This document shows positions 1-58,167 of a DNA stretch of 58,167 nucleotides, one piece after another (position 1 is the first letter of the stretch; every line of letters begins with the position of its first letter). Source of the DNA: Nitrospirota bacterium (lineage in GTDB: Bacteria > Nitrospirota > Nitrospiria > Nitrospirales > Nitrospiraceae); NCBI GenBank assembly GCA_004296885.1, contig SCVN01000006.1, positions 1 through 58,167 of the forward strand, read 5' to 3'. Both the position numbers and the translations under genes were made by a program. Below the pieces are notes generated by a model. That model made no database searches, was not told the origin of the DNA, and worked only from the letters and a program-made list of their open reading frames with translations.

Positions 1-2
1 CC

Positions 3-668
3 ACGTTGGAGGAGCAGTCGGTCGGGCCGCTTGTCAACCCCGTCGAGCATGGCTTTGCCAATCATGACGAGATGGTCGCCAAGATGAAGAAAATTCCCGG
101 CTACCGGAAACTGTTCAAGGCAGTCTTCGGGACGGACGTCACGACCGAGGGGGTCGGGATGGCGATCGCCAGCTTCCAGCGGACGATCCTGTCCGGGAAC
201 AGTCCGGCCGACCGCTTCGACCTGGGCGGGGATGAGAAAGCCATTTCGCCGGAGGCCCAGAAGGGTTTGGAGCTGTTCCGCACCAAAGCCCGGTGCACCC
301 GGTGTCATTCCGGATTCAACTTTACCGACGAGAAGTTTCACAACCTCGGCATCGGCTGGGACACCAACACCGTGGATCTCGGCCGGTACATGGTGACGAA
401 CAACCAAGCCGACATCGGCGCGTTCAAAACGCCGACCTTGCGGGAAATCTCCCGCAGCGCCCCTTATATGCACGATGGACGATTCAAGACACTCGAGGAA
501 GTGGTGAATTTTTACAACCAGGGCGGGGTCAAGAACCCCCATCAAGACGAATTGGTCATTCCGCTCGAACTGACGGACCAAGAAAAACGCGACCTCGTGG
601 CGTTTCTCCGGACGCTGAACGGGGAGGGCTGGCAGCACATCAAAGCGCCGACGTCTTTTCCGAAGTGA
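3..668 (+). CDS. Di-heme cytochrome c peroxidase / MauG family, C-terminal part (5' truncated)
   Basis: The reading frame is open to the left edge, so the N-terminal half with the first heme site lies outside the window. The visible 221 residues carry a CTRCH heme-c motif near residue 98 and the APYMHDG motif near residue 155; in bacterial di-heme peroxidases that methionine is the distal ligand of the high-potential heme. The end segment (LEEVVNFYNQGG, then LTDQEKRDLVAFLRTL) is the usual end of this family. Such enzymes are periplasmic and reduce H2O2 with electrons from small cytochromes c or cupredoxins, both of which are encoded a few kb downstream. The family is clear; the exact substrate is not. 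Confidence 0.9.
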   Translation, partial: TLEEQSVGPLVNPVEHGFANHDEMVAKMKKIPGYRKLFKAVFGTDVTTEGVGMAIASFQRTILSGNSPADRFDLGGDEKAISPEAQKGLELFRTKARCTRCHSGFNFTDEKFHNLGIGWDTNTVDLGRYMVTNNQADIGAFKTPTLREISRSAPYMHDGRFKTLEEVVNFYNQGGVKNPHQDELVIPLELTDQEKRDLVAFLRTLNGEGWQHIKAPTSFPK

Positions 669-703
669 CGGTGGCGGACTAAATGGGCACAGGGGCCGGG
701 GCC

Positions 704-1357
704 TCAAGACGAGGCTCCGGCCGCTCGTTGCAAGCAGGCCAGCACCTGCGCATCTTCCACTTGTATGAAGTTCTCGTAGCGGGTGCCCACCGCGAAGAAG
801 GGCTCCGGTGCCAGCAACCGGACCAGCTCATCCACCAGCTTGCCGACTTCGCGCAAGGTCTCCGGCGGCCCGACCGGAATGGCCGCCACCAATCGCTTCA
901 CCCCCACACTCCTTAGCGCCTGGATCGAAGCCAAGAACGTGGCCCCCGTCGCGATCCCGTCATCCACCAGCAGAACGGTGCGTCCGCTCAGGTCCGGCAA
1001 GGGCTTTCCGCTCCGATAGAGGACCTGCCTCCGGACAATCTCCTCCTGCTCCGCCTGGATGGTCCGGTCCAGATAATCGCCGGGGGCGGCCGATCTGACG
1101 AGAACCTCTCTAGCTTCTGGGTTGAGATAGACGGTCCCCGTCTCCGTCACGGCACCCAGCGCATACTCGGGATTGCCTGGCGCACCCAGCTTGCGCACGA
1201 GAAAGACGTCCAGCGGGAGCTGCAAGGCGGCACTGATCGCAGCCCCCACCACCACGCCGCCGCGCGGCAGGGCCAGGACGAGCGCCTGCGGATCGCGTCG
1301 GTAGACGCCCAACCGCTCGGCCAGCAGGCGGCCCGCTTCGTCACGATCGCGCAACAT
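704..1357 (-). CDS. Phosphoribosyltransferase-domain protein
   Basis: A 217-residue protein with the type I phosphoribosyltransferase PRPP loop VLLVDDGIATGAT at residues 128-140, preceded by ALPRGGVVVG and LVRKLGAPGNPE, which typify stand-alone PRTases often annotated as putative phosphoribosyl transferases or comF-like. These proteins bind PRPP; the base substrate cannot be told. It ends in the opposite orientation to the upstream peroxidase and starts 13 bp beyond the stop of the alcohol dehydrogenase on the same strand, so the two probably form one transcript with the dehydrogenase first. Length is normal for the group. Confidence 0.85.
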   Translation of the reverse strand: MLRDRDEAGRLLAERLGVYRRDPQALVLALPRGGVVVGAAISAALQLPLDVFLVRKLGAPGNPEYALGAVTETGTVYLNPEAREVLVRSAAPGDYLDRTIQAEQEEIVRRQVLYRSGKPLPDLSGRTVLLVDDGIATGATFLASIQALRSVGVKRLVAAIPVGPPETLREVGKLVDELVRLLAPEPFFAVGTRYENFIQVEDAQVLACLQRAAGASS

Positions 1358-1370
1358 CGGCGTGCCCCCT

Positions 1371-2375
1371 TCACTCCATCGTCAGGACCGCGGCTCCTTG
1401 GATCGTCCCGGCTTTCAATTGTTGCAGCGCCTGGTTCGCCTCCTCCAACCGGAACCGTTGCGTATGCGGCCTGATGGGAATAGCGGCGGCTTCCCGCAGG
1501 AGATCGAGCCCGTCTTGTTTCGTATTGGCCGTGACGCTGCGGATCGTCCGCTCGCCGAACAGATCGCGGTCGTAGTTGATCGGCGGGATGTCGGTCATGT
1601 GAATACCGGCGATGGCCACCGTCCCGCCCCGGTCCAGGGCTCGTAAGGCGACGGGCACGATCTCGCCAGCCGGGGCAAAGATAATCGCCCCGTGGAGCTT
1701 GTCTGGAGGGGCCTCGGCAGCACCGCCGACCCAGACTGCGCCCAGGTCCCGCGCCAGCTTGCGATGCTCTTCGCGCAGCGAGCAGACGTAGACGGAACAG
1801 CCCCACTCCCTGGCGATCTGGATCGTCAGGTGGGCGGAAGCCCCGAATCCATAGAGGCCCAGCCGTTGCCCCGGACGGACCCCGCTCAGCCGCAACGCCC
1901 GATAGCCAATGATCCCGGCACAGAGCAGCGGCGCCGCTTCCTCATCGGTGAACAGGGCCGGGATCGGATAGGCGAAGGTTTCAGGAACGACCGCATACTC
2001 GGCGTAGCCCCCATCCTTGTGGTAACCGGTGAAGGTGGCCCGGGCGCAGAGATTCTCCCGGCCTCTCGCGCAAAACTCGCACCGGCCGCAGGTCTGCTGG
2101 AGCCAGGCAATCCCCACTCGATCCCCTTCCTTGATCGCATGCACGCCGGAGCCGACCCGGTCCACGATGCCGACGACTTCATGGCCAGGCACGATGGGCC
2201 GCTTGGCCGGCGGCAATTCCTCTTCGACGATATGAATGTCCGTCCGGCAGACACCGCAGACCGACACCTTCACCCGCACGAATCCTGGGCCCGGCTCCGG
2301 CGTCGGCAGTTCCCGAAGCTCCAAGAGGCTCAGGTTCACGTCGCCGCCTCTGTTCATGACCATGGCACGCATCAA
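1371..2375 (-). CDS. Zinc-dependent alcohol dehydrogenase (AdhA-like MDR family)
   Basis: A 334-residue medium-chain dehydrogenase. The catalytic zinc ligands are C40 (CGVCRTD) and the GHE at 64-66; the structural zinc site is C96-x2-C99-x2-C102-x7-C110. A Rossmann segment GLYGFGASAH near residue 174 binds the nicotinamide cofactor. It belongs to the subgroup that oxidises or reduces primary alcohols and aldehydes. It is co-directional with the downstream phosphoribosyltransferase gene, and its upstream region (divergent from the hemerythrin gene) contains a strong hairpin. The physiological substrate is unknown. Confidence 0.9.
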   Translation of the reverse strand: MMRAMVMNRGGDVNLSLLELRELPTPEPGPGFVRVKVSVCGVCRTDIHIVEEELPPAKRPIVPGHEVVGIVDRVGSGVHAIKEGDRVGIAWLQQTCGRCEFCARGRENLCARATFTGYHKDGGYAEYAVVPETFAYPIPALFTDEEAAPLLCAGIIGYRALRLSGVRPGQRLGLYGFGASAHLTIQIAREWGCSVYVCSLREEHRKLARDLGAVWVGGAAEAPPDKLHGAIIFAPAGEIVPVALRALDRGGTVAIAGIHMTDIPPINYDRDLFGERTIRSVTANTKQDGLDLLREAAAIPIRPHTQRFRLEEANQALQQLKAGTIQGAAVLTME

Positions 2376-2455
2376 CGAACCCGCCTCCTTTATGGAGCCT
2401 CATCTTAATCGGAATCGCCTCCGGTCGCACGCAGCTTTTTCTGCGTCCTGGCGAA

Positions 2456-2492
2456 AATCCCGGCCTGTTGCGTTTTGCAACAGGCCGGGATT
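2456..2492. repeat. Perfect 16-bp inverted repeat (hairpin)
   Basis: Arms AATCCCGGCCTGTTGC and its exact complement are separated by a 5-base loop GTTTT. It sits in the 290-bp region between the divergent alcohol dehydrogenase and hemerythrin genes. No T-run follows on the plus strand and only four T on the minus strand, so it is a poor terminator for either gene. A REP-like or attenuator-type hairpin is possible. The rest of 2376-2665 shows nothing else recognisable. Confidence 0.8.
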
Positions 2493-2665
2493 CCACCCTG
2501 TAGCAAGTCGCCATCGGACCGGAGGAGGCTCCCACATTCGCAGGGGATAAGAGACCGGTTTATCAACGACCTGCATCTTTTCGAATCGCTTGTCGCTGGC
2601 ACCGCCCTTGCTTTCATCCCTATCTGATTTCATCGCAACATCTGATCGGCAAGGAGGGCGCCCTC

Positions 2666-3142
2666 GTGAAGCCTTGCAGCATTCGAACGTTTTTCCAGCA
2701 GGACCATGCCAGGCTCGATGACCTGTTGGTTCGGTTTCAAACCTTGAAGCGGTCCGATTACGCCGAGGCCAAGGACCGCTTCATCGACTTCAAGTTCGGT
2801 TTGCAGCGGCACATCGTGTGGGAGGAAGACCTGTTGTTTCCACCCTGGGAAGAGGCCACCGGCCTCACCACGGGAGGTCCCACGCAGGTCATGCGCCGGG
2901 AACATCGGCAGATCGCCGACTGCCTGGAAGCCCTGCACAAGAAAGTGCAGGCGGCGGACCCGGACAGCGACGAGGAGGAGCAGGCCTTGCTGACGCTCCT
3001 CTCGTCCCACAACCGGAAAGAGGAACTGATCCTGTACCCGGCGCTGGACGAGACCTTGAGCGAAGAGAAGCGAGCCGGGATCTTCCGCGCGATGAACGAA
3101 ATCCCGGAGGAACGGTACAAGGTCTGTTGTGCAGACCGCTAA
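2666..3142 (+). CDS. Hemerythrin HHE-domain protein
   Basis: A 158-residue all-helical protein with hemerythrin-type iron ligands: H14 in QQDHARLD, then HIVWEEDLLFP, MRREHRQIADCL and SSHNRKEELILYP, i.e. the H...HxxxE...H...HxxxE pattern. These bind a di-iron centre and handle O2, NO or iron, or act in repair of Fe-S clusters. A GTG start at 2666 is chosen because AAGGAGG lies 9 bases upstream. The cytochrome genes follow in the same direction, suggesting an oxygen- or NO-responsive electron-transfer operon. The precise role is not shown by sequence. Confidence 0.85.
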   Translation: MKPCSIRTFFQQDHARLDDLLVRFQTLKRSDYAEAKDRFIDFKFGLQRHIVWEEDLLFPPWEEATGLTTGGPTQVMRREHRQIADCLEALHKKVQAADPDSDEEEQALLTLLSSHNRKEELILYPALDETLSEEKRAGIFRAMNEIPEERYKVCCADR

Positions 3143-3172
3143 ACGCCGTCGGTCGGCCCGGGGGGATGCAGC

Positions 3173-3757
3173 GTGAACGCATTAGGACAGCGCACCCTAC
3201 TGGTGGCCGCCCTTGTGGTTCTGGCGATCGTGGGCGCCCTGGCTGCCGAATGGTGGTTGAGCCGGTCCCCTGACCGTCCCTTCGGCCACACGCAGGCAGG
3301 CCATGTCCTGGGATGGGTTGGGTTGCTGCTGATCCTCCTGGTCCTGATCTACCCGTTCCGCAAAAGACACAGGCCAGGACAGCGTTGGCCCAAATCTTTG
3401 TTCCAAGTCCATATCGTCGGCGGGCTCGTGGGGCCCCTGTTGATTCTCCTCCACGCAGGCGCCCACTTGCACGCGCTCATCCCGGTCCTGGCGCTGATCA
3501 CCATGGGGTTCGTGGTGCTGAGCGGAATCGTGGGGCAGGCGTTGCACGCCCTGGCCTTTCGCTCCATGAACGAGCAGCGCCGCCTCCTGCTCCATCGAGG
3601 ATTGCCCGAGCCGGAGGTCGAGGCGCGTCTGCACGCCCTGGCGAAACAGGAAGAGACCTTCCGCCTGTGGCAGGTCATCCACGGCCCCCTTACCGTGACA
3701 TTCGTGGTCCTTGCGATGTTGCACATCGGCGGGGCGCTCTATTACGGAGGGTTTTGA
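3173..3757 (+). CDS. Membrane cytochrome b-like protein
   Basis: A 194-residue integral membrane protein with about five hydrophobic segments: residues 5-25, 40-58, 78-95, 100-120 and 167-190. Histidines sit inside or at the ends of helices (HTQAGHVLGW, HIVGGLVGPLLILLHAG, HGPLTVTFVVLAMLHIGG), as expected for b-heme ligands of a quinol-linked subunit. The GTG start at 3173 is the first in-frame start after the hemerythrin stop. Its stop is 3 bp before the pentaheme cytochrome start, so the two are surely co-translated; together they look like a quinol-to-periplasm electron conduit. No close family was recognised by name. Confidence 0.7.
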   Translation: MNALGQRTLLVAALVVLAIVGALAAEWWLSRSPDRPFGHTQAGHVLGWVGLLLILLVLIYPFRKRHRPGQRWPKSLFQVHIVGGLVGPLLILLHAGAHLHALIPVLALITMGFVVLSGIVGQALHALAFRSMNEQRRLLLHRGLPEPEVEARLHALAKQEETFRLWQVIHGPLTVTFVVLAMLHIGGALYYGGF

Positions 3758-3760
3758 CCC

Positions 3761-4327
3761 ATGACGTTGCCGTCGCCCTCTTCGGTGTACCCGGTGCTGT
3801 TGACCGCAACGTTGGTGCTGGTTATCGGATTGGGATGGGCCTCGGCCCGTGATCCGGAATCCTTCTGGGCGCCGGGCGATCTCAGCGTCTACCATGCGGG
3901 CCGGATGTCCTGTACCCGGTGCCACGAACCCTTTCACGGGGCCACGACGGCCAACTGTCTTGCCTGCCACTCCGAGGCGACCTTTACCGCCCCGCCTGAC
4001 TCACCATCCCGGTCATTTCATCGGCACACGGTCCGCGACCGGGCTCTCTGTCTGACCTGTCACACGGAACACCGGGGCGCCGAGGCTCGGATTACCACCG
4101 AACCCCTCAACCCCCATGGCGAGTTCATCTTCCGGGTCACCGGCACGCAGTCCTGCCGGGACTGTCACGCGAGCGGAAAGAAGCAAGGGCCCAAGTACGG
4201 CCTCCTGGACAATGATGCGGTGCGCGGCCTGGTCGCAAAAGGCAAGGGCGCGCACGGGCCAGGACGGTTTGCCGACTGCTTTCGTTGCCATGCCGGCGGA
4301 CGAACGGGGGCCGAACGCGGTTCGTAA
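3761..4327 (+). CDS. Pentaheme c-type cytochrome
   Basis: A 188-residue exported protein with an N-terminal hydrophobic segment (residues 8-27) and five CxxCH heme motifs in order: CTRCH, CLACH, CLTCH, CRDCH and CFRCH. The hydrophobic stretch may remain as an anchor, placing the hemes in the periplasm. Directly downstream of, and nearly touching, the cytochrome b-like gene, so it is the natural electron acceptor of that protein. It lacks a recognisable catalytic domain, so electron transfer is the likely role. Confidence 0.85.
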   Translation: MTLPSPSSVYPVLLTATLVLVIGLGWASARDPESFWAPGDLSVYHAGRMSCTRCHEPFHGATTANCLACHSEATFTAPPDSPSRSFHRHTVRDRALCLTCHTEHRGAEARITTEPLNPHGEFIFRVTGTQSCRDCHASGKKQGPKYGLLDNDAVRGLVAKGKGAHGPGRFADCFRCHAGGRTGAERGS

Positions 4328-4379
4328 CCGGAGCCGCTTGACTCCCTCCCGCACCCCCCTTACACTCCCTCCTGACTCT

Positions 4380-5006
4380 ATGGCCACTCGCGCACCAGGA
4401 AGCGCCGGCAAGACCCGCCGGCAGGACGGAGCGGATGCAGCCTCCTCGGACGGCCCACTCACCGCAGCCTTCGATCAACTCTACCGCGACCATGTGGACC
4501 GGATCTTCCGGTTTGCCCAACGGCTGTGCGGCCAGGCGGAGGACGCCAAAGATCTGGTCCAGGATACGTTCCTCAACGCCTACCGGGGTCTCGACCGGTT
4601 CCGGGGGGACGCGCAGCCTTCGACCTGGCTCTACACCATCGCCTCGCGGGCCTGTCTGCGCATGCGGCGCAAGCGGAAGGGCGAGCCGGAACGGGAACTC
4701 TCGCTCGATGAGTTCATCCCGACCTCGGAGGGCGAGTTCCGCTTGCAGATCCCCGCGCAGGGGTTGACGCCACAAGAGGCGCTGGAGAACAAGGAGCTGC
4801 GGGGCGCGCTCGACCAGGCCATCCAACGGCTGCCGAAAAAGTACCGTCTGGTGCTCGTGTTGCGGGACATGGAAGGGTTGAGCGCCAAAGAGGTGGGGTC
4901 GGTCATGGGGCTGAACGAACGGGCCGTGAAATCCCGCCTGCACCGGGCCAGGCTGTTCGTGCGGAAGGAATTGAGCGCCCAAGGGCTCGACGGAGGCCAT
5001 TCATGA
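4380..5006 (+). CDS. ECF-type RNA polymerase sigma factor
   Basis: A 208-residue sigma-70-family regulator from the ATG at 4380. Region 2 includes LYRDHVDRIFRFAQRLCG, then DAKDLVQDTFLNAYRGLDRF and STWLYTIASRACL. Region 4 includes AIQRLPKKYRLVLVLRDMEGLSAKEV followed by the DNA-binding helix LNERAVKSRLHRAR. The open frame continues upstream into the cytochrome gene, but that extension has no sigma-factor sequence. The stop overlaps the start of the zinc-finger anti-sigma gene by 4 bases, the usual coupling of such pairs. The neighbouring cupredoxin and cytochrome genes are probable targets. Confidence 0.93.
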   Translation: MATRAPGSAGKTRRQDGADAASSDGPLTAAFDQLYRDHVDRIFRFAQRLCGQAEDAKDLVQDTFLNAYRGLDRFRGDAQPSTWLYTIASRACLRMRRKRKGEPERELSLDEFIPTSEGEFRLQIPAQGLTPQEALENKELRGALDQAIQRLPKKYRLVLVLRDMEGLSAKEVGSVMGLNERAVKSRLHRARLFVRKELSAQGLDGGHS

Positions 5007-5299
5007 GCACGCCCCAGCGCCGCGCGGCGAGCCCCGGGCCGGCACACAGGCACAGAGGCCATTCCAAGGCCGACTGCCTGAAGATTCTCCGCGGTCTCTC
5101 GGCCTATCTGGACGACGAACTGGCCGGTAACGTCTGCCGGGAGATTCGCAAACATCTGGGCGCTTGTCCGAACTGCGAAGTCTTTCTGGCCTCGCTACGG
5201 CAGACGATCACCCTCTGCCGGCACGTCGAACCGCCGCCCCTCTCCCCCGCGGCCAAGCTTCGACTCCGCGGTCAAATTCTCAAAGCCGCCGGACGTTGA
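5003..5299 (+). CDS. Zinc-finger anti-sigma factor
   Basis: A 98-residue protein overlapping the sigma-factor stop (ATGA). The region DCLKILRGLSAYLDDELAG then HLGACPNCEVFLASLRQTI fits the zf-HC2 anti-sigma domain, with a HxxxCxxC zinc motif at about residues 52-59. No transmembrane segment follows, so it is a soluble, possibly redox-sensitive anti-sigma factor of the RsrA/ChrR N-domain type. It presumably sequesters the ECF factor encoded just upstream; the signal is unknown. Confidence 0.85.
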   Translation: MSTPQRRAASPGPAHRHRGHSKADCLKILRGLSAYLDDELAGNVCREIRKHLGACPNCEVFLASLRQTITLCRHVEPPPLSPAAKLRLRGQILKAAGR

Positions 5300-5413
5300 G
5301 CACCGGCCGATCTCCCCGTGAATCCATTTTCTTATCCGTGTCTCCGACAGAGTGTCGACGCAATATCGTCGATCGGCGGCGGGTATAATACAGTGGACGC
5401 CAGGGAGAGCAGG

Positions 5414-5887
5414 ATGCGGCCTTCTATCCACAAAACCCACAATACCCCACGATGGCCGATCGCAGGGGTGTGGCTAATATGGGTGGTGTGGTTGGCAACC
5501 GGCGCAGGGGTCGGTTCGTCGCTCTGGGCTGCCTCCACCCTGGCCCCATCCGATACCGGTCCGGAAGAGCAGGTCGCCGTCATCATCAAAGCCAGGGCCT
5601 TCGAGCCGGGTACGGTGACGCTCCATGTCGGACGGAAAACCAGGCTGGTGTTTCACAATCAGGATGCGGAACTGCATGCGTTCGTGCCCGTCGGACTGTT
5701 CACGGGGCTCAGCATCAATGTCAGCGGCAACGGCGCGCCGGAATTCGGGCCCGACGGCTTCAAGCGCGTGATCATTCCGTCCGGGGGCCAGGCGGAGTTC
5801 CGGTTCGTGCCGGAGCAGCCAGGCGTTTACCCGTTTTTTTGCGACATGCCCGGCCACGAGATGCGGGCAACGATCGTCGTGGAGTGA
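5414..5887 (+). CDS. Exported cupredoxin-domain protein
   Basis: A 157-residue protein with a signal or anchor segment at residues 14-36 and a single cupredoxin domain. The type 1 copper ligands are visible: His in DAELHAFVP, and Cys, His and Met in FFCDMPGHEM. Start at 5414 is preferred because AGGGAGAGCAGG precedes it; an in-frame GTG at 5318 would add 32 residues of unlikely sequence. It is followed 7 bp later by a monoheme cytochrome c gene, so the pair probably act as periplasmic electron carriers. It resembles the C-terminal copper domains of cytochrome oxidase II-like proteins but lacks CuA residues. Confidence 0.85.
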   Translation: MRPSIHKTHNTPRWPIAGVWLIWVVWLATGAGVGSSLWAASTLAPSDTGPEEQVAVIIKARAFEPGTVTLHVGRKTRLVFHNQDAELHAFVPVGLFTGLSINVSGNGAPEFGPDGFKRVIIPSGGQAEFRFVPEQPGVYPFFCDMPGHEMRATIVVE

Positions 5888-5894
5888 TACACCC

Positions 5895-6302
5895 ATGAAC
5901 CACCCGCGTTTCACGATGTTCCTTGTCGGCGGGAGCTGTGTTGTGGCCCTCGCCGTCGCCCAGAGCGCGCCCTCCCCGGCGCCGGCCGGCGTCCCGGATC
6001 AGGGCAAGCCGATCTTCGAGGAACGGTGCGCCTCTTGCCACGGCCTCCAGGGCCGGGGGGACGGACCGCAGGCGCCGTTCCTCTCCCCTCGGCCGGCCAG
6101 CTTGATCTCGGCCGGGACATCGGTAAAAACGGACGCCGAGCTGTTTGCCGTCATCAACAACGGCAAGCCCCGCACCGCCATGCCCGCCTGGAAAGACGCG
6201 CTCAACGAACAGGAACGCCGCGACGTGCTGGCCTACATCCGCACGCTGGTCCGTTTCCACCCCAAACCCCTGACGCCTCCGCCGCCGAGCGGGCAACCCT
6301 GA
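5895..6302 (+). CDS. Monoheme cytochrome c (class I)
   Basis: A 135-residue exported protein: signal peptide to about residue 22, heme motif CASCH at about residues 45-49 within FEERCASCHGLQGRGDG, and the methionine ligand in PRTAMPAWKDALNEQE. The end RRDVLAYIRTL is the typical last helix. A proline-rich tail closes the protein. It follows the cupredoxin gene by 7 bp and likely carries electrons in the periplasm, perhaps to the peroxidase at the left edge. Confidence 0.9.
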   Translation: MNHPRFTMFLVGGSCVVALAVAQSAPSPAPAGVPDQGKPIFEERCASCHGLQGRGDGPQAPFLSPRPASLISAGTSVKTDAELFAVINNGKPRTAMPAWKDALNEQERRDVLAYIRTLVRFHPKPLTPPPPSGQP

Positions 6303-6389
6303 CTCCGCCACACGACACTCTTTCGTCGAATCATGGCGGCGTGATACAGTACCCGATCTTTTGGGGATTCTGCACGGAGGACACGGAGC

Positions 6390-8084
6390 ATGTTTCATCT
6401 GCGTCGGCTGCACAGAGGCGATCGTCTGATCATCGGCCTCATCGCCATCGGATTGATCTGGATGCTTCCGGGAACGGTCGTCCCGGCGGCGGCGGCCCAG
6501 AAAAAGGGCCGGCCGGCCGCCAAGCCATCGGCCGCCGCGCTGGTCGCGCAGCGCTATGCCGAAGCCCTCTCCTCCGGCGACCGAAGCACGTTCGGCCAGT
6601 TGGATTTTGCCTGCCAGTTCAAAATGGCCACGGCCGGGGCCGCGCCGTTAAAAGCCTTTCCCCCGGCTTCCGATCCGGTCTACGCCGCCTGTTGGGACCA
6701 GCTGGCGCACGCGCACCAGATCGCCGTGGACCTCCGTGAACAGGGCATGGATACCATGTGGCCGGGCAAGAACGGCCTGGTGTTTTTCCGCGAACCGTTG
6801 GAAAAATACGGCGCCTCGTTCTTCGTGATGGATGTCCTGGGCCAGTCGCCGCCCGGGGGAGGACTGAAGCTGGAGGTCGTGGAGAGCCAGCCGATGCCTG
6901 CGGCCTCGTTCCGCCTGCGCGAGGACGGGCCCGTCCTGGGGGCGCCGGCCCAGCTCGTGAAACTTCGCGTGACCTATAAGGACCCACTCAGTGCGCCGGT
7001 GGCCTATGCGCCGGGCAGCTACAAATATACGAACACGGTGAAAAGGCCGCGCGCCGCCATCAAGGACGTGACGGTCCAGTGGGTCGTGCTGTCCGGTTTG
7101 AAGAAAGCCGGGTTTCCGGGGGACGTGGCCGTCGCCAACCTGCCCGTGTCGGAACGGGAAGGGGCGCGGGTTCCGTTCGTGACGGAGCAGAGCCGTTACG
7201 TCGACCGTTCGGCCACCTGGTTCGGCCCGGCCGACGCGCCGGGCACGCTCATCGCGGCGGTCGCGCGCGCGGCTCTGTTTCCGGATCTGCGCGACCGCGT
7301 GGCCATGTTCAACCGCGTGCTGATCGTGGACCCAGGCCAACCGGACGCGCTGACGGCGCTCACCCATGATTTGTACCAGGCGCTCCTGATGGCCGCCGCC
7401 GCCGCGCACAAATTCCCCCTCACCGACCCGGCCCTCGCGGCCCGGTTCAACGAGTTCTATTGGGATACCTATTCACAGACGACCAGGATGGATATTTCGC
7501 TGAGCATGGAAATCGGGGGGCTCTCCCAACCGACGCCGGCGGATTATCTCTACCGGATCATTCCCGCGATGGAGATGCTTGCGAAAGTCCGGCCGGAGGA
7601 TTTGGAAAACCGGCTCCGGCTCGGCGTCGTCTACCGGTGGAACAACGACCAGCTCGCCGCCATCAACACCCACGAGGCCCTGGTGAAGGCCCTTCCTGCG
7701 GAGCGGTACGCGCCCAGGACCAGGGCCTTGATCGAGCTGGCCTGGTCGCGGATCGCCAAGGTGTCCTGGAACCGCATTTTCGACGACCCCAACATCGCAC
7801 AGGCCTATCAGGACGCCCAGGAGGCCTACAAGTTCACCGACCGCCCGCTGGACAAGTTCGCCTCCGCCTACACCATGGCCTACAGCCTGGCCTTCATGCC
7901 GCAGCGGGACAACCAGGCCATGCTGGACCTCTTGACCGAGGCGAAACGCTGGTACCTGGAGTTGGACGGCGCGTCCGACGCGTCCTGGCGCTACCTGCTG
8001 GGAAACGATACGTTGAAGGGCGTGCTCGAGGCGGACCCGCTGTTCAAGCCGTTGCTGACTTCGGAAACGCAAAAGGATAAATGA
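6390..8084 (+). CDS. Large exported protein of unknown function
   Basis: A 564-residue protein with a clear signal peptide ending near AAAA at residues 33-36. The first half (residues 40-280) is mixed alpha/beta; the second half (from about 300) is helix-rich and TPR-like, with repeated segments such as ENRLRLGVVYRWNNDQLAAINTHEAL and NIAQAYQDAQEAYKFTD. No catalytic motif was recognised. It begins 87 bp after the cytochrome c stop with GGAGGACACGGAGC just upstream of the ATG, and may belong to the same transcription unit. Probably periplasmic. Confidence 0.75.
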   Translation: MFHLRRLHRGDRLIIGLIAIGLIWMLPGTVVPAAAAQKKGRPAAKPSAAALVAQRYAEALSSGDRSTFGQLDFACQFKMATAGAAPLKAFPPASDPVYAACWDQLAHAHQIAVDLREQGMDTMWPGKNGLVFFREPLEKYGASFFVMDVLGQSPPGGGLKLEVVESQPMPAASFRLREDGPVLGAPAQLVKLRVTYKDPLSAPVAYAPGSYKYTNTVKRPRAAIKDVTVQWVVLSGLKKAGFPGDVAVANLPVSEREGARVPFVTEQSRYVDRSATWFGPADAPGTLIAAVARAALFPDLRDRVAMFNRVLIVDPGQPDALTALTHDLYQALLMAAAAAHKFPLTDPALAARFNEFYWDTYSQTTRMDISLSMEIGGLSQPTPADYLYRIIPAMEMLAKVRPEDLENRLRLGVVYRWNNDQLAAINTHEALVKALPAERYAPRTRALIELAWSRIAKVSWNRIFDDPNIAQAYQDAQEAYKFTDRPLDKFASAYTMAYSLAFMPQRDNQAMLDLLTEAKRWYLELDGASDASWRYLLGNDTLKGVLEADPLFKPLLTSETQKDK

Positions 8085-8110
8085 TGATGGCTGAGTGACG
8101 GAATTCTCCG

Positions 8111-8137
8111 TTCAGCATCTGCATTCATCGTTCATCG
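8111..8137. repeat. 7-bp periodic repeat tract 1
   Basis: Units TTCAGCA, TCTGCAT, TCATCGT, TCATCGT follow one another between the convergent genes for the exported protein and the M20 peptidase. One of several intergenic tracts in this window with the same 7-bp period. Confidence 0.55.
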
Positions 8138-9502
8138 TTTCCCCATCGCCGCCAGTGCCTCAAAATAGGCCGCCAACGCCTGCATCCCGCCGGACGCCTG
8201 CCCCCAATCGAAGTATTCGTTGGGCGCATGGTAGCCGTGCTCCGGCAGGCTGAGCCCCATGAAGATGATCGGCACGTGCCAGGCCCGCTGCATGGTCGTG
8301 ACCGCGCCGATCGAGCCCCCTTCCTTGATCAACGCCGGTGCCTTGCCGAACCCGGTTTTCATCGCGCGGCCGGCCGCCTCCGCGTAGGGCCCGCTGAACG
8401 ACCCCTTGAACGGCTGCAGCATCCCCTCCACCTCGACGCGCACATCGGGATTCCGCTCGGCGAGAAAGCGCGTGAAGAGGCGGCATATCTTCTCCGGTTT
8501 CTGATTCGGCACCAGACGCATGCTGACCTTGAGTTCCGCATAGCCGGGGACGATCATCTTGACGCCGGGGCCGACGTAGCCTCCCACCAGTCCGTGGACT
8601 TCGAACGTGGGCGCCGCCCAGATACGCCGCAGCACGTCGGCCGGGTCCTGAGTCCGCAGGGACCGGAATCCGTAGGCCTTCTTGAACCGCTCGACTCGGA
8701 ATCCCGAGGCGAGAAAGTTGTCGATTTCCTTCTTCGTGGGCGGCACCACGTCGGCATAGAACCCCGGAATCTTCACGCGGCCGCTCTGCGCATCCACGCA
8801 ATCGTTGACCAGCTTGCAGAGTTCCGTGAGAGGATTCCTGGCCGCCCCGCCGGTCACGCCGGAATGGGCGTCGGACTTGCCGGTCTTGAGCGACAGCCGG
8901 ACTCCCAGCGCCCCGCGCAGGCCGTAGGGCATGGCCGGCCGGCCCTTGGCGATCCAGATCGTATCCGACACCAGCACCGAGTCCGGTTTGTGGACGAGCG
9001 TGCGCTGTTTCAGCGCCTCGGCGAAATGCGGGCTGCCGATCTCTTCCTCCAACTCCCAGAGGAACCGGATATTGATCGGCGTACCCTGCTCGATCACATA
9101 GCGCGCCGCCAGCAGCGCCGTCAGCGCCGGGCCCTTGTCGTCGGTCGCGCCGCGCCCACGGTACAGACCCTGGTCCTTGCGAAAGGCAAACGGCGCCTGC
9201 TTCCATTCCGGCTCCTGCGCCGGCTGTACGTCCAGATGGTTGTAGACCAGGACGGTGGGATGGTGCTTGCCCGTCGTCCAGCCGCCCTCGACGACCGGAT
9301 AGCCGCTCGTTTCGATGATACGCGCCTCGGCGCCGGCGTCTTTGAGCAACTGGACCGCCAGCCTGGCGGTCTTGCGTATGTCCGCCGCGCGCGCCGGGTC
9401 CATGCTGATGGACGGCAGCTCCACCATCTCGGCCAACATGTGCTCGAAGCCGGGCCTGACGGCCTTAATGTAGGGGGCCATTTTCCGGTCGCGTCCGGTC
9501 AT
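8132..9502 (-). CDS. M20-family metallopeptidase (dipeptidase-like)
   Basis: A 456-residue zinc exopeptidase. Metal-binding motifs in order: VLVYNHLDVQP (His), RGRGATDDKGP (bridging Asp), WELEEEIGS (catalytic Glu pair) and LPEHGYHAPNEYFDW near the end. Residues about 200-320 form the lid/dimerisation domain. The family removes amino acids from peptides or acylated amino acids in the cytoplasm. Length is normal for the CPG2/DapE-like M20 dipeptidases. The gene is convergent with the upstream exported-protein gene. Confidence 0.9.
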   Translation of the reverse strand: MTGRDRKMAPYIKAVRPGFEHMLAEMVELPSISMDPARAADIRKTARLAVQLLKDAGAEARIIETSGYPVVEGGWTTGKHHPTVLVYNHLDVQPAQEPEWKQAPFAFRKDQGLYRGRGATDDKGPALTALLAARYVIEQGTPINIRFLWELEEEIGSPHFAEALKQRTLVHKPDSVLVSDTIWIAKGRPAMPYGLRGALGVRLSLKTGKSDAHSGVTGGAARNPLTELCKLVNDCVDAQSGRVKIPGFYADVVPPTKKEIDNFLASGFRVERFKKAYGFRSLRTQDPADVLRRIWAAPTFEVHGLVGGYVGPGVKMIVPGYAELKVSMRLVPNQKPEKICRLFTRFLAERNPDVRVEVEGMLQPFKGSFSGPYAEAAGRAMKTGFGKAPALIKEGGSIGAVTTMQRAWHVPIIFMGLSLPEHGYHAPNEYFDWGQASGGMQALAAYFEALAAMGKR

Positions 9503-9547
9503 ATCCGATACCTTTCAAAAGTGCTGATGTGCCGGAAGGCAGGCCGG

Positions 9548-10021
9548 TCAGGTGCGTCCCGGACGCTCGGGCCCTGCCCGCTTGGCCCGTCGCGCCTGAG
9601 CCATCTCGTCGATCAATTTCAACTGGGCGATCAGATGTTCGCGGATTTCACGGTCGGCTTGTCGAAAAATTTCGGCGCACCGCAGGACCGCCGCCTGTTC
9701 CTCGGCATCCAGTTTATCCCAGGTCCCATTCAGTTGCTGCGACATCGCGGACTGCCTCTTATCGCCGCCATAGGCCGGTGCCGGCGCTTCCGCCACATGG
9801 ACTCCCTGCCAGGCGGGCCCCTTGCCGGTCCGCAGCCACTCGACGCTTCGTCCCGTCTGGTACGCCACCCGGTAGAGCCAGGCGTCGGGAATCTCACCCC
9901 GGTTGATCGCGGAAACGATGGATTGCGGCCGGATCTCCAGACTGCCGGCCAGTTGAGCCTGGGTCTTGAGGCCCAGGGCCACCATCAGACGCTCGACTAT
10001 TTCTCGCGGATCCAAGCGCAT
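9548..10021 (-). CDS. Phage CI-like repressor (HTH)
   Basis: A 157-residue protein. Residues 1-65 match the Bac_phage_CI-type helix-turn-helix: IVERLMVALGLKTQAQLAGSLE, then IRPQSIVSAINRGEIPDAWLYRVAYQTG and SVEWLRTGKG. The C-terminal part is helical and lacks a peptidase S24 Ser-Lys dyad, so it should not self-cleave. The upstream DNA is AT-rich and contains repeated CTTAT/ATAAG half-sites that look like its operators. No phage structural or integrase genes lie nearby, so it is a domesticated or stand-alone regulator. Confidence 0.75.
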   Translation of the reverse strand: MRLDPREIVERLMVALGLKTQAQLAGSLEIRPQSIVSAINRGEIPDAWLYRVAYQTGRSVEWLRTGKGPAWQGVHVAEAPAPAYGGDKRQSAMSQQLNGTWDKLDAEEQAAVLRCAEIFRQADREIREHLIAQLKLIDEMAQARRAKRAGPERPGRT

Positions 10022-10030
10022 GCTATTTTA

Positions 10031-10070
10031 GCTTATTCAGCTTGACAAAAGATAAGCTTTAACTTATTTA
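10031..10070. promoter_or_regulatory. Operator-like repeats upstream of the CI-like repressor
   Basis: Half-sites GCTTAT (10031-10036), ATAAGC (10052-10057) and CTTAT (10063-10067) form overlapping inverted repeats in an AT-rich patch unlike the surrounding high-GC DNA. A TTGACA hexamer lies at 10042-10047 on the plus strand between them, so binding there could also block a rightward promoter toward the receiver gene. Autoregulation is inferred from position only. Confidence 0.5.
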
Positions 10071-10120
10071 TATCCGGGGTGCCGAGCCCGAACGTACTGC
10101 GGGCGTCGCACTGCGCGAAC

Positions 10121-10174
10121 GCTCGTGCCAAGGCGGAGCGTGTCGGTTTTCACGAGCAGGCACGCTCCGCCTTG
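10121..10174. repeat. Interleaved inverted repeats
   Basis: Two perfect inverted repeats are interleaved in A-B-A'-B' order: GCTCGTG (10121-10127) with CACGAGC (10151-10157), and a 14-bp arm (10129-10142, CAAGGCGGAGCGTG) with its complement at 10161-10174. As RNA this order would make a pseudoknot. It lies between the repressor and the receiver gene. Confidence 0.7.
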
Positions 10175-10213
10175 TGTATGCGAGGAGTCTAGCCTCATTT
10201 CAGCGGGGTTTCA

Positions 10214-10642
10214 ATGCCACGGATGCCGGATGTGCCCCACGGATCGGCCGCCGATTCGGAGACCGTCCTCCTCGTGGACGACGATGAGGCCGTGCGGCAG
10301 TACGTGGGCTACATCCTCCGGCGATATGGGTACCGGGTCTTGGAAGCATCCGGGGGCACGGAAGCCCTCCATCTCTGCGCCCAGCACGAGGGGCCGATCC
10401 ACCTGCTGCTGACCGATATCCAGATGCTCGACATGACGGGACCGGAACTCGCGCCGCGAGCCCTGGCCCTCCGCCCGCATCTTCCGGTCCTCTACATGTC
10501 CGCCCAATTTAGCGAGGATGTCCTTTCCCAGTTGGAAGGCCAGCCGCTACAACCCTTCATCCAGAAGCCCTTTAGTCCGGAAGCCCTCGCGCAGAAAATG
10601 CGCGACCTTCTCGGCCCTTCCACGCAAGGCCCGCCGGCCTAG
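10214..10642 (+). CDS. Stand-alone response-regulator receiver domain
   Basis: A 142-residue CheY-like receiver: acidic pocket LLVDDDEAVRQ, phospho-acceptor Asp in LLLTDIQM, conserved Ser in LYMSAQ and Lys in IQKPFSPEAL. There is no output domain. It closely resembles the receiver at the C-terminus of the hybrid kinase at 21.8-24.3 kb and the receiver at 44.6 kb (shared pattern RxxGYxVLEAS...ALxLCxxH), suggesting paralogues derived from hybrid-kinase receivers. Partner kinase unknown; interleaved inverted repeats lie just upstream. Confidence 0.9.
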   Translation: MPRMPDVPHGSAADSETVLLVDDDEAVRQYVGYILRRYGYRVLEASGGTEALHLCAQHEGPIHLLLTDIQMLDMTGPELAPRALALRPHLPVLYMSAQFSEDVLSQLEGQPLQPFIQKPFSPEALAQKMRDLLGPSTQGPPA

Positions 10643-10718
10643 CCTTCCCACCGCTGCTCTGCCTTGTGAGCCGGCTGTGCTTGACGCTGCCATGAAGCCT
10701 ATGGTCTGCTGGACAACG

Positions 10719-11180
10719 ATGAAGCCGGCCATGCTTGCCACCGGAACATTCCTGGGCCTGTCCCTACTCTGTTGCGTGCTTGCCATGCCTGCCTTCGCCG
10801 AGGAATCGGTGACAATCGGCGCGATTCGGGAGGGGCCGGAGCCTTTCCACCTGAAGTACGTCGTCGTGCAGGGCACATTGAAGGACGTGCAAGCCTTGGA
10901 GCCCTACTACCTGGCGTCCGGAGCCGGTTGTTATGGAGCCTACCTGTTGACGTTGGAAGACGAGACCGGCTCCCTGCCCATTGCCGTGCTGGGCATCTGC
11001 GGGGTCCCGACGATCAGGACGGCCCCCGCCGCGACCGGCGACCGGGTACGCATCCGCGCGCAGATCCATGCGCCGGGTCGCCTCGGATCGTTCTACGGGA
11101 TCGACCGCAAGCCGATCCCTGGGGCCAACCCGGACGAACTCCACGCCGTGGCCTCCGAGATCACCTTCCTCCAACCGTAA
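10719..11180 (+). CDS. Small secreted protein, OB-fold-like
   Basis: From the ATG at 10719 the 153-residue product has a standard signal peptide (MKPAMLATGTFLGLSLLCCV then cleavage after AMPAFA). An in-frame ATG at 10692 is an alternative. The mature part is beta-rich (KYVVVQGTLKDVQ, GAYLLTLEDETGSLPIAVLG, GDRVRIRAQIHAPGRL), which resembles periplasmic OB-fold domains but has no catalytic motif. No clear ribosome-binding site was seen for either start. Function unknown. Confidence 0.6.
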   Translation: MKPAMLATGTFLGLSLLCCVLAMPAFAEESVTIGAIREGPEPFHLKYVVVQGTLKDVQALEPYYLASGAGCYGAYLLTLEDETGSLPIAVLGICGVPTIRTAPAATGDRVRIRAQIHAPGRLGSFYGIDRKPIPGANPDELHAVASEITFLQP

Positions 11181-11221
11181 ATCAAGACCGGCCGCACATA
11201 GGAGCATCGAAGAGGCGCGAC

Positions 11222-12133
11222 ATGACGAACAGCGGGACAACCATCGGATGGATCGGGACCGGGATCATGGGCGCTCCCATGTGCGGACACCTGCTGACAC
11301 GCGGATATAATGTCCGCCTGTACAACCGCACGCTCGCCAGGGCCGCGCCGCTCCTCGATCGGGGGGCGGTCTGGGCCGTCTCGCCGAGACAAGTCGTCGA
11401 GCAATCCGACGTCGTGTTCACGATGGTGGGGGTCCCGCAGGACGTGCGCCAGGTCTATTGGGGGGAGGCCGGTCTGCTGGCCGGCCTCCGGCCCGGCGTG
11501 ACGCTCGTGGACATGACAACGTCGTCGCCAAGCCTGGCGCAAGACATCCATGCGGCCGCCAGGGCCAAGGGCGCGCAGGCGCTGGATGCGCCGGTCTCGG
11601 GAGGCGATGTCGGCGCGCGCGACGCGACCCTCTCGATCATGGTCGGCGGGGACAAAGCGGTGGCGGACCGGGTCAGGCCGCTGCTGGAGCTCATGGGGAA
11701 GACGATCGTCCATCAAGGGGAACCGGGCGCGGGCCAGCATGCCAAGCTGAGCAACCAGATCGTGATCGCCGGGACGATGATCGGAGTCTGCGAGGGCCTG
11801 CTCTATGGCTATAAAGCGGGGCTGGACTTGCCGACGCTGTTGCAATCCATCGCAAGCGGCGCGGCAGCCTGCCGTTCATGGGACGTCCTGGCGCCGCGGA
11901 TGCTGCAGCGGGACTTTGCGCCCGGCTTTCTCGTGGACCATTTCGTGAAAGACATGGGGATGGCGCTGGACGAGGCGGCCCGGACGGGCCTGGTCCTGCC
12001 GGGCCTGGCGCTGGTCCACCAGCTCTATCTGGCAGTCCAGGCCCAGGGACAGGGGAAGCAGGGCACGCAGGCGCTCCTGCTGGCGCTGGAAACACTATCC
12101 AATATCAAATTCCATGCTACGTCCAAGAAATAA
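11222..12133 (+). CDS. Beta-hydroxyacid dehydrogenase (3-hydroxyisobutyrate/tartronate semialdehyde reductase family)
   Basis: A 303-residue NAD(P)-dependent enzyme. The N-terminal dinucleotide motif is IGWIGTGIMGAPM; substrate-binding DAPVSGG lies at about residues 120-126; catalytic Lys is in GQHAKLSNQ near residue 175. The all-helical C-terminal domain is complete. The family reduces semialdehydes such as succinic, tartronate or glyoxylate to hydroxyacids. Start at the ATG 11222; the open frame continues upstream but overlaps the secreted-protein gene and has no family sequence. Confidence 0.9.
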   Translation: MTNSGTTIGWIGTGIMGAPMCGHLLTRGYNVRLYNRTLARAAPLLDRGAVWAVSPRQVVEQSDVVFTMVGVPQDVRQVYWGEAGLLAGLRPGVTLVDMTTSSPSLAQDIHAAARAKGAQALDAPVSGGDVGARDATLSIMVGGDKAVADRVRPLLELMGKTIVHQGEPGAGQHAKLSNQIVIAGTMIGVCEGLLYGYKAGLDLPTLLQSIASGAAACRSWDVLAPRMLQRDFAPGFLVDHFVKDMGMALDEAARTGLVLPGLALVHQLYLAVQAQGQGKQGTQALLLALETLSNIKFHATSKK

Positions 12134-12231
12134 TACCTGACTTTGACGGACTTCCTCGCACATGCTATAAACCGGATGTCTTCCCGCCTGTACCTTGGTG
12201 ACGTCACATGGAAGTCTTCTAGAGTGAGGGC

Positions 12232-12699
12232 ATGATGTCCTTGACGCAAGCTGAGGCGGATAGGCTACTGCACCTGCCCAAGGTTTTCATTGACCAGGCA
12301 CCAATCGAATTTACCCTCATCGAACCAATGGATAATGAGCGTGTTCTTCGATCCACTGATAGACGAGAAGAATTTCTCTTAACCATAGAGCGGGGCAATC
12401 GAAACCGGATTCGGCTCAAGTATCAAACGCGAGCGAGGAACGTAATCATCCTTGCTAGGCTTGAATTAAATGGAAGGCGTCATCGAAATCCACAAGGATC
12501 GCCATATAAGCCTGGACAGTGGCTGAGCGGGACCCATATTCATTTGTATCGAGAGGGCTTTGAAGATCGAATCGCTTACGAACTGCAAGATGCGCCAGAT
12601 TGGGCTGCTGGGAGTACAACTGATGGCATTCCAGTCCTCGAACATTTTTTGCGCTACTGTGCAGTTGCACAGTGGCCCTCCATCCAGACATCACTGTAA
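12232..12699 (+). CDS. DUF6978-like protein (pair with the DUF1828 gene)
   Basis: A 155-residue protein resembling the DUF6978 family: LTQAEADRLL at the start, then REEFLLTIERGNRNRIRLKY, NVIILARLELNGRRHRNPQG and a HIHLYREGFEDR segment. The family is found next to DUF1828 proteins in mobile regions and has no established activity. GC content is visibly lower than in the flanking genes, indicating transfer. Its TAA stop overlaps the ATG of the following gene by one base, so the two are translationally coupled. Confidence 0.65.
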   Translation: MMSLTQAEADRLLHLPKVFIDQAPIEFTLIEPMDNERVLRSTDRREEFLLTIERGNRNRIRLKYQTRARNVIILARLELNGRRHRNPQGSPYKPGQWLSGTHIHLYREGFEDRIAYELQDAPDWAAGSTTDGIPVLEHFLRYCAVAQWPSIQTSL

Positions 12700-13472
12700 T
12701 GAACAAGGCCGCCTGCCAACGCTTGATTGACGAGTATCTCCACTGGCTCAAACAGGAGCTGACGCTCACCGAGCATGAGGGTTCCTGCCAGATATCTACA
12801 CCATTTTTGGATCGTCATAATGATGCTATTGACATCTTCGTGGAAAAGAAAAATGGGACATTGAGGCTGACTGACGACGGGTACACGATCAGAGACCTTC
12901 GCGCAAGTGACATGGAGTTTACGACTGCTAAACGCAAAGCTCATCTGGCTGCTGCACTAAATGGCTTCGGCGTCAGAATCGACGGAGATGAAATCTGCGT
13001 TGATTCATCAACTGAGGATTTTCCTCAAAAAAAACACAACCTCCTGCAAGCTATCCTGACAGTCAACGATATGTTTGTTATGGCGGAAGAGCACGTTCTT
13101 TCCCTGTTTAAAGAAGATGTGGCCTTATTTCTTGAATCCCACCACATTCCAGCATTCTCTGATTTCAAACTCAGCGGTAAAAGCGGATTTGACCATAAGT
13201 TCGACTTTGGCCTTCCGAAGACGCCCCAAAAGCCGCAACGCGTCTTACAAACCATCACCAATCTGACCAAGGACAACGCCACTTCTCTAGCTTTCATGGT
13301 AGGCGATGCTCGCTTGAATCGCCTCGATCATTTAGGGGCGCTCGCAATGATTAACGATGCCGCTCGGATTCCAAACGAGGAACACCTAGCCGCCCTCCGC
13401 GCATATGAAGTTGAACCGTTGCTTTGGTCGCGACGAGAAGAAATTGCGCCGATCCTAAACGGTGCACGGTAG
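12699..13472 (+). CDS. DUF1828/DUF1829-domain protein
   Basis: A 257-residue protein starting at the TAATG overlap with the upstream gene. The N-terminal half matches DUF1828 (CQISTPFLDRHNDAIDIFVE, then GTLRLTDDGYTIRDL), and the C-terminal half matches DUF1829 (KHNLLQAILTVNDMF...KSGFDHKFDFGLP). The group is common on prophages and genomic islands and has no proven function; a toxin-antitoxin or defence role is only inferred. Low GC relative to the neighbours. It ends 5 bp from the convergent WD40-caspase gene. Confidence 0.75.
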   Translation: MNKAACQRLIDEYLHWLKQELTLTEHEGSCQISTPFLDRHNDAIDIFVEKKNGTLRLTDDGYTIRDLRASDMEFTTAKRKAHLAAALNGFGVRIDGDEICVDSSTEDFPQKKHNLLQAILTVNDMFVMAEEHVLSLFKEDVALFLESHHIPAFSDFKLSGKSGFDHKFDFGLPKTPQKPQRVLQTITNLTKDNATSLAFMVGDARLNRLDHLGALAMINDAARIPNEEHLAALRAYEVEPLLWSRREEIAPILNGAR

Positions 13473-13477
13473 CGTCC

Positions 13478-16400
13478 CTACTCCACCAGCGCAATCGGCA
13501 CGTGCTGGTAGCCTTCGGGGGTGTGGGTGACCGGATACTGGGCGCCGTTCGTGAGGAGCGGGACGGCTTCGGTCACGTAGGCGTCCAATTCCTCCAGCGT
13601 CACGACCCGATCGCGGTTCAGGTCCGCCTTGCCCCTCAGTCCGTGGATCAGCACCTTGGTCAGCGCGCCGTTGCTCAAGGCTTCCTGCTCCACCGCCCGC
13701 TCGGTCCCGCGGCAGGAGGTGTAGGAGACGGCGTTGAACTCCTGCAGGTCCTTGGATAATTGCTCGTTGTCCACGCCCCGCGCCTTCTGCTCCCCGATGC
13801 TCTCCCAATAACAGGTGTCGGCAAAAATCAGTTTCCTGGCCGGCAGGGCCAGCAAGGACTGGAACTCGCGCCAGGAAATCGCGCCGTCTACCCCGCCGGC
13901 CACCAGTCGTGCGTCTTTGGGCAGGAACAGAAACTCCCCCTGCCTGTCCTCCGCGCCGTGGCCGGCCAGAAAGAGCAGTACAATGTCGCCGGGTTTGGCC
14001 TGCTCAAGTCTGGACAGGCCCAGCCTGATGTTCTCGCCCGTCGGCTGAGCCGCTCCTGTTTCGGCGAGTACGAAGGCATGCACGTCGTGGAAGATTTTTC
14101 CGCGCTGCTTCGTGAAGGCTTGCACGAGCGCCTCGGCATCCTGCCCCGTATAGGGCAAGGGCGGAATCTTGCTGTCGTCATAGGCATTGACCCCGAGCGC
14201 CAGGACCCACAAGTCGGGCTTGCGCCGTTCGACCGACTGAGGCTGGGGCGGCAAGACCGTCAGCCGCATGGTCCTACGTTGTTCCGCATAGCCGTTGGAC
14301 ACCACCACCTCCACGAAATTGTCCCCCGGCTCCAAGCGCACGGGAATCTTCACATCCAACGCCGGCCGGCTGGCCGGCAGCGGATGGGCGCCGGTCTTGA
14401 TCGTCCCGCCGGTCGTGAGTAACGCCCGCTCCTCCGGCCAGACTTGCCGCTCCCCGTTGACGTAGACCTGCACTTTGCGGATCGGTTGCCGCCGACCTTC
14501 GACCTGTACGGTCAGCATCGGGGTGAGCGTCTCCAGCGTCGCCCCGTTCGCCGGCGCAGAGACGGCCACGGCCGGCGGCTCCAACTCCTGTAAAGCCGCA
14601 ACGGTCGACACGGCCGTCTGCGTCCCCAGGTATTGGGCAATCGCTTGAGCGCTGCTTCCCAGACGGACGGCCGCCTCGACGACCGGGGGCCGGTAGAGCG
14701 TCGCCCGGAACTGGTCGATGCCGTACACCCGCGAACCGATGCGGACGAGCAGGTGTTCATCCCCGTGCTCGGAAGCCGTGTAATAGCCTTCCGGGGTCGT
14801 GATGATCCATTCTCCATCCCGGAAGCCGACGATCATCGCGATCGCCCTGCCGGCTGCGGACTCCCACAAACGCATCGTGCCATCCAAGCTGCCCGAGAGG
14901 ACCGTGCGCCCGTCTCTCGAAAACTCCACCCCCACGACCACGCCCGTATGACCGGAGAACGTCCGCACCTCGCGCCCCGTCGCCACGTCCCAGAGCTTGA
15001 GGGTCTTGTCCTCGGACCCGGATAGCGCCAACGTGCCGTCCGGGGAAAAGGCTACGTCCCACACCGCTTCTTCGTGGCCGGTGAACGTCTGAATCTCCCG
15101 GCCGGAGGCCACATCCCAGAGCTTCATGCTCTGATCCACGCTGCCCGAGAGAATCGTCTTCCCGTCCGGCGAAAAATCCACGGCGCGCACCGGTTGGGTA
15201 TGCCCCGAGAAGGTGCGGACATTGCGCCACGTGACCGTATCCCAGAGCTTGAGCGTGTTGTCCTCGCTGCCGGACACCAGCCACCGGCCGTCCGGGGAAA
15301 ACACCACGTCCCAGACCGCCTGGGAATGTCCGCTGAGCGTTTGGATCTCCTTGCCCGTCTCCATGTCCCACAGCTTGACCGTCTGGTCTCCGCTGCTGGT
15401 CGCGATGCGCTTGCCATCGGGCGAGAAGGTCACGTCGGTCACGCCCCAGGTATGGCCCTTGAAGGTCCGGATCTCCCGCCCCGTCGCCATATCCCACAAC
15501 TTGACCAGGCGGTCATTGCTGCCCGACAAGGCCAGCTTGCCGTCGGGCGAAATCGCGACGGCGGTCACGGATTGGCCGTGGCCCCGGAACGTCCATAAGG
15601 CTCGTCCGGTCCCGACCTCCCACAGCTTGACCGTGTGATCCCGTCCGCCGACAAGCGCAAACCGCCCATCCGGCGAAAAGTCCACGTCCCGCGCCTCTTG
15701 CACTTTTCCGCTCAACGTCCGCACTTCCCGGCCGGTCCCCACGTCCCAGAGCTTCACCGACTGGTCTTCGCTGCCGGACAGGGCCAGTGTCCCGTCCGGC
15801 GAGAAGACCACCGCCACCACGGACTCCGTATGGCCCAAAAAGGACCGCCGCTCCTTGCCCGTCGCCACGTCCCAGAGTTTCAACGTTTGATCCTGGCTGG
15901 CCGAGAGGACCTGTTTGCCGTCCGGCGAGAAGGCCACCGCGATCACCGCCTGCACGTGCCCGTTGAACGTCCGCCGCACCCGGCCGGTCCCCACGTCCCA
16001 GAGTCGCAGCGTCTGGTCCTCGCTGGAAGAGACGAGTCGCGTGCCGTCCGGCGAGAAGGCCACCACCGTGATCCCCTGCGCATGCCCTTTGAAGGTGCGC
16101 ATTTCCTCGCCCGTCTCGACCTTCCACAACTTGATCGTCTGGTCCACGCTCCCCGACGCAGCGAGCGTCCCGTCCGGCGAGAAGTCCACATCGGTCACCG
16201 CCTGCTGGTGACCCGTGAAGGTGCGGACTTCGTCGCCCGTGGCCACGTTCCACAGTTTCATCGTCTGGTCCGCGCTCCCGGACAGGGCCCACTTGCCGTC
16301 CGGCGAGAAGGCCGCATCCCACACGCCTTCGGCATGGCCGCGGAAGGTGCGGATCTCCCGCCCCGTGGCCGCGTCCCACAATTTGAGTGTCCGGTCGTAA

Positions 16401-16714
16401 CTGGAGGAGAGGATCTGCCGGCCGTCCGGCGAAAAGACCGCGAAGGTGATCGCTTCGGTATGGCCGACGAAGGTGCGGATCTCCCGCCCCGTGGCGACTT
16501 CCCAAAGGCGGAGAGTCTGGTCTTCGCTGCCGGAGAGGGCCCACGTGCCGTCCGGCGAAAAGGCCACGGCGCGGACTCCGCCGGCATGGCCCAGCGGGAC
16601 GAAGACTTCGCTGGACTCTTCGACCGCCTGCGCCGGCGCAAGAAAGAAGCCGAGCGCCAAGGCTACTACAGCCATCGCCGTCGCCGGCCCCTGTGATCTC
16701 ACCTGCCTGGTCAT
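13478..16714 (-). CDS. Exported WD40-repeat protein with C-terminal caspase domain
   Basis: A 1078-residue protein. A signal peptide (residues 1-30) is followed by 14 consecutive WD40 repeats of about 42 residues, each with a FSPDG...SxSxDxTxKLWD core; 14 repeats would make two seven-bladed propellers. A linker and Ig-like segment follow (VSAPANGATLETLTPM, QVYVNGERQVW). The C-terminal domain is a peptidase C14 caspase: LALGVNAYDDSKIPPL, the catalytic His in LFLAGHGAED and the Cys in IFADTCYWES. A calcium-binding-like loop (DLNRDRVVTLEEL) lies near the end. Export predicts action in the periplasm or outside. The DNA carries a matching 126-bp tandem period. Confidence 0.92.
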   Translation of the reverse strand: MTRQVRSQGPATAMAVVALALGFFLAPAQAVEESSEVFVPLGHAGGVRAVAFSPDGTWALSGSEDQTLRLWEVATGREIRTFVGHTEAITFAVFSPDGRQILSSSYDRTLKLWDAATGREIRTFRGHAEGVWDAAFSPDGKWALSGSADQTMKLWNVATGDEVRTFTGHQQAVTDVDFSPDGTLAASGSVDQTIKLWKVETGEEMRTFKGHAQGITVVAFSPDGTRLVSSSEDQTLRLWDVGTGRVRRTFNGHVQAVIAVAFSPDGKQVLSASQDQTLKLWDVATGKERRSFLGHTESVVAVVFSPDGTLALSGSEDQSVKLWDVGTGREVRTLSGKVQEARDVDFSPDGRFALVGGRDHTVKLWEVGTGRALWTFRGHGQSVTAVAISPDGKLALSGSNDRLVKLWDMATGREIRTFKGHTWGVTDVTFSPDGKRIATSSGDQTVKLWDMETGKEIQTLSGHSQAVWDVVFSPDGRWLVSGSEDNTLKLWDTVTWRNVRTFSGHTQPVRAVDFSPDGKTILSGSVDQSMKLWDVASGREIQTFTGHEEAVWDVAFSPDGTLALSGSEDKTLKLWDVATGREVRTFSGHTGVVVGVEFSRDGRTVLSGSLDGTMRLWESAAGRAIAMIVGFRDGEWIITTPEGYYTASEHGDEHLLVRIGSRVYGIDQFRATLYRPPVVEAAVRLGSSAQAIAQYLGTQTAVSTVAALQELEPPAVAVSAPANGATLETLTPMLTVQVEGRRQPIRKVQVYVNGERQVWPEERALLTTGGTIKTGAHPLPASRPALDVKIPVRLEPGDNFVEVVVSNGYAEQRRTMRLTVLPPQPQSVERRKPDLWVLALGVNAYDDSKIPPLPYTGQDAEALVQAFTKQRGKIFHDVHAFVLAETGAAQPTGENIRLGLSRLEQAKPGDIVLLFLAGHGAEDRQGEFLFLPKDARLVAGGVDGAISWREFQSLLALPARKLIFADTCYWESIGEQKARGVDNEQLSKDLQEFNAVSYTSCRGTERAVEQEALSNGALTKVLIHGLRGKADLNRDRVVTLEELDAYVTEAVPLLTNGAQYPVTHTPEGYQHVPIALVE

Positions 16715-16855
16715 ATCTTGAGCCTACCGAGACGCCGAGGGTCGAGACGCAGACCGAGCGGGTATTCTGACGAGGCGGGGAGCGACTTTCAAGTACGGGC
16801 CTGCGATGGCCCGAACGATCCCCGCCCATTGCAGGGGCCGACTGCCCATGCTACA

Positions 16856-16873
16856 GTGCCCACATATGGGCAC
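16856..16873. promoter_or_regulatory. Palindrome over the start codon of the FhlA-type activator gene
   Basis: GTGCCCA-CATA-TGGGCAC, 7-bp arms with a 4-bp centre; the ATG at 16866 lies inside it, and a third TGCCCA half-site is at 16843-16848. It could be an operator or an RNA hairpin that occludes the start codon. Confidence 0.5.
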
Positions 16874-18920
16874 ATCGAAACTCAACGCGCCAGGATTCCT
16901 GCTAGAGACCGTCGGCGCGCTGATCGGCGCAGGCGGATTGAGGGAGTTCGATCGGGTGTTGGGCAGGGAGCTGACGCGCCGCCTCCATGGGGATGCGGCC
17001 GGGCTCTATCTCTACAACCGGTCCGCCCACTCGTTCACCCCCGCCTCCTCCAACTTTGCCGATCCGGCGCATCTGACGAACCAGGTCGGACAGCTTCCGG
17101 CGGCCGGCACCATGAAAGAGGCGGTGGTGCGGACCGGCGCGGCGCTGCTCTGCGAGGACGTGCGGAACTCCCGCTGGACCGAGGCGACGGTCGTCGCCAA
17201 GGCCGGGTTCCGGTCGGCCGTCATGGCTCCGTTGCTGGTCCGTCGCGGCCAAGGAGCGCATGCGGACAGCCGCCCCATCGCCATCGTGTTCGTAGGGGCC
17301 AAGGCCCGGGCCGCCTTTTCCGAAGCCGATCGTCTCTTGCTCCAGGAGCTGGCGCTGCAGATCGCCCCCGTGCTCCAGAACGTGCTGGCCACCGAAGAGC
17401 GGGATGTCCTGATGGCCCTCAACAGCCGCGTGGTCGTCGGCACGGTCACAACCGAAAGCTTGTTGCCGGCGATCGCGGACATTCTCCAGCGGGCGATCCC
17501 GCATGAGATGCGCGGCCTCGTCCGATTCACCGGAGAGGCCCATGCGCCGGGATTCGATCTGATCTACACCGATGGGCTCGAACTGGATCTGGCGCAGCTG
17601 CGCCGGTACCCGTTCGAACGGATGGCTCCGGCGGAGATGCTGGCCACGGGCAAACCGGTATTGATCACCGGTTACGGCCACGAGCGTTTTCCGGAGCGGG
17701 ATTATATCGAGTCCCTCGGCGTCCTCTCGGCGATGCTCTGCCCTCTGACCGTGCGGCGGCAGCCCTTCGGGTTCCTCGCGATCGGCAGCGGCAGGAGGAA
17801 CGCCTTCTCGGAGCGGGACCTGGCCCTGGCCGAGCAGGTCGGCCATCACCTGTCCCAGGCCATTGCGAACATCCTGGCCTACGAGGAAATCAGCCGGCTC
17901 AAGGACCGGCTCGAGCAGGAGAACGTCTACCTCAAGGAGGAACGCGTCGCCTCGGTGGACCGCAAGGAGCTGGTCGGCGAGAGCCCCGTGCTGCAGAAGA
18001 CGCTCAAAGCCATCGAGAAAGTGGCCCCCACCGATTCCACCGTGCTGATCACCGGCGAAACCGGGACCGGTAAGGAGCTGGTCGCCCAGGCGATCCACCA
18101 GCTCTCGCCCCGCAAGCACAAGCCGCTCATCAAGGTCAATTGCGCGGCGCTGCCGCCCACGTTGATCGAGACGGAACTCTTCGGCCACGAGAAAGGCGCG
18201 TTCACCAACGCCACCGCCCGCAAGATCGGCCGGTTCGAGCTGGCCGACGGGGGCACGATTTTCCTGGATGAAGTAGGCGACATCCCGATCGAGTTGCAGG
18301 CGAAGTTGCTGCGGGTCCTGGAAGCGCAGGAGCTGGACCGGGTCGGCGGCACCAGGACCATCACGCTGAACGTCCGGGTCCTCGCCGCAACCAACGCGGA
18401 CCTGGAACAGGCGGTGGAGGACGGGACCTTCCGGGCCGATCTCTATTACCGGCTCAACGTCTTCCCGATCCGCATCCCGCCGCTGCGCGAGCGGCGCGAC
18501 GACATTCCCACGCTCGCGCGCCATTTCGTCAAAAAGTACGGCGCGCGCCACCGTAAAGCCGTCTCCCGGCTCGGCGCGCCGGCGTTACAGGCGTTGACGG
18601 CCTATGCCTGGCCCGGCAACGTCCGCGAGCTGGAGCACGTCATCGAGCGGGCCGTCATCCTCGCCCAGGGTCCCATCCTGACGATCGAGGAACTCGAGAG
18701 CGTGGCGCCCGCACCTCCGGACGGGGCAACGCAAACCGCCGAAGCTCCACGCACCATGGCGGATGCGGAGCGGGCGCACATCCTGGACGCGCTGACCCAG
18801 ACCAACTGGGTCGTGGCCGGCTCCAACGGCGCCGCCGCGCGTCTGGGCTTGAAACGCTCGACGCTGCAACACCGCATGAAGAAGCTGAGCATCAACAAAC
18901 CTCCGCTGTCCCGTCTTTAG
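16866..18920 (+). CDS. Sigma-54-dependent transcriptional activator, FhlA-type (GAF-GAF-AAA-HTH)
   Basis: A 684-residue regulator with two N-terminal GAF domains (about residues 15-170 and 195-350), a short coiled linker, an AAA+ domain and a Fis-type helix-turn-helix. Walker A is GETGTGKELVAQAIH; the sigma-54 contact loop reads GAFTNA instead of the usual GAFTGA; Walker B is GGTIFLDEVGDI. The DNA-binding helix is GAAARLGLKRSTLQHRMKKL. It has no receiver, so it probably senses a small molecule or redox state through GAF. An upstream in-frame ATG at 16806 is possible. It is divergent from the WD40-caspase gene, a candidate target. Confidence 0.9.
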   Translation: MGTSKLNAPGFLLETVGALIGAGGLREFDRVLGRELTRRLHGDAAGLYLYNRSAHSFTPASSNFADPAHLTNQVGQLPAAGTMKEAVVRTGAALLCEDVRNSRWTEATVVAKAGFRSAVMAPLLVRRGQGAHADSRPIAIVFVGAKARAAFSEADRLLLQELALQIAPVLQNVLATEERDVLMALNSRVVVGTVTTESLLPAIADILQRAIPHEMRGLVRFTGEAHAPGFDLIYTDGLELDLAQLRRYPFERMAPAEMLATGKPVLITGYGHERFPERDYIESLGVLSAMLCPLTVRRQPFGFLAIGSGRRNAFSERDLALAEQVGHHLSQAIANILAYEEISRLKDRLEQENVYLKEERVASVDRKELVGESPVLQKTLKAIEKVAPTDSTVLITGETGTGKELVAQAIHQLSPRKHKPLIKVNCAALPPTLIETELFGHEKGAFTNATARKIGRFELADGGTIFLDEVGDIPIELQAKLLRVLEAQELDRVGGTRTITLNVRVLAATNADLEQAVEDGTFRADLYYRLNVFPIRIPPLRERRDDIPTLARHFVKKYGARHRKAVSRLGAPALQALTAYAWPGNVRELEHVIERAVILAQGPILTIEELESVAPAPPDGATQTAEAPRTMADAERAHILDALTQTNWVVAGSNGAAARLGLKRSTLQHRMKKLSINKPPLSRL

Positions 18921-19293
18921 CAAACATCCTCTCCATTTCCCAATAACTTCAACGCATTGGCCGATTCATCGGCTTGATCGGCTTGTCGGATATTCGACAA
19001 GGCCGCTGGCTTTCCCACGATTGCTTGTGCGTTTGGCCACAAAATTGTAAGATTGCTACTAAGTATAGGATTTATCCTACGGGGAGTTGGGGGTACTTCA
19101 TGAAGTTCCCTAACTACTTTCTCGGACTGAATATCTCTCGGACGAGTTCCGCTCCCACCCTCTCGTCTCCTCTCTTTCGCATGTTCGTCAGACCGATGCG
19201 GCGCAGGCAGTCGCTTGCCCACGGAACAGCGATGATCATCAATGTATTCCACCGCGACGCGCGGATGCCTGTCTGTAAGGAGTTCCCTACCAC
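18921..19293. other. Intergenic region with palindromes
   Basis: No credible gene. It holds a short palindrome TAGGAT-TT-ATCCTA at 19066-19079, and an extended imperfect palindrome at 19085-19115 whose core ACTTCATGAAGT (19095-19106) is perfect. Both are candidates for regulator binding upstream of the kinase gene. Confidence 0.55.
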
Positions 19294-19323
19294 ATGAGAA
19301 GCCGGCCATGGCGCACGCTATGA
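19294..19323 (+). CDS. Possible 9-residue leader peptide
   Basis: AAGGAG at 19277-19282 is 11 bases before an ATG that opens a nine-codon frame (MRSRPWRTL). Its TGA stop overlaps an ATG of the downstream kinase (19320) as ATGA. Such an arrangement would couple kinase translation to the leader. Spacing of the ribosome-binding site is slightly long, so this is tentative. Confidence 0.3.
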   Translation: MRSRPWRTL

Positions 19324-21383
19324 CGATCTCTCCGGCCCCGGACTTTCGGGCCCTGTTCGAGTCCGCACCGGGACTCTACCTCGTCCTGACGCCCGCCTTG
19401 ATCATTACGGCGGTCAGCGATGCCTATTTGCGGGCCACCATGACGAAGCGCGAAGAGATTCTGGGACGGCACATTTTCGAGGTCTTTCCGGACAACCCCG
19501 ACGATCCGACTGCGACGGGCGTCGCGAATTTGCGCGCATCTCTCGAGCGAGTCCTGCAACATCGAGCGCCCGACGCGATGGCCGTGCAGAAATACGATAT
19601 TCGAAAGCCCGAATCAGAGGGCGGTGGTTTTGAAGAGCGCTTCTGGAGTCCGGTCAATTCTCCGGTCGTGGGGGTGGATGGAGCGGTCGCCTACATCATC
19701 CATCGCGTCGAAGACGTCACGGACTTCATCCGCCTGAAGCAGTCCGGGAACGAACAGAACCGGATCGCGGAAGCGCTGCGGACGCGCGCGGCTGAAATGG
19801 AAGCGGAGATTTTCGGCAGGGCGCAGCAGATTCAAGAGGTCAATAACCGACTGCGAGCGGAGCTGGATGCCCGCAAACGGGCCGAGGAAGAGCGGGACCG
19901 CTTCTTCACGTTGTCGCTTGACATGCTGTGCATTGCCAAGTCAGACGGCTATTTCAAACGCGTCAGCCCCGCGTTCACGCAAATCTTGGGCTGGAGCACC
20001 GAGGAAATGCTGACCCGGCCGTTCCTGGACCTCGTGCATCCCGACGATCGCCCGGCCACGATTCGCGAAGTCGAGAGGCAGGTCGTCTCCGGAGAAATGG
20101 TCCTCCGGTTCGAAAATCGTTACCGGCACAAGGACGGCTCATGGCGCACGCTCTCGTGGAAGTCCGCCCCCCAGCCGGACGGGACCATGTACGCCACCGC
20201 GCGCGACATTACCGAACGCAATCGGGCGGAGGAAGTGTTGCGCAAGTCGGAAGAAAAATACCGTACGTTGTTCGATTCCATTGACGTAGGCGTGTGTACC
20301 ATCGAAGTGCTGTTCGACGGAAACGAGAAGCCGGTCGATTACCGCTTTCTGGAGGTCAATCCGTCGTTCGAGAAACTGACGGGGATTCACAACGCGTGTG
20401 GCAGAAGAATGCGCGAGATTGCCCCTCTGCACGAAGATCACTGGTTCGACATTTACGGCAAGATAGCCCTGACGGGCGAACCCGCACGCTTTGAAAACCA
20501 GGCGGCACAACTGCACCGCTGGTATGACGTGTACGCGTTCCGCGTCGGAGAGCCGCGGGACAGGCACGTCGCCATCCATTTCAAGGACATCACCGGGCAG
20601 AAGCGGACGGAGGAAGAAATCCGGACCCGCACCGAACAGCTCGCAGCCGCCAACAAGGAACTGGAAGCCTTCTCGTACTCCGTCTCGCATGACCTGCGCG
20701 CCCCGCTGCGCCACATCGACGGTTTTTCGGAACTGCTGGGCAAACAGGCCGCCGGGCTGGACGAGAAAGGCCGGCGGTACCTGAAGACGATTTCGGAGTC
20801 GGCGAAGCAGATGGGGTGCCTGATCGACGACCTCCTGGCCTTTTCACGGATCGGACGGACCGTGTTGAGCGAGACGACCGTCAACCTCAACCGGCTGGTC
20901 GAGGATGTTCGGCAGTCGTTGCGGCAGGACACGGCAGGGAGGCGGATCGCCTGGCTGATCGCCCCCCTGCCCGAGGTGCCGGGAGACCCCTCCATGCTGC
21001 GCCAAGTCTTCGCCAATCTAGTCGGCAACGCCGTGAAATACACCCGTACGCGCGAGGAGGCCCGGATCGAAATCGGCAACCGGAGCGGCGAGCCCGGCGC
21101 GCATGATGACGTCGTGGTCTTTGTCCGCGACAACGGGGTGGGGTTCGACCCGCAGTACACGCACAAGCTCTTCGGCGTATTCCAACGACTGCACAGCGCA
21201 CACGAATTCGAAGGCACCGGCATCGGATTGGCCAACGTCCAGCGCATCATCCATCGGCATGGAGGCCGTGTGTGGGCCGAAGGGGCGGTGGGCGGCGGCG
21301 CGACATTCTACTTTGCATTGCCGACTCGCAGGGAGGGGAACCATGACGTCCGAACTCAAGCGGATTCTGCTGGCGGAAGATAA
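19320..21383 (+). CDS. PAS-domain sensor histidine kinase (phytochrome-like kinase core)
   Basis: About 687 residues with three PAS domains: FRALFESAPGLYLVLTPALI, SLDMLCIAKSDGYFKRVSPA and LFDSIDVGVCTIEVL. A HisKA domain follows with the phospho-His in YSVSHDLRAPLRHIDGFSELL, then a HATPase domain (LVGNAVKYTR, DNGVGFDPQY, GTGIGLANVQRI). No transmembrane segment, so it is cytoplasmic. An ATG at 19308 is an alternative start. The kinase core is the type found in Cph1-like proteins, which pair with small Rcp1-like receivers; exactly such a receiver overlaps its 3' end by 41 bp. Confidence 0.92.
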   Translation: MTISPAPDFRALFESAPGLYLVLTPALIITAVSDAYLRATMTKREEILGRHIFEVFPDNPDDPTATGVANLRASLERVLQHRAPDAMAVQKYDIRKPESEGGGFEERFWSPVNSPVVGVDGAVAYIIHRVEDVTDFIRLKQSGNEQNRIAEALRTRAAEMEAEIFGRAQQIQEVNNRLRAELDARKRAEEERDRFFTLSLDMLCIAKSDGYFKRVSPAFTQILGWSTEEMLTRPFLDLVHPDDRPATIREVERQVVSGEMVLRFENRYRHKDGSWRTLSWKSAPQPDGTMYATARDITERNRAEEVLRKSEEKYRTLFDSIDVGVCTIEVLFDGNEKPVDYRFLEVNPSFEKLTGIHNACGRRMREIAPLHEDHWFDIYGKIALTGEPARFENQAAQLHRWYDVYAFRVGEPRDRHVAIHFKDITGQKRTEEEIRTRTEQLAAANKELEAFSYSVSHDLRAPLRHIDGFSELLGKQAAGLDEKGRRYLKTISESAKQMGCLIDDLLAFSRIGRTVLSETTVNLNRLVEDVRQSLRQDTAGRRIAWLIAPLPEVPGDPSMLRQVFANLVGNAVKYTRTREEARIEIGNRSGEPGAHDDVVVFVRDNGVGFDPQYTHKLFGVFQRLHSAHEFEGTGIGLANVQRIIHRHGGRVWAEGAVGGGATFYFALPTRREGNHDVRTQADSAGGR

Positions 21384-21801
21384 TCCCAAAGACGTGGAGC
21401 TGACCCTGGCGGCGCTGGAGGAACACCATCTGGCCAATGAAGTGGTGGTCGTGAGCGACGGCGCGGAAGCGCTCGACTACCTGTACCGCAGGGGGAAATA
21501 CGCTCTGCGGAGCGGTCACCATCCCGCCGTGGTCATGCTGGACCTCAAGATGCCCAAGGTGGACGGGTTGGAGGTCCTGCGGATGATCAAGGGCGACGAG
21601 CATCTGAAAACGATTCCCGTGGTGATGCTCACCTCGTCGCGCGAGGAGCAGGACCTGGTCAAAAGCTACAAATTGGGCGTGAATGCCTACGTCGTCAAGC
21701 CGGTCGGCTTCCAGGAGTTCATTGACGCCGTCAAGGAACTGGGCGCCTTCTGGGCTCTCGTCAACGAGCCGCCGGTGGGGAGCGTGCACAAGACGAAGTG
21801 A
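21343..21801 (+). CDS. Rcp1-like response regulator (receiver only)
   Basis: A 152-residue single-domain receiver: acidic residues in LLAEDNPKDVEL, phospho-Asp in VVMLDLKMPKVDGLEVL, Thr in VVMLTSSREE, Lys in AYVVKPVGFQEF. The loop EALDYLYRRGKY is typical of the Rcp1/phytochrome-associated family. GGGAGGGG lies before the ATG. Overlap with the upstream kinase gene points to a cognate pair. It has no DNA-binding output, so it relays phosphate or acts by protein contact, perhaps with the hybrid kinase encoded 8 bp downstream. Confidence 0.92.
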   Translation: MTSELKRILLAEDNPKDVELTLAALEEHHLANEVVVVSDGAEALDYLYRRGKYALRSGHHPAVVMLDLKMPKVDGLEVLRMIKGDEHLKTIPVVMLTSSREEQDLVKSYKLGVNAYVVKPVGFQEFIDAVKELGAFWALVNEPPVGSVHKTK

Positions 21802-21809
21802 GGTGCTCG

Positions 21810-24251
21810 ATGGCTGAGCGATTGCGCATCCTTCATCTCGAAGACAATCCGAACGACGCGGACCTCGTCAAGGGTCTGCTCGAAACGGATGGCCTTGCCT
21901 GTGACCTCGCCGTCGTCGAAAACCGGGCCGATTTCGCGGCCGCGCTCGAGCGGGGAGACTTCGACCTGATCCTGTCCGATTTCTCGCTGCCGTCCTACGA
22001 TGGCCGGTCTGCATTGTTGCTCGCCCGGCGAAGGTGTCCCGATGTGCCGTACATTTTTTTCTCGGGGACCATCGGCGAAGCCGCTGCCATTGAGTCCCTC
22101 AAGGCTGGAGCCACCGACTACGTCCTGAAACAATGGCCCGCTCGCCTCGTCCCCGCCATACGCCGCGCCTTGAGCGAAGCCCGGGAGTCGGAGGAGCGCA
22201 AGCGGGCGGAAGAGAAGTTACGGCAGGTTCAGGAACAGTTCACGGGCATCTTCAATTCGTCCAAGGACGCGATCGGATACGCGACGCTCGACGGGCTCTT
22301 TTTAGAAGTGAATGCGGCATTCGAGAAACTGACGGGCCACTCGAAGGAAGAACTCCTTGTGAAGACGCACCAGGCGCTCACCCCGATGGAGTACCGCCGG
22401 ACTGAAGCCGACATCGTCAATACCGTCGTCAGGACCGGGGAGCCGGCTGAATATGAAAAAGAATACATCCGGAAGGATGGGACGCGGGTCCCCATTGAGG
22501 TCACGGTGTTTGCCGTAAACGGAAGCGACGGAACGCCCGCCGGCCTGGCCACGATTGTCAAAGACATCACCCAGCGAAAAATTGCCGAGCGCCGTCGGAC
22601 GGCACAATATGCGGTGACCAGCGTCCTCGCCGAGTCTCCGACGCTCGCCGAGGCCGTGCCGAATATCCTGCGGCCGATCTGCGAGAGCCTGGGGTGGGAA
22701 TTGGGCGCCCTGTGGTTCGTGGATGAGGCGGCCAATGTTCTCCGTTTCGTCGAACTCTGGCGCGCCCCCCAGACCTCGGTCCCCACATTCGAGGCGCACA
22801 CCCGCCAGATGGTGTTCGCGCCGGGCGAAGGCATGCCCGGTCGCGTCTGGACGACAGCGCAGCCGCTTTGGATTCCCGACGTCATCGCCGACTCCAACTT
22901 TCCACGGGCGCCGTTCGCGAAGCAGGAAGGGCTCCATGCGGCTTGCGGGTTCCCCATCGTCAGCGGAGATAAAGTCATCGGCGTGCTCGAATTTTTCAGC
23001 CGTGAAATCAGGGAGCCGGACCGCGACTTGCTGCAAATGCTCCACGCCATCGTCACCCAGATCGGCCAATTCGGCGAGCGCACGCTGCTCGCCGCACAAC
23101 TCCGTCAGGCGCAAAAGATGGAGGCGATCGGGCTCCTGGCCGGAGGCATCGCCCATGATTTCAACAATCTTCTGACCGTGATCAACGGCTACAGCGATCT
23201 CACGCTCGAGAGCCTCGCGCCGGACGATCGCAACCGCGGCAGCATCGACCAGATCAAGAAGGCCGGCAAGCGGGCCGCCGCCTTGACCAGCCAACTGCTC
23301 GCCTTCAGCCGCAAGCAGATTCTGCAGCTCAAAGTCGTGGAATTGAGCCAGCTGGTCCGCAATATCGAGCCCATGCTGCGGCGCCTGATCAGTGAAGACA
23401 TCCAACTGACCACCACGTTCGCGGCGGACCTGGGCACGGTCAAAGTCGATTCCGGACAGATCGACCAGGTGCTCATGAACCTGGTGGTCAACGCCCGCGA
23501 TGCCATGCCCAAGGGCGGGAGGATATCCATCCAAACCGCCAACATCGAATTGGAGGAGGGGGCCGTCCGCAAGCAGATTTCCGTGCCGGCTGGCTCCTAC
23601 GTGACGCTGGCCGTGAGCGACACAGGAACCGGCATGACGCCGGAGGTGCAGGCGCGCATCTTCGAGCCCTTCTTCACGACGAAGCAGCCGGGCAAGGGGA
23701 CGGGACTGGGGCTGCCCATGGTGTTCGGCATCGTCAAGCAGAGCGGCGGCCACGTGCTGGTGTCCAGCGAGCCGGGACGCGGCACGACGTTTACCCTCTA
23801 TTTCCCCCTGGCCAGGGACTCGGTGGAACGCGACGAACGGGCCCGGACGCAGGTCGAGGCGCTGGGCGGATCGGAAACCTTGCTGGTGGTCGAAGACGAC
23901 GATTCGGTCCGAACGTTCACCTGCCAGGTCCTGCGGGGACAGGGGTATCGCGTGCTGGAGGCGAAAGACGGCCATCACGCACTGCTCCTCTGCGAGCAAC
24001 ACAAAGACCCGATCCACCTGGTCGTCACGGACGTGGTGATGCCGGACATGAGCGGACGCGAGGTGGCCGATCGCCTGACTCCTTGCCGGCCGGAAACGAA
24101 AGTGCTCTACCTGTCTGGCTATACGGACGATACCATCGTTCACCATGGCGTCCTCGATCCAGCGATTGCGTTTCTGCACAAGCCCTTTACTCCCGACGTC
24201 CTGTTGCGCAAGGTACGCGAGGTATTAGCCACGCCACACCCGAAATCCTGA
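21810..24251 (+). CDS. Hybrid sensor histidine kinase (REC-PAS-GAF-HisKA-HATPase-REC)
   Basis: An 813-residue cytoplasmic protein. Order: receiver 1 (ILHLEDNPNDADLV, Asp in LILSDFSLPSYDG); PAS (about 145-260); GAF (about 270-420); HisKA with phospho-His in GGIAHDFNNLLTVINGYSDL; HATPase (NLVVNARDAMPKGG, DTGTGMTPEV, GTGLGLPMVFGIV); and C-terminal receiver (LLVVEDDDSVRTF, VVTDVVMPDMSG, FLHKPFTPDV). Both receivers keep their phospho-acceptor. The ATG at 21810 has AGGTG 5 bases upstream. It belongs to the same unit as the preceding kinase and receiver, forming a phosphorelay. Confidence 0.93.
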   Translation: MAERLRILHLEDNPNDADLVKGLLETDGLACDLAVVENRADFAAALERGDFDLILSDFSLPSYDGRSALLLARRRCPDVPYIFFSGTIGEAAAIESLKAGATDYVLKQWPARLVPAIRRALSEARESEERKRAEEKLRQVQEQFTGIFNSSKDAIGYATLDGLFLEVNAAFEKLTGHSKEELLVKTHQALTPMEYRRTEADIVNTVVRTGEPAEYEKEYIRKDGTRVPIEVTVFAVNGSDGTPAGLATIVKDITQRKIAERRRTAQYAVTSVLAESPTLAEAVPNILRPICESLGWELGALWFVDEAANVLRFVELWRAPQTSVPTFEAHTRQMVFAPGEGMPGRVWTTAQPLWIPDVIADSNFPRAPFAKQEGLHAACGFPIVSGDKVIGVLEFFSREIREPDRDLLQMLHAIVTQIGQFGERTLLAAQLRQAQKMEAIGLLAGGIAHDFNNLLTVINGYSDLTLESLAPDDRNRGSIDQIKKAGKRAAALTSQLLAFSRKQILQLKVVELSQLVRNIEPMLRRLISEDIQLTTTFAADLGTVKVDSGQIDQVLMNLVVNARDAMPKGGRISIQTANIELEEGAVRKQISVPAGSYVTLAVSDTGTGMTPEVQARIFEPFFTTKQPGKGTGLGLPMVFGIVKQSGGHVLVSSEPGRGTTFTLYFPLARDSVERDERARTQVEALGGSETLLVVEDDDSVRTFTCQVLRGQGYRVLEAKDGHHALLLCEQHKDPIHLVVTDVVMPDMSGREVADRLTPCRPETKVLYLSGYTDDTIVHHGVLDPAIAFLHKPFTPDVLLRKVREVLATPHPKS

Positions 24252-24484
24252 CCGGCGCGGCCGGACATGCCCGCCCTTGTTTGCTTCTCAGGTTGTGCCC
24301 GCAGGTCGTCAGGCCTGACCATATATGGGCAGAAAAGCGCCGGCCGTCACCGCTCACCAAGCTCCGTGAAATCTTCAGGGCGATCAGCAGTTACAACCGG
24401 TTAGCTGCTCCGGCTCACCGGCCCGTCTCGTCTGGCATCATCCCTGCTCTCAGACATCGCCCTATGCATCGGCAGGACCTTCAC

Positions 24485-24883
24485 ATGCAACCCGAGACCA
24501 TCGGCCAGGCGCTGCAAGATTATCTCGGCGAACGGCAGGCCCAGATCGCGCCAACCGGCGACCGGTCTTGCACCGGCCGAGTCTTCGACTGGTGCGGGGA
24601 CGTACTGGAGTTTCTGGCGGAGGGGGTCTCCGAACGGTTTGCCGCGCGGGGGATCAGCTTCTCCAGCCCCTTCCCGGGCCCCTTCCGTCTGTGGGACGAA
24701 GACCAGCAGCAGGACGGCGAGCATGTCCGCCGCTTCTGGACCACGGCACTGTTGCACGGCTGCCCGGTCGCCAAGCTCTGCACGTTCTTTTTTCACCGGC
24801 ATGATACGCCGGCGATTCCCAGGCCGCCTCGCGTGGTGGCCTTTCCGCCGGATTGTCGAGGCGACGAAGCCGAAACCCTATGA
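24485..24883 (+). CDS. Hypothetical protein upstream of the ABC exporter
   Basis: A 132-residue protein of unknown family, without signal peptide or membrane segment. Visible features are an acidic DWCGDVLEFLAEG segment and FSSPFPGPFRLWDEDQQQDG, with three cysteines. The ATG at 24485 has AGGA 8 bases upstream; an ATG at 24464 is an alternative. Its stop overlaps the permease ATG (ATGA), so it is co-translated with the exporter and may be an accessory factor. The 233 bp before it contain only a short TCAGGCCTGA palindrome. Confidence 0.6.
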   Translation: MQPETIGQALQDYLGERQAQIAPTGDRSCTGRVFDWCGDVLEFLAEGVSERFAARGISFSSPFPGPFRLWDEDQQQDGEHVRRFWTTALLHGCPVAKLCTFFFHRHDTPAIPRPPRVVAFPPDCRGDEAETL

Positions 24884-26010
24884 GTTATGTGGCGCTCAAG
24901 ATGCTCTTCGGCGATCGGGCCAAGTACCTGATGCTGCTCTGTGGCCTGACCTTTTGCGTCATGCTGATCGTGCAGCAGGGCTCCATTTTCTGGGGCCTGA
25001 TGATCTGGTCGGAGTCCGGGATCAGCAACCTCAACGTCCAGATTTGGGTGACGGACCCGAACATCAGCCAGGTGGCGGAGGTGAAGCCCATCGCCTCCAC
25101 CACCGTGGAGCGCGTGCGGAGCGTGCCGGGCGTCGAGTGGGCCGTGCCGCTTTACCGGGGCGTGGGCCGGGCCCGCCTGGCCAACGGCGAGTATCACCAG
25201 ATCACGCTCATGGGGCTGGACGCTTCGACCCTCATCGGCCGTCCGGCCCACATGGAGGAAGGCCGCATCGAAGACCTGCGGACGCCGGACGCGGTCGTGG
25301 TGGACCAGTGGGCGGTGGAGCGAATGGGCGGACCGGAGGTGATCAAAGTCGGGACGATCTTTGAGATCAACGACAAGAAGGCCCGCATCGTGGGCATCGC
25401 CCATGTGCAGAAGGACTTCCAAAACATCCCCTCCGTCTATGCGACCTTCGAGCGGGCCACCACCTATGCCCCGCCGGAACGCCGCCTGCTCTCGTACGTG
25501 CTGGCCAAGGCCAGGGACAACGAGCCGGTGGAAGCGGTGACCAAACGCATCACCGAACAGACGGGCCTGGGCGCCTTCACCCAGGAGGAATTCGGCTGGA
25601 AGACGATCCTATGGGTGCTCAAGAACACCGGCATCGGGATCAACTTCGGCACCACAATCCTGCTGGGCTTCATCGTGGGCATGGCCATCGCCGGGCAGAC
25701 CTTCTATTTGTTCACGGTCGAGAACCTCCGGCAGTTCGGGGCGCTGAAGGCCATGGGGGCCAGCACCTTCGCGCTGGCCCGCATGATCATCCTGCAAGCC
25801 TTTACCGTCGGGATCATCGGGTTCGGCGTCGGCATCGGTCTGGCCACATTGTTCGGGACACTGGCCGCGTCCAAAGGCCAGCTGCCTTTTTCAGAGACCT
25901 GGCCCTTGCTCTGGCTCGTGTTCGGCTCCCTGCTGGCCATCTGCACCTTTTCGGCCACGATCAGCATCATCAAGCTGGCCAAGTTGGAGCCAGCCATCGT
26001 GTTCAGATGA
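24880..26010 (+). CDS. ABC exporter permease (MacB/FtsX/DevC-type)
   Basis: A 376-residue permease with one N-terminal transmembrane segment (about residues 18-38), a periplasmic region of about 190 residues, and three C-terminal membrane segments (about 245-270, 300-325, 345-365). The cytoplasmic loop LRQFGALKAMGAS is the conserved coupling motif of the FtsX domain. Together with the next two genes it makes a DevBCA-like set that drives substrate from the periplasm through a TolC-type channel. Translation is coupled to the upstream gene by ATGA. Confidence 0.9.
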   Translation: MSYVALKMLFGDRAKYLMLLCGLTFCVMLIVQQGSIFWGLMIWSESGISNLNVQIWVTDPNISQVAEVKPIASTTVERVRSVPGVEWAVPLYRGVGRARLANGEYHQITLMGLDASTLIGRPAHMEEGRIEDLRTPDAVVVDQWAVERMGGPEVIKVGTIFEINDKKARIVGIAHVQKDFQNIPSVYATFERATTYAPPERRLLSYVLAKARDNEPVEAVTKRITEQTGLGAFTQEEFGWKTILWVLKNTGIGINFGTTILLGFIVGMAIAGQTFYLFTVENLRQFGALKAMGASTFALARMIILQAFTVGIIGFGVGIGLATLFGTLAASKGQLPFSETWPLLWLVFGSLLAICTFSATISIIKLAKLEPAIVFR

Positions 26011-26020
26011 GCCGGTGACG

Positions 26021-26824
26021 ATGGAACTGGACGCACAAACAACAGACGTGAGTACGGGAGAGGCGCCTGGAGGGACTCCGCCCGCTGTGATGGTTCGCGG
26101 CGTCATCAAGTCGTTCGGCGCCGGTGACACCAAAGTCACCGTGCTGAAGGGCATCGACCTGGACGTCCGCATGGGCGAGCTGCTCCTGCTGGTCGGCGAG
26201 TCCGGCGGCGGCAAAACGACCCTGCTGTCGGTGATTGCCGGCATCCTGGACATCGACGAAGGCCAGTTGGACGTGCTGGGCGTGCCGCTCCCCCAGCTGT
26301 CCGGCGGCAAGAAAACCAGGTTTCGCGGGCAGACGATGGGGTTCATTTTTCAGCAGTTCAATCTGTTGCCGGCCTTGACCGCCGCCGAAAACGTGGCCGT
26401 GCCCCTGCTCATCCACGGGACCCCCAAGAAAGACGCGATCCGGCGCGCGCGGACGATGCTGGGCAGCGTGGGGCTGGGGGATCGGACGGAGTTTGTGCCG
26501 GCCAAGCTGTCCGGCGGGCAGCAGCAGCGGGTCGCCATCGCCCGCGCCCTGGTCTCCGAGCCGCGCCTCCTGATCTGCGACGAGCCGACCGCGGCCCTGG
26601 ACGGAGAGAACGGCCAGAAGATCATGGCGATCCTGCGGGACGTCGGGCGCTCGCCGGAACGGGCGGTGATCGTCGTGACCCACGACAGTCGCATTTTCCA
26701 TTTCGGCGACCGGATCGCCGAGTTGACGGACGGACGCATCGTCAGCGTGCATGAGGCACCGAGGCCGAGCCCCAGGGCGGCAGATGCGGGAAAGCCCCCC
26801 GCTTCAATGGAGTCACCAGCATGA
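26021..26824 (+). CDS. ABC exporter ATP-binding protein (MacB/LolD-type)
   Basis: A 267-residue ATPase with all motifs intact: Walker A GESGGGKTTLL, Q-loop FIFQQFNLLPALT, signature LSGGQQQRVAIARAL, Walker B LLICDEPTAALD and H-loop VVTHDSR. A GTG at 26015 could add two residues. It lies 10 bp after the permease and overlaps the next gene by 4 bases (ATGA). Powers the exporter of this operon. Confidence 0.93.
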   Translation: MELDAQTTDVSTGEAPGGTPPAVMVRGVIKSFGAGDTKVTVLKGIDLDVRMGELLLLVGESGGGKTTLLSVIAGILDIDEGQLDVLGVPLPQLSGGKKTRFRGQTMGFIFQQFNLLPALTAAENVAVPLLIHGTPKKDAIRRARTMLGSVGLGDRTEFVPAKLSGGQQQRVAIARALVSEPRLLICDEPTAALDGENGQKIMAILRDVGRSPERAVIVVTHDSRIFHFGDRIAELTDGRIVSVHEAPRPSPRAADAGKPPASMESPA

Positions 26825-27771
26825 TCGTGCTCACACGACTCAGCGTCTGGGTCTCTCTGGCCGGACTGCTCTTCACGATGTGGATTCTGCTGGCGGCCAA
26901 GAAGCAGGAACCGATGCCAACGCCGATCGAGCCCCCGCCGACGAGTCCTTATGAGAGCACCGTGGCGGCCTCCGGCATCATCGAAGCGGAGAACGAGAAC
27001 GTGCGGATCGCCCCGCCGGCCGCCGGCCTGATCACCAAGGTCTTCGTGACAGTCGGCGACCAGGTGGAACTGGACGCCCCGTTGCTCCAACTAGACGACC
27101 GGGAATTACGCGCGCAGCTCGCCGTCCGCCAGGCGGCTATTCCTCCGGCGCAGGCGCGGATCGAAGAGCAGCGGAATCGGCTGGAAGACCTCCAGGTTCA
27201 GTACAAGCGGCTCCAGGCGGTGCACGACCGCCGGGCGGTCAGCGAGGACGATGTGAAGCGGACCTGGTATGCGATGGAAGCGAACAAGCGGGTGCTGGTG
27301 CGGAACGACGCCGACTTGATCCAGGCCGTCGCCCAGCGGGACGAGACCAAGATTTTGCTGGAACGGCTGACGGTGCGCGCCCCCAGAGCCGGGACGATTC
27401 TGCAAGTCAACGTGCGCGCCGGCGAGTATGCGACGCCTGGCGCCTCGGAAACGCTGATCCTCCTCGGCGAGACCCAGCGGCTGCAGATCCGCGCCGACGT
27501 GGACGAGGTGAACGCACCGCTGGTGAAAGCCGGGAGCCCCGGCGTCGCCTACCTCAAGGGCTCGACGAAGCAGGCGATTCCCCTGACCTTCGCCCGCATC
27601 GAGCCCTACATCGTGCCCAAGAAATCCCTGACCGGCGACAACACGGAACGGGTGGATACCCGCGTGCTCCAGATCATCTACCATTTCGCGCGGCCGCCCT
27701 TTCCCGTCTATGCCGGTCAGCAGGTGGACGTGTTCATCAAACGGGACGCTGAAGCACCCAAGAGCCAGTGA
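26821..27771 (+). CDS. Membrane-fusion protein of the ABC exporter (HlyD/DevB-type)
   Basis: A 316-residue periplasmic adaptor with an N-terminal membrane anchor (residues 8-26). The biotinyl-lipoyl halves are SGIIEAENENVRIAPPAAG and LTVRAPRAGTILQVNVRAGE; between them is a helical hairpin (about 100-185). The beta-barrel domain follows. It begins within the ATPase stop codon and should connect the permease with the outer-membrane factor encoded next. Confidence 0.92.
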   Translation: MIVLTRLSVWVSLAGLLFTMWILLAAKKQEPMPTPIEPPPTSPYESTVAASGIIEAENENVRIAPPAAGLITKVFVTVGDQVELDAPLLQLDDRELRAQLAVRQAAIPPAQARIEEQRNRLEDLQVQYKRLQAVHDRRAVSEDDVKRTWYAMEANKRVLVRNDADLIQAVAQRDETKILLERLTVRAPRAGTILQVNVRAGEYATPGASETLILLGETQRLQIRADVDEVNAPLVKAGSPGVAYLKGSTKQAIPLTFARIEPYIVPKKSLTGDNTERVDTRVLQIIYHFARPPFPVYAGQQVDVFIKRDAEAPKSQ

Positions 27772-27816
27772 TCTCATACTGCACACCATGACAAGATTTT
27801 CAGTTAGAAAACCATT

Positions 27817-28051
27817 CAGGATGTTCAAAAAGACCGTCATCTCACCCCCCCAGCCTCAAGCGCGCCGAGACGCGCTTCTTGCCCAGGGCGGCCGCAGGGA
27901 GCGAGAGCCCCGAGGAGGTACACACCGAGCTTCGCTTGAACCGCTCGCTTCGATCACATGCGAGCGGATAGGTACTTTGCCTTCAGTTTTGCTCTTCGTT
28001 GAGGGGAGCGAGCGACTGGGAACAAAGCTGGGGGTCTTTTTCAACATCCTG
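27817..28051. mobile_element. 235-bp element with terminal inverted repeats (MITE-like)
   Basis: Left end CAGGATGTTCAAAAAGACC (27817-27835) and right end GGTCTTTTTCAACATCCTG (28033-28051) are inverted copies with one mismatch in 19. No transposase is inside. The interior has many GAGCGA/TCGCTC words able to fold back. It lies between the membrane-fusion gene and the mature part of the outer-membrane factor, and its right end codes for part of that protein's signal peptide. The mobile nature is inferred from the ends and size; I believe similar sequences recur in Nitrospira genomes, but that was not checked. Confidence 0.65.
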
Positions 28052-29536
28052 CTGCTGGCCGGCTGCGTGCAGGGACCCGACTACAAGAAGCCCGACGTGG
28101 TTGTGCCCTCCGCGTGGGATGCGATGGAAACCGGCAAGGACCAAGCCGGCGCGCCCATGGCGACCGGCAGACTCCCGGAAGCCCGCTGGTGGCGGGAGTT
28201 TCAGAACGAGGAGCTGACCGGTTTGATCGAGCAGGCGCTCGAGCGCAACCACGATGTGCGCCGGGCCGCCTCCCGGGTGATGGAAGGACGAGCCGCCTTG
28301 ATGGCCGCCGGCGCAGGCCTCTACCCGCAGGTCAACGTGCAGAGCCAATACTCGCGCATCGAGATTTCCAAAAACACCCTGGCCGGACTCGGTCTGGCCT
28401 CAGGCCGCGCGGCTCCGCAGACTTTCGCGACACCCGGCACCGGGTTCAACCTCTGGAATGCCGCGGCGGACTTGAGTTGGGAATTGGACCTCTGGGGTCG
28501 CATCCGGCGGGGCATGGAAGCGGCCTCGGCAGAGGCGATTGCGCTGGAGCAGGACCACCGGGCCGTGGCCCTGTCCCTCGTCAGCGACCTGGGGCAGGCC
28601 TATTTCCGGCTGCGCGAATTGGACGAACAGGTGACGATCGCGGAGAAAAACCTGGCTCTACGGAAGGACTCCCTCGCGATCATCCAGAGCCGCGCAGCGG
28701 TCGGTTTGGCTTCGGAGCTGGACGTCAAACGGGCCGAGGTGCTCGTGGCGGAGAGCGCGGGGCAAATTCCCGAGTTCCAGAGGCTGCGCGCCGTCGAGCT
28801 CCATCGGCTCGAAGTGCTGACCGGCGCCGCGCCCGGGTCGTTGCAACTCCCGTCCAAGCCGCTCCGAACAGTGGCGGCCCAGCCGGAGATTCCGGTCGGC
28901 CTGCCTTCGCAATTGTTGGAACGGCGGCCCGACATTCTGCAAGCCGAGCGGACGCTCATCGCGGCCAACGCGCGGATCGGCGAGGCCCGCGCTTACTTTT
29001 TCCCATCTTTATCCATCACAGGCCAGGGCGGGTTGCAGAGCGTCGAGTTCTCCAACTGGTTCAACGGGAACAGCCGCACCTTCACCATCGGCCCGGCGGT
29101 CACGCTCCCCATTTTCCTGGGCGGCACCAACGTGGCGCGCCTGGACCAAGCCGAGGCCCGCTACGAACAGATGCTGGAGAACTATCAGCAGACGATCCTG
29201 AACGCCTTCCGGGAAGTGGCGGATCAGCTGGTTTCCATCCGCTCCCGGACGGAACAACGGGACCGCCAGCGCGAGCAGGTCAAGGCATCGGAAACGGCCC
29301 TGGAGTTGGCCCAGATTCGGTATCGCGAGGGATTGGTGACCTACCTGGATGTGCTGGAGGCGGAACGGAGCATGCTGGCGGCCGAGACGCAGCTCGTTCA
29401 GACAGAGCGGGCCAGGCTGACCGACATGGTCACCCTCTTCAAAGCGCTCGGCGGCGGCTGGGAGACCAAGCCGATCGCCATGTCTCCCGAGACCCCCCTC
29501 CGCTCGCCGCTGAAGACACCGCTTTTCGGCGGGTAA
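27977..29536 (+). CDS. Outer-membrane efflux lipoprotein (TolC/NodT family)
   Basis: The mature part is a complete NodT-type factor: lipobox LLLAGC followed by GPDYKKPDV, two OEP repeats (about 200 residues each) with ALERNHDVRRAASRV and YFFPSLSITGQGGLQS, and the terminal RYREGLVTYLDVLEAERS. The start is uncertain. The frame runs back through the 235-bp inverted-repeat element to an ATG at 27821; a TTG at 27977 gives a shorter leader, and a CTG at 28016 would give a neat lipoprotein signal (GTKLGVFFNILLLAGC). The element therefore supplies most of the signal region. Completes the tripartite exporter. Confidence 0.8.
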   Translation: MPSVLLFVEGSERLGTKLGVFFNILLLAGCVQGPDYKKPDVVVPSAWDAMETGKDQAGAPMATGRLPEARWWREFQNEELTGLIEQALERNHDVRRAASRVMEGRAALMAAGAGLYPQVNVQSQYSRIEISKNTLAGLGLASGRAAPQTFATPGTGFNLWNAAADLSWELDLWGRIRRGMEAASAEAIALEQDHRAVALSLVSDLGQAYFRLRELDEQVTIAEKNLALRKDSLAIIQSRAAVGLASELDVKRAEVLVAESAGQIPEFQRLRAVELHRLEVLTGAAPGSLQLPSKPLRTVAAQPEIPVGLPSQLLERRPDILQAERTLIAANARIGEARAYFFPSLSITGQGGLQSVEFSNWFNGNSRTFTIGPAVTLPIFLGGTNVARLDQAEARYEQMLENYQQTILNAFREVADQLVSIRSRTEQRDRQREQVKASETALELAQIRYREGLVTYLDVLEAERSMLAAETQLVQTERARLTDMVTLFKALGGGWETKPIAMSPETPLRSPLKTPLFGG

Positions 29537-29549
29537 TCGATTCGATCGT

Positions 29550-30026
29550 CTATTTCGCCGAGGGTTCGCCCAACACACACCACATGCGGCGAGTCCCGGA
29601 CTTCTGGTCGGTCACCGGTTCGCCGGAAAAGAAACTCACCTGCCAGGCCACGATGTCGTCGGTCGGGTGCGGCGTGGCGGTCCAGTAGATGGCCGACTTG
29701 ATATTCAAAAAGGGATGGCCGGGCGGCAGAGCCGGGTCCTTCTGCGCCGGATCGATGAGGCTCTTTATCTCCTGAATCGTCGGCGCCCGCCAGCCGTTTT
29801 TACCGCCGATGGCCTTCGTCTTGCAACGCTCGACGGATCGGCTCCAGACATCATGTTCCAGGTCCGGCGCCTGCTCCCAGACCAGGCCGGTCTGGTTGTC
29901 CTTCACCCCGACTCCACCCAGCACGAGGGTGAATCGCTCGGCGGCGGGGAGCGGATCAACGATCAGCGAGAACGCACACAAGGCCAGGGTACCGACCCAG
30001 GCTCGCGCCGGACTCGTTCGCCTCAT
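29550..30026 (-). CDS. Secreted DUF1566 (Lcl C-terminal domain) protein
   Basis: A 158-residue protein with a signal peptide (to about residue 29) and a DUF1566/Lcl domain: VKDNQTGLVWEQAPDL, GGKNGWRAPTIQEIKSLID, and YWTATPHPTDD then VWCVLG-like RMWCVLGEPS at the end. The domain occurs in surface and secreted proteins with possible carbohydrate-binding roles; no enzyme activity is known. It is convergent with the efflux gene (13 bp gap). Confidence 0.8.
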   Translation of the reverse strand: MRRTSPARAWVGTLALCAFSLIVDPLPAAERFTLVLGGVGVKDNQTGLVWEQAPDLEHDVWSRSVERCKTKAIGGKNGWRAPTIQEIKSLIDPAQKDPALPPGHPFLNIKSAIYWTATPHPTDDIVAWQVSFFSGEPVTDQKSGTRRMWCVLGEPSAK

Positions 30027-30050
30027 GACGTCATGCGCCTCGCTCGTGCG

Positions 30051-31022
30051 TTAATAGAATGAGAATGGCACCGGCGCAAAGGTCAGGATAAAAATCGCCA
30101 GTGCGCCCCAGCCGACCCAGACGCGGGTCGGGCCCAGAGCTTCCTCCGGGTCCAGGACCGGCGGATGGCTCAGCCCCAGCAGCCCGGCCATCCCAGCCCA
30201 GAGAAACCACCCGCGCCAGCCCACGAAGCCCAGCACCAGCAGGACCGGGAGGATCGCCAAGGCCAGCGTCCTCTGCCGCTCGCCCCAGAGGGCATAAGCC
30301 ACATGGCCCCCGTCCAGCTGCCCGATGGGAATTAAGTTCAGCGCGGTCACGAAAAGCCCGAACCAGGCGGCAAAGCCGACCGGGTGCAGCAGCACGTCGT
30401 AGCCCTCCGGAAGCGGGCCGAACACCAGCCAGGACACGAACTGCAACAGCAACGGCTCCCCCAGGTGCAGGCCGAAGGTATGCTCGTCTTTGACCACCTG
30501 CGAGAGGCTCAGCCCAACAAATAGCGCCACGACCGCCACCACGAACCCCGCGATCGGGCCGGCCACACCGATGTCGAACAGGGCCTTGCGGTTCAGGATC
30601 GGCCCGCGCATGCGGATGATCGCGCCGAAGGTCCCGATAAAGTGCGGCGGCCCCGGGATGAACAGCGGCAAGGAGGCGGGCACACGGTGAATGCGCGAGA
30701 GGACATAATGACCGAGCTCGTGCATGACCAGGATGCCCAGCAGGGTCCCGGCGAACGGAAGGCCTTTCAGAAGAGCAGCCGGATCGTTGACCAAAAACTG
30801 CCAGGCACCGAGCAGCGGGCTCGTGTTGGTTTGGTAGGCTCCGGCCCAGAGTGTGGTAAAGACCGTGGCCAGAAACAGCCCCAGCGGAACGACAATCGAG
30901 GCATGAGCCGGCGCCTTCGGATCGTCATCCATCGGAACCACGTCATACCCTGGGTGCTCCCGCGCCGGGACCATCCGGCTGAACGGGTCGTTCGGATCTG
31001 GCCGCTCGTCGTATAGCGCCAT
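30051..31022 (-). CDS. M50 (site-2 protease) family membrane metalloprotease
   Basis: A 323-residue membrane protein with about seven hydrophobic segments. The zinc motif HELGH lies in LVMHELGHYVLSR near residue 110, and the third ligand in LDGGHVAYAL near 246. Between them is NRKALFDIGVAGPIAGF, characteristic of the EGY/ArASP-like subgroup. The family cleaves substrates inside the membrane, often anti-sigma factors or membrane regulators. It lies 6 bp downstream of the HTH-metallo-hydrolase gene, same strand, so the two are co-transcribed. Confidence 0.9.
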   Translation of the reverse strand: MALYDERPDPNDPFSRMVPAREHPGYDVVPMDDDPKAPAHASIVVPLGLFLATVFTTLWAGAYQTNTSPLLGAWQFLVNDPAALLKGLPFAGTLLGILVMHELGHYVLSRIHRVPASLPLFIPGPPHFIGTFGAIIRMRGPILNRKALFDIGVAGPIAGFVVAVVALFVGLSLSQVVKDEHTFGLHLGEPLLLQFVSWLVFGPLPEGYDVLLHPVGFAAWFGLFVTALNLIPIGQLDGGHVAYALWGERQRTLALAILPVLLVLGFVGWRGWFLWAGMAGLLGLSHPPVLDPEEALGPTRVWVGWGALAIFILTFAPVPFSFY

Positions 31023-31028
31023 GCTCGC

Positions 31029-31871
31029 CTAGGCTGCGGTCAGAAAAGGGTTATGAACCAGTTCTTCCCCCACCGTCGTGGCCGGACCGTGGCCGGGCAA
31101 GAGTACCACCGGCGCCGGCTGTGTCAACACCCGCTTCCTCACCGATTCCAGATGCACCGGATAGAGCGTCGCGGGATTGGCCCTCCCGATCGAACCGGCA
31201 AAAAGCGTGTCCCCGACGAAGCAGATGTCACGCTCGCCCCCCTGCACCCGATAACAGATGCCGCCAGGCGTATGACCCGGCGTCGTCATGCAGGTCACGG
31301 TCAGACCGCCCACCGCGATCGGACTGCCGTCTTCGCAAGGGCCCATCAGCTTTTGCGGCGGTTTCCAGGAGAGGAGTTTCACATCCTCGCGGCCGATATA
31401 GACCGGCACTGGAAGATGTTGCAGGATCACATCCAACCCCTCCGCATGGTCGGAATGGCCGTGCGTGAGACAAACCGCTTTGAGTGTCAGATTCTTCCGG
31501 CTCACGACATCCAGCATGGCCTCGGCATTGTAGGCCGTGTCCACCATAATGGCCTCGCCCCCATCGTACAGCACATAGCCTTTGACCTGGTACCCGCCGA
31601 CATCCCCGAGTACCGTTTCGACGCAAGCCAGCGCCGGAGAGTCGGCCGGCCTCCACCCTTCCAGTGCAATCTGAATCAATGGCTCAGGCCTGAGCCCCAA
31701 CACTGTCGCAAGCGCCATGACTTCCGCCCTCGTCGGCTGCCTCCCGGCCCGCTCCAACACCGTCACGGCGTCAGGTCTGATGCCGCTTTTTTCGGCCACC
31801 TCGCCGATCGAGAGCCCCAGACCCGTCCGGGCCTTCTTGATGATGTCGCAGAAGTCGTCTTCTAATCCCAT
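31029..31871 (-). CDS. HTH (XRE-like) - metallo-beta-lactamase-fold fusion
   Basis: A 280-residue protein combining an XRE-type helix-turn-helix at residues 1-65 (IIKKARTGLGLSIGEVAEKS, IRPDAVTVLERAG, RAEVMALATVLGL) with a glyoxalase-II-like MBL hydrolase. Metal ligands: THGHSDHAEG, TTPGHTPGG, FVGDTLFAG and LLPGHGPAT. The catalytic domain seems complete, so the protein may regulate genes in response to its own substrate, possibly a thioester or lactone. It is probably the first gene of an operon with the M50 protease. Confidence 0.85.
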   Translation of the reverse strand: MGLEDDFCDIIKKARTGLGLSIGEVAEKSGIRPDAVTVLERAGRQPTRAEVMALATVLGLRPEPLIQIALEGWRPADSPALACVETVLGDVGGYQVKGYVLYDGGEAIMVDTAYNAEAMLDVVSRKNLTLKAVCLTHGHSDHAEGLDVILQHLPVPVYIGREDVKLLSWKPPQKLMGPCEDGSPIAVGGLTVTCMTTPGHTPGGICYRVQGGERDICFVGDTLFAGSIGRANPATLYPVHLESVRKRVLTQPAPVVLLPGHGPATTVGEELVHNPFLTAA

Positions 31872-31880
31872 AAAGAAGCC

Positions 31881-31910
31881 TTCAGCTGTCAGTTATCAGC
31901 CATCAGCTTG
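31881..31910. repeat. 7-bp periodic repeat tract 2
   Basis: TTCAGCT, GTCAGTT, ATCAGCC, ATCAGCT in succession, immediately upstream of the HTH-MBL gene. Confidence 0.6.
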
Positions 31911-32025
31911 AACGACACCATGACCGTCACAGTACCTTGCAGAGGATCGACAATCAAGAGACAACCAGGCGCAGTAGCGCAAGACCCTCCTTGACACTGC
32001 CGTTCTATATGGTATCTATTACCAT

Positions 32026-32319
32026 ATGGCAAAGGCCAGGCTGGTCCTCCATACAAGATATGTTGACGAACAGGGAGGGCTGGTGGAAATGAAGGCCTAC
32101 GACGTGCCGAAGACCGCAAGTGCGCCGCACGGGTTCAAATATTCCCTGGTGTACATCCGTGGCGGCAACCGACTGGTCGGTTACGACAACCATGAGCGCA
32201 AGGGCGACCATCGGCACTACCGATCCGACACGACGCCGTACGCCTTTACCACTGTTGATCGGCTGATCGAAGATTTTCTCCGGGATGTAGGGACGATCAG
32301 AGAGGAGTTGGAACCATGA
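32026..32319 (+). CDS. TumE-family toxin
   Basis: A 97-residue protein resembling TumE/DUF6516 toxins: LVLHTRYVDEQGGLVEMKAYDVP, then FKYSLVYIRGGNRLVGYDNHERKGDHRHY with the basic histidine-rich centre, and RLIEDFLRDV at the end. TumE is an RNase-like toxin of a type II system. The toxin gene precedes the antitoxin and overlaps it by 4 bases (ATGA). It stands at the start of a lower-GC island that reaches to 33.9 kb. Confidence 0.8.
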   Translation: MAKARLVLHTRYVDEQGGLVEMKAYDVPKTASAPHGFKYSLVYIRGGNRLVGYDNHERKGDHRHYRSDTTPYAFTTVDRLIEDFLRDVGTIREELEP

Positions 32320-32690
32320 AAGCCAAGCAGATCAAAGTCGGGGTTCGAACGCTGGAGGAAGGGCTGCGCGAGTTCGGGTCAACCCTGAAGGCGCTTCAGG
32401 CCGGACAAAAGGTTACCAAACGCACCGGAACCTTTTTTGTGAGCGTGGAAGCCATGCGTCAGGTGCTCACTCCCTCGCGCTTGACCCTGCTCCACCTGAT
32501 CAGGACTCATCGCCCTCCATCCATTGCCGCGCTGGCGAAACTCACGAAACGGAACTTCAAGAACGTCCACGCCGATCTGACACTCCTGGCCAATCTCGGC
32601 TTGGTTCATCTGGCGCCGGGCTCCCATGCCCGCGACGCCGTCACCCCGACCGTCCCCTACGAGCGCATCCAATTCGAAATCGCCGTGTAA
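32316..32690 (+). CDS. TumA-type antitoxin (winged HTH)
   Basis: A 124-residue protein with a winged-helix domain: SRLTLLHLIRTHRPPSIAAL, then AKLTKRNFKNVHADLTLLAN and LGLVHLAPGS, as in the HVO_A0114/TumA group. It begins inside the toxin stop codon. It should bind TumE and repress the operon. A GAGGAG motif lies 8 bases upstream of the ATG. Immediately beyond its stop the sequence changes to the remnant of an opposing macrodomain gene, suggesting that the toxin-antitoxin pair was inserted there. Confidence 0.8.
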   Translation: MKAKQIKVGVRTLEEGLREFGSTLKALQAGQKVTKRTGTFFVSVEAMRQVLTPSRLTLLHLIRTHRPPSIAALAKLTKRNFKNVHADLTLLANLGLVHLAPGSHARDAVTPTVPYERIQFEIAV

Positions 32691-32699
32691 GACCAGGAC

Positions 32700-32788
32700 C
32701 TACGGTTCGCTGCGTTCACGATCGCCTGCACGTCGGTCTCAAGAATACTGCCCTGAATGGCCATCATCACTATCTGCTTCTCAGACAC
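32700..32788 (-). pseudogene. Truncated macrodomain gene (N-terminal stub)
   Basis: Reading leftward from a GTG at 32788 (or ATG 32767), the frame encodes MMAIQGSILETDVQAIVNAA then N. This matches the first strand, helix and NAAN motif of ADP-ribose-binding macrodomains (compare the family pattern QGDIT..DAIVNAAN). Similarity stops at about 32700, ten bases from the end of the TumA gene, and the frame then runs into a stop in antitoxin sequence. The remaining ~130 residues of a macrodomain are absent. It follows the orphan antitoxin gene by 28 bp. Confidence 0.7.
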
Positions 32789-32816
32789 AAGCTATTCCCC
32801 AAGCAAACTTTCCAAA

Positions 32817-33041
32817 TTACTTGCCGAGAATCTGTCGTCGCGCCTCAAGCCAGGGGATGGTCTTGACCTTTCCGCCTTCCAACTCTTGCACTCGCCGCGC
32901 GATCTCAGCACTCCACGCCGTTTTAGCATCCTCGTCTACCTCAGCATCTAGACTTTCGATAAGCAGAGAGGCAAGTGCGGCCCGTGCCTGCAGCGGCAGC
33001 TGCAATGCCGCGGCGAACACCTTTGCCTCCTCATCTCTCAT
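32817..33041 (-). CDS. Addiction-module antitoxin (Unstab_antitox family), orphan
   Basis: A 74-residue protein: ALQLPLQARAALASLLIESL, DEDAKTAWSAEIARRVQEL and the terminal GKVKTIPWLEARRQI, which is the characteristic end of PF09720 antitoxins. GAGGGG precedes the ATG by 10 bases. These normally sit next to a RelE/ParE toxin; none is present, and what follows is a broken macrodomain gene. It may be a decayed module or may serve another partner. Confidence 0.85.
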   Translation of the reverse strand: MRDEEAKVFAAALQLPLQARAALASLLIESLDAEVDEDAKTAWSAEIARRVQELEGGKVKTIPWLEARRQILGK

Positions 33042-33072
33042 AGATACTTTTCCCCTCGCAGCCACAGCCTTA

Positions 33073-33894
33073 TTACTTCTCTTCCCGACGCCTTGCTTGA
33101 TCCACTTTCTTGGCGAGGAAACTGAGCAGGGCAATATATTCGAGCGCTTCTTCTGGTGAATCATCTGCTAAAGCGTGCGCTCTTGGATTTCGCAGAGCTT
33201 GGACTGCTCCCTCAAAGAGATGCATCATGCCCTCTTGTTCATCTTGTTCTGTTTGATCCTTGAGATCATTGAAAGCAAGGACCGGAGCATTCTTAGAAAA
33301 AACAGCGCGCATCAGTGGCGCACCATCTAGGTCGTGGCGACGAGACTTTTCTTTAACTATGTTTACCAGAGCCAAAGACGCATCAAGTACAGCGTTGCGG
33401 TAATGTCTATTGCGGTATAAATCGGCGCATACATCGGCAATCCGTGGGTGAAGTTCCATATTGTCGAAGGCCATCTTGACACGACCAGCAGGGTCTAGTC
33501 CGAGGTCGGCCTGCTTTTCTTCAAGACGAGCAATAAGACCCTCAAGTAGAGTAATTGTTTGTGGGATGCCCGCCTCAAAACAAAGTTGAAAGTCTGGCGT
33601 TTTGAGGGCACCTCCAAAAGCATCGACAGGCACGCCCGTACTATGCCAAATATTGTGATTTTGATGTGTTCTGTACTCAAGAGAGCGCTCGCCAAATATC
33701 TCTAAAATCGCTGCCCTGATATTTTGCTCTGCGTTCCGATGGCGTCTATCTTCATACTTGATACGATCGGCCTTGAGAGCTTTCACCTCGTCGATCCGTT
33801 TCTTCAGCTTATCAATCCCACGTTGGATTTCCTTGGAAGTGAATTGTCTGACTTCTATCGACGAGGGTTCTTGGTCATGCTTACGGTTTACCAT
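33073..33894 (-). CDS. TIGR02391 (Ymh) family protein, HEPN-like
   Basis: A 273-residue protein; GGAG lies 7 bases before the ATG at 33894. The N-terminal third is a charged coiled coil (IQRGIDKLKKRIDEVKALKA). The C-terminal half matches the Ymh family: ELHPRIADVCADLYRNRHYR, VLDASLALVNIV, and QALRNPRAHA, whose R-x4-H pattern resembles HEPN ribonucleases. Such proteins are frequent in restriction and defence loci. The base composition is AT-richer than surrounding genes, as for the adjacent toxin-antitoxin genes. Confidence 0.8.
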   Translation of the reverse strand: MVNRKHDQEPSSIEVRQFTSKEIQRGIDKLKKRIDEVKALKADRIKYEDRRHRNAEQNIRAAILEIFGERSLEYRTHQNHNIWHSTGVPVDAFGGALKTPDFQLCFEAGIPQTITLLEGLIARLEEKQADLGLDPAGRVKMAFDNMELHPRIADVCADLYRNRHYRNAVLDASLALVNIVKEKSRRHDLDGAPLMRAVFSKNAPVLAFNDLKDQTEQDEQEGMMHLFEGAVQALRNPRAHALADDSPEEALEYIALLSFLAKKVDQARRREEK

Positions 33895-34200
33895 TCTCAA
33901 TCTCCAAACTTGTGGCCGTGGTAGAGACCGCAGCGGCTTTGCAGAAGCGGCTCCAAACCAAGGGGACGGGTCTCTCAGCGACGCGTCCCTTACCCTTTCC
34001 CTCTCTCCGCATGCGGATGGAACGGATGCGGGCTGAGGCGACGGGATGGCAAGAACTGTGCGTCAGTAGCCGCGAGGGCGCCGCGAGCCGTTCTTCTATT
34101 CCGATAAGGCAAGCGGCCAACCGTAAGACTCACGGTGGCCCGATGACACCAATGCATCATGCCGCAGCCGAGCGCACGCGCCGTTCGTCAGCCGCCTCCC
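33895..34200. other. Intergenic region without recognisable gene
   Basis: This 306-bp stretch lies between the Ymh gene and the end of the M16 gene. It contains a GGGACG...CGTCCC inverted repeat (about 33964-33989) and a CCGCATGCGG palindrome (34007-34016). The GC rises back to the genome level here, so the island boundary is probably within it. Confidence 0.5.
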
Positions 34201-35655
34201 TCATCCCTCAGGCGGCAACTTTATTTCCTTCACCTCACCGAACCCAGACAGCACTTGCGGCAGCGCGTCAACCGGACCGACCGCCAGGATGCGGAGCTGG
34301 TCCGGATGGAGGTGCTTGCGGGCCGCTTGCAGCAAGTCGTCCTTGGTCAGCTTCACGACTTTATCCCGCATCTGCTGGAGAAAGTCCTTGGGCAGGCCGT
34401 CGTACTCCAGCCCGATCAGGCGGCTGACGATGCTGGAGGCGCTGGTGAACGAGAAGACAAAGGAATTCACGAAGGCCTCCTTCGCTTCCGCCAGTTCCTG
34501 GTCCGTCACCGGCTCTTTCTGGAGCCGTTCCATATTGGCCACCAGGCGGTTCACCACTTCCTGCGTCGAGGCCAGCTTGGTTTCCGCGCGCATCCCCCAG
34601 ACCCCCTGCTCGCGCACCCCGGCCCGGAGCGAACTGCCCACCGAGTAGGCCAGCCCTTGTTTGGTCCGCACATCCTGGAACAAGCGGCTGCGGAATCCGC
34701 TCCCGCCGAGAATGTCGTTGAGCAGCGAGACGGCCGGATAGTCGGGATCGCTCTCCTTGATCGAGAGGTGGCCGGCCCGCAGATGGGTCTGCTGGCTCCC
34801 CTTGCCGACGACACGGACGATACGCTTCCCGTCACGCCCCTGCTCCGCTTGGACCGGCGGGAAGGCGATCTTCGGCACCTCCCCCCTGGGCCAGGCGCCG
34901 AACGTCTCGCGCAGCGCCGCCAGCATCGGGCCCTTGTCGAAATCCCCCGTCACGCCCAGCACAATCCCATTGGGATGGACCGTGCGGGCATGGAAAGCCA
35001 GCAAGTCCTGGCGGGTGATCCTGGTGACCGAGGCCACGGAACTTTCGCGCGCGAAGGGGTGCTCCGCTCCGTAGAGCAACTTGGCGAACTCGCGCCCGGC
35101 GATGGATTGTGGCTGATCCTGGCGTCGGCGGATACCCTCGATCGCCTGGAGTTTGGCCAGTTCGACCCGGCTGGAGTCGAAGGCGGGCGTCATGAGCATG
35201 TCGGCAAAGATCCGGAGCCCGCGGGGCACATCCTTCTTCAGCACATCCAACATGGCGGAGCCGGACTCGGTCCCGATGCCCACCGAAACCCCAGCCGCCA
35301 GTTGCTCCAGCTCCTGGTCCACCTCCTCGGCGGACATGCGCGCGGTTCCGCCCGTCCGCATCGTGGCGCCCGTCAGGCCGGCCAGACCAACCTTGTCCGA
35401 CGGGTCCAGCCAGGCGCCGGTCTGCATCGTGGCGGTGATCGTGACCAGCGGCAGTTCGTGGTCTTCCAGCAAATACACGACCATGCCGTTGTCCAGCACC
35501 ACCCGCTCCGGCTCCGGCGGGGTAAATTGGACCGTGTCGAACTTCATCGTCCTCGGATCGTCCTGCGCCAGCACAAGCGGAGATTCGACTCCAAGGCACA
35601 GTGTCACTGCCACCGCCAACCCTGCGATTCTTTGCATCATCGGCCTTTTCACCAT
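34201..35655 (-). CDS. M16-family peptidase, non-catalytic partner
   Basis: A 484-residue exported protein (signal peptide ending near LVLAQ). It has the two M16 halves (about 45-250 and 260-480) with HLRAGHLSIKESDPDYPAVS and GSGFRSRLFQDVRTKQGLAY. The zinc motif HxxEH is replaced by LAGLTGATMRTGG, so it cannot bind zinc as the active subunits do. This is the pattern of M16B heterodimers in which one subunit is catalytic and one structural. The active partner is encoded 26 bp upstream on the same strand. ATG 35643 is an alternative start. Confidence 0.9.
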   Translation of the reverse strand: MVKRPMMQRIAGLAVAVTLCLGVESPLVLAQDDPRTMKFDTVQFTPPEPERVVLDNGMVVYLLEDHELPLVTITATMQTGAWLDPSDKVGLAGLTGATMRTGGTARMSAEEVDQELEQLAAGVSVGIGTESGSAMLDVLKKDVPRGLRIFADMLMTPAFDSSRVELAKLQAIEGIRRRQDQPQSIAGREFAKLLYGAEHPFARESSVASVTRITRQDLLAFHARTVHPNGIVLGVTGDFDKGPMLAALRETFGAWPRGEVPKIAFPPVQAEQGRDGKRIVRVVGKGSQQTHLRAGHLSIKESDPDYPAVSLLNDILGGSGFRSRLFQDVRTKQGLAYSVGSSLRAGVREQGVWGMRAETKLASTQEVVNRLVANMERLQKEPVTDQELAEAKEAFVNSFVFSFTSASSIVSRLIGLEYDGLPKDFLQQMRDKVVKLTKDDLLQAARKHLHPDQLRILAVGPVDALPQVLSGFGEVKEIKLPPEG

Positions 35656-35681
35656 GTCCCTCTTGCTATTCTCCCTCACGC

Positions 35682-37223
35682 TCAACGCTTCCCGTCTTTT
35701 CCAGCGGCCGGCTTGACCAGGGTCGCCACGGTTCGGTTGGGCTTGACGAAATATTGCGCGGCCACGCGCTGGATGTCGGCGGGCGTCACCGAGGCAATCT
35801 TGTCGCGCACCTTCAGGATGTACCGCCAGTCTCGAGCCACCGTCTGAAAGAAGGCGAGTTGCGAGGCCAGGCCGCTGTTGGACCGCAGGGACCGGACCAG
35901 GGAGGCGTCCAGATTGTTCAGCACTTTCTCCAGCTCCTTGGCCGACACCGGCTCGGTTTTCAACCGTTCCAACTCCTCCTCGACCGCCGCTTCCAGTTCC
36001 GCCGTCCGGTGCGGGGCGAGAGGCGCGGCGCTGATCACGAACAAATTGGGATCGCGCTGGCCGGGAAAGCCGGAATCGGTGCCGACGGAGACCGCGACGC
36101 GCTTCTCGCGCACGAGCTTCTGGTACAGCCGCGAGGTCACGCCTTCCGACAGGACCGAGTCCAGCACGTCGAAGACAAAATCGTCCGGGTGGCCCAGGGA
36201 CGGCTTGTGATAGCCCAGGATCAGGATCGGCTCCGCCTCGAACTCCACCTCGATGCGCCGCTCGCCTTTCTGCGGCGGTTCGACCGTCACCACGGGAGGC
36301 GGCGGCGGAGCCGCAGGCAAGGCGCCGAAGGTCCGTTCGATCAAGGCGATGACTTCTGTGGGATTGATGTCCCCTGCAATCGCCACAACGGCATTGTTCG
36401 GTCCGTAGTAGGTGCGGAAGAACCGCTCCGTGTCGGCCGGCGTGAGGACCAGGATGTCCGAGCCCCAACCGATCGTCGGGAAGCCGTAGGGATGGGCCTG
36501 GAAGGCCGCGGCGGCAAAGGCTTCGAAGAGCAGGCCGTTGGGACTGTCCTCCGTCCGCAGCCGCCGCTCCTCCATCACCACGGCCCGTTCCTTGTAAAAT
36601 TCGCGCAGGACCGGGTGAGCCATCCGGTCCGCTTCGATCGCGGCCCAGAGCGGCAGGCGGTTGGCCGGCAGACTGACGGTGTAGCGCGTGACGTCCTTGC
36701 CCGTAGAAGCATTCAGTCCCACCGCTCCATGGCGTTGGTAGAGCAAGGACATCTCGTTGCCCACGACCAAAGCATCGGCCGCCGCCTGGACTTCCCTGAA
36801 CGTCTGCCGCTTGTACTGCAAGGCGGGAGAATCCTGCTGGCCGGCGGCGCGAAGCTGCTCGCGCAGCGCTTCAATCTCTCCGTTGAGCCGATCCAATTCC
36901 GCCAGCAGCGGCCGTTCCTTGGCATAGTCCCTGGTGCCCAGGGTCTTGGTCCCCTTGAAGGCCATGTGTTCATAGAGATGCGCCACGCCGGTGATGCCGG
37001 TATGTTCGTTGATCCCGCCGACGCCGAACGTCATATTGATGGAAAGGACCGGGCTCTCGTGCCGCTCGACCAGCAGGACCGTGAGGCCGTTCGCCAGCCG
37101 GTGCTCGATGACGCGTTCGGCCAACCCGTTCGATGGAGCCCCCGCCGCCGCCTGAACGGGACCGGCGAGCAGGCAGCTTGCGAACAGGATCAACACCCAC
37201 CATCGTCGTCTCGTCTGCATCAT
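35682..37223 (-). CDS. M16-family zinc peptidase, catalytic subunit
   Basis: A 513-residue exported protein (signal peptide to about residue 26). The inverted zinc motif HxxEH is present in VAHLYEHMAFKG, followed by a Glu further on in RMAHPVLREFYKERAVVMEERR. The second half has SEGVTSRLYQKLVREKRVAV. Together with the non-catalytic subunit downstream it should form a periplasmic chamber-type peptidase that degrades unfolded peptides. It follows the HAD phosphatase gene with a 4-base overlap on the same strand. Confidence 0.93.
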   Translation of the reverse strand: MMQTRRRWWVLILFASCLLAGPVQAAAGAPSNGLAERVIEHRLANGLTVLLVERHESPVLSINMTFGVGGINEHTGITGVAHLYEHMAFKGTKTLGTRDYAKERPLLAELDRLNGEIEALREQLRAAGQQDSPALQYKRQTFREVQAAADALVVGNEMSLLYQRHGAVGLNASTGKDVTRYTVSLPANRLPLWAAIEADRMAHPVLREFYKERAVVMEERRLRTEDSPNGLLFEAFAAAAFQAHPYGFPTIGWGSDILVLTPADTERFFRTYYGPNNAVVAIAGDINPTEVIALIERTFGALPAAPPPPPVVTVEPPQKGERRIEVEFEAEPILILGYHKPSLGHPDDFVFDVLDSVLSEGVTSRLYQKLVREKRVAVSVGTDSGFPGQRDPNLFVISAAPLAPHRTAELEAAVEEELERLKTEPVSAKELEKVLNNLDASLVRSLRSNSGLASQLAFFQTVARDWRYILKVRDKIASVTPADIQRVAAQYFVKPNRTVATLVKPAAGKDGKR

Positions 37224-37882
37224 GAAAAAAGTCCTATCATGTCTTCCGGTTGTTCGATGAACCAGTCCGGGTTGCAGGCGGCCATCTTCTCCCGGTTCCC
37301 CATCCCATAGCCGACCGCGCAGACCCGGATGCCGGCGTTATGCCCGCCGTTGATATCGTTCGTGCTGTCCCCGATGAGCACGGTCCGCTCCTTGCCGACC
37401 TTCAGCTCTTCCATCACCTTCACCAGCATCCCCGGCTCCGGCTTCAGCCCATAGCCGTTGTCGCCGCCGACGACGTAGGTGAAATGATGCGCCCCGAGCC
37501 CTTGCAGGATTTTCATGGTGTACTCGATGGACTTGTTCGTGGCGACCGCCTTCTGTTTGTGGGCATAGTGGGCCAGGACCCGCTCGACGCCGGAGTAAAA
37601 TTGCGTCCGGTCGAGGCAGTGGGCCAGGTAATGGCCGCGGAACACCCGCAAGGCCTCCTCGTAGCTGGCCTGATCGGCCTCCCCGACGGAGAGGCGGAGC
37701 AACCGTTTGACGCCGTCGCCGACGAAGCCGAAGATTTCTTCCTGCGGGCGGAGCGGCAAACCCAACTCGCCCAGCGTCAGATTGACCGCCGTAGCGATGT
37801 CCCACTTGGATTCGATCAGCGTCCCGTCCAGGTCGAAGATCAAGAGATCGACCGGCACGGCCCGCGGCTTGGCCTTCGTCAT
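37220..37882 (-). CDS. HAD-family phosphatase, phosphoglycolate phosphatase-like
   Basis: A 220-residue haloacid-dehalogenase-superfamily hydrolase. Motif I FDLDGTLIES (nucleophile Asp), motif II VATNKS, the Lys in GLKPEPG, and motif IV VLIGDSTNDINGG are all present; a helical cap lies between I and II. It resembles Gph, which removes 2-phosphoglycolate, but other substrates are possible. The start at 37882 overlaps the end of the upstream exported-protein gene by 4 bases. Confidence 0.88.
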   Translation of the reverse strand: MTKAKPRAVPVDLLIFDLDGTLIESKWDIATAVNLTLGELGLPLRPQEEIFGFVGDGVKRLLRLSVGEADQASYEEALRVFRGHYLAHCLDRTQFYSGVERVLAHYAHKQKAVATNKSIEYTMKILQGLGAHHFTYVVGGDNGYGLKPEPGMLVKVMEELKVGKERTVLIGDSTNDINGGHNAGIRVCAVGYGMGNREKMAACNPDWFIEQPEDMIGLFS

Positions 37883-38427
37883 GGCGCTTGCCTCACGCTC
37901 TCCAGAAGCTCCGCGAGTTTGGCCCCCTTGGCCCCGTCGGTCTCCTGCAGCATCGCCTGCCGCACGTGGCCGATCAGGCGCTTGCGACCGACGTGCGGCG
38001 GCAGGGTCGGCTCGATGATCCGCCAGCGGTCCCCGACGGCCTTCACGTGAAACCGAACCTCCTCCACGTGCGGCTCCGGTTTGAAGACGACCTCGTCCCA
38101 TTCCATCGTGCCGAGCACCTTGAACTTGACGGGAATCCACACCTCCAGCAAGCTCACCACTTCCCAGGCCTTGATTTCGTCGATCACCTCGTAGTCCTCG
38201 ATCACCACCACAATTCCCCAGGACAGTTCCCGACTCCAATTGACGTAGGGTCGAAGCGTCTCCCAGGACATGGACTCCAGCCGCGCCCCCTTCATGTCCA
38301 GGGACAGGTAGGCCTTGACCACGTTCACAGGGTCCTTCTTCAGATCGCCGGTGAACGCCAGGCCGTCCGCGGCGGGAGCCGCGAGGCACAGGACCAACAT
38401 GATGAGAAGACCGCGCACCGGTGCCAT
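37879..38427 (-). CDS. Exported hypothetical protein
   Basis: A 182-residue protein with a signal peptide (MAPVRGLLIMLVLCLAAPAA). Mature part: alpha/beta with PVNVVKAYLSLDMKGARLES and FHVKAVGDRWRIIEPTLPPHVG, like an NTF2-type or lumazine-binding-like fold; this is only suggestive. AGGAG lies 9 bases before the ATG at 38427. The open frame extends further upstream into the 216-bp inverted-repeat element, which sits 11 bp from the start codon and thus in its promoter region. Confidence 0.75.
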   Translation of the reverse strand: MAPVRGLLIMLVLCLAAPAADGLAFTGDLKKDPVNVVKAYLSLDMKGARLESMSWETLRPYVNWSRELSWGIVVVIEDYEVIDEIKAWEVVSLLEVWIPVKFKVLGTMEWDEVVFKPEPHVEEVRFHVKAVGDRWRIIEPTLPPHVGRKRLIGHVRQAMLQETDGAKGAKLAELLESVRQAP

Positions 38428-38438
38428 TGGCTCCGCTC

Positions 38439-38654
38439 CTAGCCCACATGATTCATGACGGCTTCTACTGCAATCGCTGATACGCCGCTGCGACAAGCCT
38501 GCGTGCAGGGTGTCGGCACGCAGGCGGGTGGGCTCGCCGCTCAGTCCCGCACCGTCCTGTTCAAGGACGCCTTGGGCCTTCGCGGCTCCGCGCACCCGTC
38601 TCGCCAGACGTCTCAGCGGTTTCGTCACGAACCCTCATGAATAATGTGGGCTAG
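38439..38654. mobile_element. 216-bp element with 20-bp terminal inverted repeats (MITE-like)
   Basis: Left end CTAGCCCACATGATTCATGA (38439-38458) and right end (38635-38654) are inverted copies with one mismatch. CTAG at both extremes may be a 4-bp target duplication. No transposase. The right CTAG contains the TAG stop of the pyruvate kinase gene; the left end abuts the start of the exported-protein gene. Non-autonomous mobile nature is inferred. Confidence 0.7.
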
Positions 38655-40078
38655 CCTGCTTGGCCGACCTCGTGGACTTTCATGACGTTCGTGCCGCCGA
38701 TCTGCCCGACGAGCGTCCCGGCCAGGATGACGATCCGCGCCCCAGCCGACACCATCTTCTGCTCCGCAAGCCGCCGTTCGACCTCGCGGACCCGGACATC
38801 GGACTCGGCGGCCCGCTGCATGGACAGCGGAAGGACGCCCCAATACAATGCCATACGCCGGCGCACCGGCTCAAACGGCGTGAAGGCGACGATCGGCGCC
38901 GCCGGTCGTTGCTTCGACATGAGGCGCGCGCTGGTCCCCGATTCGCTGAAGACCACGATGGCGGCGGAGCCGGTCGCCTCGGCCGCCTGAAAGGCGGCTT
39001 CGCACAGAGCCTCGGGAATCGAGGTGCCCTCACGGTCCTCGCCGCGCAGCCGCGATGCACCGGGCTCGCCTTCCGCGGTCCGGACGATCCGGTCCATGAC
39101 CTGGACCGATTCGACCGGGTATCGGCCCGCCGCCGTCTCCGCCGAGAGCATCACGGCATCCGTCCCGTCGAACACCGCATTGGCCACATCGGAGGCTTCC
39201 GCTCTGGTCGGCCTCGGCTGCTGGGTCATGGATTCCAGCATCTGCGTGGCCGTAATCACCAGACGCCGGCGCCGATTGGCGGCGCGGATGATGCGTTTCT
39301 GCAGGACCGGCACCACCTCCGGTCCCAACTCCACCCCGAGGTCGCCTCTCGCGATCATCACTCCGTCGGCCGCCTCCAGGATCGCCTCCAGCGCCTCCAC
39401 CGCTTCGGCCCGCTCGATCTTGGCGATGACGGGCACGTGTGTTCCCTGTTCCGCCATCACCCGTCTGGCCGCGATAATGTCTTCCGGCCCGCGCACGAAC
39501 GAGAGGGCTACGTAGTCCACCCCCTGGACGAGGCCGAACCGGAGATCCTCCCGATCCTTCTCCGTGACCGTCGGCGCGCTGATCGCCGTGCCCGGCAGGT
39601 TGAGCCCCTTGTGCGATGCGATGGGGCCGCCGGTAACGACCCGGCAGCGGACCTCTTCCCCGACCACCCGCTCGACCGTCAGCTCGATCAGCCCGTCGTT
39701 GATGAGAATCTTCGCGCCGGGCTTCACATCGCGCGCCAAGCTGGGATAGGTAACCGGCAGACGGAGGGCCCCTGTCACGGAACCAGGCCGAGCCCCATCT
39801 GGTACCAGAGTGATTTCCTGTCCGGCCTTGGTTTCGACCGCCGCCGTCAAGGTTCCGATCCGGATTCGCGGGCCCTGCAAGTCCTGGATGATCGCCACGG
39901 CCCGGCCCCGGCGGGTCGCCGCCTCCCGCACCGCAGCGATGGCGCGGGCATGGGATTCGTGCGTGCCGTGCGAGAAATTCAGCCGCGCCGCATCCAACCC
40001 GGCTTCGATCAGCCGATCGAGCATCGCCGGCTGGTCGCTGGCCGGCCCGATGGTGCAGACGATCTTGGCTTTGCGCAT
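38651..40078 (-). CDS. pyk: Pyruvate kinase
   Basis: A 475-residue glycolytic enzyme converting phosphoenolpyruvate and ADP to pyruvate and ATP. The start is [20 protein letters not shown]; active-site motifs are [11 protein letters not shown], the Mg-binding [25 protein letters not shown] and [20 protein letters not shown]. The C-terminal allosteric domain is present ([20 protein letters not shown]). Its stop codon is the TAG inside the CTAG end of the inverted-repeat element. Transcribed with fumC, which lies 39 bp upstream, or alone. Confidence 0.97.
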
Positions 40079-40117
40079 GTGATCGGTCCGATCGGACGGC
40101 TGGAAGGGTTGCTCCGC

Positions 40118-41530
<1,413 letters not shown>

Positions 41531-41650
41531 GCCCCGTCCTCCCTCAACATGAACTGTGGTGAGAATAGACGAAGAGTGTGCCATGCGGCAAGGGCTTCTG
41601 GATTCTTGACCTGTCGTCGGGCGCATGTTAGGGTGCACGCCGCTTTTCGT

Positions 41651-41683
41651 GAGTCATCGGCAGTCGGCCATCAGCGTTCAGCC
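41651..41683. repeat. 7-bp periodic repeat tract 3
   Basis: Units such as GTCATCG, GCAGTCG, GCCATCA, GCGTTCA run directly into the hemL start codon. Confidence 0.55.
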
Positions 41684-42967
41684 ATGAAGACCACCAAGTC
41701 GAAACAGCTCTTCGCCGAAGCCCAGAAGTACATCCCCGGCGGGGTGAACAGCCCCGTCCGCGCCTTTCGGTCCGTGGGCGGCCAGCCTTTGTTCATCAAG
41801 CGCGCCAAGGGCTCCCATCTCTACGACGTGGACGGGAACAGCTTCATCGATTACGTCCTGTCCTGGGGCCCGATGATCCTGGGCCATGCACCGGCGCCCA
41901 TCATCGCCGCGATCAAGCGCGCCGCCGCCAACGGGACCAGCTACGGGGCTCCGACCGAATTGGAAGTGACGCTGGCCAAGATGATCGGCCAGGCCCTGCC
42001 CTCCATGGAGCAAGTCCGCCTCGTCAGTTCCGGCACGGAAGCGGTCATGAGCGCCATCCGGCTGGCCCGCGGCTATACCAAGCGCGACGGCATCCTCAAA
42101 TTCGAAGGCTGCTACCACGGGCACAGCGACTACCTGCTGGCCAAGGCCGGGTCGGGACTGGCCACGCTCGGCATTCCCGATTGCCCGGGGGTCCCGGCGG
42201 ACTTCACGCGCCATACCCTCACCGCTTCCTACAACGACATCGCCGGCGTGCAGCGCCTCATCAAGGCCCACGGACACAAGCTGGCTTGCGTCATCGTGGA
42301 GCCGGTGGCGGGCAACATGGGAGTGATTCCCCCCGGCCATGGATTCCTGCAGGCCTTGCGGGAACTGACTCGGGCGCACGGCATTCTGCTGATCTTCGAC
42401 GAAGTGATCACCGGCTTCCGCGTCGGCTACGGAGGCGCGCAGGGACTGTACGGCATCAGGCCGGACCTGACCTGCCTGGGGAAGATCATCGGCGGCGGTC
42501 TGCCGGTGGGTGCCTATGGGGGTCGGCAGGAGATCATGCAGTGGATCGCGCCGGCCGGGCCGGTCTATCAGGCCGGGACACTCTCGGGTAATCCGCTCGC
42601 GGTCACGGCGGGCATCGAAACGCTGAAGCGGTTGAAAGCGCCCGGCCTCTACAGGAAGCTGGACCAGCAGGCGGCGGAGCTGGCGGAGGGGATCGGCGCG
42701 GCGGCTAAGAAGGCCGGGGTCCCGCTAACCCAGACGCGGGTCGGCTCGATGCTTTGCGGATTCTTCACGAAGGGCCCGGTGGTAGACTGGGCCTCAGCCA
42801 AGCAGTCGGATACGCAACGCTACGCCAAATTCTTCAACCGGATGTTGGAGAAGGGCTGCTACTTCGCTCCGTCCCAGTTCGAGGCCGCGTTCCTCTCGAC
42901 GGCTCACACGCCAGCCGACGTCGAAAAGACCATCCTCGCGGCGAGAGCTGCGTTCAAGAATCTATAA
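41684..42967 (+). CDS. hemL: Glutamate-1-semialdehyde 2,1-aminomutase
   Basis: A 427-residue PLP enzyme of C5-pathway tetrapyrrole synthesis, producing 5-aminolevulinate. Recognised by [57 protein letters not shown], the PLP site [13 protein letters not shown] and the lysine in [20 protein letters not shown]. Full length. No ribosome-binding site is evident because a 7-bp repeat tract occupies the 33 bases before the ATG. Heme supply suits the cytochrome-rich gene content. Confidence 0.97.
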
Positions 42968-42978
42968 CCTACGTGGAG

Positions 42979-43023
42979 CTCAGCGATCAGCCTTCAGCTT
43001 CCGGCTGAGAGCTGACGGCTGAC
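42979..43023. repeat. 7-bp periodic repeat tract 4
   Basis: AGCGATC, AGCCTTC, AGCTTCC then the complementary sense GGCTGAG, AGCTGAC, GGCTGAC; the tract changes strand at its centre and could fold as a hairpin after hemL. Confidence 0.6.
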
Positions 43024-43085
43024 CGCGTTATCTGCTGCGATACATCGGCTATCCAAGCGGATACGCTGGCAGACGTTTCGACAAT

Positions 43086-43316
43086 CTACTCGTCGTCTTC
43101 GTCCTCCGCATCCAGCGCCGCCTGCCGCCGCTGTTCCTCCATGGCATTGTGGAGCAGCATCCGGATGAACATCGAGATCAAGGAGCCTTTCTCCAATGTT
43201 CCCCCGGGCGGAACCGCGATCTTACCTTCCTTAATCATCTGATCCAGCCAGGCCTTCTGATCCGGTGCGATCAAGACCGGAATCTCGACCAAGCCGACTT
43301 TTCCAAACATATCCAT
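43086..43316 (-). CDS. Small conserved-looking hypothetical protein
   Basis: A 76-residue protein. It begins MDMFGKVGLVEIPVLIAPDQ, has a central helix (SLISMFIRMLLHNAMEEQRR) and an acidic tail (DAEDEDDE). No signal peptide. The ATG at 43316 is preceded by AAAGGGGG on its strand, a good ribosome-binding site. Function unknown; possibly a small cytoplasmic protein-binding factor. Confidence 0.65.
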   Translation of the reverse strand: MDMFGKVGLVEIPVLIAPDQKAWLDQMIKEGKIAVPPGGTLEKGSLISMFIRMLLHNAMEEQRRQAALDAEDEDDE

Positions 43317-43461
43317 GGTGTAAGCCCCCTTTATCTTTTCATTTTTTGCAATATGGCGATTCGGTCGTGACGCATCATGTCGGCCATTTCAGCATGCGGT
43401 TTTCACCCTTGTCAACCAACCGCTCCCATGGCATGGATTATGCGTTCTCGCAGGCTATCGC

Positions 43462-43496
43462 CACATCTTGACAGATGTGAAAATCGGGCGCAGAGT
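43462..43496 (+). promoter_or_regulatory. Possible promoter with an operator over the -35 site
   Basis: TTGACA (43468-43473) is exactly framed by the inverted repeat CACATC/GATGTG (43462-43467 and 43474-43479). The hexamer 17 bases downstream (CAGAGT) is a weak -10. It would drive the structured RNA that follows. Confidence 0.4.
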
Positions 43497-43499
43497 AAA

Positions 43500-43795
43500 C
43501 GCCGTGTGGGTGCCCTCACAACCCATCGAGGGGAGGTGATCCAGGATACATGACGCCACCGGACAAGGGGAGCCCGCTCCTGTGAGCACACCCGAGGGTT
43601 CGGCGTCAGCGAGAAGAGTCCACAACCGAACATACGCATCTTCTGCTCGGTGCCAGTAGGCACGACCGATTGAGGCTTCGGCCCATCAACAGGAAGACGC
43701 GAGACCGCAGACAATAGGTTGTGCGGTCGGTCGGACTCATCCACCTCGCTGACAAGCAATCCTCATCACAGGAGCGGGCTTCTTCTTTTTCTTCC
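43500..43795 (+). ncRNA. Candidate structured non-coding RNA or leader
   Basis: Nested complementary segments: 43571-43585 with 43766-43780 (15 bp perfect), 43605-43613 with 43745-43753 (9 bp), 43616-43621 with 43733-43738 (6 bp), 43636-43643 with 43693-43700 (7 of 8). Inside are local hairpins TGCC-AGTA-GGCA and GGC-TTCG-GCC. The outer stem is followed by TCTTCTTTTTCTTCC, like an intrinsic terminator, which sets the strand. Upstream, 43508-43520 can pair with 43581-43593 (11 of 13) as an alternative fold. No credible protein frame crosses it. I could not match it to RNase P RNA, tmRNA, SRP RNA or 6S RNA. The nuclease gene follows 98 bp later. Confidence 0.55.
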
Positions 43796-43892
43796 TGATT
43801 GTCCCCGTCCCTGCTCCCTCTCGCTCATCTCCTTCACGCACGAGTCTTGCAGTTCTTCCGTGCCATCGGCTTTTGCAGGAAGGAGGTTCCTT

Positions 43893-44465
43893 ATGACCCG
43901 CTTCCATGGACTCGCCCTATTCGTTCTTCTCGTGGGAATCGTGTTGCCGGACGGCGTCGCTTCAGGCAGTCAGGCTCGTCGCAACGACACGAAGCCTCAA
44001 TCTCCGGCATCGACAGGACAGAAAGCTCACCGTCCCTCCGGTTCAGCCACGGTGCGTCTGCCGCAGATCTATAGCCGGCAGGCGCTTCGGCACCTCGCCC
44101 GCAAACCCTTCGCCCAGGAGCACCTGCTGCCACGGCGGGCGCCGGTGATCCGGCTGCCGCTCCGCATGGCCCCTGCTCCCGCGATCACGCTGGATCCCTG
44201 GAAGATTCGCGTGATCGATGGCGACACCTTCGCCTACGGCGCCGACCGCATCAGGCTGCGTTCAATCGATACGCCCGAGAAGGATCAGTCCGGCGGATTC
44301 GAGGCCACGCAACGACTGGATGCGCTGCTGCACGAAGGGACGGTCACCATGGTCACGGATGCACTGGATCCCTATGGCCGAACGCTGGCCGACGTGTATG
44401 TGAACGATCGAAATGTGGCGGAGGTGCTCAAAAACGAAGGGTACGCCAAGCCGGGGAGCAGATAA
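43893..44465 (+). CDS. Secreted staphylococcal-nuclease-like (SNase) protein
   Basis: A 190-residue protein; AGGAAGGAGG lies 5 bases before the ATG. A signal peptide (to about residue 24) is followed by a basic, low-complexity linker (25-100) and a thermonuclease domain: KIRVIDGDTFAYGADRIRLR, SIDTPEKDQ and DPYGRTLADVYVNDRNVAEV. The catalytic Arg/Glu/Arg pattern (RLRSIDTPE...YGR) is present. It probably degrades nucleic acid outside the cytoplasm. The domain is on the short side (about 90 residues). Confidence 0.88.
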   Translation: MTRFHGLALFVLLVGIVLPDGVASGSQARRNDTKPQSPASTGQKAHRPSGSATVRLPQIYSRQALRHLARKPFAQEHLLPRRAPVIRLPLRMAPAPAITLDPWKIRVIDGDTFAYGADRIRLRSIDTPEKDQSGGFEATQRLDALLHEGTVTMVTDALDPYGRTLADVYVNDRNVAEVLKNEGYAKPGSR

Positions 44466-44532
44466 CGTTGGGCCCGATTCAGCCATCGGCTCTGCACCAA
44501 GGGTGGTGGGAGCAAAACCGAGCGCATCGGTG

Positions 44533-44538
44533 TATAAT
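44533..44538 (+). promoter_or_regulatory. Likely -10 element
   Basis: TATAAT preceded by GTG, 34 bases upstream of the receiver gene ATG. The -35 region is weak. Confidence 0.4.
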
Positions 44539-44571
44539 TGCGGATACCGTTGTCCCGAAGGGAATACCGTC

Positions 44572-44994
44572 ATGACCGGCCTGGAAGACGTTCACACGCT
44601 CACAGACACAGCACCCAACCTCCCGGCGGAGCCGCCGACGATCCTCATCGTCGATGACGAGCCGGGGATCCGACGATTCGTTCGGTTGTTGTTGACCAGG
44701 AACGGATACGGCGTGGTGGAGGCGTCGAATGCGGCGGTCGCCCTGTCGCTGTGCGACCGACATGTCGACACGATCCGCCTCCTGCTGACCGATTTCAGGA
44801 TGCCGGGATTAAACGGAGCCGAATTGGTGACTCGCGTGATGTCCCGCCACCCTCACATCAAGGTGCTCTTCATGACCGGGTTTGCAGCCGACCTCGTCTC
44901 CGAGGCCGGTTTCGGCGTCTCCTTTCTCGCCAAGCCGTTCACGGAGCGAGAATTAGTCAATATGATTCGACAGGCTCTTCCGTCAGACGCATAA
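44572..44994 (+). CDS. Stand-alone response-regulator receiver domain
   Basis: A 140-residue receiver with ILIVDDEPGIRRF, phospho-Asp in LLLTDFRMPGLNGAELV, FMTGFA and Lys in FLAKPFTERELV. The first 20 residues are a flexible tail; no output domain. It resembles the receiver at 10.2 kb and the C-terminal receiver of the hybrid kinase, so all three may take phosphate from related kinases. A consensus -10 lies just upstream, suggesting its own promoter. Confidence 0.9.
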   Translation: MTGLEDVHTLTDTAPNLPAEPPTILIVDDEPGIRRFVRLLLTRNGYGVVEASNAAVALSLCDRHVDTIRLLLTDFRMPGLNGAELVTRVMSRHPHIKVLFMTGFAADLVSEAGFGVSFLAKPFTERELVNMIRQALPSDA

Positions 44995-45132
44995 CCGTTC
45001 CCGCCAAGAAATTAATCGGGATCGTGAGTCTTTGTAGACGCAGGGGCAGGCCTGGGCTTTGACTTCAGCCCTGATGCAGTCGTTGAGCAGCCGGCAGCCA
45101 GCCAAGAGCGGCGCTTTATCGTTTCATTGGGC

Positions 45133-45258
45133 TTATTTCTTCTTCCCGTCGTTTTTCTTCTTGTCCGACGGATTGTCCGCAAACAGCAGCCAGGCCAGGA
45201 CCATGAAGCCGATCGCCACCGCCGTCACTGCCAGCCAGGTGCCAAACTTTTCAGGCAT
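45133..45258 (-). CDS. 41-residue single-pass membrane protein
   Basis: Sequence starts MPEKFGTWLAVTAVAIGFMV, continues with hydrophobic LAWLLFA, and ends with a lysine-rich tail (DKKKNDGKKK). One transmembrane helix with a positive C-terminus. AAAGGAGT lies just before the ATG. It overlaps the last 8 bases of the thioesterase gene, so it is translated from the same message. Its topology would place the basic tail in the cytoplasm. Function unknown. Confidence 0.75.
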   Translation of the reverse strand: MPEKFGTWLAVTAVAIGFMVLAWLLFADNPSDKKKNDGKKK

Positions 45259-45673
45259 GAGACTCCTTTCCAGACCGTCCTCGTGACGGCGGCGTCTGCA
45301 GCGTCTTCATCAGTTCCGGGGCCAGCCGCTTGACCTTGCCCTCCAACGTCGTCGCCGCCAGCTTCGCCAGGCCTTCCACGATCAACCGGTGACTCGCCCG
45401 CTCCCGAATCACATGCGCAAACGTCAGGGTCGCTTTGCCGGTGTCGGCCAGCTTGGTCTCGATCAGAAGTGTCTCTCCATAGCGGGCCGGAGACCGGTAG
45501 TCCACTTCGGCATGCACGACCATGAATTGCGTCCCCTCTTCCACCAGCTTGGCCACCGAGAGACCACGCTGCTCCAGATAATCCGTGCGGGCCCGCTCGA
45601 AATACTTCAGGTAGTTCGCATAGTACACCACCCCGCCGCAGTCCGTGTCTTCATAATAGATCCGAATCTCCAT
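45251..45673 (-). CDS. ybgC: Acyl-CoA thioesterase, YbgC/4-hydroxybenzoyl-CoA family
   Basis: A 140-residue hot-dog-fold thioesterase. The catalytic region YYEDTDCGGVVYYANYLKYFERAR contains the Asp and the signature of the YbgC group, followed by VDYRSPARYGETLLIET. It hydrolyses short- or medium-chain acyl-CoA in the cytoplasm; YbgC is often linked with the Tol-Pal system, which is not visible here. A single-pass membrane protein gene overlaps its end. Confidence 0.9.
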   Translation of the reverse strand: MEIRIYYEDTDCGGVVYYANYLKYFERARTDYLEQRGLSVAKLVEEGTQFMVVHAEVDYRSPARYGETLLIETKLADTGKATLTFAHVIRERASHRLIVEGLAKLAATTLEGKVKRLAPELMKTLQTPPSRGRSGKESHA

Positions 45674-45680
45674 AAGAGCG

Positions 45681-45712
45681 TATGGCTTATAGCTAATGGC
45701 TTATAGCTCAAG
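45681..45712. repeat. 7-bp periodic repeat tract 5
   Basis: GGCTTAT, AGCTAAT, GGCTTAT, AGCTCAA at the 3' end of the four-helix-bundle pseudogene. Confidence 0.65.
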
Positions 45713-46068
45713 ACTCGGCATTCAAAGTACCGCGGAGCGCATTGATACTCTTTGCCAACCACTGTCCTTCGTCATAGAGAGCCTTATGTTCCTCCGCCGA
45801 TATGTAGGCTTGTTGCATGGCAAGAACCGAAGCTGCCACCACCTCGAAAGTCGAACCGACGGCAATCAAGATGGTAGGCAAACGCCTTGTCAGTGCTCTT
45901 TGCCGAACCCTCTGCAATATTCAGGCTGATGGAATTCACCGCCCTATTCATCTGCGACCGAAGTCCATAGTCTTCATGACGTGGAAATTTGGCGGTCGCC
46001 GCATAGACCTTCGTTGCGTATTCTTTTGCCATCTGCCAAATATCCAGACCTTCAAATCTGAAGGACAC
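45708..46068 (-). pseudogene. Frameshifted four-helix-bundle protein (23S rRNA IVS / bAvd-like)
   Basis: The N-terminal part MSFRFEGLDIWQMAKEYATK...MNRAVNSISLNIAEGSAKS lies in one frame. The C-terminal part IAVGSTFEVVAASVLAMQQA...SINALRGTL lies in another. Joined, they make a complete four-helix-bundle protein of about 118 residues; the break is near 45864-45870, where the family pattern HLDIAxGS would need two more bases. The GTG start at 46068 has GAGGG upstream. Heptad repeat tracts flank both ends. Could be a sequencing error, but a real frameshift is equally possible. Confidence 0.75.
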
Positions 46069-46127
46069 GTTGGAGCCCTCTTGCTAAGTGCTATACGCTG
46101 GCAGCTCTTTCTCTCACTCTTCATCCG

Positions 46128-46158
46128 GCCATACGCTATATGCTATAGGCCATATGCT
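46128..46158. repeat. 7-bp periodic repeat tract 6
   Basis: CATACGC, TATATGC, TATAGGC, CATATGC; a related shorter piece (TGCTATA, CGCTGGC) is at 46088-46103. Confidence 0.65.
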
Positions 46159-46159
46159 C

Positions 46160-47422
46160 TTACAGGCTTAAGACCGGAAACTTCGGCAGCGACGTATCGC
46201 CGACACCGGTGAGCTTGATGACGATCTCGTAGAGCTGCTGGAATCGTTCGGGTTTGATCGGCTCGAAGCCATGCCCCAGGATGGATTGATGGGCCGCGTC
46301 CAACAACGGCTTCATCTTGGGCCACTGGGCCAAATAGGTCTGGCCCATCGGATCGCCCAGGCCGGCCAGCGATCGAAACTGATCGCGCAGCGACAGTTTG
46401 TACTTGCCGTCGAGGTCGCTCAGGAAAGAGGTTCGGCAGGTCTCGCGCAACGCCTCGGGCAACTGCTCCGGCTGCACGTCCCAGGTCCTGATCTTGTGCT
46501 GTTTGAAGAGGCGCAGTTGCGCGAAGGCTTCCAGCGAACGCAGCAGGGCGATAGTCGCGGCTTCCGGATGATGGTCCACGTCCACCCGGCGCCGCGCATG
46601 GGCCAGCAGATCGTAGGCCACCGCTTCCTTGACCTCTTGCGGGTCCAGGACCAGCTTCTCCAGAAAGCCCGCATTCTGTTTGACCGGCGGGAGGATGGCC
46701 TTGAGGCCCGAAGGTCCGCCCCAGACCAAGGCCATGTCCAGGGCCTTGAGAGCAATCTTCAGCTTGTCCCAGGCCTGACGGTAGTGGAACCGCTCCCACA
46801 GACCGTAGCCTTCCGCCAGATCGGCCAGGGCATGGTAGAGGGGTTTCTGCCCGCCGCTGACGCGGGCTTCGATCTGATGAAAGAGCGAGGCCGCCGGCCC
46901 GAAGAAGCCCCGGTTGAAGAGGTCCGCACCTTCACGGCTCGACTGGGCCGCCGCTTCGTCCCAGGGATTGCCCTGCTGCCAGACCCGCGCGCGGCCTTCC
47001 AGCATCACCGCTTCGCCGTCGGCGGGCGGGGCTGCCTCCGGGGGCCCCAGCGCCACGATGCGCGAGGTGGAGCCGATGGATGCGAGGGTGACGGCCGCGG
47101 CCATGGCCGGCGTGGCGCCGGTCAAGTCCAGGACCAACTCTCCCGTCTGGATCTCCCAGGTTCGCAGCAGGTGCGGCAGGGTGCGGGCCAGCACCTGATA
47201 GCAGGCCATGAACCGATGGGCGTCCGGCGCCACGACCCAGTCCCACTTGCGCGGCATCTGGGCGATGTGCGGCTGGACGGCCGACTCCACCAACGCCTTG
47301 GCCGACTCGGGCACGAAAAAGCAGAGGCACTCCGGTTTGAGCCGGTTGATCGTATAGACCGCGGCCGGCGCATCCCCGGTCATCGCGATCAACAGCGCCC
47401 TGGTCGAGGTTTCCACGCCCAT
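46160..47422 (-). CDS. Cas02710-like (TIGR02710) CARF-domain protein
   Basis: A 420-residue protein. Residues 1-145 look like a CARF domain: ALLIAMTGDAPAAVYTINRL and VLDLTGATPAMAAAVTLASI, the latter aligning with the DxTGGTKxMS motif of the TIGR02710/Csm6-like group, with GGTK changed to GATP. Residues 250-420 are helical: RRRVDVDHHPEAATIALLRS and AAHQSILGHGFEPI, where the family usually has RNxSILAHG. The expected Arg and Asn are Ala and His here, so ribonuclease activity is doubtful. No CRISPR array or other cas gene is present in the window. Confidence 0.65.
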   Translation of the reverse strand: MGVETSTRALLIAMTGDAPAAVYTINRLKPECLCFFVPESAKALVESAVQPHIAQMPRKWDWVVAPDAHRFMACYQVLARTLPHLLRTWEIQTGELVLDLTGATPAMAAAVTLASIGSTSRIVALGPPEAAPPADGEAVMLEGRARVWQQGNPWDEAAAQSSREGADLFNRGFFGPAASLFHQIEARVSGGQKPLYHALADLAEGYGLWERFHYRQAWDKLKIALKALDMALVWGGPSGLKAILPPVKQNAGFLEKLVLDPQEVKEAVAYDLLAHARRRVDVDHHPEAATIALLRSLEAFAQLRLFKQHKIRTWDVQPEQLPEALRETCRTSFLSDLDGKYKLSLRDQFRSLAGLGDPMGQTYLAQWPKMKPLLDAAHQSILGHGFEPIKPERFQQLYEIVIKLTGVGDTSLPKFPVLSL

Positions 47423-47525
47423 CGCGGCGGACTATAACACCCTGTCCGGGCTCGATCAACGTCGCACCGCTTCGCCCGATTGGCGGTTGGAGAAGGGGAC
47501 TACGGGCGATCGCCCTCCCTCAAAC

Positions 47526-47624
47526 CTAACCTTTTTTCTTGTCCCGCTTCTCGGCCCGCTTTTCCGCCATCGTTTTGGCCGGTTTCTTCTTCGTTTCCTT
47601 CCGCTTGTTCTCGCCTTTGCCCAT
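47526..47624 (-). CDS. 32-residue lysine-rich protein
   Basis: Starts MGKGENKRKETKKKPAKTMA and ends EKRDKKKG; nearly half of the residues are Lys or Arg. AGGAAGGAG stands 9 bases before the ATG, a strong ribosome-binding site. Likely a nucleic-acid- or ribosome-associated peptide, but that is inference. A second tiny lysine-rich gene lies at 55.4 kb. Confidence 0.6.
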   Translation of the reverse strand: MGKGENKRKETKKKPAKTMAEKRAEKRDKKKG

Positions 47625-47696
47625 GGAGTGCGCTCCTTCCTGTTGTTCGGCTGGTCCGCCTTGCCGGTTATGGGTGACGTCGACTTCCGGAGGCGC

Positions 47697-47903
47697 ATGG
47701 TAGCCAACCCCTCACAGAAAGTACAGGTGATTTCGTTTGAAACAAGAAGAAGAGGCGCGCCGGTAGAAGAGGGACGTTCCTTGAAGGCCGAGGGGAATCC
47801 GGACCGCTCGTCGTCGCGTCGGATCGCACCCCTTGCGCCCGGAGACGAGGGTATCTTGCCCATTCATGACGGTTCGTCGCGATTGACGCCGGCGCGGCCA
47901 TGA
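47697..47903 (+). CDS. Small hypothetical protein upstream of the GGDEF gene
   Basis: A 68-residue protein: MVANPSQKVQVISFETRRRG then a charged stretch and GDEGILPIHDGSSRL. CCGGAGG lies 4 bases before the ATG. The TGA stop overlaps an in-frame ATG of the next gene (ATGA at 47900). Without family assignment; the ribosome-binding site and coupling are the main support. Confidence 0.5.
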   Translation: MVANPSQKVQVISFETRRRGAPVEEGRSLKAEGNPDRSSSRRIAPLAPGDEGILPIHDGSSRLTPARP

Positions 47904-47965
47904 CCGGTGCCGGCCGGCTCAAGCCGGTCGCGGAAACAGCCGATGGGGAAAGCGGAGGGCGCACA

Positions 47966-48511
47966 ATGACTGAGGAGCTCCAGGATTCCCTGACCGGTGT
48001 GTGGAGTCGATTCGGCCTGCTGTTCTTTGCCGAACACTATTTGAAACTCTTGCGCCGCGTGAAACGCGAGATGGCGCTGTTCGTGGTCGGGGTGGACGGG
48101 CTCCCGGCGGATGGGGCGGACGGCACGTGGACGCCGGCCCACGAAGCCAGCCTCAAAGAGACGGCGCGGCTTCTGCGGCGCACGTTCCGGACCTCCGATG
48201 CGGTGGCGCGCATCGGACCGGACCTGTTTGCCATCCTGCTGCTGGAAACGTCGGACCTAGGGGCCGAGGTCCTGCTCACCCGGCTGGAAGATCGACTCGC
48301 CGAGTGGAAGGCGGAACATCCCGACCTTCCCCCCCTGACCCTCAGCCTGGTGGTGGACCGGGTCCGAGCGGATCAGGAAATGACCTTCGTAGCCGCGCTC
48401 TCGCGGATCGTGGCAGCCCTCCGCCGCCGGCAGGCCGACGAGGCGGACGGGGACGGACCTTCGTCTGCGACCCGCGGCTGGTCCACCGACATCGTGCTCC
48501 CTGCGGGTTAA
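47966..48511 (+). CDS. Degenerate GGDEF-domain protein
   Basis: A 181-residue single-domain protein. DSLTGVWSRFGLLFFAEHYL is the start of a GGDEF domain (DxLTGLxNRxxF), and AVARIGPDLFAILLLE stands where RxGGDEFxxLL should be, so the active-site GGDEF is GPDLF. Diguanylate cyclase activity is unlikely; it may bind nucleotide or protein. ATG 47966 has GGAGGG 6 bases upstream; ATG 47900, coupled to the upstream stop, would add 22 residues. Confidence 0.8.
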   Translation: MTEELQDSLTGVWSRFGLLFFAEHYLKLLRRVKREMALFVVGVDGLPADGADGTWTPAHEASLKETARLLRRTFRTSDAVARIGPDLFAILLLETSDLGAEVLLTRLEDRLAEWKAEHPDLPPLTLSLVVDRVRADQEMTFVAALSRIVAALRRRQADEADGDGPSSATRGWSTDIVLPAG

Positions 48512-48616
48512 TCTCCAGCCTCGAAAAGACCGCCTCTTCTGCCGCCTGGGCTTCCAGGCCGCGATCAACGCACAGCTCTACTCCATCCCTTTCCCTTCCT
48601 CCTCAATTTTTTGGGG

Positions 48617-48637
48617 TTGCATGCAAACCTTGCATGC
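48617..48637. promoter_or_regulatory. Likely enhancer site for the sigma-54 activator
   Basis: Perfect inverted repeat GCATGCAA-ACC-TTGCATGC about 85-100 bp upstream of the sigma-54 promoter, the usual place of an NtrC-type activator site. The related GCGCAA-TTC-TTGCAC lies upstream of the second sigma-54 promoter. Confidence 0.55.
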
Positions 48638-48719
48638 CTCGCTCGAAACGCACCTGCCGCAGGCACGCTCGCTTCCAGAACCGCTTGCAAGTATGTGATA
48701 TCGCTGCCTCGCAAGTCAG

Positions 48720-48735
48720 GGGCATGCGACTTGCT
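48720..48735 (+). promoter_or_regulatory. Sigma-54 promoter 1
   Basis: GGGCATG-CGAC-TTGCT matches the -24/-12 consensus TGGCACG-N4-TTGCW with two mismatches and correct spacing. It precedes the zinc-ribbon and pseudo-ABC genes. The 309-bp region 48512-48820 otherwise holds only the inverted repeat above and a GCAAGT...ACTTGC repeat across the promoter. Confidence 0.75.
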
Positions 48736-48820
48736 CTACCTTCATTTTCGGCAAGATGAAAAAAAGTGGAGTCGCCCCTCGTTTGATGGGGATCAATCTT
48801 AATTTTGGAGGTACAGGCAA

Positions 48821-49009
48821 ATGAGCGACCTTTCATGTGCATCGAATGAAGAGCGCTCAGGAACAGCCCTGTATTGCGACCGATGCGCCCGCCGATCCTC
48901 AACACTCTTCCTGGACGCTCTGAGTGTGCGGGAAATCTGCCGGGACTGCTTTGACCGATTGGCGCGCCTGCGCGGGGTGGCGCCACAGTCAACGAAACCA
49001 CGGGCCTAA
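48821..49009 (+). CDS. Small zinc-ribbon protein
   Basis: A 62-residue protein with two CxxC pairs, YCDRCARR and ICRDCFDRL, spaced 19 residues apart, a typical zinc ribbon. TTTGGAGGTACAGGCAA precedes the ATG. It is the first gene after sigma-54 promoter 1. Such small ribbons may act as adaptors or regulators. The pseudo-ABC gene follows after a gap of about 200 bp that holds nothing recognisable. Confidence 0.7.
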   Translation: MSDLSCASNEERSGTALYCDRCARRSSTLFLDALSVREICRDCFDRLARLRGVAPQSTKPRA

Positions 49010-49206
49010 CCCCGCTCCGTCAAGCCATCCGTGTGAGGCGAGGCTATTCGACACCGAGAGGATTCCCGCCGAGTCATTCACCGCCGTCCCGCCAACCGTT
49101 CGCAAGCCGATAGCCTTGACGCCAGTGGAAGCCTGATGCGCCATCATCATCTTGTGCACCCTACCGCGAGGGTCCCGTGCCCGGACGACATTTACGCCTG
49201 AAGCCG

Positions 49207-50856
49207 ATGCAAAGCACGGTATGGGCTCAGCTGGCCCGTGTCGCGCTCGTGATCGGCGTCGAGCGGCATATCCTGACGATCGTCGCGTCCTACGCGTTGG
49301 CCATCGGCCTCTTTTCTCTGGTCGTCCCGCTGACCGTGCAGGAACTCATCAACACGTTTGCCTTTGCGATCCAGCCGATCATGATCGTGACGCTGGCCCT
49401 GATCATGCTGGTCGGCCTGCTCTTCATCGGATTTTTCAGAGTCTTGCAGACCAGCGCCATGGAGGTACTCTTTCAGAGACTCTACACGCGCATTGCCATT
49501 GCAATGACGGAGCACCTTCCGCGAATCCGGGAAGAGGTCTTCGTCCCCAGCTATGCCAACTACTTCGGAGAGGCCGAATTGCTGCCGCGGGCGGTCATGG
49601 TCGTGTTGGTCGACCTGATCAATGTGACGATCTCCGGCACGACCGGCATGCTGATCCTCATCATGTATCACCCGTACTTTCTGCTCTACGACGCGGTCCT
49701 GTTGGGAGGGTTCGCGCTCGTCCTGATCGCCGCGGGGCAGGGCGGGGTGCGGGCCACACAGGTCGTGTCGCAGAGCCATTACGACCTTATGACGTGGATG
49801 CAGGATCTGGCCCGCAATCGCCTGCATTTCAAGGCGACGGAAAGCGCGTCGCTCCTGCTTCACAAAACCGACCGTCATCTGGATGCGTATCTGGCCGGGC
49901 GAAGAGCCCGGTCCGCCATCCTGACCTGGCGTCAGTATGTCGGCACGGTGGTATGGGAAGCCGTCTGCCACAGCGGCATGATCGGGGTGGGAGGGTGGCT
50001 GCTGGCGATCGGCCAAATCACCCTCGGCCAATTCGTGGCGGCCGAGGTGATCGTCAGCACGTTGCTCCTCAACCTCGATACGGTCACGCGCCGCATCTAC
50101 GCCGTGACCTATATTCTCACCTCCTTGGATGAGCTGACGCGCGTGCTGGCTCTTCCCAAGGACGATGTGCATCGCGAGGCCTCCCCCGTCCACCTGCCCG
50201 ACTCGGCCGTCTATGGTCTTCGTCTCACCGTCAAGGAGGTCGCCTTTGCTTATCCCGGCTCCGCCCCCTTGTTCTCGCACCTCAACCTGGACGTCGGGCC
50301 GGGCGAAAAGGTGGCCTGCCTGACCAACACCAGCTCGGGCAAGACCACATTGGCCTTGGTCTTGGCCGGCATCCATACCCCAACGGCGGGCGTCGTCCGT
50401 TACAACGACGTGGATGTGCGCGATCTGAACATGACCGCCCTCAACCGGTGCCGGGGCGTGGTGCTGGACTCGCATTTGTCCCTCTTCAACGGCACCGTGG
50501 AGGAAAACATCTCCCTCGGACGCTCGGCGATACGGTACGAAGACATCCAGTGGGCCTTGCGCTTCGCCGAGCTGGACGAGGAGGTGGAGGCCCTGCCGCT
50601 GGGTTTGCACACCCCGGTCCAGGCCGGCGGCAAAACCTTCACCTCCAGTCAGATTCTGCGTATCCTGGTCGCACGGGCCATTGTCACCCGCCCGCAGCTG
50701 CTGATCTTTGACGGCACCCTGCACAATATGGCGCCACGCTTGAGGCAGGTCCTGTTGCGGCGGCTCTGCTCAAAGGAAGAGTCGTGGGGCGTCATTTTTG
50801 TCTCCAATGACCCGGCCATCGGGGACCTCGTCGAGCGGAGTGTCGTTCTTTCCTGA
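49207..50856 (+). CDS. ABC exporter-like protein with degenerate ATPase
   Basis: A 549-residue half-transporter of the HlyB/type I secretion group: six transmembrane segments (about residues 20-300) and a C-terminal nucleotide-binding domain. All ATPase motifs deviate. Walker A is LTNTSSGKTTLA (first Gly lost); the signature is FTSSQILRILVARA instead of LSGGQ; Walker B is LLIFDGTLHNM with the catalytic Glu replaced by Gly; the H-loop His is Asn (FVSNDPAI). The frame is intact, so it is a conserved pseudo-ATPase rather than a dead gene. GTG 49177 is an alternative start. It is under sigma-54 promoter 1, upstream of the two-component genes. Confidence 0.85.
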   Translation: MQSTVWAQLARVALVIGVERHILTIVASYALAIGLFSLVVPLTVQELINTFAFAIQPIMIVTLALIMLVGLLFIGFFRVLQTSAMEVLFQRLYTRIAIAMTEHLPRIREEVFVPSYANYFGEAELLPRAVMVVLVDLINVTISGTTGMLILIMYHPYFLLYDAVLLGGFALVLIAAGQGGVRATQVVSQSHYDLMTWMQDLARNRLHFKATESASLLLHKTDRHLDAYLAGRRARSAILTWRQYVGTVVWEAVCHSGMIGVGGWLLAIGQITLGQFVAAEVIVSTLLLNLDTVTRRIYAVTYILTSLDELTRVLALPKDDVHREASPVHLPDSAVYGLRLTVKEVAFAYPGSAPLFSHLNLDVGPGEKVACLTNTSSGKTTLALVLAGIHTPTAGVVRYNDVDVRDLNMTALNRCRGVVLDSHLSLFNGTVEENISLGRSAIRYEDIQWALRFAELDEEVEALPLGLHTPVQAGGKTFTSSQILRILVARAIVTRPQLLIFDGTLHNMAPRLRQVLLRRLCSKEESWGVIFVSNDPAIGDLVERSVVLS

Positions 50857-50953
50857 GCCGACGTCTTGGGCCGTTCAGGGGCGGTGAGGTATACAGTCGC
50901 GGCGCCCCGTGTTAGCATAAGGGTCAGCGAGACCTCTTTCGTGGTTCGCACGT

Positions 50954-52351
50954 ATGTTTAGGCCAATTCCAGAATCCACGCTCTTCCGCAGAATTCCCTA
51001 TCGTTTGATCGCCGCCGTCCTGCTGATCGTCGCACTGGTCGTGGCCGCCATGCTGCTCTTCAGCTTGGAGCAGGAAAAACTGCTCTTGCAGGGCGTCACG
51101 CAAGACCGGCCGGTTCCGGTTGAGTTGTTTCCAGCGCTCTGGCAGTCACGCCGCGATTTGATCGTGGTGACCGTGCTCATCTTTCTGGTCAGCGCGATCG
51201 GCCTGGCGGCGGCCATCACGTTCCTTCACTACGACAGCACCAAGCGGACACTGGAAGCGGTGAAAGGGCTGGCCCGCCATATCCTCGAGAGCATCCCGAC
51301 CGGCGTGCTGACGATCAATTGCAGCGGGGTGATTACCGCCGTGAATCCGACGGCCGAGGCGATCCTGAAGCGATGGTCCGCCGACTTGTTGGGCAATTCC
51401 TACGAATCCGCCTTTGCGAAGGGCGAAACGATTCGAGAGGTGCTCGACGATGCGCTCCGTCATCACCGACATGTGAGCCACAAAGACCTGTCCTATGAGA
51501 GTCAGGATCGGTCGCCTCGCACGATCCGTGTCAGCACGGCCGAACTGAGCGGAGACGACGGGCAACTCTCAGGGGTGATCCTGCAGGCCCAGGATGTCAC
51601 CGAATGGCTGGCCTTGGAGCAGCGGGTCCGTGTCGCAGACAAACTGGCGGCATTGCACACGCTCTCGGCCGGAGTCGCCCACGAACTCCGCAATCCCCTC
51701 AGCGCGATGGACTTGAATCTGCACTTGCTGGAAGAGGAGATGACAGCCAAAGCGCCCCTCCCCCCGCAGGCCGCGCACTACCTGCAGGTGCTGAACGCGG
51801 AATGTCGACGGCTGTCCGTCATCCTGGATAACTTCATGAAATTCGCCCGACCGGGCGCCGTCAGCCTTCATGACGTGAATATTGAGAAGCTCATCGCGCA
51901 CATTCTGGCGCTCATGCAGTTTGAGGCGGAGGAGCGGAAGATCCGGCTCGATCAGAGGGTGGAGGAAGGGTTGTCCCCCGTCATGGGCGATGAGACGCTC
52001 ATCGGTCAAGTCCTGGTGAATATCGTCGTGAACGCCTTTTACGCCATGCCGGACGGGGGCGTCTGCACGATCGCCGCCGGTCGGCGCGAGGCCAACGGGA
52101 AGCAATGGGTAGAGATCTCCGTGCAAGACACCGGCGTCGGGATCAAAACGGAAGCCCTCTCCCGGTTGTTCGAGCCGTTCTACACTACGAAGCCGACGGG
52201 GAGCGGACTCGGCCTGGCGATTGCCTACCGAATCATCCAGGATCATGCGGGGACGATCGACGTCACCAGCCGACCCGGACACGGCACCCTGGTCGCTATG
52301 AAGTTCCCGGTCGCCGTCGGACAGCCTCAACCCATCGTGGTGGGGTCATGA
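50954..52351 (+). CDS. Membrane sensor histidine kinase (partner of the NtrC-type regulator)
   Basis: A 465-residue kinase with two transmembrane segments (about 17-37 and 73-93) bounding a short periplasmic loop of about 35 residues. A PAS domain follows (HILESIPTGVLTINCSGVIT), then HisKA with phospho-His in SAGVAHELRNPLSAMDLNLH and HATPase (NIVVNAFYAMPDGG, DTGVGIKTEA, GSGLGLAIAYRII). The tiny sensor loop suggests sensing within the membrane or by PAS. The stop overlaps the start of the regulator gene (ATGA), so it is the cognate kinase. Confidence 0.93.
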   Translation: MFRPIPESTLFRRIPYRLIAAVLLIVALVVAAMLLFSLEQEKLLLQGVTQDRPVPVELFPALWQSRRDLIVVTVLIFLVSAIGLAAAITFLHYDSTKRTLEAVKGLARHILESIPTGVLTINCSGVITAVNPTAEAILKRWSADLLGNSYESAFAKGETIREVLDDALRHHRHVSHKDLSYESQDRSPRTIRVSTAELSGDDGQLSGVILQAQDVTEWLALEQRVRVADKLAALHTLSAGVAHELRNPLSAMDLNLHLLEEEMTAKAPLPPQAAHYLQVLNAECRRLSVILDNFMKFARPGAVSLHDVNIEKLIAHILALMQFEAEERKIRLDQRVEEGLSPVMGDETLIGQVLVNIVVNAFYAMPDGGVCTIAAGRREANGKQWVEISVQDTGVGIKTEALSRLFEPFYTTKPTGSGLGLAIAYRIIQDHAGTIDVTSRPGHGTLVAMKFPVAVGQPQPIVVGS

Positions 52352-53706
52352 AGCAGGCGGCAGACATCCTCGTCGTCGATGACGAGGTAAACATTCGAAA
52401 CGCGCTCGCGACGATGCTCGAAAAGAAAGGGCACCGGGTGCGCGGGGTAGGGACGGGGGAAGAGGCGCTCGATCAACTGGAAGCCGCTTCGGCGGACTTG
52501 GTGATCACCGACCTCAGAATGCCGGGGATCGGCGGCATCGAGTTTCTGCGCCGCCTCAAGAACACATGGCCGGACACGGAAGTCCTGGTCATGACCGCCT
52601 ACGGGTCGATCGACACCGCTGTCGAAGCCATGCGCTCGGGCGCCTACGATTATCTTGCCAAGCCCATCGACCGCGAGCGCTTCTCCGTCGTCGTGGAGAA
52701 GGCGCTGGAACACCACGCCCTGGCGAGCGAGAACAAGCAGCTCCGGGACCGGCTTGAAACCAGGGTGCGCTTCGACCGGATGGTCGGCGAAAGCGAGCCC
52801 CTGCAGGGCGTCTACAGACTGGTTGAAATGGTGGCGGGAAGCGATGTCACCGTGCTGGTCACGGGAGAGAGCGGCACCGGCAAGGAGCTGGTCGCCCGTG
52901 CAATCCATCACAAGAGCCCGCGCGCGGCCGGGCCGTTCGTGACGCTGAACTGCGGCGCCCTTCCCGAAAACCTGCTGGAGAGCGAGCTGTTCGGCTACGA
53001 GAAGGGCGCCTTTACCGGGGCCGCCGGCACGAAAGTCGGCCGGTTCGAGCTGGCCGACGGCGGCACCCTCTTCCTCGACGAGGTCGGCGAGTTGTCCTTG
53101 AAGTCGCAGGTGGACTTCCTGCGCGTGCTCGAAACCAAGGAGTTCCGCCGCCTGGGCGGGACCCGGTTGGTGAAAGTGGACACCAGGATCATCGCCGCCA
53201 CGAACCGAAACCTCGAGCAGGCGGTCGCGGAAGGACGGTTTCGCGAGGACCTCTACTACCGCCTCAACGTGGTGCCGATACACCTGCCGCCGCTGCGGGA
53301 TCGCGCGGAAGACATCGCCCTCATGGTCGACAGCTTCCTCCGCGAATTTGCGGCCCGGCACCAGCGCGAACCGCAAGAGGTCTCCCGCGAAGCGCTCCGG
53401 CTCCTGCGCCTCTACGCCTGGCCCGGCAACATCCGGCAGCTGCGCAACGTGATCGAGCGACTGGTGGTCACGGTGCGGGAGAAGACGATTCAGCCGGAAC
53501 ATCTGCCCGAGGAGGTCCAGGCGAGCCGCGAAGGAGCCCGCACGATGATCGTCGCGCTGGGCACGCCGCTGGACGAGATCGAGCGGGACGTCATCCGGCG
53601 CACGCTGGCCGAGGTCACAAATCACCGGGAACGGGCCGCCAAGCTGTTGGGGATCAGCCTGCGGGCCCTGCAGTACAAGATCAAGGAATATGGCATCAAA
53701 GACTGA
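52348..53706 (+). CDS. NtrC-family sigma-54 response regulator
   Basis: A 452-residue regulator: receiver (ILVVDDEVNIRNALAT, Asp in LVITDLRMPGIGG, Lys in YLAKPIDRERF), AAA+ domain with Walker A GESGTGKELVARAIH, intact GAFTGA loop, Walker B GGTLFLDEVGEL, and C-terminal Fis helix-turn-helix (NHRERAAKLLGISLRALQYK). It should activate sigma-54 RNA polymerase when phosphorylated. Two near-identical sigma-54 promoters lie 3.6 kb upstream and 0.3 kb downstream, making this the likely activator of both. Confidence 0.95.
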   Translation: MKQAADILVVDDEVNIRNALATMLEKKGHRVRGVGTGEEALDQLEAASADLVITDLRMPGIGGIEFLRRLKNTWPDTEVLVMTAYGSIDTAVEAMRSGAYDYLAKPIDRERFSVVVEKALEHHALASENKQLRDRLETRVRFDRMVGESEPLQGVYRLVEMVAGSDVTVLVTGESGTGKELVARAIHHKSPRAAGPFVTLNCGALPENLLESELFGYEKGAFTGAAGTKVGRFELADGGTLFLDEVGELSLKSQVDFLRVLETKEFRRLGGTRLVKVDTRIIAATNRNLEQAVAEGRFREDLYYRLNVVPIHLPPLRDRAEDIALMVDSFLREFAARHQREPQEVSREALRLLRLYAWPGNIRQLRNVIERLVVTVREKTIQPEHLPEEVQASREGARTMIVALGTPLDEIERDVIRRTLAEVTNHRERAAKLLGISLRALQYKIKEYGIKD

Positions 53707-53737
53707 CCCGATGGTCCCTGCGCCCTCTCTCCTGCAG

Positions 53738-53912
53738 ATTTTGCACGGTTTGCGAATCTTCGTGCGTCAGTCCTAACCTCGCGACAGCCAAGTTTTTTCT
53801 TACCCCCAGACGGGTTCTTCTCTCTCGTGCCATCGCGCAATTCTTGCACGCGCTCGAATGCCTCGAATGTGCGGCGCGGCCTTTCTTCCCTCCCCGCACA
53901 CAAATTCTGCAC
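53738..53912. promoter_or_regulatory. Enhancer-like sites upstream of sigma-54 promoter 2
   Basis: ATTTTGCAC (53738-53746), GCGCAA-TTC-TTGCAC (53835-53849) and ATTCTGCAC (53904-53912) recur in the gene-free 380-bp stretch 53707-54087. They resemble the inverted repeat upstream of sigma-54 promoter 1. No gene is seen in this stretch. Confidence 0.5.
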
Positions 53913-54027
53913 ACCACCCCCGACCGCACGGCTTTCGCGCGGCGCAGGGCTTCAGAATCGCCGCGCTTGACCACTGTTTTGTGTTGTTTTGCTCATGTTT
54001 TCGCGTGATCTCAGCGGCAACTCGATA

Positions 54028-54043
54028 TGGCATCCGACTTGCT
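54028..54043 (+). promoter_or_regulatory. Sigma-54 promoter 2
   Basis: TGGCATC-CGAC-TTGCT, two mismatches from the consensus, with invariant GG and GC. It shares 17 of 18 bases with promoter 1 over GGCATNCGACTTGCTCTA. The first gene begins 45 bp downstream. Confidence 0.8.
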
Positions 54044-54087
54044 CTAGCTCGATGGCGCACAGCTCGCGGACTTTTCGAGGACCTTTC

Positions 54088-54363
54088 ATGGAGTATCTGA
54101 GCGTCGCCGTCGGCGAGCAGCAGCGCCTGCTGCTCTGGCTCCCGGATCGTGACCGGGTCGTGCGGATGCACCCCGAGAGTTCGCGAGTCTGGGCGACGCA
54201 GACGCCCTTTCGGGACTGGACCGGAGCCGTGGTGACGCCGGAGGACGGTGAACGGTTTCTGGAAGCCGCCTTCGACCATCTGGTCCTGCGGGGACTGACG
54301 CCCCACTGGGAATACGTCGGACGCTGCGGGATCGATCAGCCCGACTTCCTGGAAGAAGCCTGA
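54088..54363 (+). CDS. Small protein A1 of the oxidoreductase-like cluster
   Basis: A 91-residue protein with ATG 54088 preceded by CGAGGACC. It begins MEYLSVAVGEQQRLLLWLPD and contains EDGERFLEAAFDHLVLRGLTPHW. It is a paralogue of the protein at 55502-55777 (shared pattern DGxxFLxAxxDHLxLRGxxxHW). First gene after sigma-54 promoter 2. Function unknown; probably a subunit or assembly factor of the cluster. Confidence 0.7.
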   Translation: MEYLSVAVGEQQRLLLWLPDRDRVVRMHPESSRVWATQTPFRDWTGAVVTPEDGERFLEAAFDHLVLRGLTPHWEYVGRCGIDQPDFLEEA

Positions 54364-54387
54364 CTCCCACTGAGGCGGCACATTCTC

Positions 54388-54642
54388 ATGACGTACGACG
54401 ATTATTCTGCACGCCGCCGCCGGTTGCACGAAAGCGTGGCGCTGTGTCCGACCGATCTCGCCGTCCGTTGCGAATTGGCGGAATGTCTTGAGGCGGAGGG
54501 GGCGACGGACGACGCGCTGCTCCAATGGCAGCAGGTCCTGGCTCACGATCCGAACAGCCTGAAAGCCTGGGAAGGGGTGGCGCGCTGCCGGCAATGCGCA
54601 CCGGGTACGGCAAGTCTGAGAGTAGACAACCGACGACGCTGA
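54388..54642 (+). CDS. Small TPR-like protein
   Basis: An 84-residue protein resembling one or two tetratricopeptide units: LHESVALCPTDLAVRCELAE, CLEAEGATDDALLQWQQVLA and HDPNSLKAWEGVARC. Three of its cysteines are at helix ends. It lies 24 bp after small protein A1 and 25 bp before the CODH-beta-like gene, so it belongs to the same operon. A protein-interaction role is inferred. Confidence 0.7.
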   Translation: MTYDDYSARRRRLHESVALCPTDLAVRCELAECLEAEGATDDALLQWQQVLAHDPNSLKAWEGVARCRQCAPGTASLRVDNRRR

Positions 54643-54667
54643 GAGCGTGAGACACATGGGGAGGAGC

Positions 54668-55354
54668 ATGACCGCACACAACACAGAGTCATCCGAACGG
54701 ATCATCAACGTTGGGCCGGCGGGATTCCATCCGCCGTCTGCCATGGAGCTGGGCGTCACCATTCCCGATTCAGGGCAGGGGCTGCTGTATGGGCGCCACG
54801 CGCCGGACGACGAGGTGATCAAGGAAGCCGCGCGGCAGTTGCTGACGCGCAAGAACCCCACGATTTTTCCAGGGCCCCTGTACTTGTGGGCGTGGCATCC
54901 GGAATGGATCGCCAAGGGCCAGGCGCTCTTGAGGCTGGCGGCCGAAATTCCAAACGTGATGATCATTCCGATGCCGGACTACCGTCCGAAGTATCCCAAG
55001 ATCGACCCGGAAGAAGGCATCAACCCGAATCACCCGAACCTCACGATTTGGGCCAACAAGATCGAGGTGGCCCTGTTTATCGGCATCCACTGTCACTACG
55101 CCAACCTGGCCTTGCGGATGGTGCGGGCGGGGACGAATTGCCTCACCGTGGCCTTCTGCCACGATATCCATGAAGACGCCATGGTGAGTCTACAGGACCT
55201 GGACGTAAAGAAGATGGACCACGTGATCGACATCTTCCGGACGGTCCGCAAAGAATTGGGGATTACGATGCCGAAGGACGGCAAGACGGTCCGTCTGACG
55301 GGCACGCAAATCAAGGCGAATCATGGAGTGGAGCGGGTCTCCCCTCTCGGTTGA
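54668..55354 (+). CDS. CODH beta / ACS epsilon-like protein, copy 1
   Basis: A 228-residue protein. The core from about residue 45 fits PF02552 (CdhB/ACS epsilon-type, a Rossmann-like fold): EVIKEAARQLLTRKNPTIFP, IPMPDYRPKYPKIDPEEGIN, NHPNLTIWANKIEVALFIGI and HCHYANLALRMVRAG. It is a paralogue of the 192-residue protein at 57269-57847. In bacteria with a multi-subunit 2-oxoacid:ferredoxin oxidoreductase similar proteins are extra subunits; the role is inferred. GGGGAGGA precedes the ATG. The C-terminal tail is unlike copy 2. Confidence 0.75.
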   Translation: MTAHNTESSERIINVGPAGFHPPSAMELGVTIPDSGQGLLYGRHAPDDEVIKEAARQLLTRKNPTIFPGPLYLWAWHPEWIAKGQALLRLAAEIPNVMIIPMPDYRPKYPKIDPEEGINPNHPNLTIWANKIEVALFIGIHCHYANLALRMVRAGTNCLTVAFCHDIHEDAMVSLQDLDVKKMDHVIDIFRTVRKELGITMPKDGKTVRLTGTQIKANHGVERVSPLG

Positions 55355-55415
55355 CCGCTGACGGGCTGCGGGCGGCCGGCACGACGGACCCCATGACAGA
55401 AGGGAGGTGAGGAGC

Positions 55416-55493
55416 GTGGCGACGAAAAAGAAGGGTGGAACGAAGAAGACGACCAAGAAGAAGGTTTCGACGGGGCGCAAGAAGAAAAAGTAG
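55416..55493 (+). CDS. 25-residue lysine-rich peptide
   Basis: A GTG at 55416 preceded by AGGGAGGTGAGGA opens a short frame: VATKKKGGTKKTTKKK then VSTGRKKKK and stop. Fourteen of 25 residues are Lys or Arg. It lies between the CODH-beta-like and A2 genes in the operon. The ribosome-binding site is among the strongest in the window. Function unknown; a charged linker or nucleic-acid-binding peptide is possible. Confidence 0.55.
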   Translation: MATKKKGGTKKTTKKKVSTGRKKKK

Positions 55494-55501
55494 GTGCAGG
55501 G

Positions 55502-55777
55502 ATGAAGAGCAGAGCTGGCGTGGAAATGCTCGTCTTGCCGCTTCCGAGAGGGCGGAGAGCGGTCGTGCTGTTTGATCCAGCCACCAACGCCGTTACCACG
55601 AATCATGCCGGGTTGATGACGACGGTGTTTCAGAAGGGCGTGAAGGATCTGGATGGCGGCCTCCTCTTGCCTCGCGACGGGCGGGCTTTTCTGTCGGCGC
55701 TGTACGACCATCTCTTTTTGCGGGGCTACCATGTGCATTGGCTTGGAGCCTGCACCATCTCCAACCGGATGGGCTAG
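55502..55777 (+). CDS. Small protein A2, paralogue of A1
   Basis: A 91-residue protein: VEMLVLPLPRGRRAVVLFDP, then DGRAFLSALYDHLFLRGYHVHW. It has the same length and end pattern as A1 (91 residues). The ATG follows 8 bp after the lysine-rich peptide. A duplicate pair of such proteins together with a duplicated CODH-beta-like subunit suggests the operon arose by repeat of a two-gene unit. Function unknown. Confidence 0.7.
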   Translation: MKSRAGVEMLVLPLPRGRRAVVLFDPATNAVTTNHAGLMTTVFQKGVKDLDGGLLLPRDGRAFLSALYDHLFLRGYHVHWLGACTISNRMG

Positions 55778-55801
55778 CAAAGGGAGTGCGCCCCTCGTCC
55801 C

Positions 55802-57235
55802 ATGTCTCCATTCACCGCATGGCTCCCGATCAGACCGGAACGTATCTCCGACTTGGTGCTGAAGATGGTCGGCACGGGCACGGCCGGCCTGATCAACGGC
55901 GTGACGGCCTTGGAATATGCCCTGACCGAGCAAGGGCTGCGAGTCATGGCGCAAACCAGCGGACCGGCCTGGGGGAGATCGGGTTCGGACGTGCGGCTGC
56001 GTGTGTCGACGGAGCCGATCACCTCGATGGGAAGCGGGTGCGACGTGGTGGCCTGCGTGGACCGCGCGGCCCTTCAGCAGCAGTGGCCCGACCTGCAGCC
56101 GGGAAGCGTGTTCGTCCATGAGGCCGGCGGCTTCGGCGCCGAAGCGGCGGCGGTTCCGGACGGCGTGATTACGTATGCCGTCCCCTTTTCGGATCTCCAC
56201 CGGCGGTGCGGCGCCCGATTTTCGGGAAAGGGGTTCATCGCCGCCGGGGTGCTGAGCAACTTGCTCGGGATCTCCGTCCAGCCCGTCCGTGACCGGATCC
56301 GTCCCCGCGTCGGGCTCCGGTACTTCGACGCCGGAGTCGGATTTGCCTCCTCGCACTTGGAGAAGCGGGACATTTATGTCACGCCGAGCCCGGCCAGCGC
56401 GCCGCGCCAGATCCTGCTGGACGCCCAGCAGGCCCTGCTGCTGGGATTGACGATCGGAGGTTGCGACTGTCGGACCGCCTGCGCACAGTCTCTGGATCGC
56501 ACCCCCCACGAATGGGTGGCGGAGCACGTGAAGGCCGCCCGGGAGCACGTCTCGACGCTGGCCCATCGAGAGACGTCATGTCTCCAGGTCGATCAAGGAG
56601 CCGACGGCGAGGTCATGGCGTTGCTTGGTGCGGCTGATCCGTCCGCTGTGCCGGAACAGGGCGCGAACCGGCCTCGTGTGCTCGTGGCTGCGGACATGCT
56701 GGATGCCATCCGGCTGGTGGGACTCGCGCGCCGGGCAGGACGAGCCAGCAGCGGCGCGGTACGGGTCGTGGTCGATGAGATCCTGGCGGCCCGCCAGCAG
56801 AGCGTGCCGGTGGAGCAGCTCGCGGACATCGTCGCGGGGACCACTCATGACCCGGCGAACAAGGTTTCTCCGCCTCCTCCGTCTTTGGCGTGGTGGCCCA
56901 GCGCCGAATGGGACCATGAGCCGGGCGCCACGATCGGCTATGTGGCCTGGGGCGCGGCACAGGGCGTGGTTCGCGAAGCCGTCGCCCTGTGCCGGAGCTT
57001 CGGATTGAACGTGGCGGCGCTCTATCCCAAAGTGCTCTGGCCGGCGCCGACTCAGGAGTTGGAGACCTTTGCCAAGACCGTCGGACGCGTCATCATCGTC
57101 GAGCCCAATCGTGCCGGCCGCTATACGCGGTTTATACGGAACTGGACATCCCTGCCGGCTGTGACCGTGATGCCGGAACCGGGGCGAGCGCTGACGCCCA
57201 TGGACATTTTCATGCGCGAAGGATTGGGAGCGTAG
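55802..57235 (+). CDS. 2-oxoacid:acceptor oxidoreductase gamma-alpha fusion lacking most of the pyrimidine domain
   Basis: A 477-residue protein. Residues 1-190 fit the gamma domain (LVLKMVGTGTAGLINGVTAL in place of GxGGQG, then TSGPAWGRSGSDVRLRVS, ARFSGKGFIAAGVLSNLLG). Residues 375-460 fit the C-terminal domain II of alpha subunits (GYVAWGAAQGVVREAVALC, ALYPKVLWP, IIVEPNRAGRYTRFIRNW). The piece between (about 185 residues) is shorter than the usual pyrimidine domain (about 240), and only ILLDAQQALLLGLTIGGCDC resembles its start. A GGCDCRTAC cysteine cluster occurs there. Thiamine-diphosphate catalysis by this chain is doubtful. Confidence 0.75.
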   Translation: MSPFTAWLPIRPERISDLVLKMVGTGTAGLINGVTALEYALTEQGLRVMAQTSGPAWGRSGSDVRLRVSTEPITSMGSGCDVVACVDRAALQQQWPDLQPGSVFVHEAGGFGAEAAAVPDGVITYAVPFSDLHRRCGARFSGKGFIAAGVLSNLLGISVQPVRDRIRPRVGLRYFDAGVGFASSHLEKRDIYVTPSPASAPRQILLDAQQALLLGLTIGGCDCRTACAQSLDRTPHEWVAEHVKAAREHVSTLAHRETSCLQVDQGADGEVMALLGAADPSAVPEQGANRPRVLVAADMLDAIRLVGLARRAGRASSGAVRVVVDEILAARQQSVPVEQLADIVAGTTHDPANKVSPPPPSLAWWPSAEWDHEPGATIGYVAWGAAQGVVREAVALCRSFGLNVAALYPKVLWPAPTQELETFAKTVGRVIIVEPNRAGRYTRFIRNWTSLPAVTVMPEPGRALTPMDIFMREGLGA

Positions 57236-57268
57236 CAACCTCATAGCCTTATTAAAGGAGTCGCTTGA

Positions 57269-57847
57269 ATGAAACCCTATGAAATGACGATCGGTCCGGA
57301 AGGGTATTTGGCCTCCGCAGTATCGACGCGAGGCGTCGTCGGGCCGTCAAAGGGAGAAGGATTGGTCATGGGCCGGGTCGTACCGGAACAGCAGGCGATC
57401 GAGGAGGCGGCCCGGCGCCTGCTGCAGGCCAAGAATCCGACGATCTTTCCGGGTCCGCTGGTGCTCTGGGCCTGGAATGAACAGGCTTCGCGCGAAGCCA
57501 AGGTCGTGAAGGCCTTGGCGGAGGCGGTACCGGCAAAAGTCATCCCGATGGCCGATTACCGTCCGAAATATCCCAAAATTATTCCGGAACGGGAAATCAA
57601 CCCGAATCATCCGAACCTGACGATCTGGCAGAACAAGATCGACGTGTGCCTGTTCGTTGGAGTACACTGTCACCAGTCCAACATTGCGCTCAAGATCATC
57701 CGGGGTGGGACCGCCTGTTTCACCATTGCGCTGTGCACGTTCAACGGAGACGATGAAGCACACGTGACCATCCGGGATTTGACCGCCGACACGATTCAGC
57801 GCATTGTGGATGCGGTGCACCGGCAGAAACGATCCCGACCGTCGTGA
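57269..57847 (+). CDS. CODH beta / ACS epsilon-like protein, copy 2
   Basis: A 192-residue PF02552-type protein: AIEEAARRLLQAKNPTIFPG, VIPMADYRPKYPKIIPEREI, NHPNLTIWQNKIDVCLFVGV and HCHQSNIALKIIRGG. It is about 50 percent identical over the core to copy 1 by eye. AAAGGAG lies 9 bases before the ATG. It follows the gamma-alpha fusion by 33 bp and may pair with it, as copy 1 may pair with the first half of the operon. Confidence 0.78.
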   Translation: MKPYEMTIGPEGYLASAVSTRGVVGPSKGEGLVMGRVVPEQQAIEEAARRLLQAKNPTIFPGPLVLWAWNEQASREAKVVKALAEAVPAKVIPMADYRPKYPKIIPEREINPNHPNLTIWQNKIDVCLFVGVHCHQSNIALKIIRGGTACFTIALCTFNGDDEAHVTIRDLTADTIQRIVDAVHRQKRSRPS

Positions 57848-57897
57848 GGGCGCAGACGCCGGACTGTAAATCTTCCTTCATCAAAAGAGGATAGGCC

Positions 57898-58167
57898 ATG
57901 CGATATCTCATTGCTGCAATGATTGCCCTTATGATGGGAGCGGGCGCGCCCGTCTGGGCCTACGAAGAGATCACGGTGACCGACGGCGGGACATTGACCG
58001 GGCAGGTCACGCTCGACGGGGCCGTGCCGAAACCGAAGGGCTACAACCTGACCACCCTGCCCGACCCCCTCTATTGCGGGCGCATTTCCGACGGGCAAGG
58101 CTGGCGCATCCTGCAACCGTTCCAGGTCGGGCCGGCGGGCGAGTTTCGCGAGCTCGTGGTCTATCTG
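57898..58167 (+). CDS. Exported protein, 5' part (cut by window edge)
   Basis: The first 90 residues: a signal peptide (MRYLIAAMIALMMGAGAPVW, cleaved near A-Y) and a beta-rich start (ITVTDGGTLTGQVTLDGAVP, then CGRISDGQGW). This pattern, a GTLTGQVxLxGxxP opening, occurs in periplasmic carboxypeptidase-regulatory-like or cupredoxin-like proteins. AGAGGA precedes the ATG. It is co-directional with the cluster, 50 bp after copy 2. The remainder lies outside. Confidence 0.7.
   Translation, partial: MRYLIAAMIALMMGAGAPVWAYEEITVTDGGTLTGQVTLDGAVPKPKGYNLTTLPDPLYCGRISDGQGWRILQPFQVGPAGEFRELVVYL

Follow-up and report, generated by a model that had tools for sequence, protein, structure and literature searches.

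Ehr complexes and the locus in the window

The Ehr complexes of Nitrospirales, composed of the HyfBCEFGI subunits that also concern us here, lack nickel ligands and have a function that is unknown (PMC12342949, PMC10284858); they occur in about half of Nitrospirales genomes (PMC12342949). Genes annotated as carbon monoxide dehydrogenase (CODH) adjoin hyfBCEFGI in one strain, Candidatus Nitrospira nitrosa, and are missing in two others (PMC5596200). The source of low-potential electrons for the reductive TCA cycle of nitrite-oxidising Nitrospira, meanwhile, has been described as unknown (PMC8407350). Neither a cassette derived from a 2-oxoacid:ferredoxin oxidoreductase (OFOR) nor a complete KorAB form is described in the Ehr papers PMC12342949 and PMC10284858, which treat the core only, and no OFOR was found linked to Ehr in the open-access literature.

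The window considered here is a stretch of 58,167 nucleotides from a Nitrospirota bacterium, and its right edge is the end of a contig (C6). Between positions 54088 and 57847 lie the six genes of a cassette, all located on the + strand. They encode E1 and E2 (both PF02552), GA (a fusion of gamma and alpha), a TPR protein and a pair of small paralogues. The features of the locus are as follows.

50954..52351, + strand: PAS-type sensor histidine kinase, 465 aa, first in the locus and conserved
52348..53706, + strand: sigma-54-dependent response regulator, 452 aa, AtoC/NtrC-like; start by homology
54028..54042, + strand: candidate sigma-54 promoter, TGGCATCCGACTTGC, 46 bases 5' of the first cassette gene
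54088..54363, + strand: sp1, small protein of no known family, 91 aa, paralogue of sp2
54388..54642, + strand: small TPR protein, 84 aa, PF13428 at 27.4 bits
54647..55354, + strand: E1, PF02552, paralogue of the OGOR delta; start GTG at 54647, or ATG at 54668 by homology
55502..55777, + strand: sp2, small protein of no known family, 91 aa, conserved directly 5' of GA
55802..57235, + strand: GA, 477 aa, with a gamma domain, a remnant of alpha domain I and alpha domain II, from profile and KorA alignments
57269..57847, + strand: E2, PF02552, paralogue of the POR delta, 53% identical to the delta of its own genome's POR cluster
57898..58167, + strand: exported protein, N-terminal part (about 316 aa when whole), cut by the contig end

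An earlier note on this DNA, made from the sequence alone, had described paralogous small proteins and a TPR protein in the operon, and both descriptions hold: sp1 and sp2 share 35% identity over 83 aa (E about 5e-9), and the TPR match stands as listed. Outside this locus, sp1 was seen at a single other one, L050/L058, from the same genus; a homologue of the TPR protein is present in most Ehr loci, whether or not they carry the cassette. An AlphaFold2 model of sp2 (pLDDT 84) gave no confident match in the PDB (Foldseek best E 0.73; VIA-align best Z 4.1).

Where a locus extends far enough, an orthologue of the histidine kinase is nearly always found at the corresponding position, and the response regulator is 75-88% identical across Nitrospiraceae loci. 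The site TGGCATCCGACTTGC departs from the -24/-12 consensus by one mismatch, and L050 and L049 have a similar site with an almost identical offset. Sites are also present upstream in L051, L059, L075 and L082, whereas seven other loci gave none, and the pattern (two mismatches or fewer) is not enriched over the whole window. Assignment of a sigma-54 promoter upstream of the cassette is suggestive only.

The locus appears to continue across the contig gap into the nickel-less membrane complex Ehr. The gap to contig C3 is about 0.56 kb; residues 1-97 of the exported protein lie on C6 and residues 285-316 at the right end of C3, followed by hyfB-C-E-F-G-I, and the same gene order into Ehr is seen on unbroken single contigs of relatives. 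The Nitrospiraceae order, joined in this genome over the gap, is histidine kinase, response regulator, (E1, TPR, sp2), GA, E2, exported protein, HyfBCEF(F')GI. The exported protein, which the earlier note had set aside as an unrelated next gene, is in fact a conserved member of this Ehr-linked locus, and the beta and ferredoxin-type (Fe-S delta) genes whose presence past the right edge would have overturned that note are not there, HyfBCEFGI standing in their place.

Matches to the HyfB/C/E/F/G/I-type Ehr families were obtained on the orthologues of L061, to which the genes of the window genome are 65-85% identical. Seven aligned large subunits (HyfG) have no cysteines at either of the CxxC motifs that would supply nickel ligands, and HyfI, in the sequence of this genome and in related ones, retains the CxxC, GDC and GCPP cysteines. 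A large subunit free of nickel ligands together with the proximal Fe-S cysteines of HyfI places the complex in Ehr, and a group 4 [NiFe] hydrogenase was rejected for want of those ligands.

GA and the two PF02552 proteins

GA matches the gamma family PF01558 at 32.1 bits (cut-off 27.4) and the alpha domain II family PF17147 at 32.9 bits (cut-off 27), which bears out the proposed gamma-alpha fusion; among the four profiles proposed for the operon (PF01558, PF01855, PF17147 and PF02552), PF01855 alone, the alpha domain I family that carries the YPITP motif, found no match, and in GA none was detected by profile search. Aligned with KorA by hhalign, GA pairs from end to end (1-477 against 1-578, probability 100, E 3e-67); in GA the thiamine-contacting AED segment is deleted and the YPITP motif replaced, so that GA is not the normal full-length alpha that would have spoken against the earlier reading. 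Both ends of GA match the OGOR structure 6n2n. A single-chain AlphaFold2 model built from four sequences reached a pLDDT of 34.

The claim that the operon has no catalytic core also holds. Neither the operon nor its continuation on C3 encodes a beta subunit (GDG...N, PF02775/PFO_beta), and no ferredoxin-type subunit (the delta of four-subunit or the epsilon of five-subunit enzymes) is present in the operon or seen downstream on C3. As an OFOR, the locus has gamma and alpha domain II and is missing beta, an alpha domain I with the YPITP motif and the ferredoxin subunit. Complete clusters for OGOR and for POR are both encoded elsewhere in the genome, a point that the earlier note had marked for checking.

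The two proteins that had been called CODH-beta-like do belong to PF02552, E1 at 1e-37 (129.9 bits) and E2 at 7.5e-41 (140.1 bits), both far above the family's cut-off (21 bits), but the CODH label falls, the tree placing both among OFOR deltas. E1, 59% identical to the delta of its own genome's OGOR cluster, groups with OGOR deltas (support 100/99), and E2 belongs to a clade of Ehr-linked second deltas (support 100/98) that is sister to the POR deltas. Sequence family and tree placement together identify them as deltas of the five-subunit POR/OGOR kind. Neither matched a PDB sequence up to E = 1, whether searched as a single sequence or as a profile, and no redox cofactor motif was recognised in GA, E1 or E2.

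These placements bear on a published reading, put forward for Ca. Nitrospira nitrosa, in which the PF02552 genes form part of a CODH that feeds a Hyf-type hydrogenase and supports life on CO. The Pfam name of PF02552 does refer to CODH, and PMC5596200 reports a CODH right next to the hyf-like complex; yet the family of the catalytic Ni-Fe-S subunit of anaerobic CODH (TIGR01702) is found in 0 of 11 genomes, cassette-bearing ones included, with control genomes positive, and this result led to rejection of the reading. With E1 and E2 among OFOR deltas and the Ehr large subunit devoid of nickel ligands, a CODH at this locus is barely credible.

The complete KorAB form and the fate of its core

In four genomes from other families of the class Nitrospiria (loci L117, L118, L119 and L131), a full KorA and KorB with two deltas stand directly 5' of HyfB. 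Their KorA carries a YPITPAT motif and their KorB a GDG...N motif; in the three that were scanned, KorA matches PF01855 at 176-184 bits and KorB matches PF02775 at 88-91 bits. Because GA aligns with KorA over its whole length, with the thiamine core deleted and KorB lost, the cassette can be described as a decapitated oxidoreductase, and very probably its ancestor was a KorAB module with two deltas inside an Ehr operon. The earlier interpretation, which is partly supported, did not include this descent from a complete KorAB that persists at the corresponding place in other families.

Could the missing core be supplied in trans, GA joining a beta and a domain I borrowed from POR or OGOR to make a third, hybrid oxidoreductase? 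POR and OGOR betas are certainly present, but GA cannot supply its own half of the thiamine site, and in eight genomes that bear the cassette no OFOR beta comes closer than 30-33% identity to the KorB of the complete loci. KorAB is therefore not rebuildable in trans; a KorB provided from elsewhere in the genome was rejected, and the hybrid enzyme is highly improbable.

Of 147 Nitrospiraceae genomes, 21 have the cassette with GA. Among the 77 that bear Ehr, 16 have GA and 61 do not, so that Ehr does not depend on the cassette, which is missing as one block from most Ehr loci. In two genomes (G105 and G414, the latter with one locus in which Ehr has an internal deletion) the cassette is kept where no HyfG was detected, and thus it may act without Ehr.

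So patchy a distribution would suit a remnant in decay, once an OFOR module but now stripped of its core and being eliminated, as would the absence of that core, the loss of E1 at G145, the frame-broken E1 remnant in G065 and the fast divergence of GA, which is 36-50% identical between most genera. Set against this, GA is full length and free of internal stops at every locus (one copy is truncated by a contig end), dN/dS is about 0.25-0.40 for GA and 0.03-0.18 for E1 and E2, and three cysteines absent from KorA are conserved in 22-23 of 23 GA rows; the conserved cysteines of GA are residues 80, 221, 227 and 397. Decay is accordingly an improbable account.

In the main rival reading, possible though doubtful, E1 and E2 would replace the OGOR and POR deltas under particular conditions, or act as chaperones of these oxygen-exposed enzymes, with GA a scaffold for partly assembled subunits and adjacency to Ehr a matter of shared regulation or history. 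The pairing of E1 with the OGOR delta and of E2 with the POR delta would fit such a role, as would retention of the cassette in genomes with no detected Ehr and the slow evolution of E1 and E2, whose conservation between genera (80-90%) is like that of the canonical deltas (81-88%). Work on the thermophilus holoenzyme in E. coli points the same way, together with the lack of a known cofactor motif (Ikeda et al., as reported in PMC3578206). However, deltas of the E2 clade lie directly 5' of HyfB in several families of the class, for which shared regulation alone is insufficient, and a core-less KorA would be an odd chaperone.

A possible non-catalytic adaptor and its relation to known systems

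The explanation that best accommodates these observations, a decapitated OFOR serving as a non-catalytic adaptor, has as a whole about an even chance of being right. Its first half, the origin of the cassette, is well supported. The ancestral module comprised KorA (gamma, alpha-I and alpha-II), KorB as thiamine-binding beta and two deltas within the operon of Ehr, itself a relative of complex I without nickel ligands. In the lineage of the window, KorB has been lost and domain I of KorA no longer has its thiamine-binding part, while purifying selection has kept E1 as the first delta, the gamma/alpha-II remnant GA and E2 as the second delta, downstream of genes for a sigma-54 two-component system. 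That this remnant links Ehr to the oxidoreductases of the cell is a tentative proposal, standing a little short of even. E1 may still recognise an OGOR-type core and E2 a POR-type core, and GA may rest against the arm of Ehr that faces the cytoplasm; the separately encoded, complete OGOR and POR, with their ferredoxin-like epsilon subunits, would then be brought by the adaptor to the proximal Fe-S subunit HyfI, to stand in for the ferredoxin-type subunit missing from the Ehr operon. Ehr could thereby exchange low-potential electrons with OGOR and POR, costing or yielding ion-motive force. Points against this adaptor are the many Ehr-bearing genomes without GA, the two genomes with the cassette but no detected HyfG, the lost or broken E1 genes and the lack of a recognised cofactor motif in GA, E1 and E2; moreover, ancestrally one KorAB had both deltas, so that the two need not each recruit a different enzyme. 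The earlier note had likewise envisaged an accessory complex, or electron transfer with another partner, and the likely partner is the Ehr encoded downstream past the contig break.

A bolder and unlikely, if coherent, extension is that Ehr in Nitrospirota works in the manner of complex I, as a 2-oxoacid oxidoreductase that pumps ions. A resident KorAB would ancestrally have fed Ehr directly, or been fed by it; in cassette-bearing Nitrospiraceae the cell's own O2-tolerant POR and OGOR would functionally replace the KorAB core, attached via E2 and E1 to a scaffold of GA that has a new cysteine site, possibly for a metal or Fe-S cluster, and quinol electrons would be pushed into CO2 fixation without free ferredoxin.

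Complete OFORs in four Ehr operons and a conserved, core-less Nitrospiraceae derivative provide a concrete, testable link between Ehr and the supply of low-potential electrons to the reductive TCA cycle. Some relatives of nitrite-oxidising Nitrospira keep the core-less remnant of a carbon enzyme beside Ehr, which hints at how Ehr may be tied to carbon metabolism. What PMC5596200 reads as a CO dehydrogenase for CO use, next to hyf in Ca. N. nitrosa, is probably the same cassette; the sequences studied here point to OFOR delta paralogues, which suggests that the inferred CO metabolism rests on a misleading family name.

Like the five-subunit, O2-tolerant POR and OGOR of Hydrogenobacter, Aquifex and Nitrospira (PMC10052474, PMC8115632), the cassette has PF02552 deltas, a gamma domain and alpha domain II; unlike them, it is without beta, the epsilon ferredoxin and the thiamine-binding part of domain I, and carries gamma and alpha in one chain. 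With respect to the two-subunit OFORs (KorAB, as in the OGOR structure mentioned above), GA derives directly from a KorA in which gamma and alpha are fused, whereas the cassette differs from an ordinary KorAB in the deletion of the catalytic part of domain I, the loss of KorB and the addition of two deltas. The proposed FDH-Ehr complex of Margulisbacteria and Saganbacteria (PMC6349859) similarly joins an Ehr core to a co-encoded soluble redox enzyme as a possible electron input, but there the soluble enzyme is a formate dehydrogenase, and here it is an OFOR or the core-less remnant of one.

Cassette genes and the identity of the PF02552 proteins

The six cassette genes lie at 54088-57847 (+), as the earlier note had placed them, and encode two unambiguous PF02552 proteins (E1 and E2), a TPR protein, two small proteins (sp1 and sp2) that are indeed paralogues of each other, and GA, a gamma-alpha fusion whose PF01558 gamma domain and PF17147 alpha domain II each score slightly above the curated cut-off. 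A profile search did not detect the thiamine-binding domain I (PF01855) in GA, and the operon, as also noted earlier, codes for neither a beta nor a ferredoxin-type subunit. Genes for a histidine kinase (HK) and a sigma-54 response regulator (RR) are located upstream, and a sigma-54-like site lies 46 bases 5' of sp1; such sites are not enriched across the whole window, and the one before the cassette recurs in some relatives only. Directly 5' of the HK gene is a membrane-fused ABC transporter ATPase (49177-50856), a position occupied by other genes at loci L056 and L061.

The Pfam name of PF02552 suggests CO dehydrogenase (CODH), and E1 and E2 had been described as CODH-beta-like; they are instead paralogues of the delta subunits of 2-oxoacid:ferredoxin oxidoreductases (OFORs). 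In bacteria with the rTCA cycle, the O2-tolerant POR and OGOR have five subunits, of which the delta belongs to PF02552 (PMC10052474, PMC3578206). Complete oxidoreductase clusters, which the earlier note had suggested looking for, do exist elsewhere in the genome:

Contig C8, POR-like cluster, gene order delta-alpha-beta-gamma-epsilon
Contig C8, OGOR-like cluster, gene order beta-gamma-epsilon-delta-alpha

The first is labelled by the presence of the N. marina POR alpha peptide TPSFFTGSEVIK, the second by elimination. E1 shares 59% identity with the OGOR-cluster delta, and E2 53% with its POR-cluster counterpart. In a maximum-likelihood tree of 55 deltas, which drew a tool warning for long branches among non-Nitrospiraceae rows, E1 groups with OGOR deltas (support 100/99), and E2 forms a clade with Ehr-linked deltas of other families (100/98) that neighbours the POR deltas. 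A third OFOR cluster (gamma, alpha and beta beside cytochrome c genes; L008, contig C18, ~21-25 kb) may be the counterpart of a four-subunit POR known from N. marina and described as rare in Nitrospira.

The Ehr operon and the distribution of the cassette

The window stops at a contig end within the gene of a conserved exported protein. The right end of contig C3 codes for residues 285-316 of this protein, after which come first an acetate-transporter-like gene (PF01184) and next hyfB, C, E, F, G and I. We infer that C3 is joined to the window's contig, C6, with ~560 bases missing between them; in relatives whose contigs are unbroken here, these cassette-side and hyf-side genes are adjacent. 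The exported protein, earlier taken to be unrelated to the operon, is a conserved member of the locus, and beyond the right edge there appear to be Hyf genes rather than the beta and delta genes that might have completed an oxidoreductase. The transporter gene, of GPR1/FUN34/YaaH type (L069:15740-16393 (-), on C3, where it separates the exported protein from hyfB), is present at L140 and L142 too, and as a fragment in L077. The membrane complex is identified as Ehr on three grounds: the L061 orthologues of its subunits hit hydrogenase-4 and complex I families, every nickel-ligand cysteine is missing from the large subunit, and the proximal Fe-S cysteines persist in the small one. No ferredoxin-type subunit was seen in its operon.

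Among 147 Nitrospiraceae genomes, mostly drafts and one per species, so that gene-loss calls are uncertain where assemblies are fragmented, GA is present in 21, spread over 8 of 22 genera, and 77 carry the Ehr large subunit; 16 have both, 61 have Ehr without GA, and five have GA without a detected HyfG. Three of these five (G403, G411, G433) are weak evidence, being fragmented with a contig end or locus break near the cassette; the cassette loci of G105 and G414 have no Ehr genes downstream. In G414, a genome 5% contaminated, an internal deletion (L136:3298-4527 (-)) has removed hyfB-hyfG and left a piece of the exported-protein gene adjoining the 3' portion of hyfI; E1, TPR, sp2, GA and E2 upstream are all intact. 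Eleven GA-less Ehr loci have a similar gene order (HK, RR, TPR, sometimes sp2, exported protein, Hyf genes, a few lacking some of these), and E1, GA and E2 are missing from them together, which makes the cassette an optional block.

Origin from a KorA-KorB module

Four genomes from families elsewhere in the class (L117, L118, L119, L131) have full-length KorA, then KorB, in the position of GA; two delta genes accompany the pair, and HyfB comes after. KorA at these loci has domain I with YPITPAT (PF01855, 176-184 bits at the three loci scanned) and KorB a TPP-binding domain with GDG...N (PF02775, 88-91 bits at the same three), a motif-complete predicted oxidoreductase. GA aligns with KorA end to end (hhalign E 3e-67), retaining the start and end of domain I; the YPITP motif and AED segment are gone, as is a second stretch ahead of domain II. 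A fifth genome (G129, another family) has a single alpha-II-sized reading frame between two PF02552 deltas:

L120:8454-8936 (-), alpha-II ORF, PF17147 only, 28.7 bits

Gamma and KorB are absent from this locus, and the Ehr genes lie several kb off, with HK-RR between. It represents a separate, further-reaching reduction of this module, and together with the GA deletions it indicates that the module probably shed catalytic parts on more than one occasion, with the deltas and alpha-II retained. An sp2-like protein lies after the second delta and before hyfB in the KorAB-bearing family f9 (L119:6572-6823; L131:7046-7246 (-)), and sp2 may therefore be as old as the locus; the fold of sp2 matches nothing in the PDB with confidence.

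Selection, function and the CODH label

The cassette is not simply decaying. The GA frame is open over its full length at every locus, dN/dS (pairwise counting, saturated pairs excluded) is 0.25-0.40 for GA and 0.03-0.18 for E1 and E2, and cross-genus conservation of E1 and E2 equals that of the carbon-fixation enzyme deltas. Cys80, Cys227 and Cys397 of GA (55802-57235) are conserved in 23/23, 23/23 and 22/23 rows, at columns where KorA has no cysteine; with Cys221, common to most KorA, they possibly form a site for a metal or Fe-S cluster, acquired once the core had been lost. Against this, E1 is absent from the G145 locus (L056) and broken in G065, although both genomes retain intact GA and E2:

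L060:10600-11100 (-), frame-broken E1 remnant, G065

These comparisons establish the gene content and synteny, the descent of the cassette, its loss of the thiamine site and the selection acting on it. Beyond them, E1, E2 and GA would assemble into one complex that contacts Ehr and recruits POR and OGOR. That the cassette is such an adaptor is a tentative reading, held at slightly less than even chances; it explains why OFOR-specific deltas are retained beside an electron-transport complex without a ferredoxin-type subunit. Cassette genomes without Ehr are better accounted for by a rival reading, in which E1 and E2 serve OGOR and POR as spare deltas or as assembly factors; we rate it as less probable than the adaptor.

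Roughly half of Nitrospirales genomes carry Ehr, a complex described as having no known function (PMC12342949, PMC10284858). We found no description of the cassette or of the KorAB-Ehr locus in the openly accessible literature. In Ca. N. nitrosa, a 'CODH' is reported directly beside hyfBCEFGI and as absent from two other strains, and the authors deduced CO use (PMC5596200). Because none of 11 genomes tested, all other than that of Ca. N. nitrosa, has a CODH catalytic subunit, this label is probably wrong; the strain-wise presence and absence of that 'CODH' agrees with the presence and absence of the cassette here.
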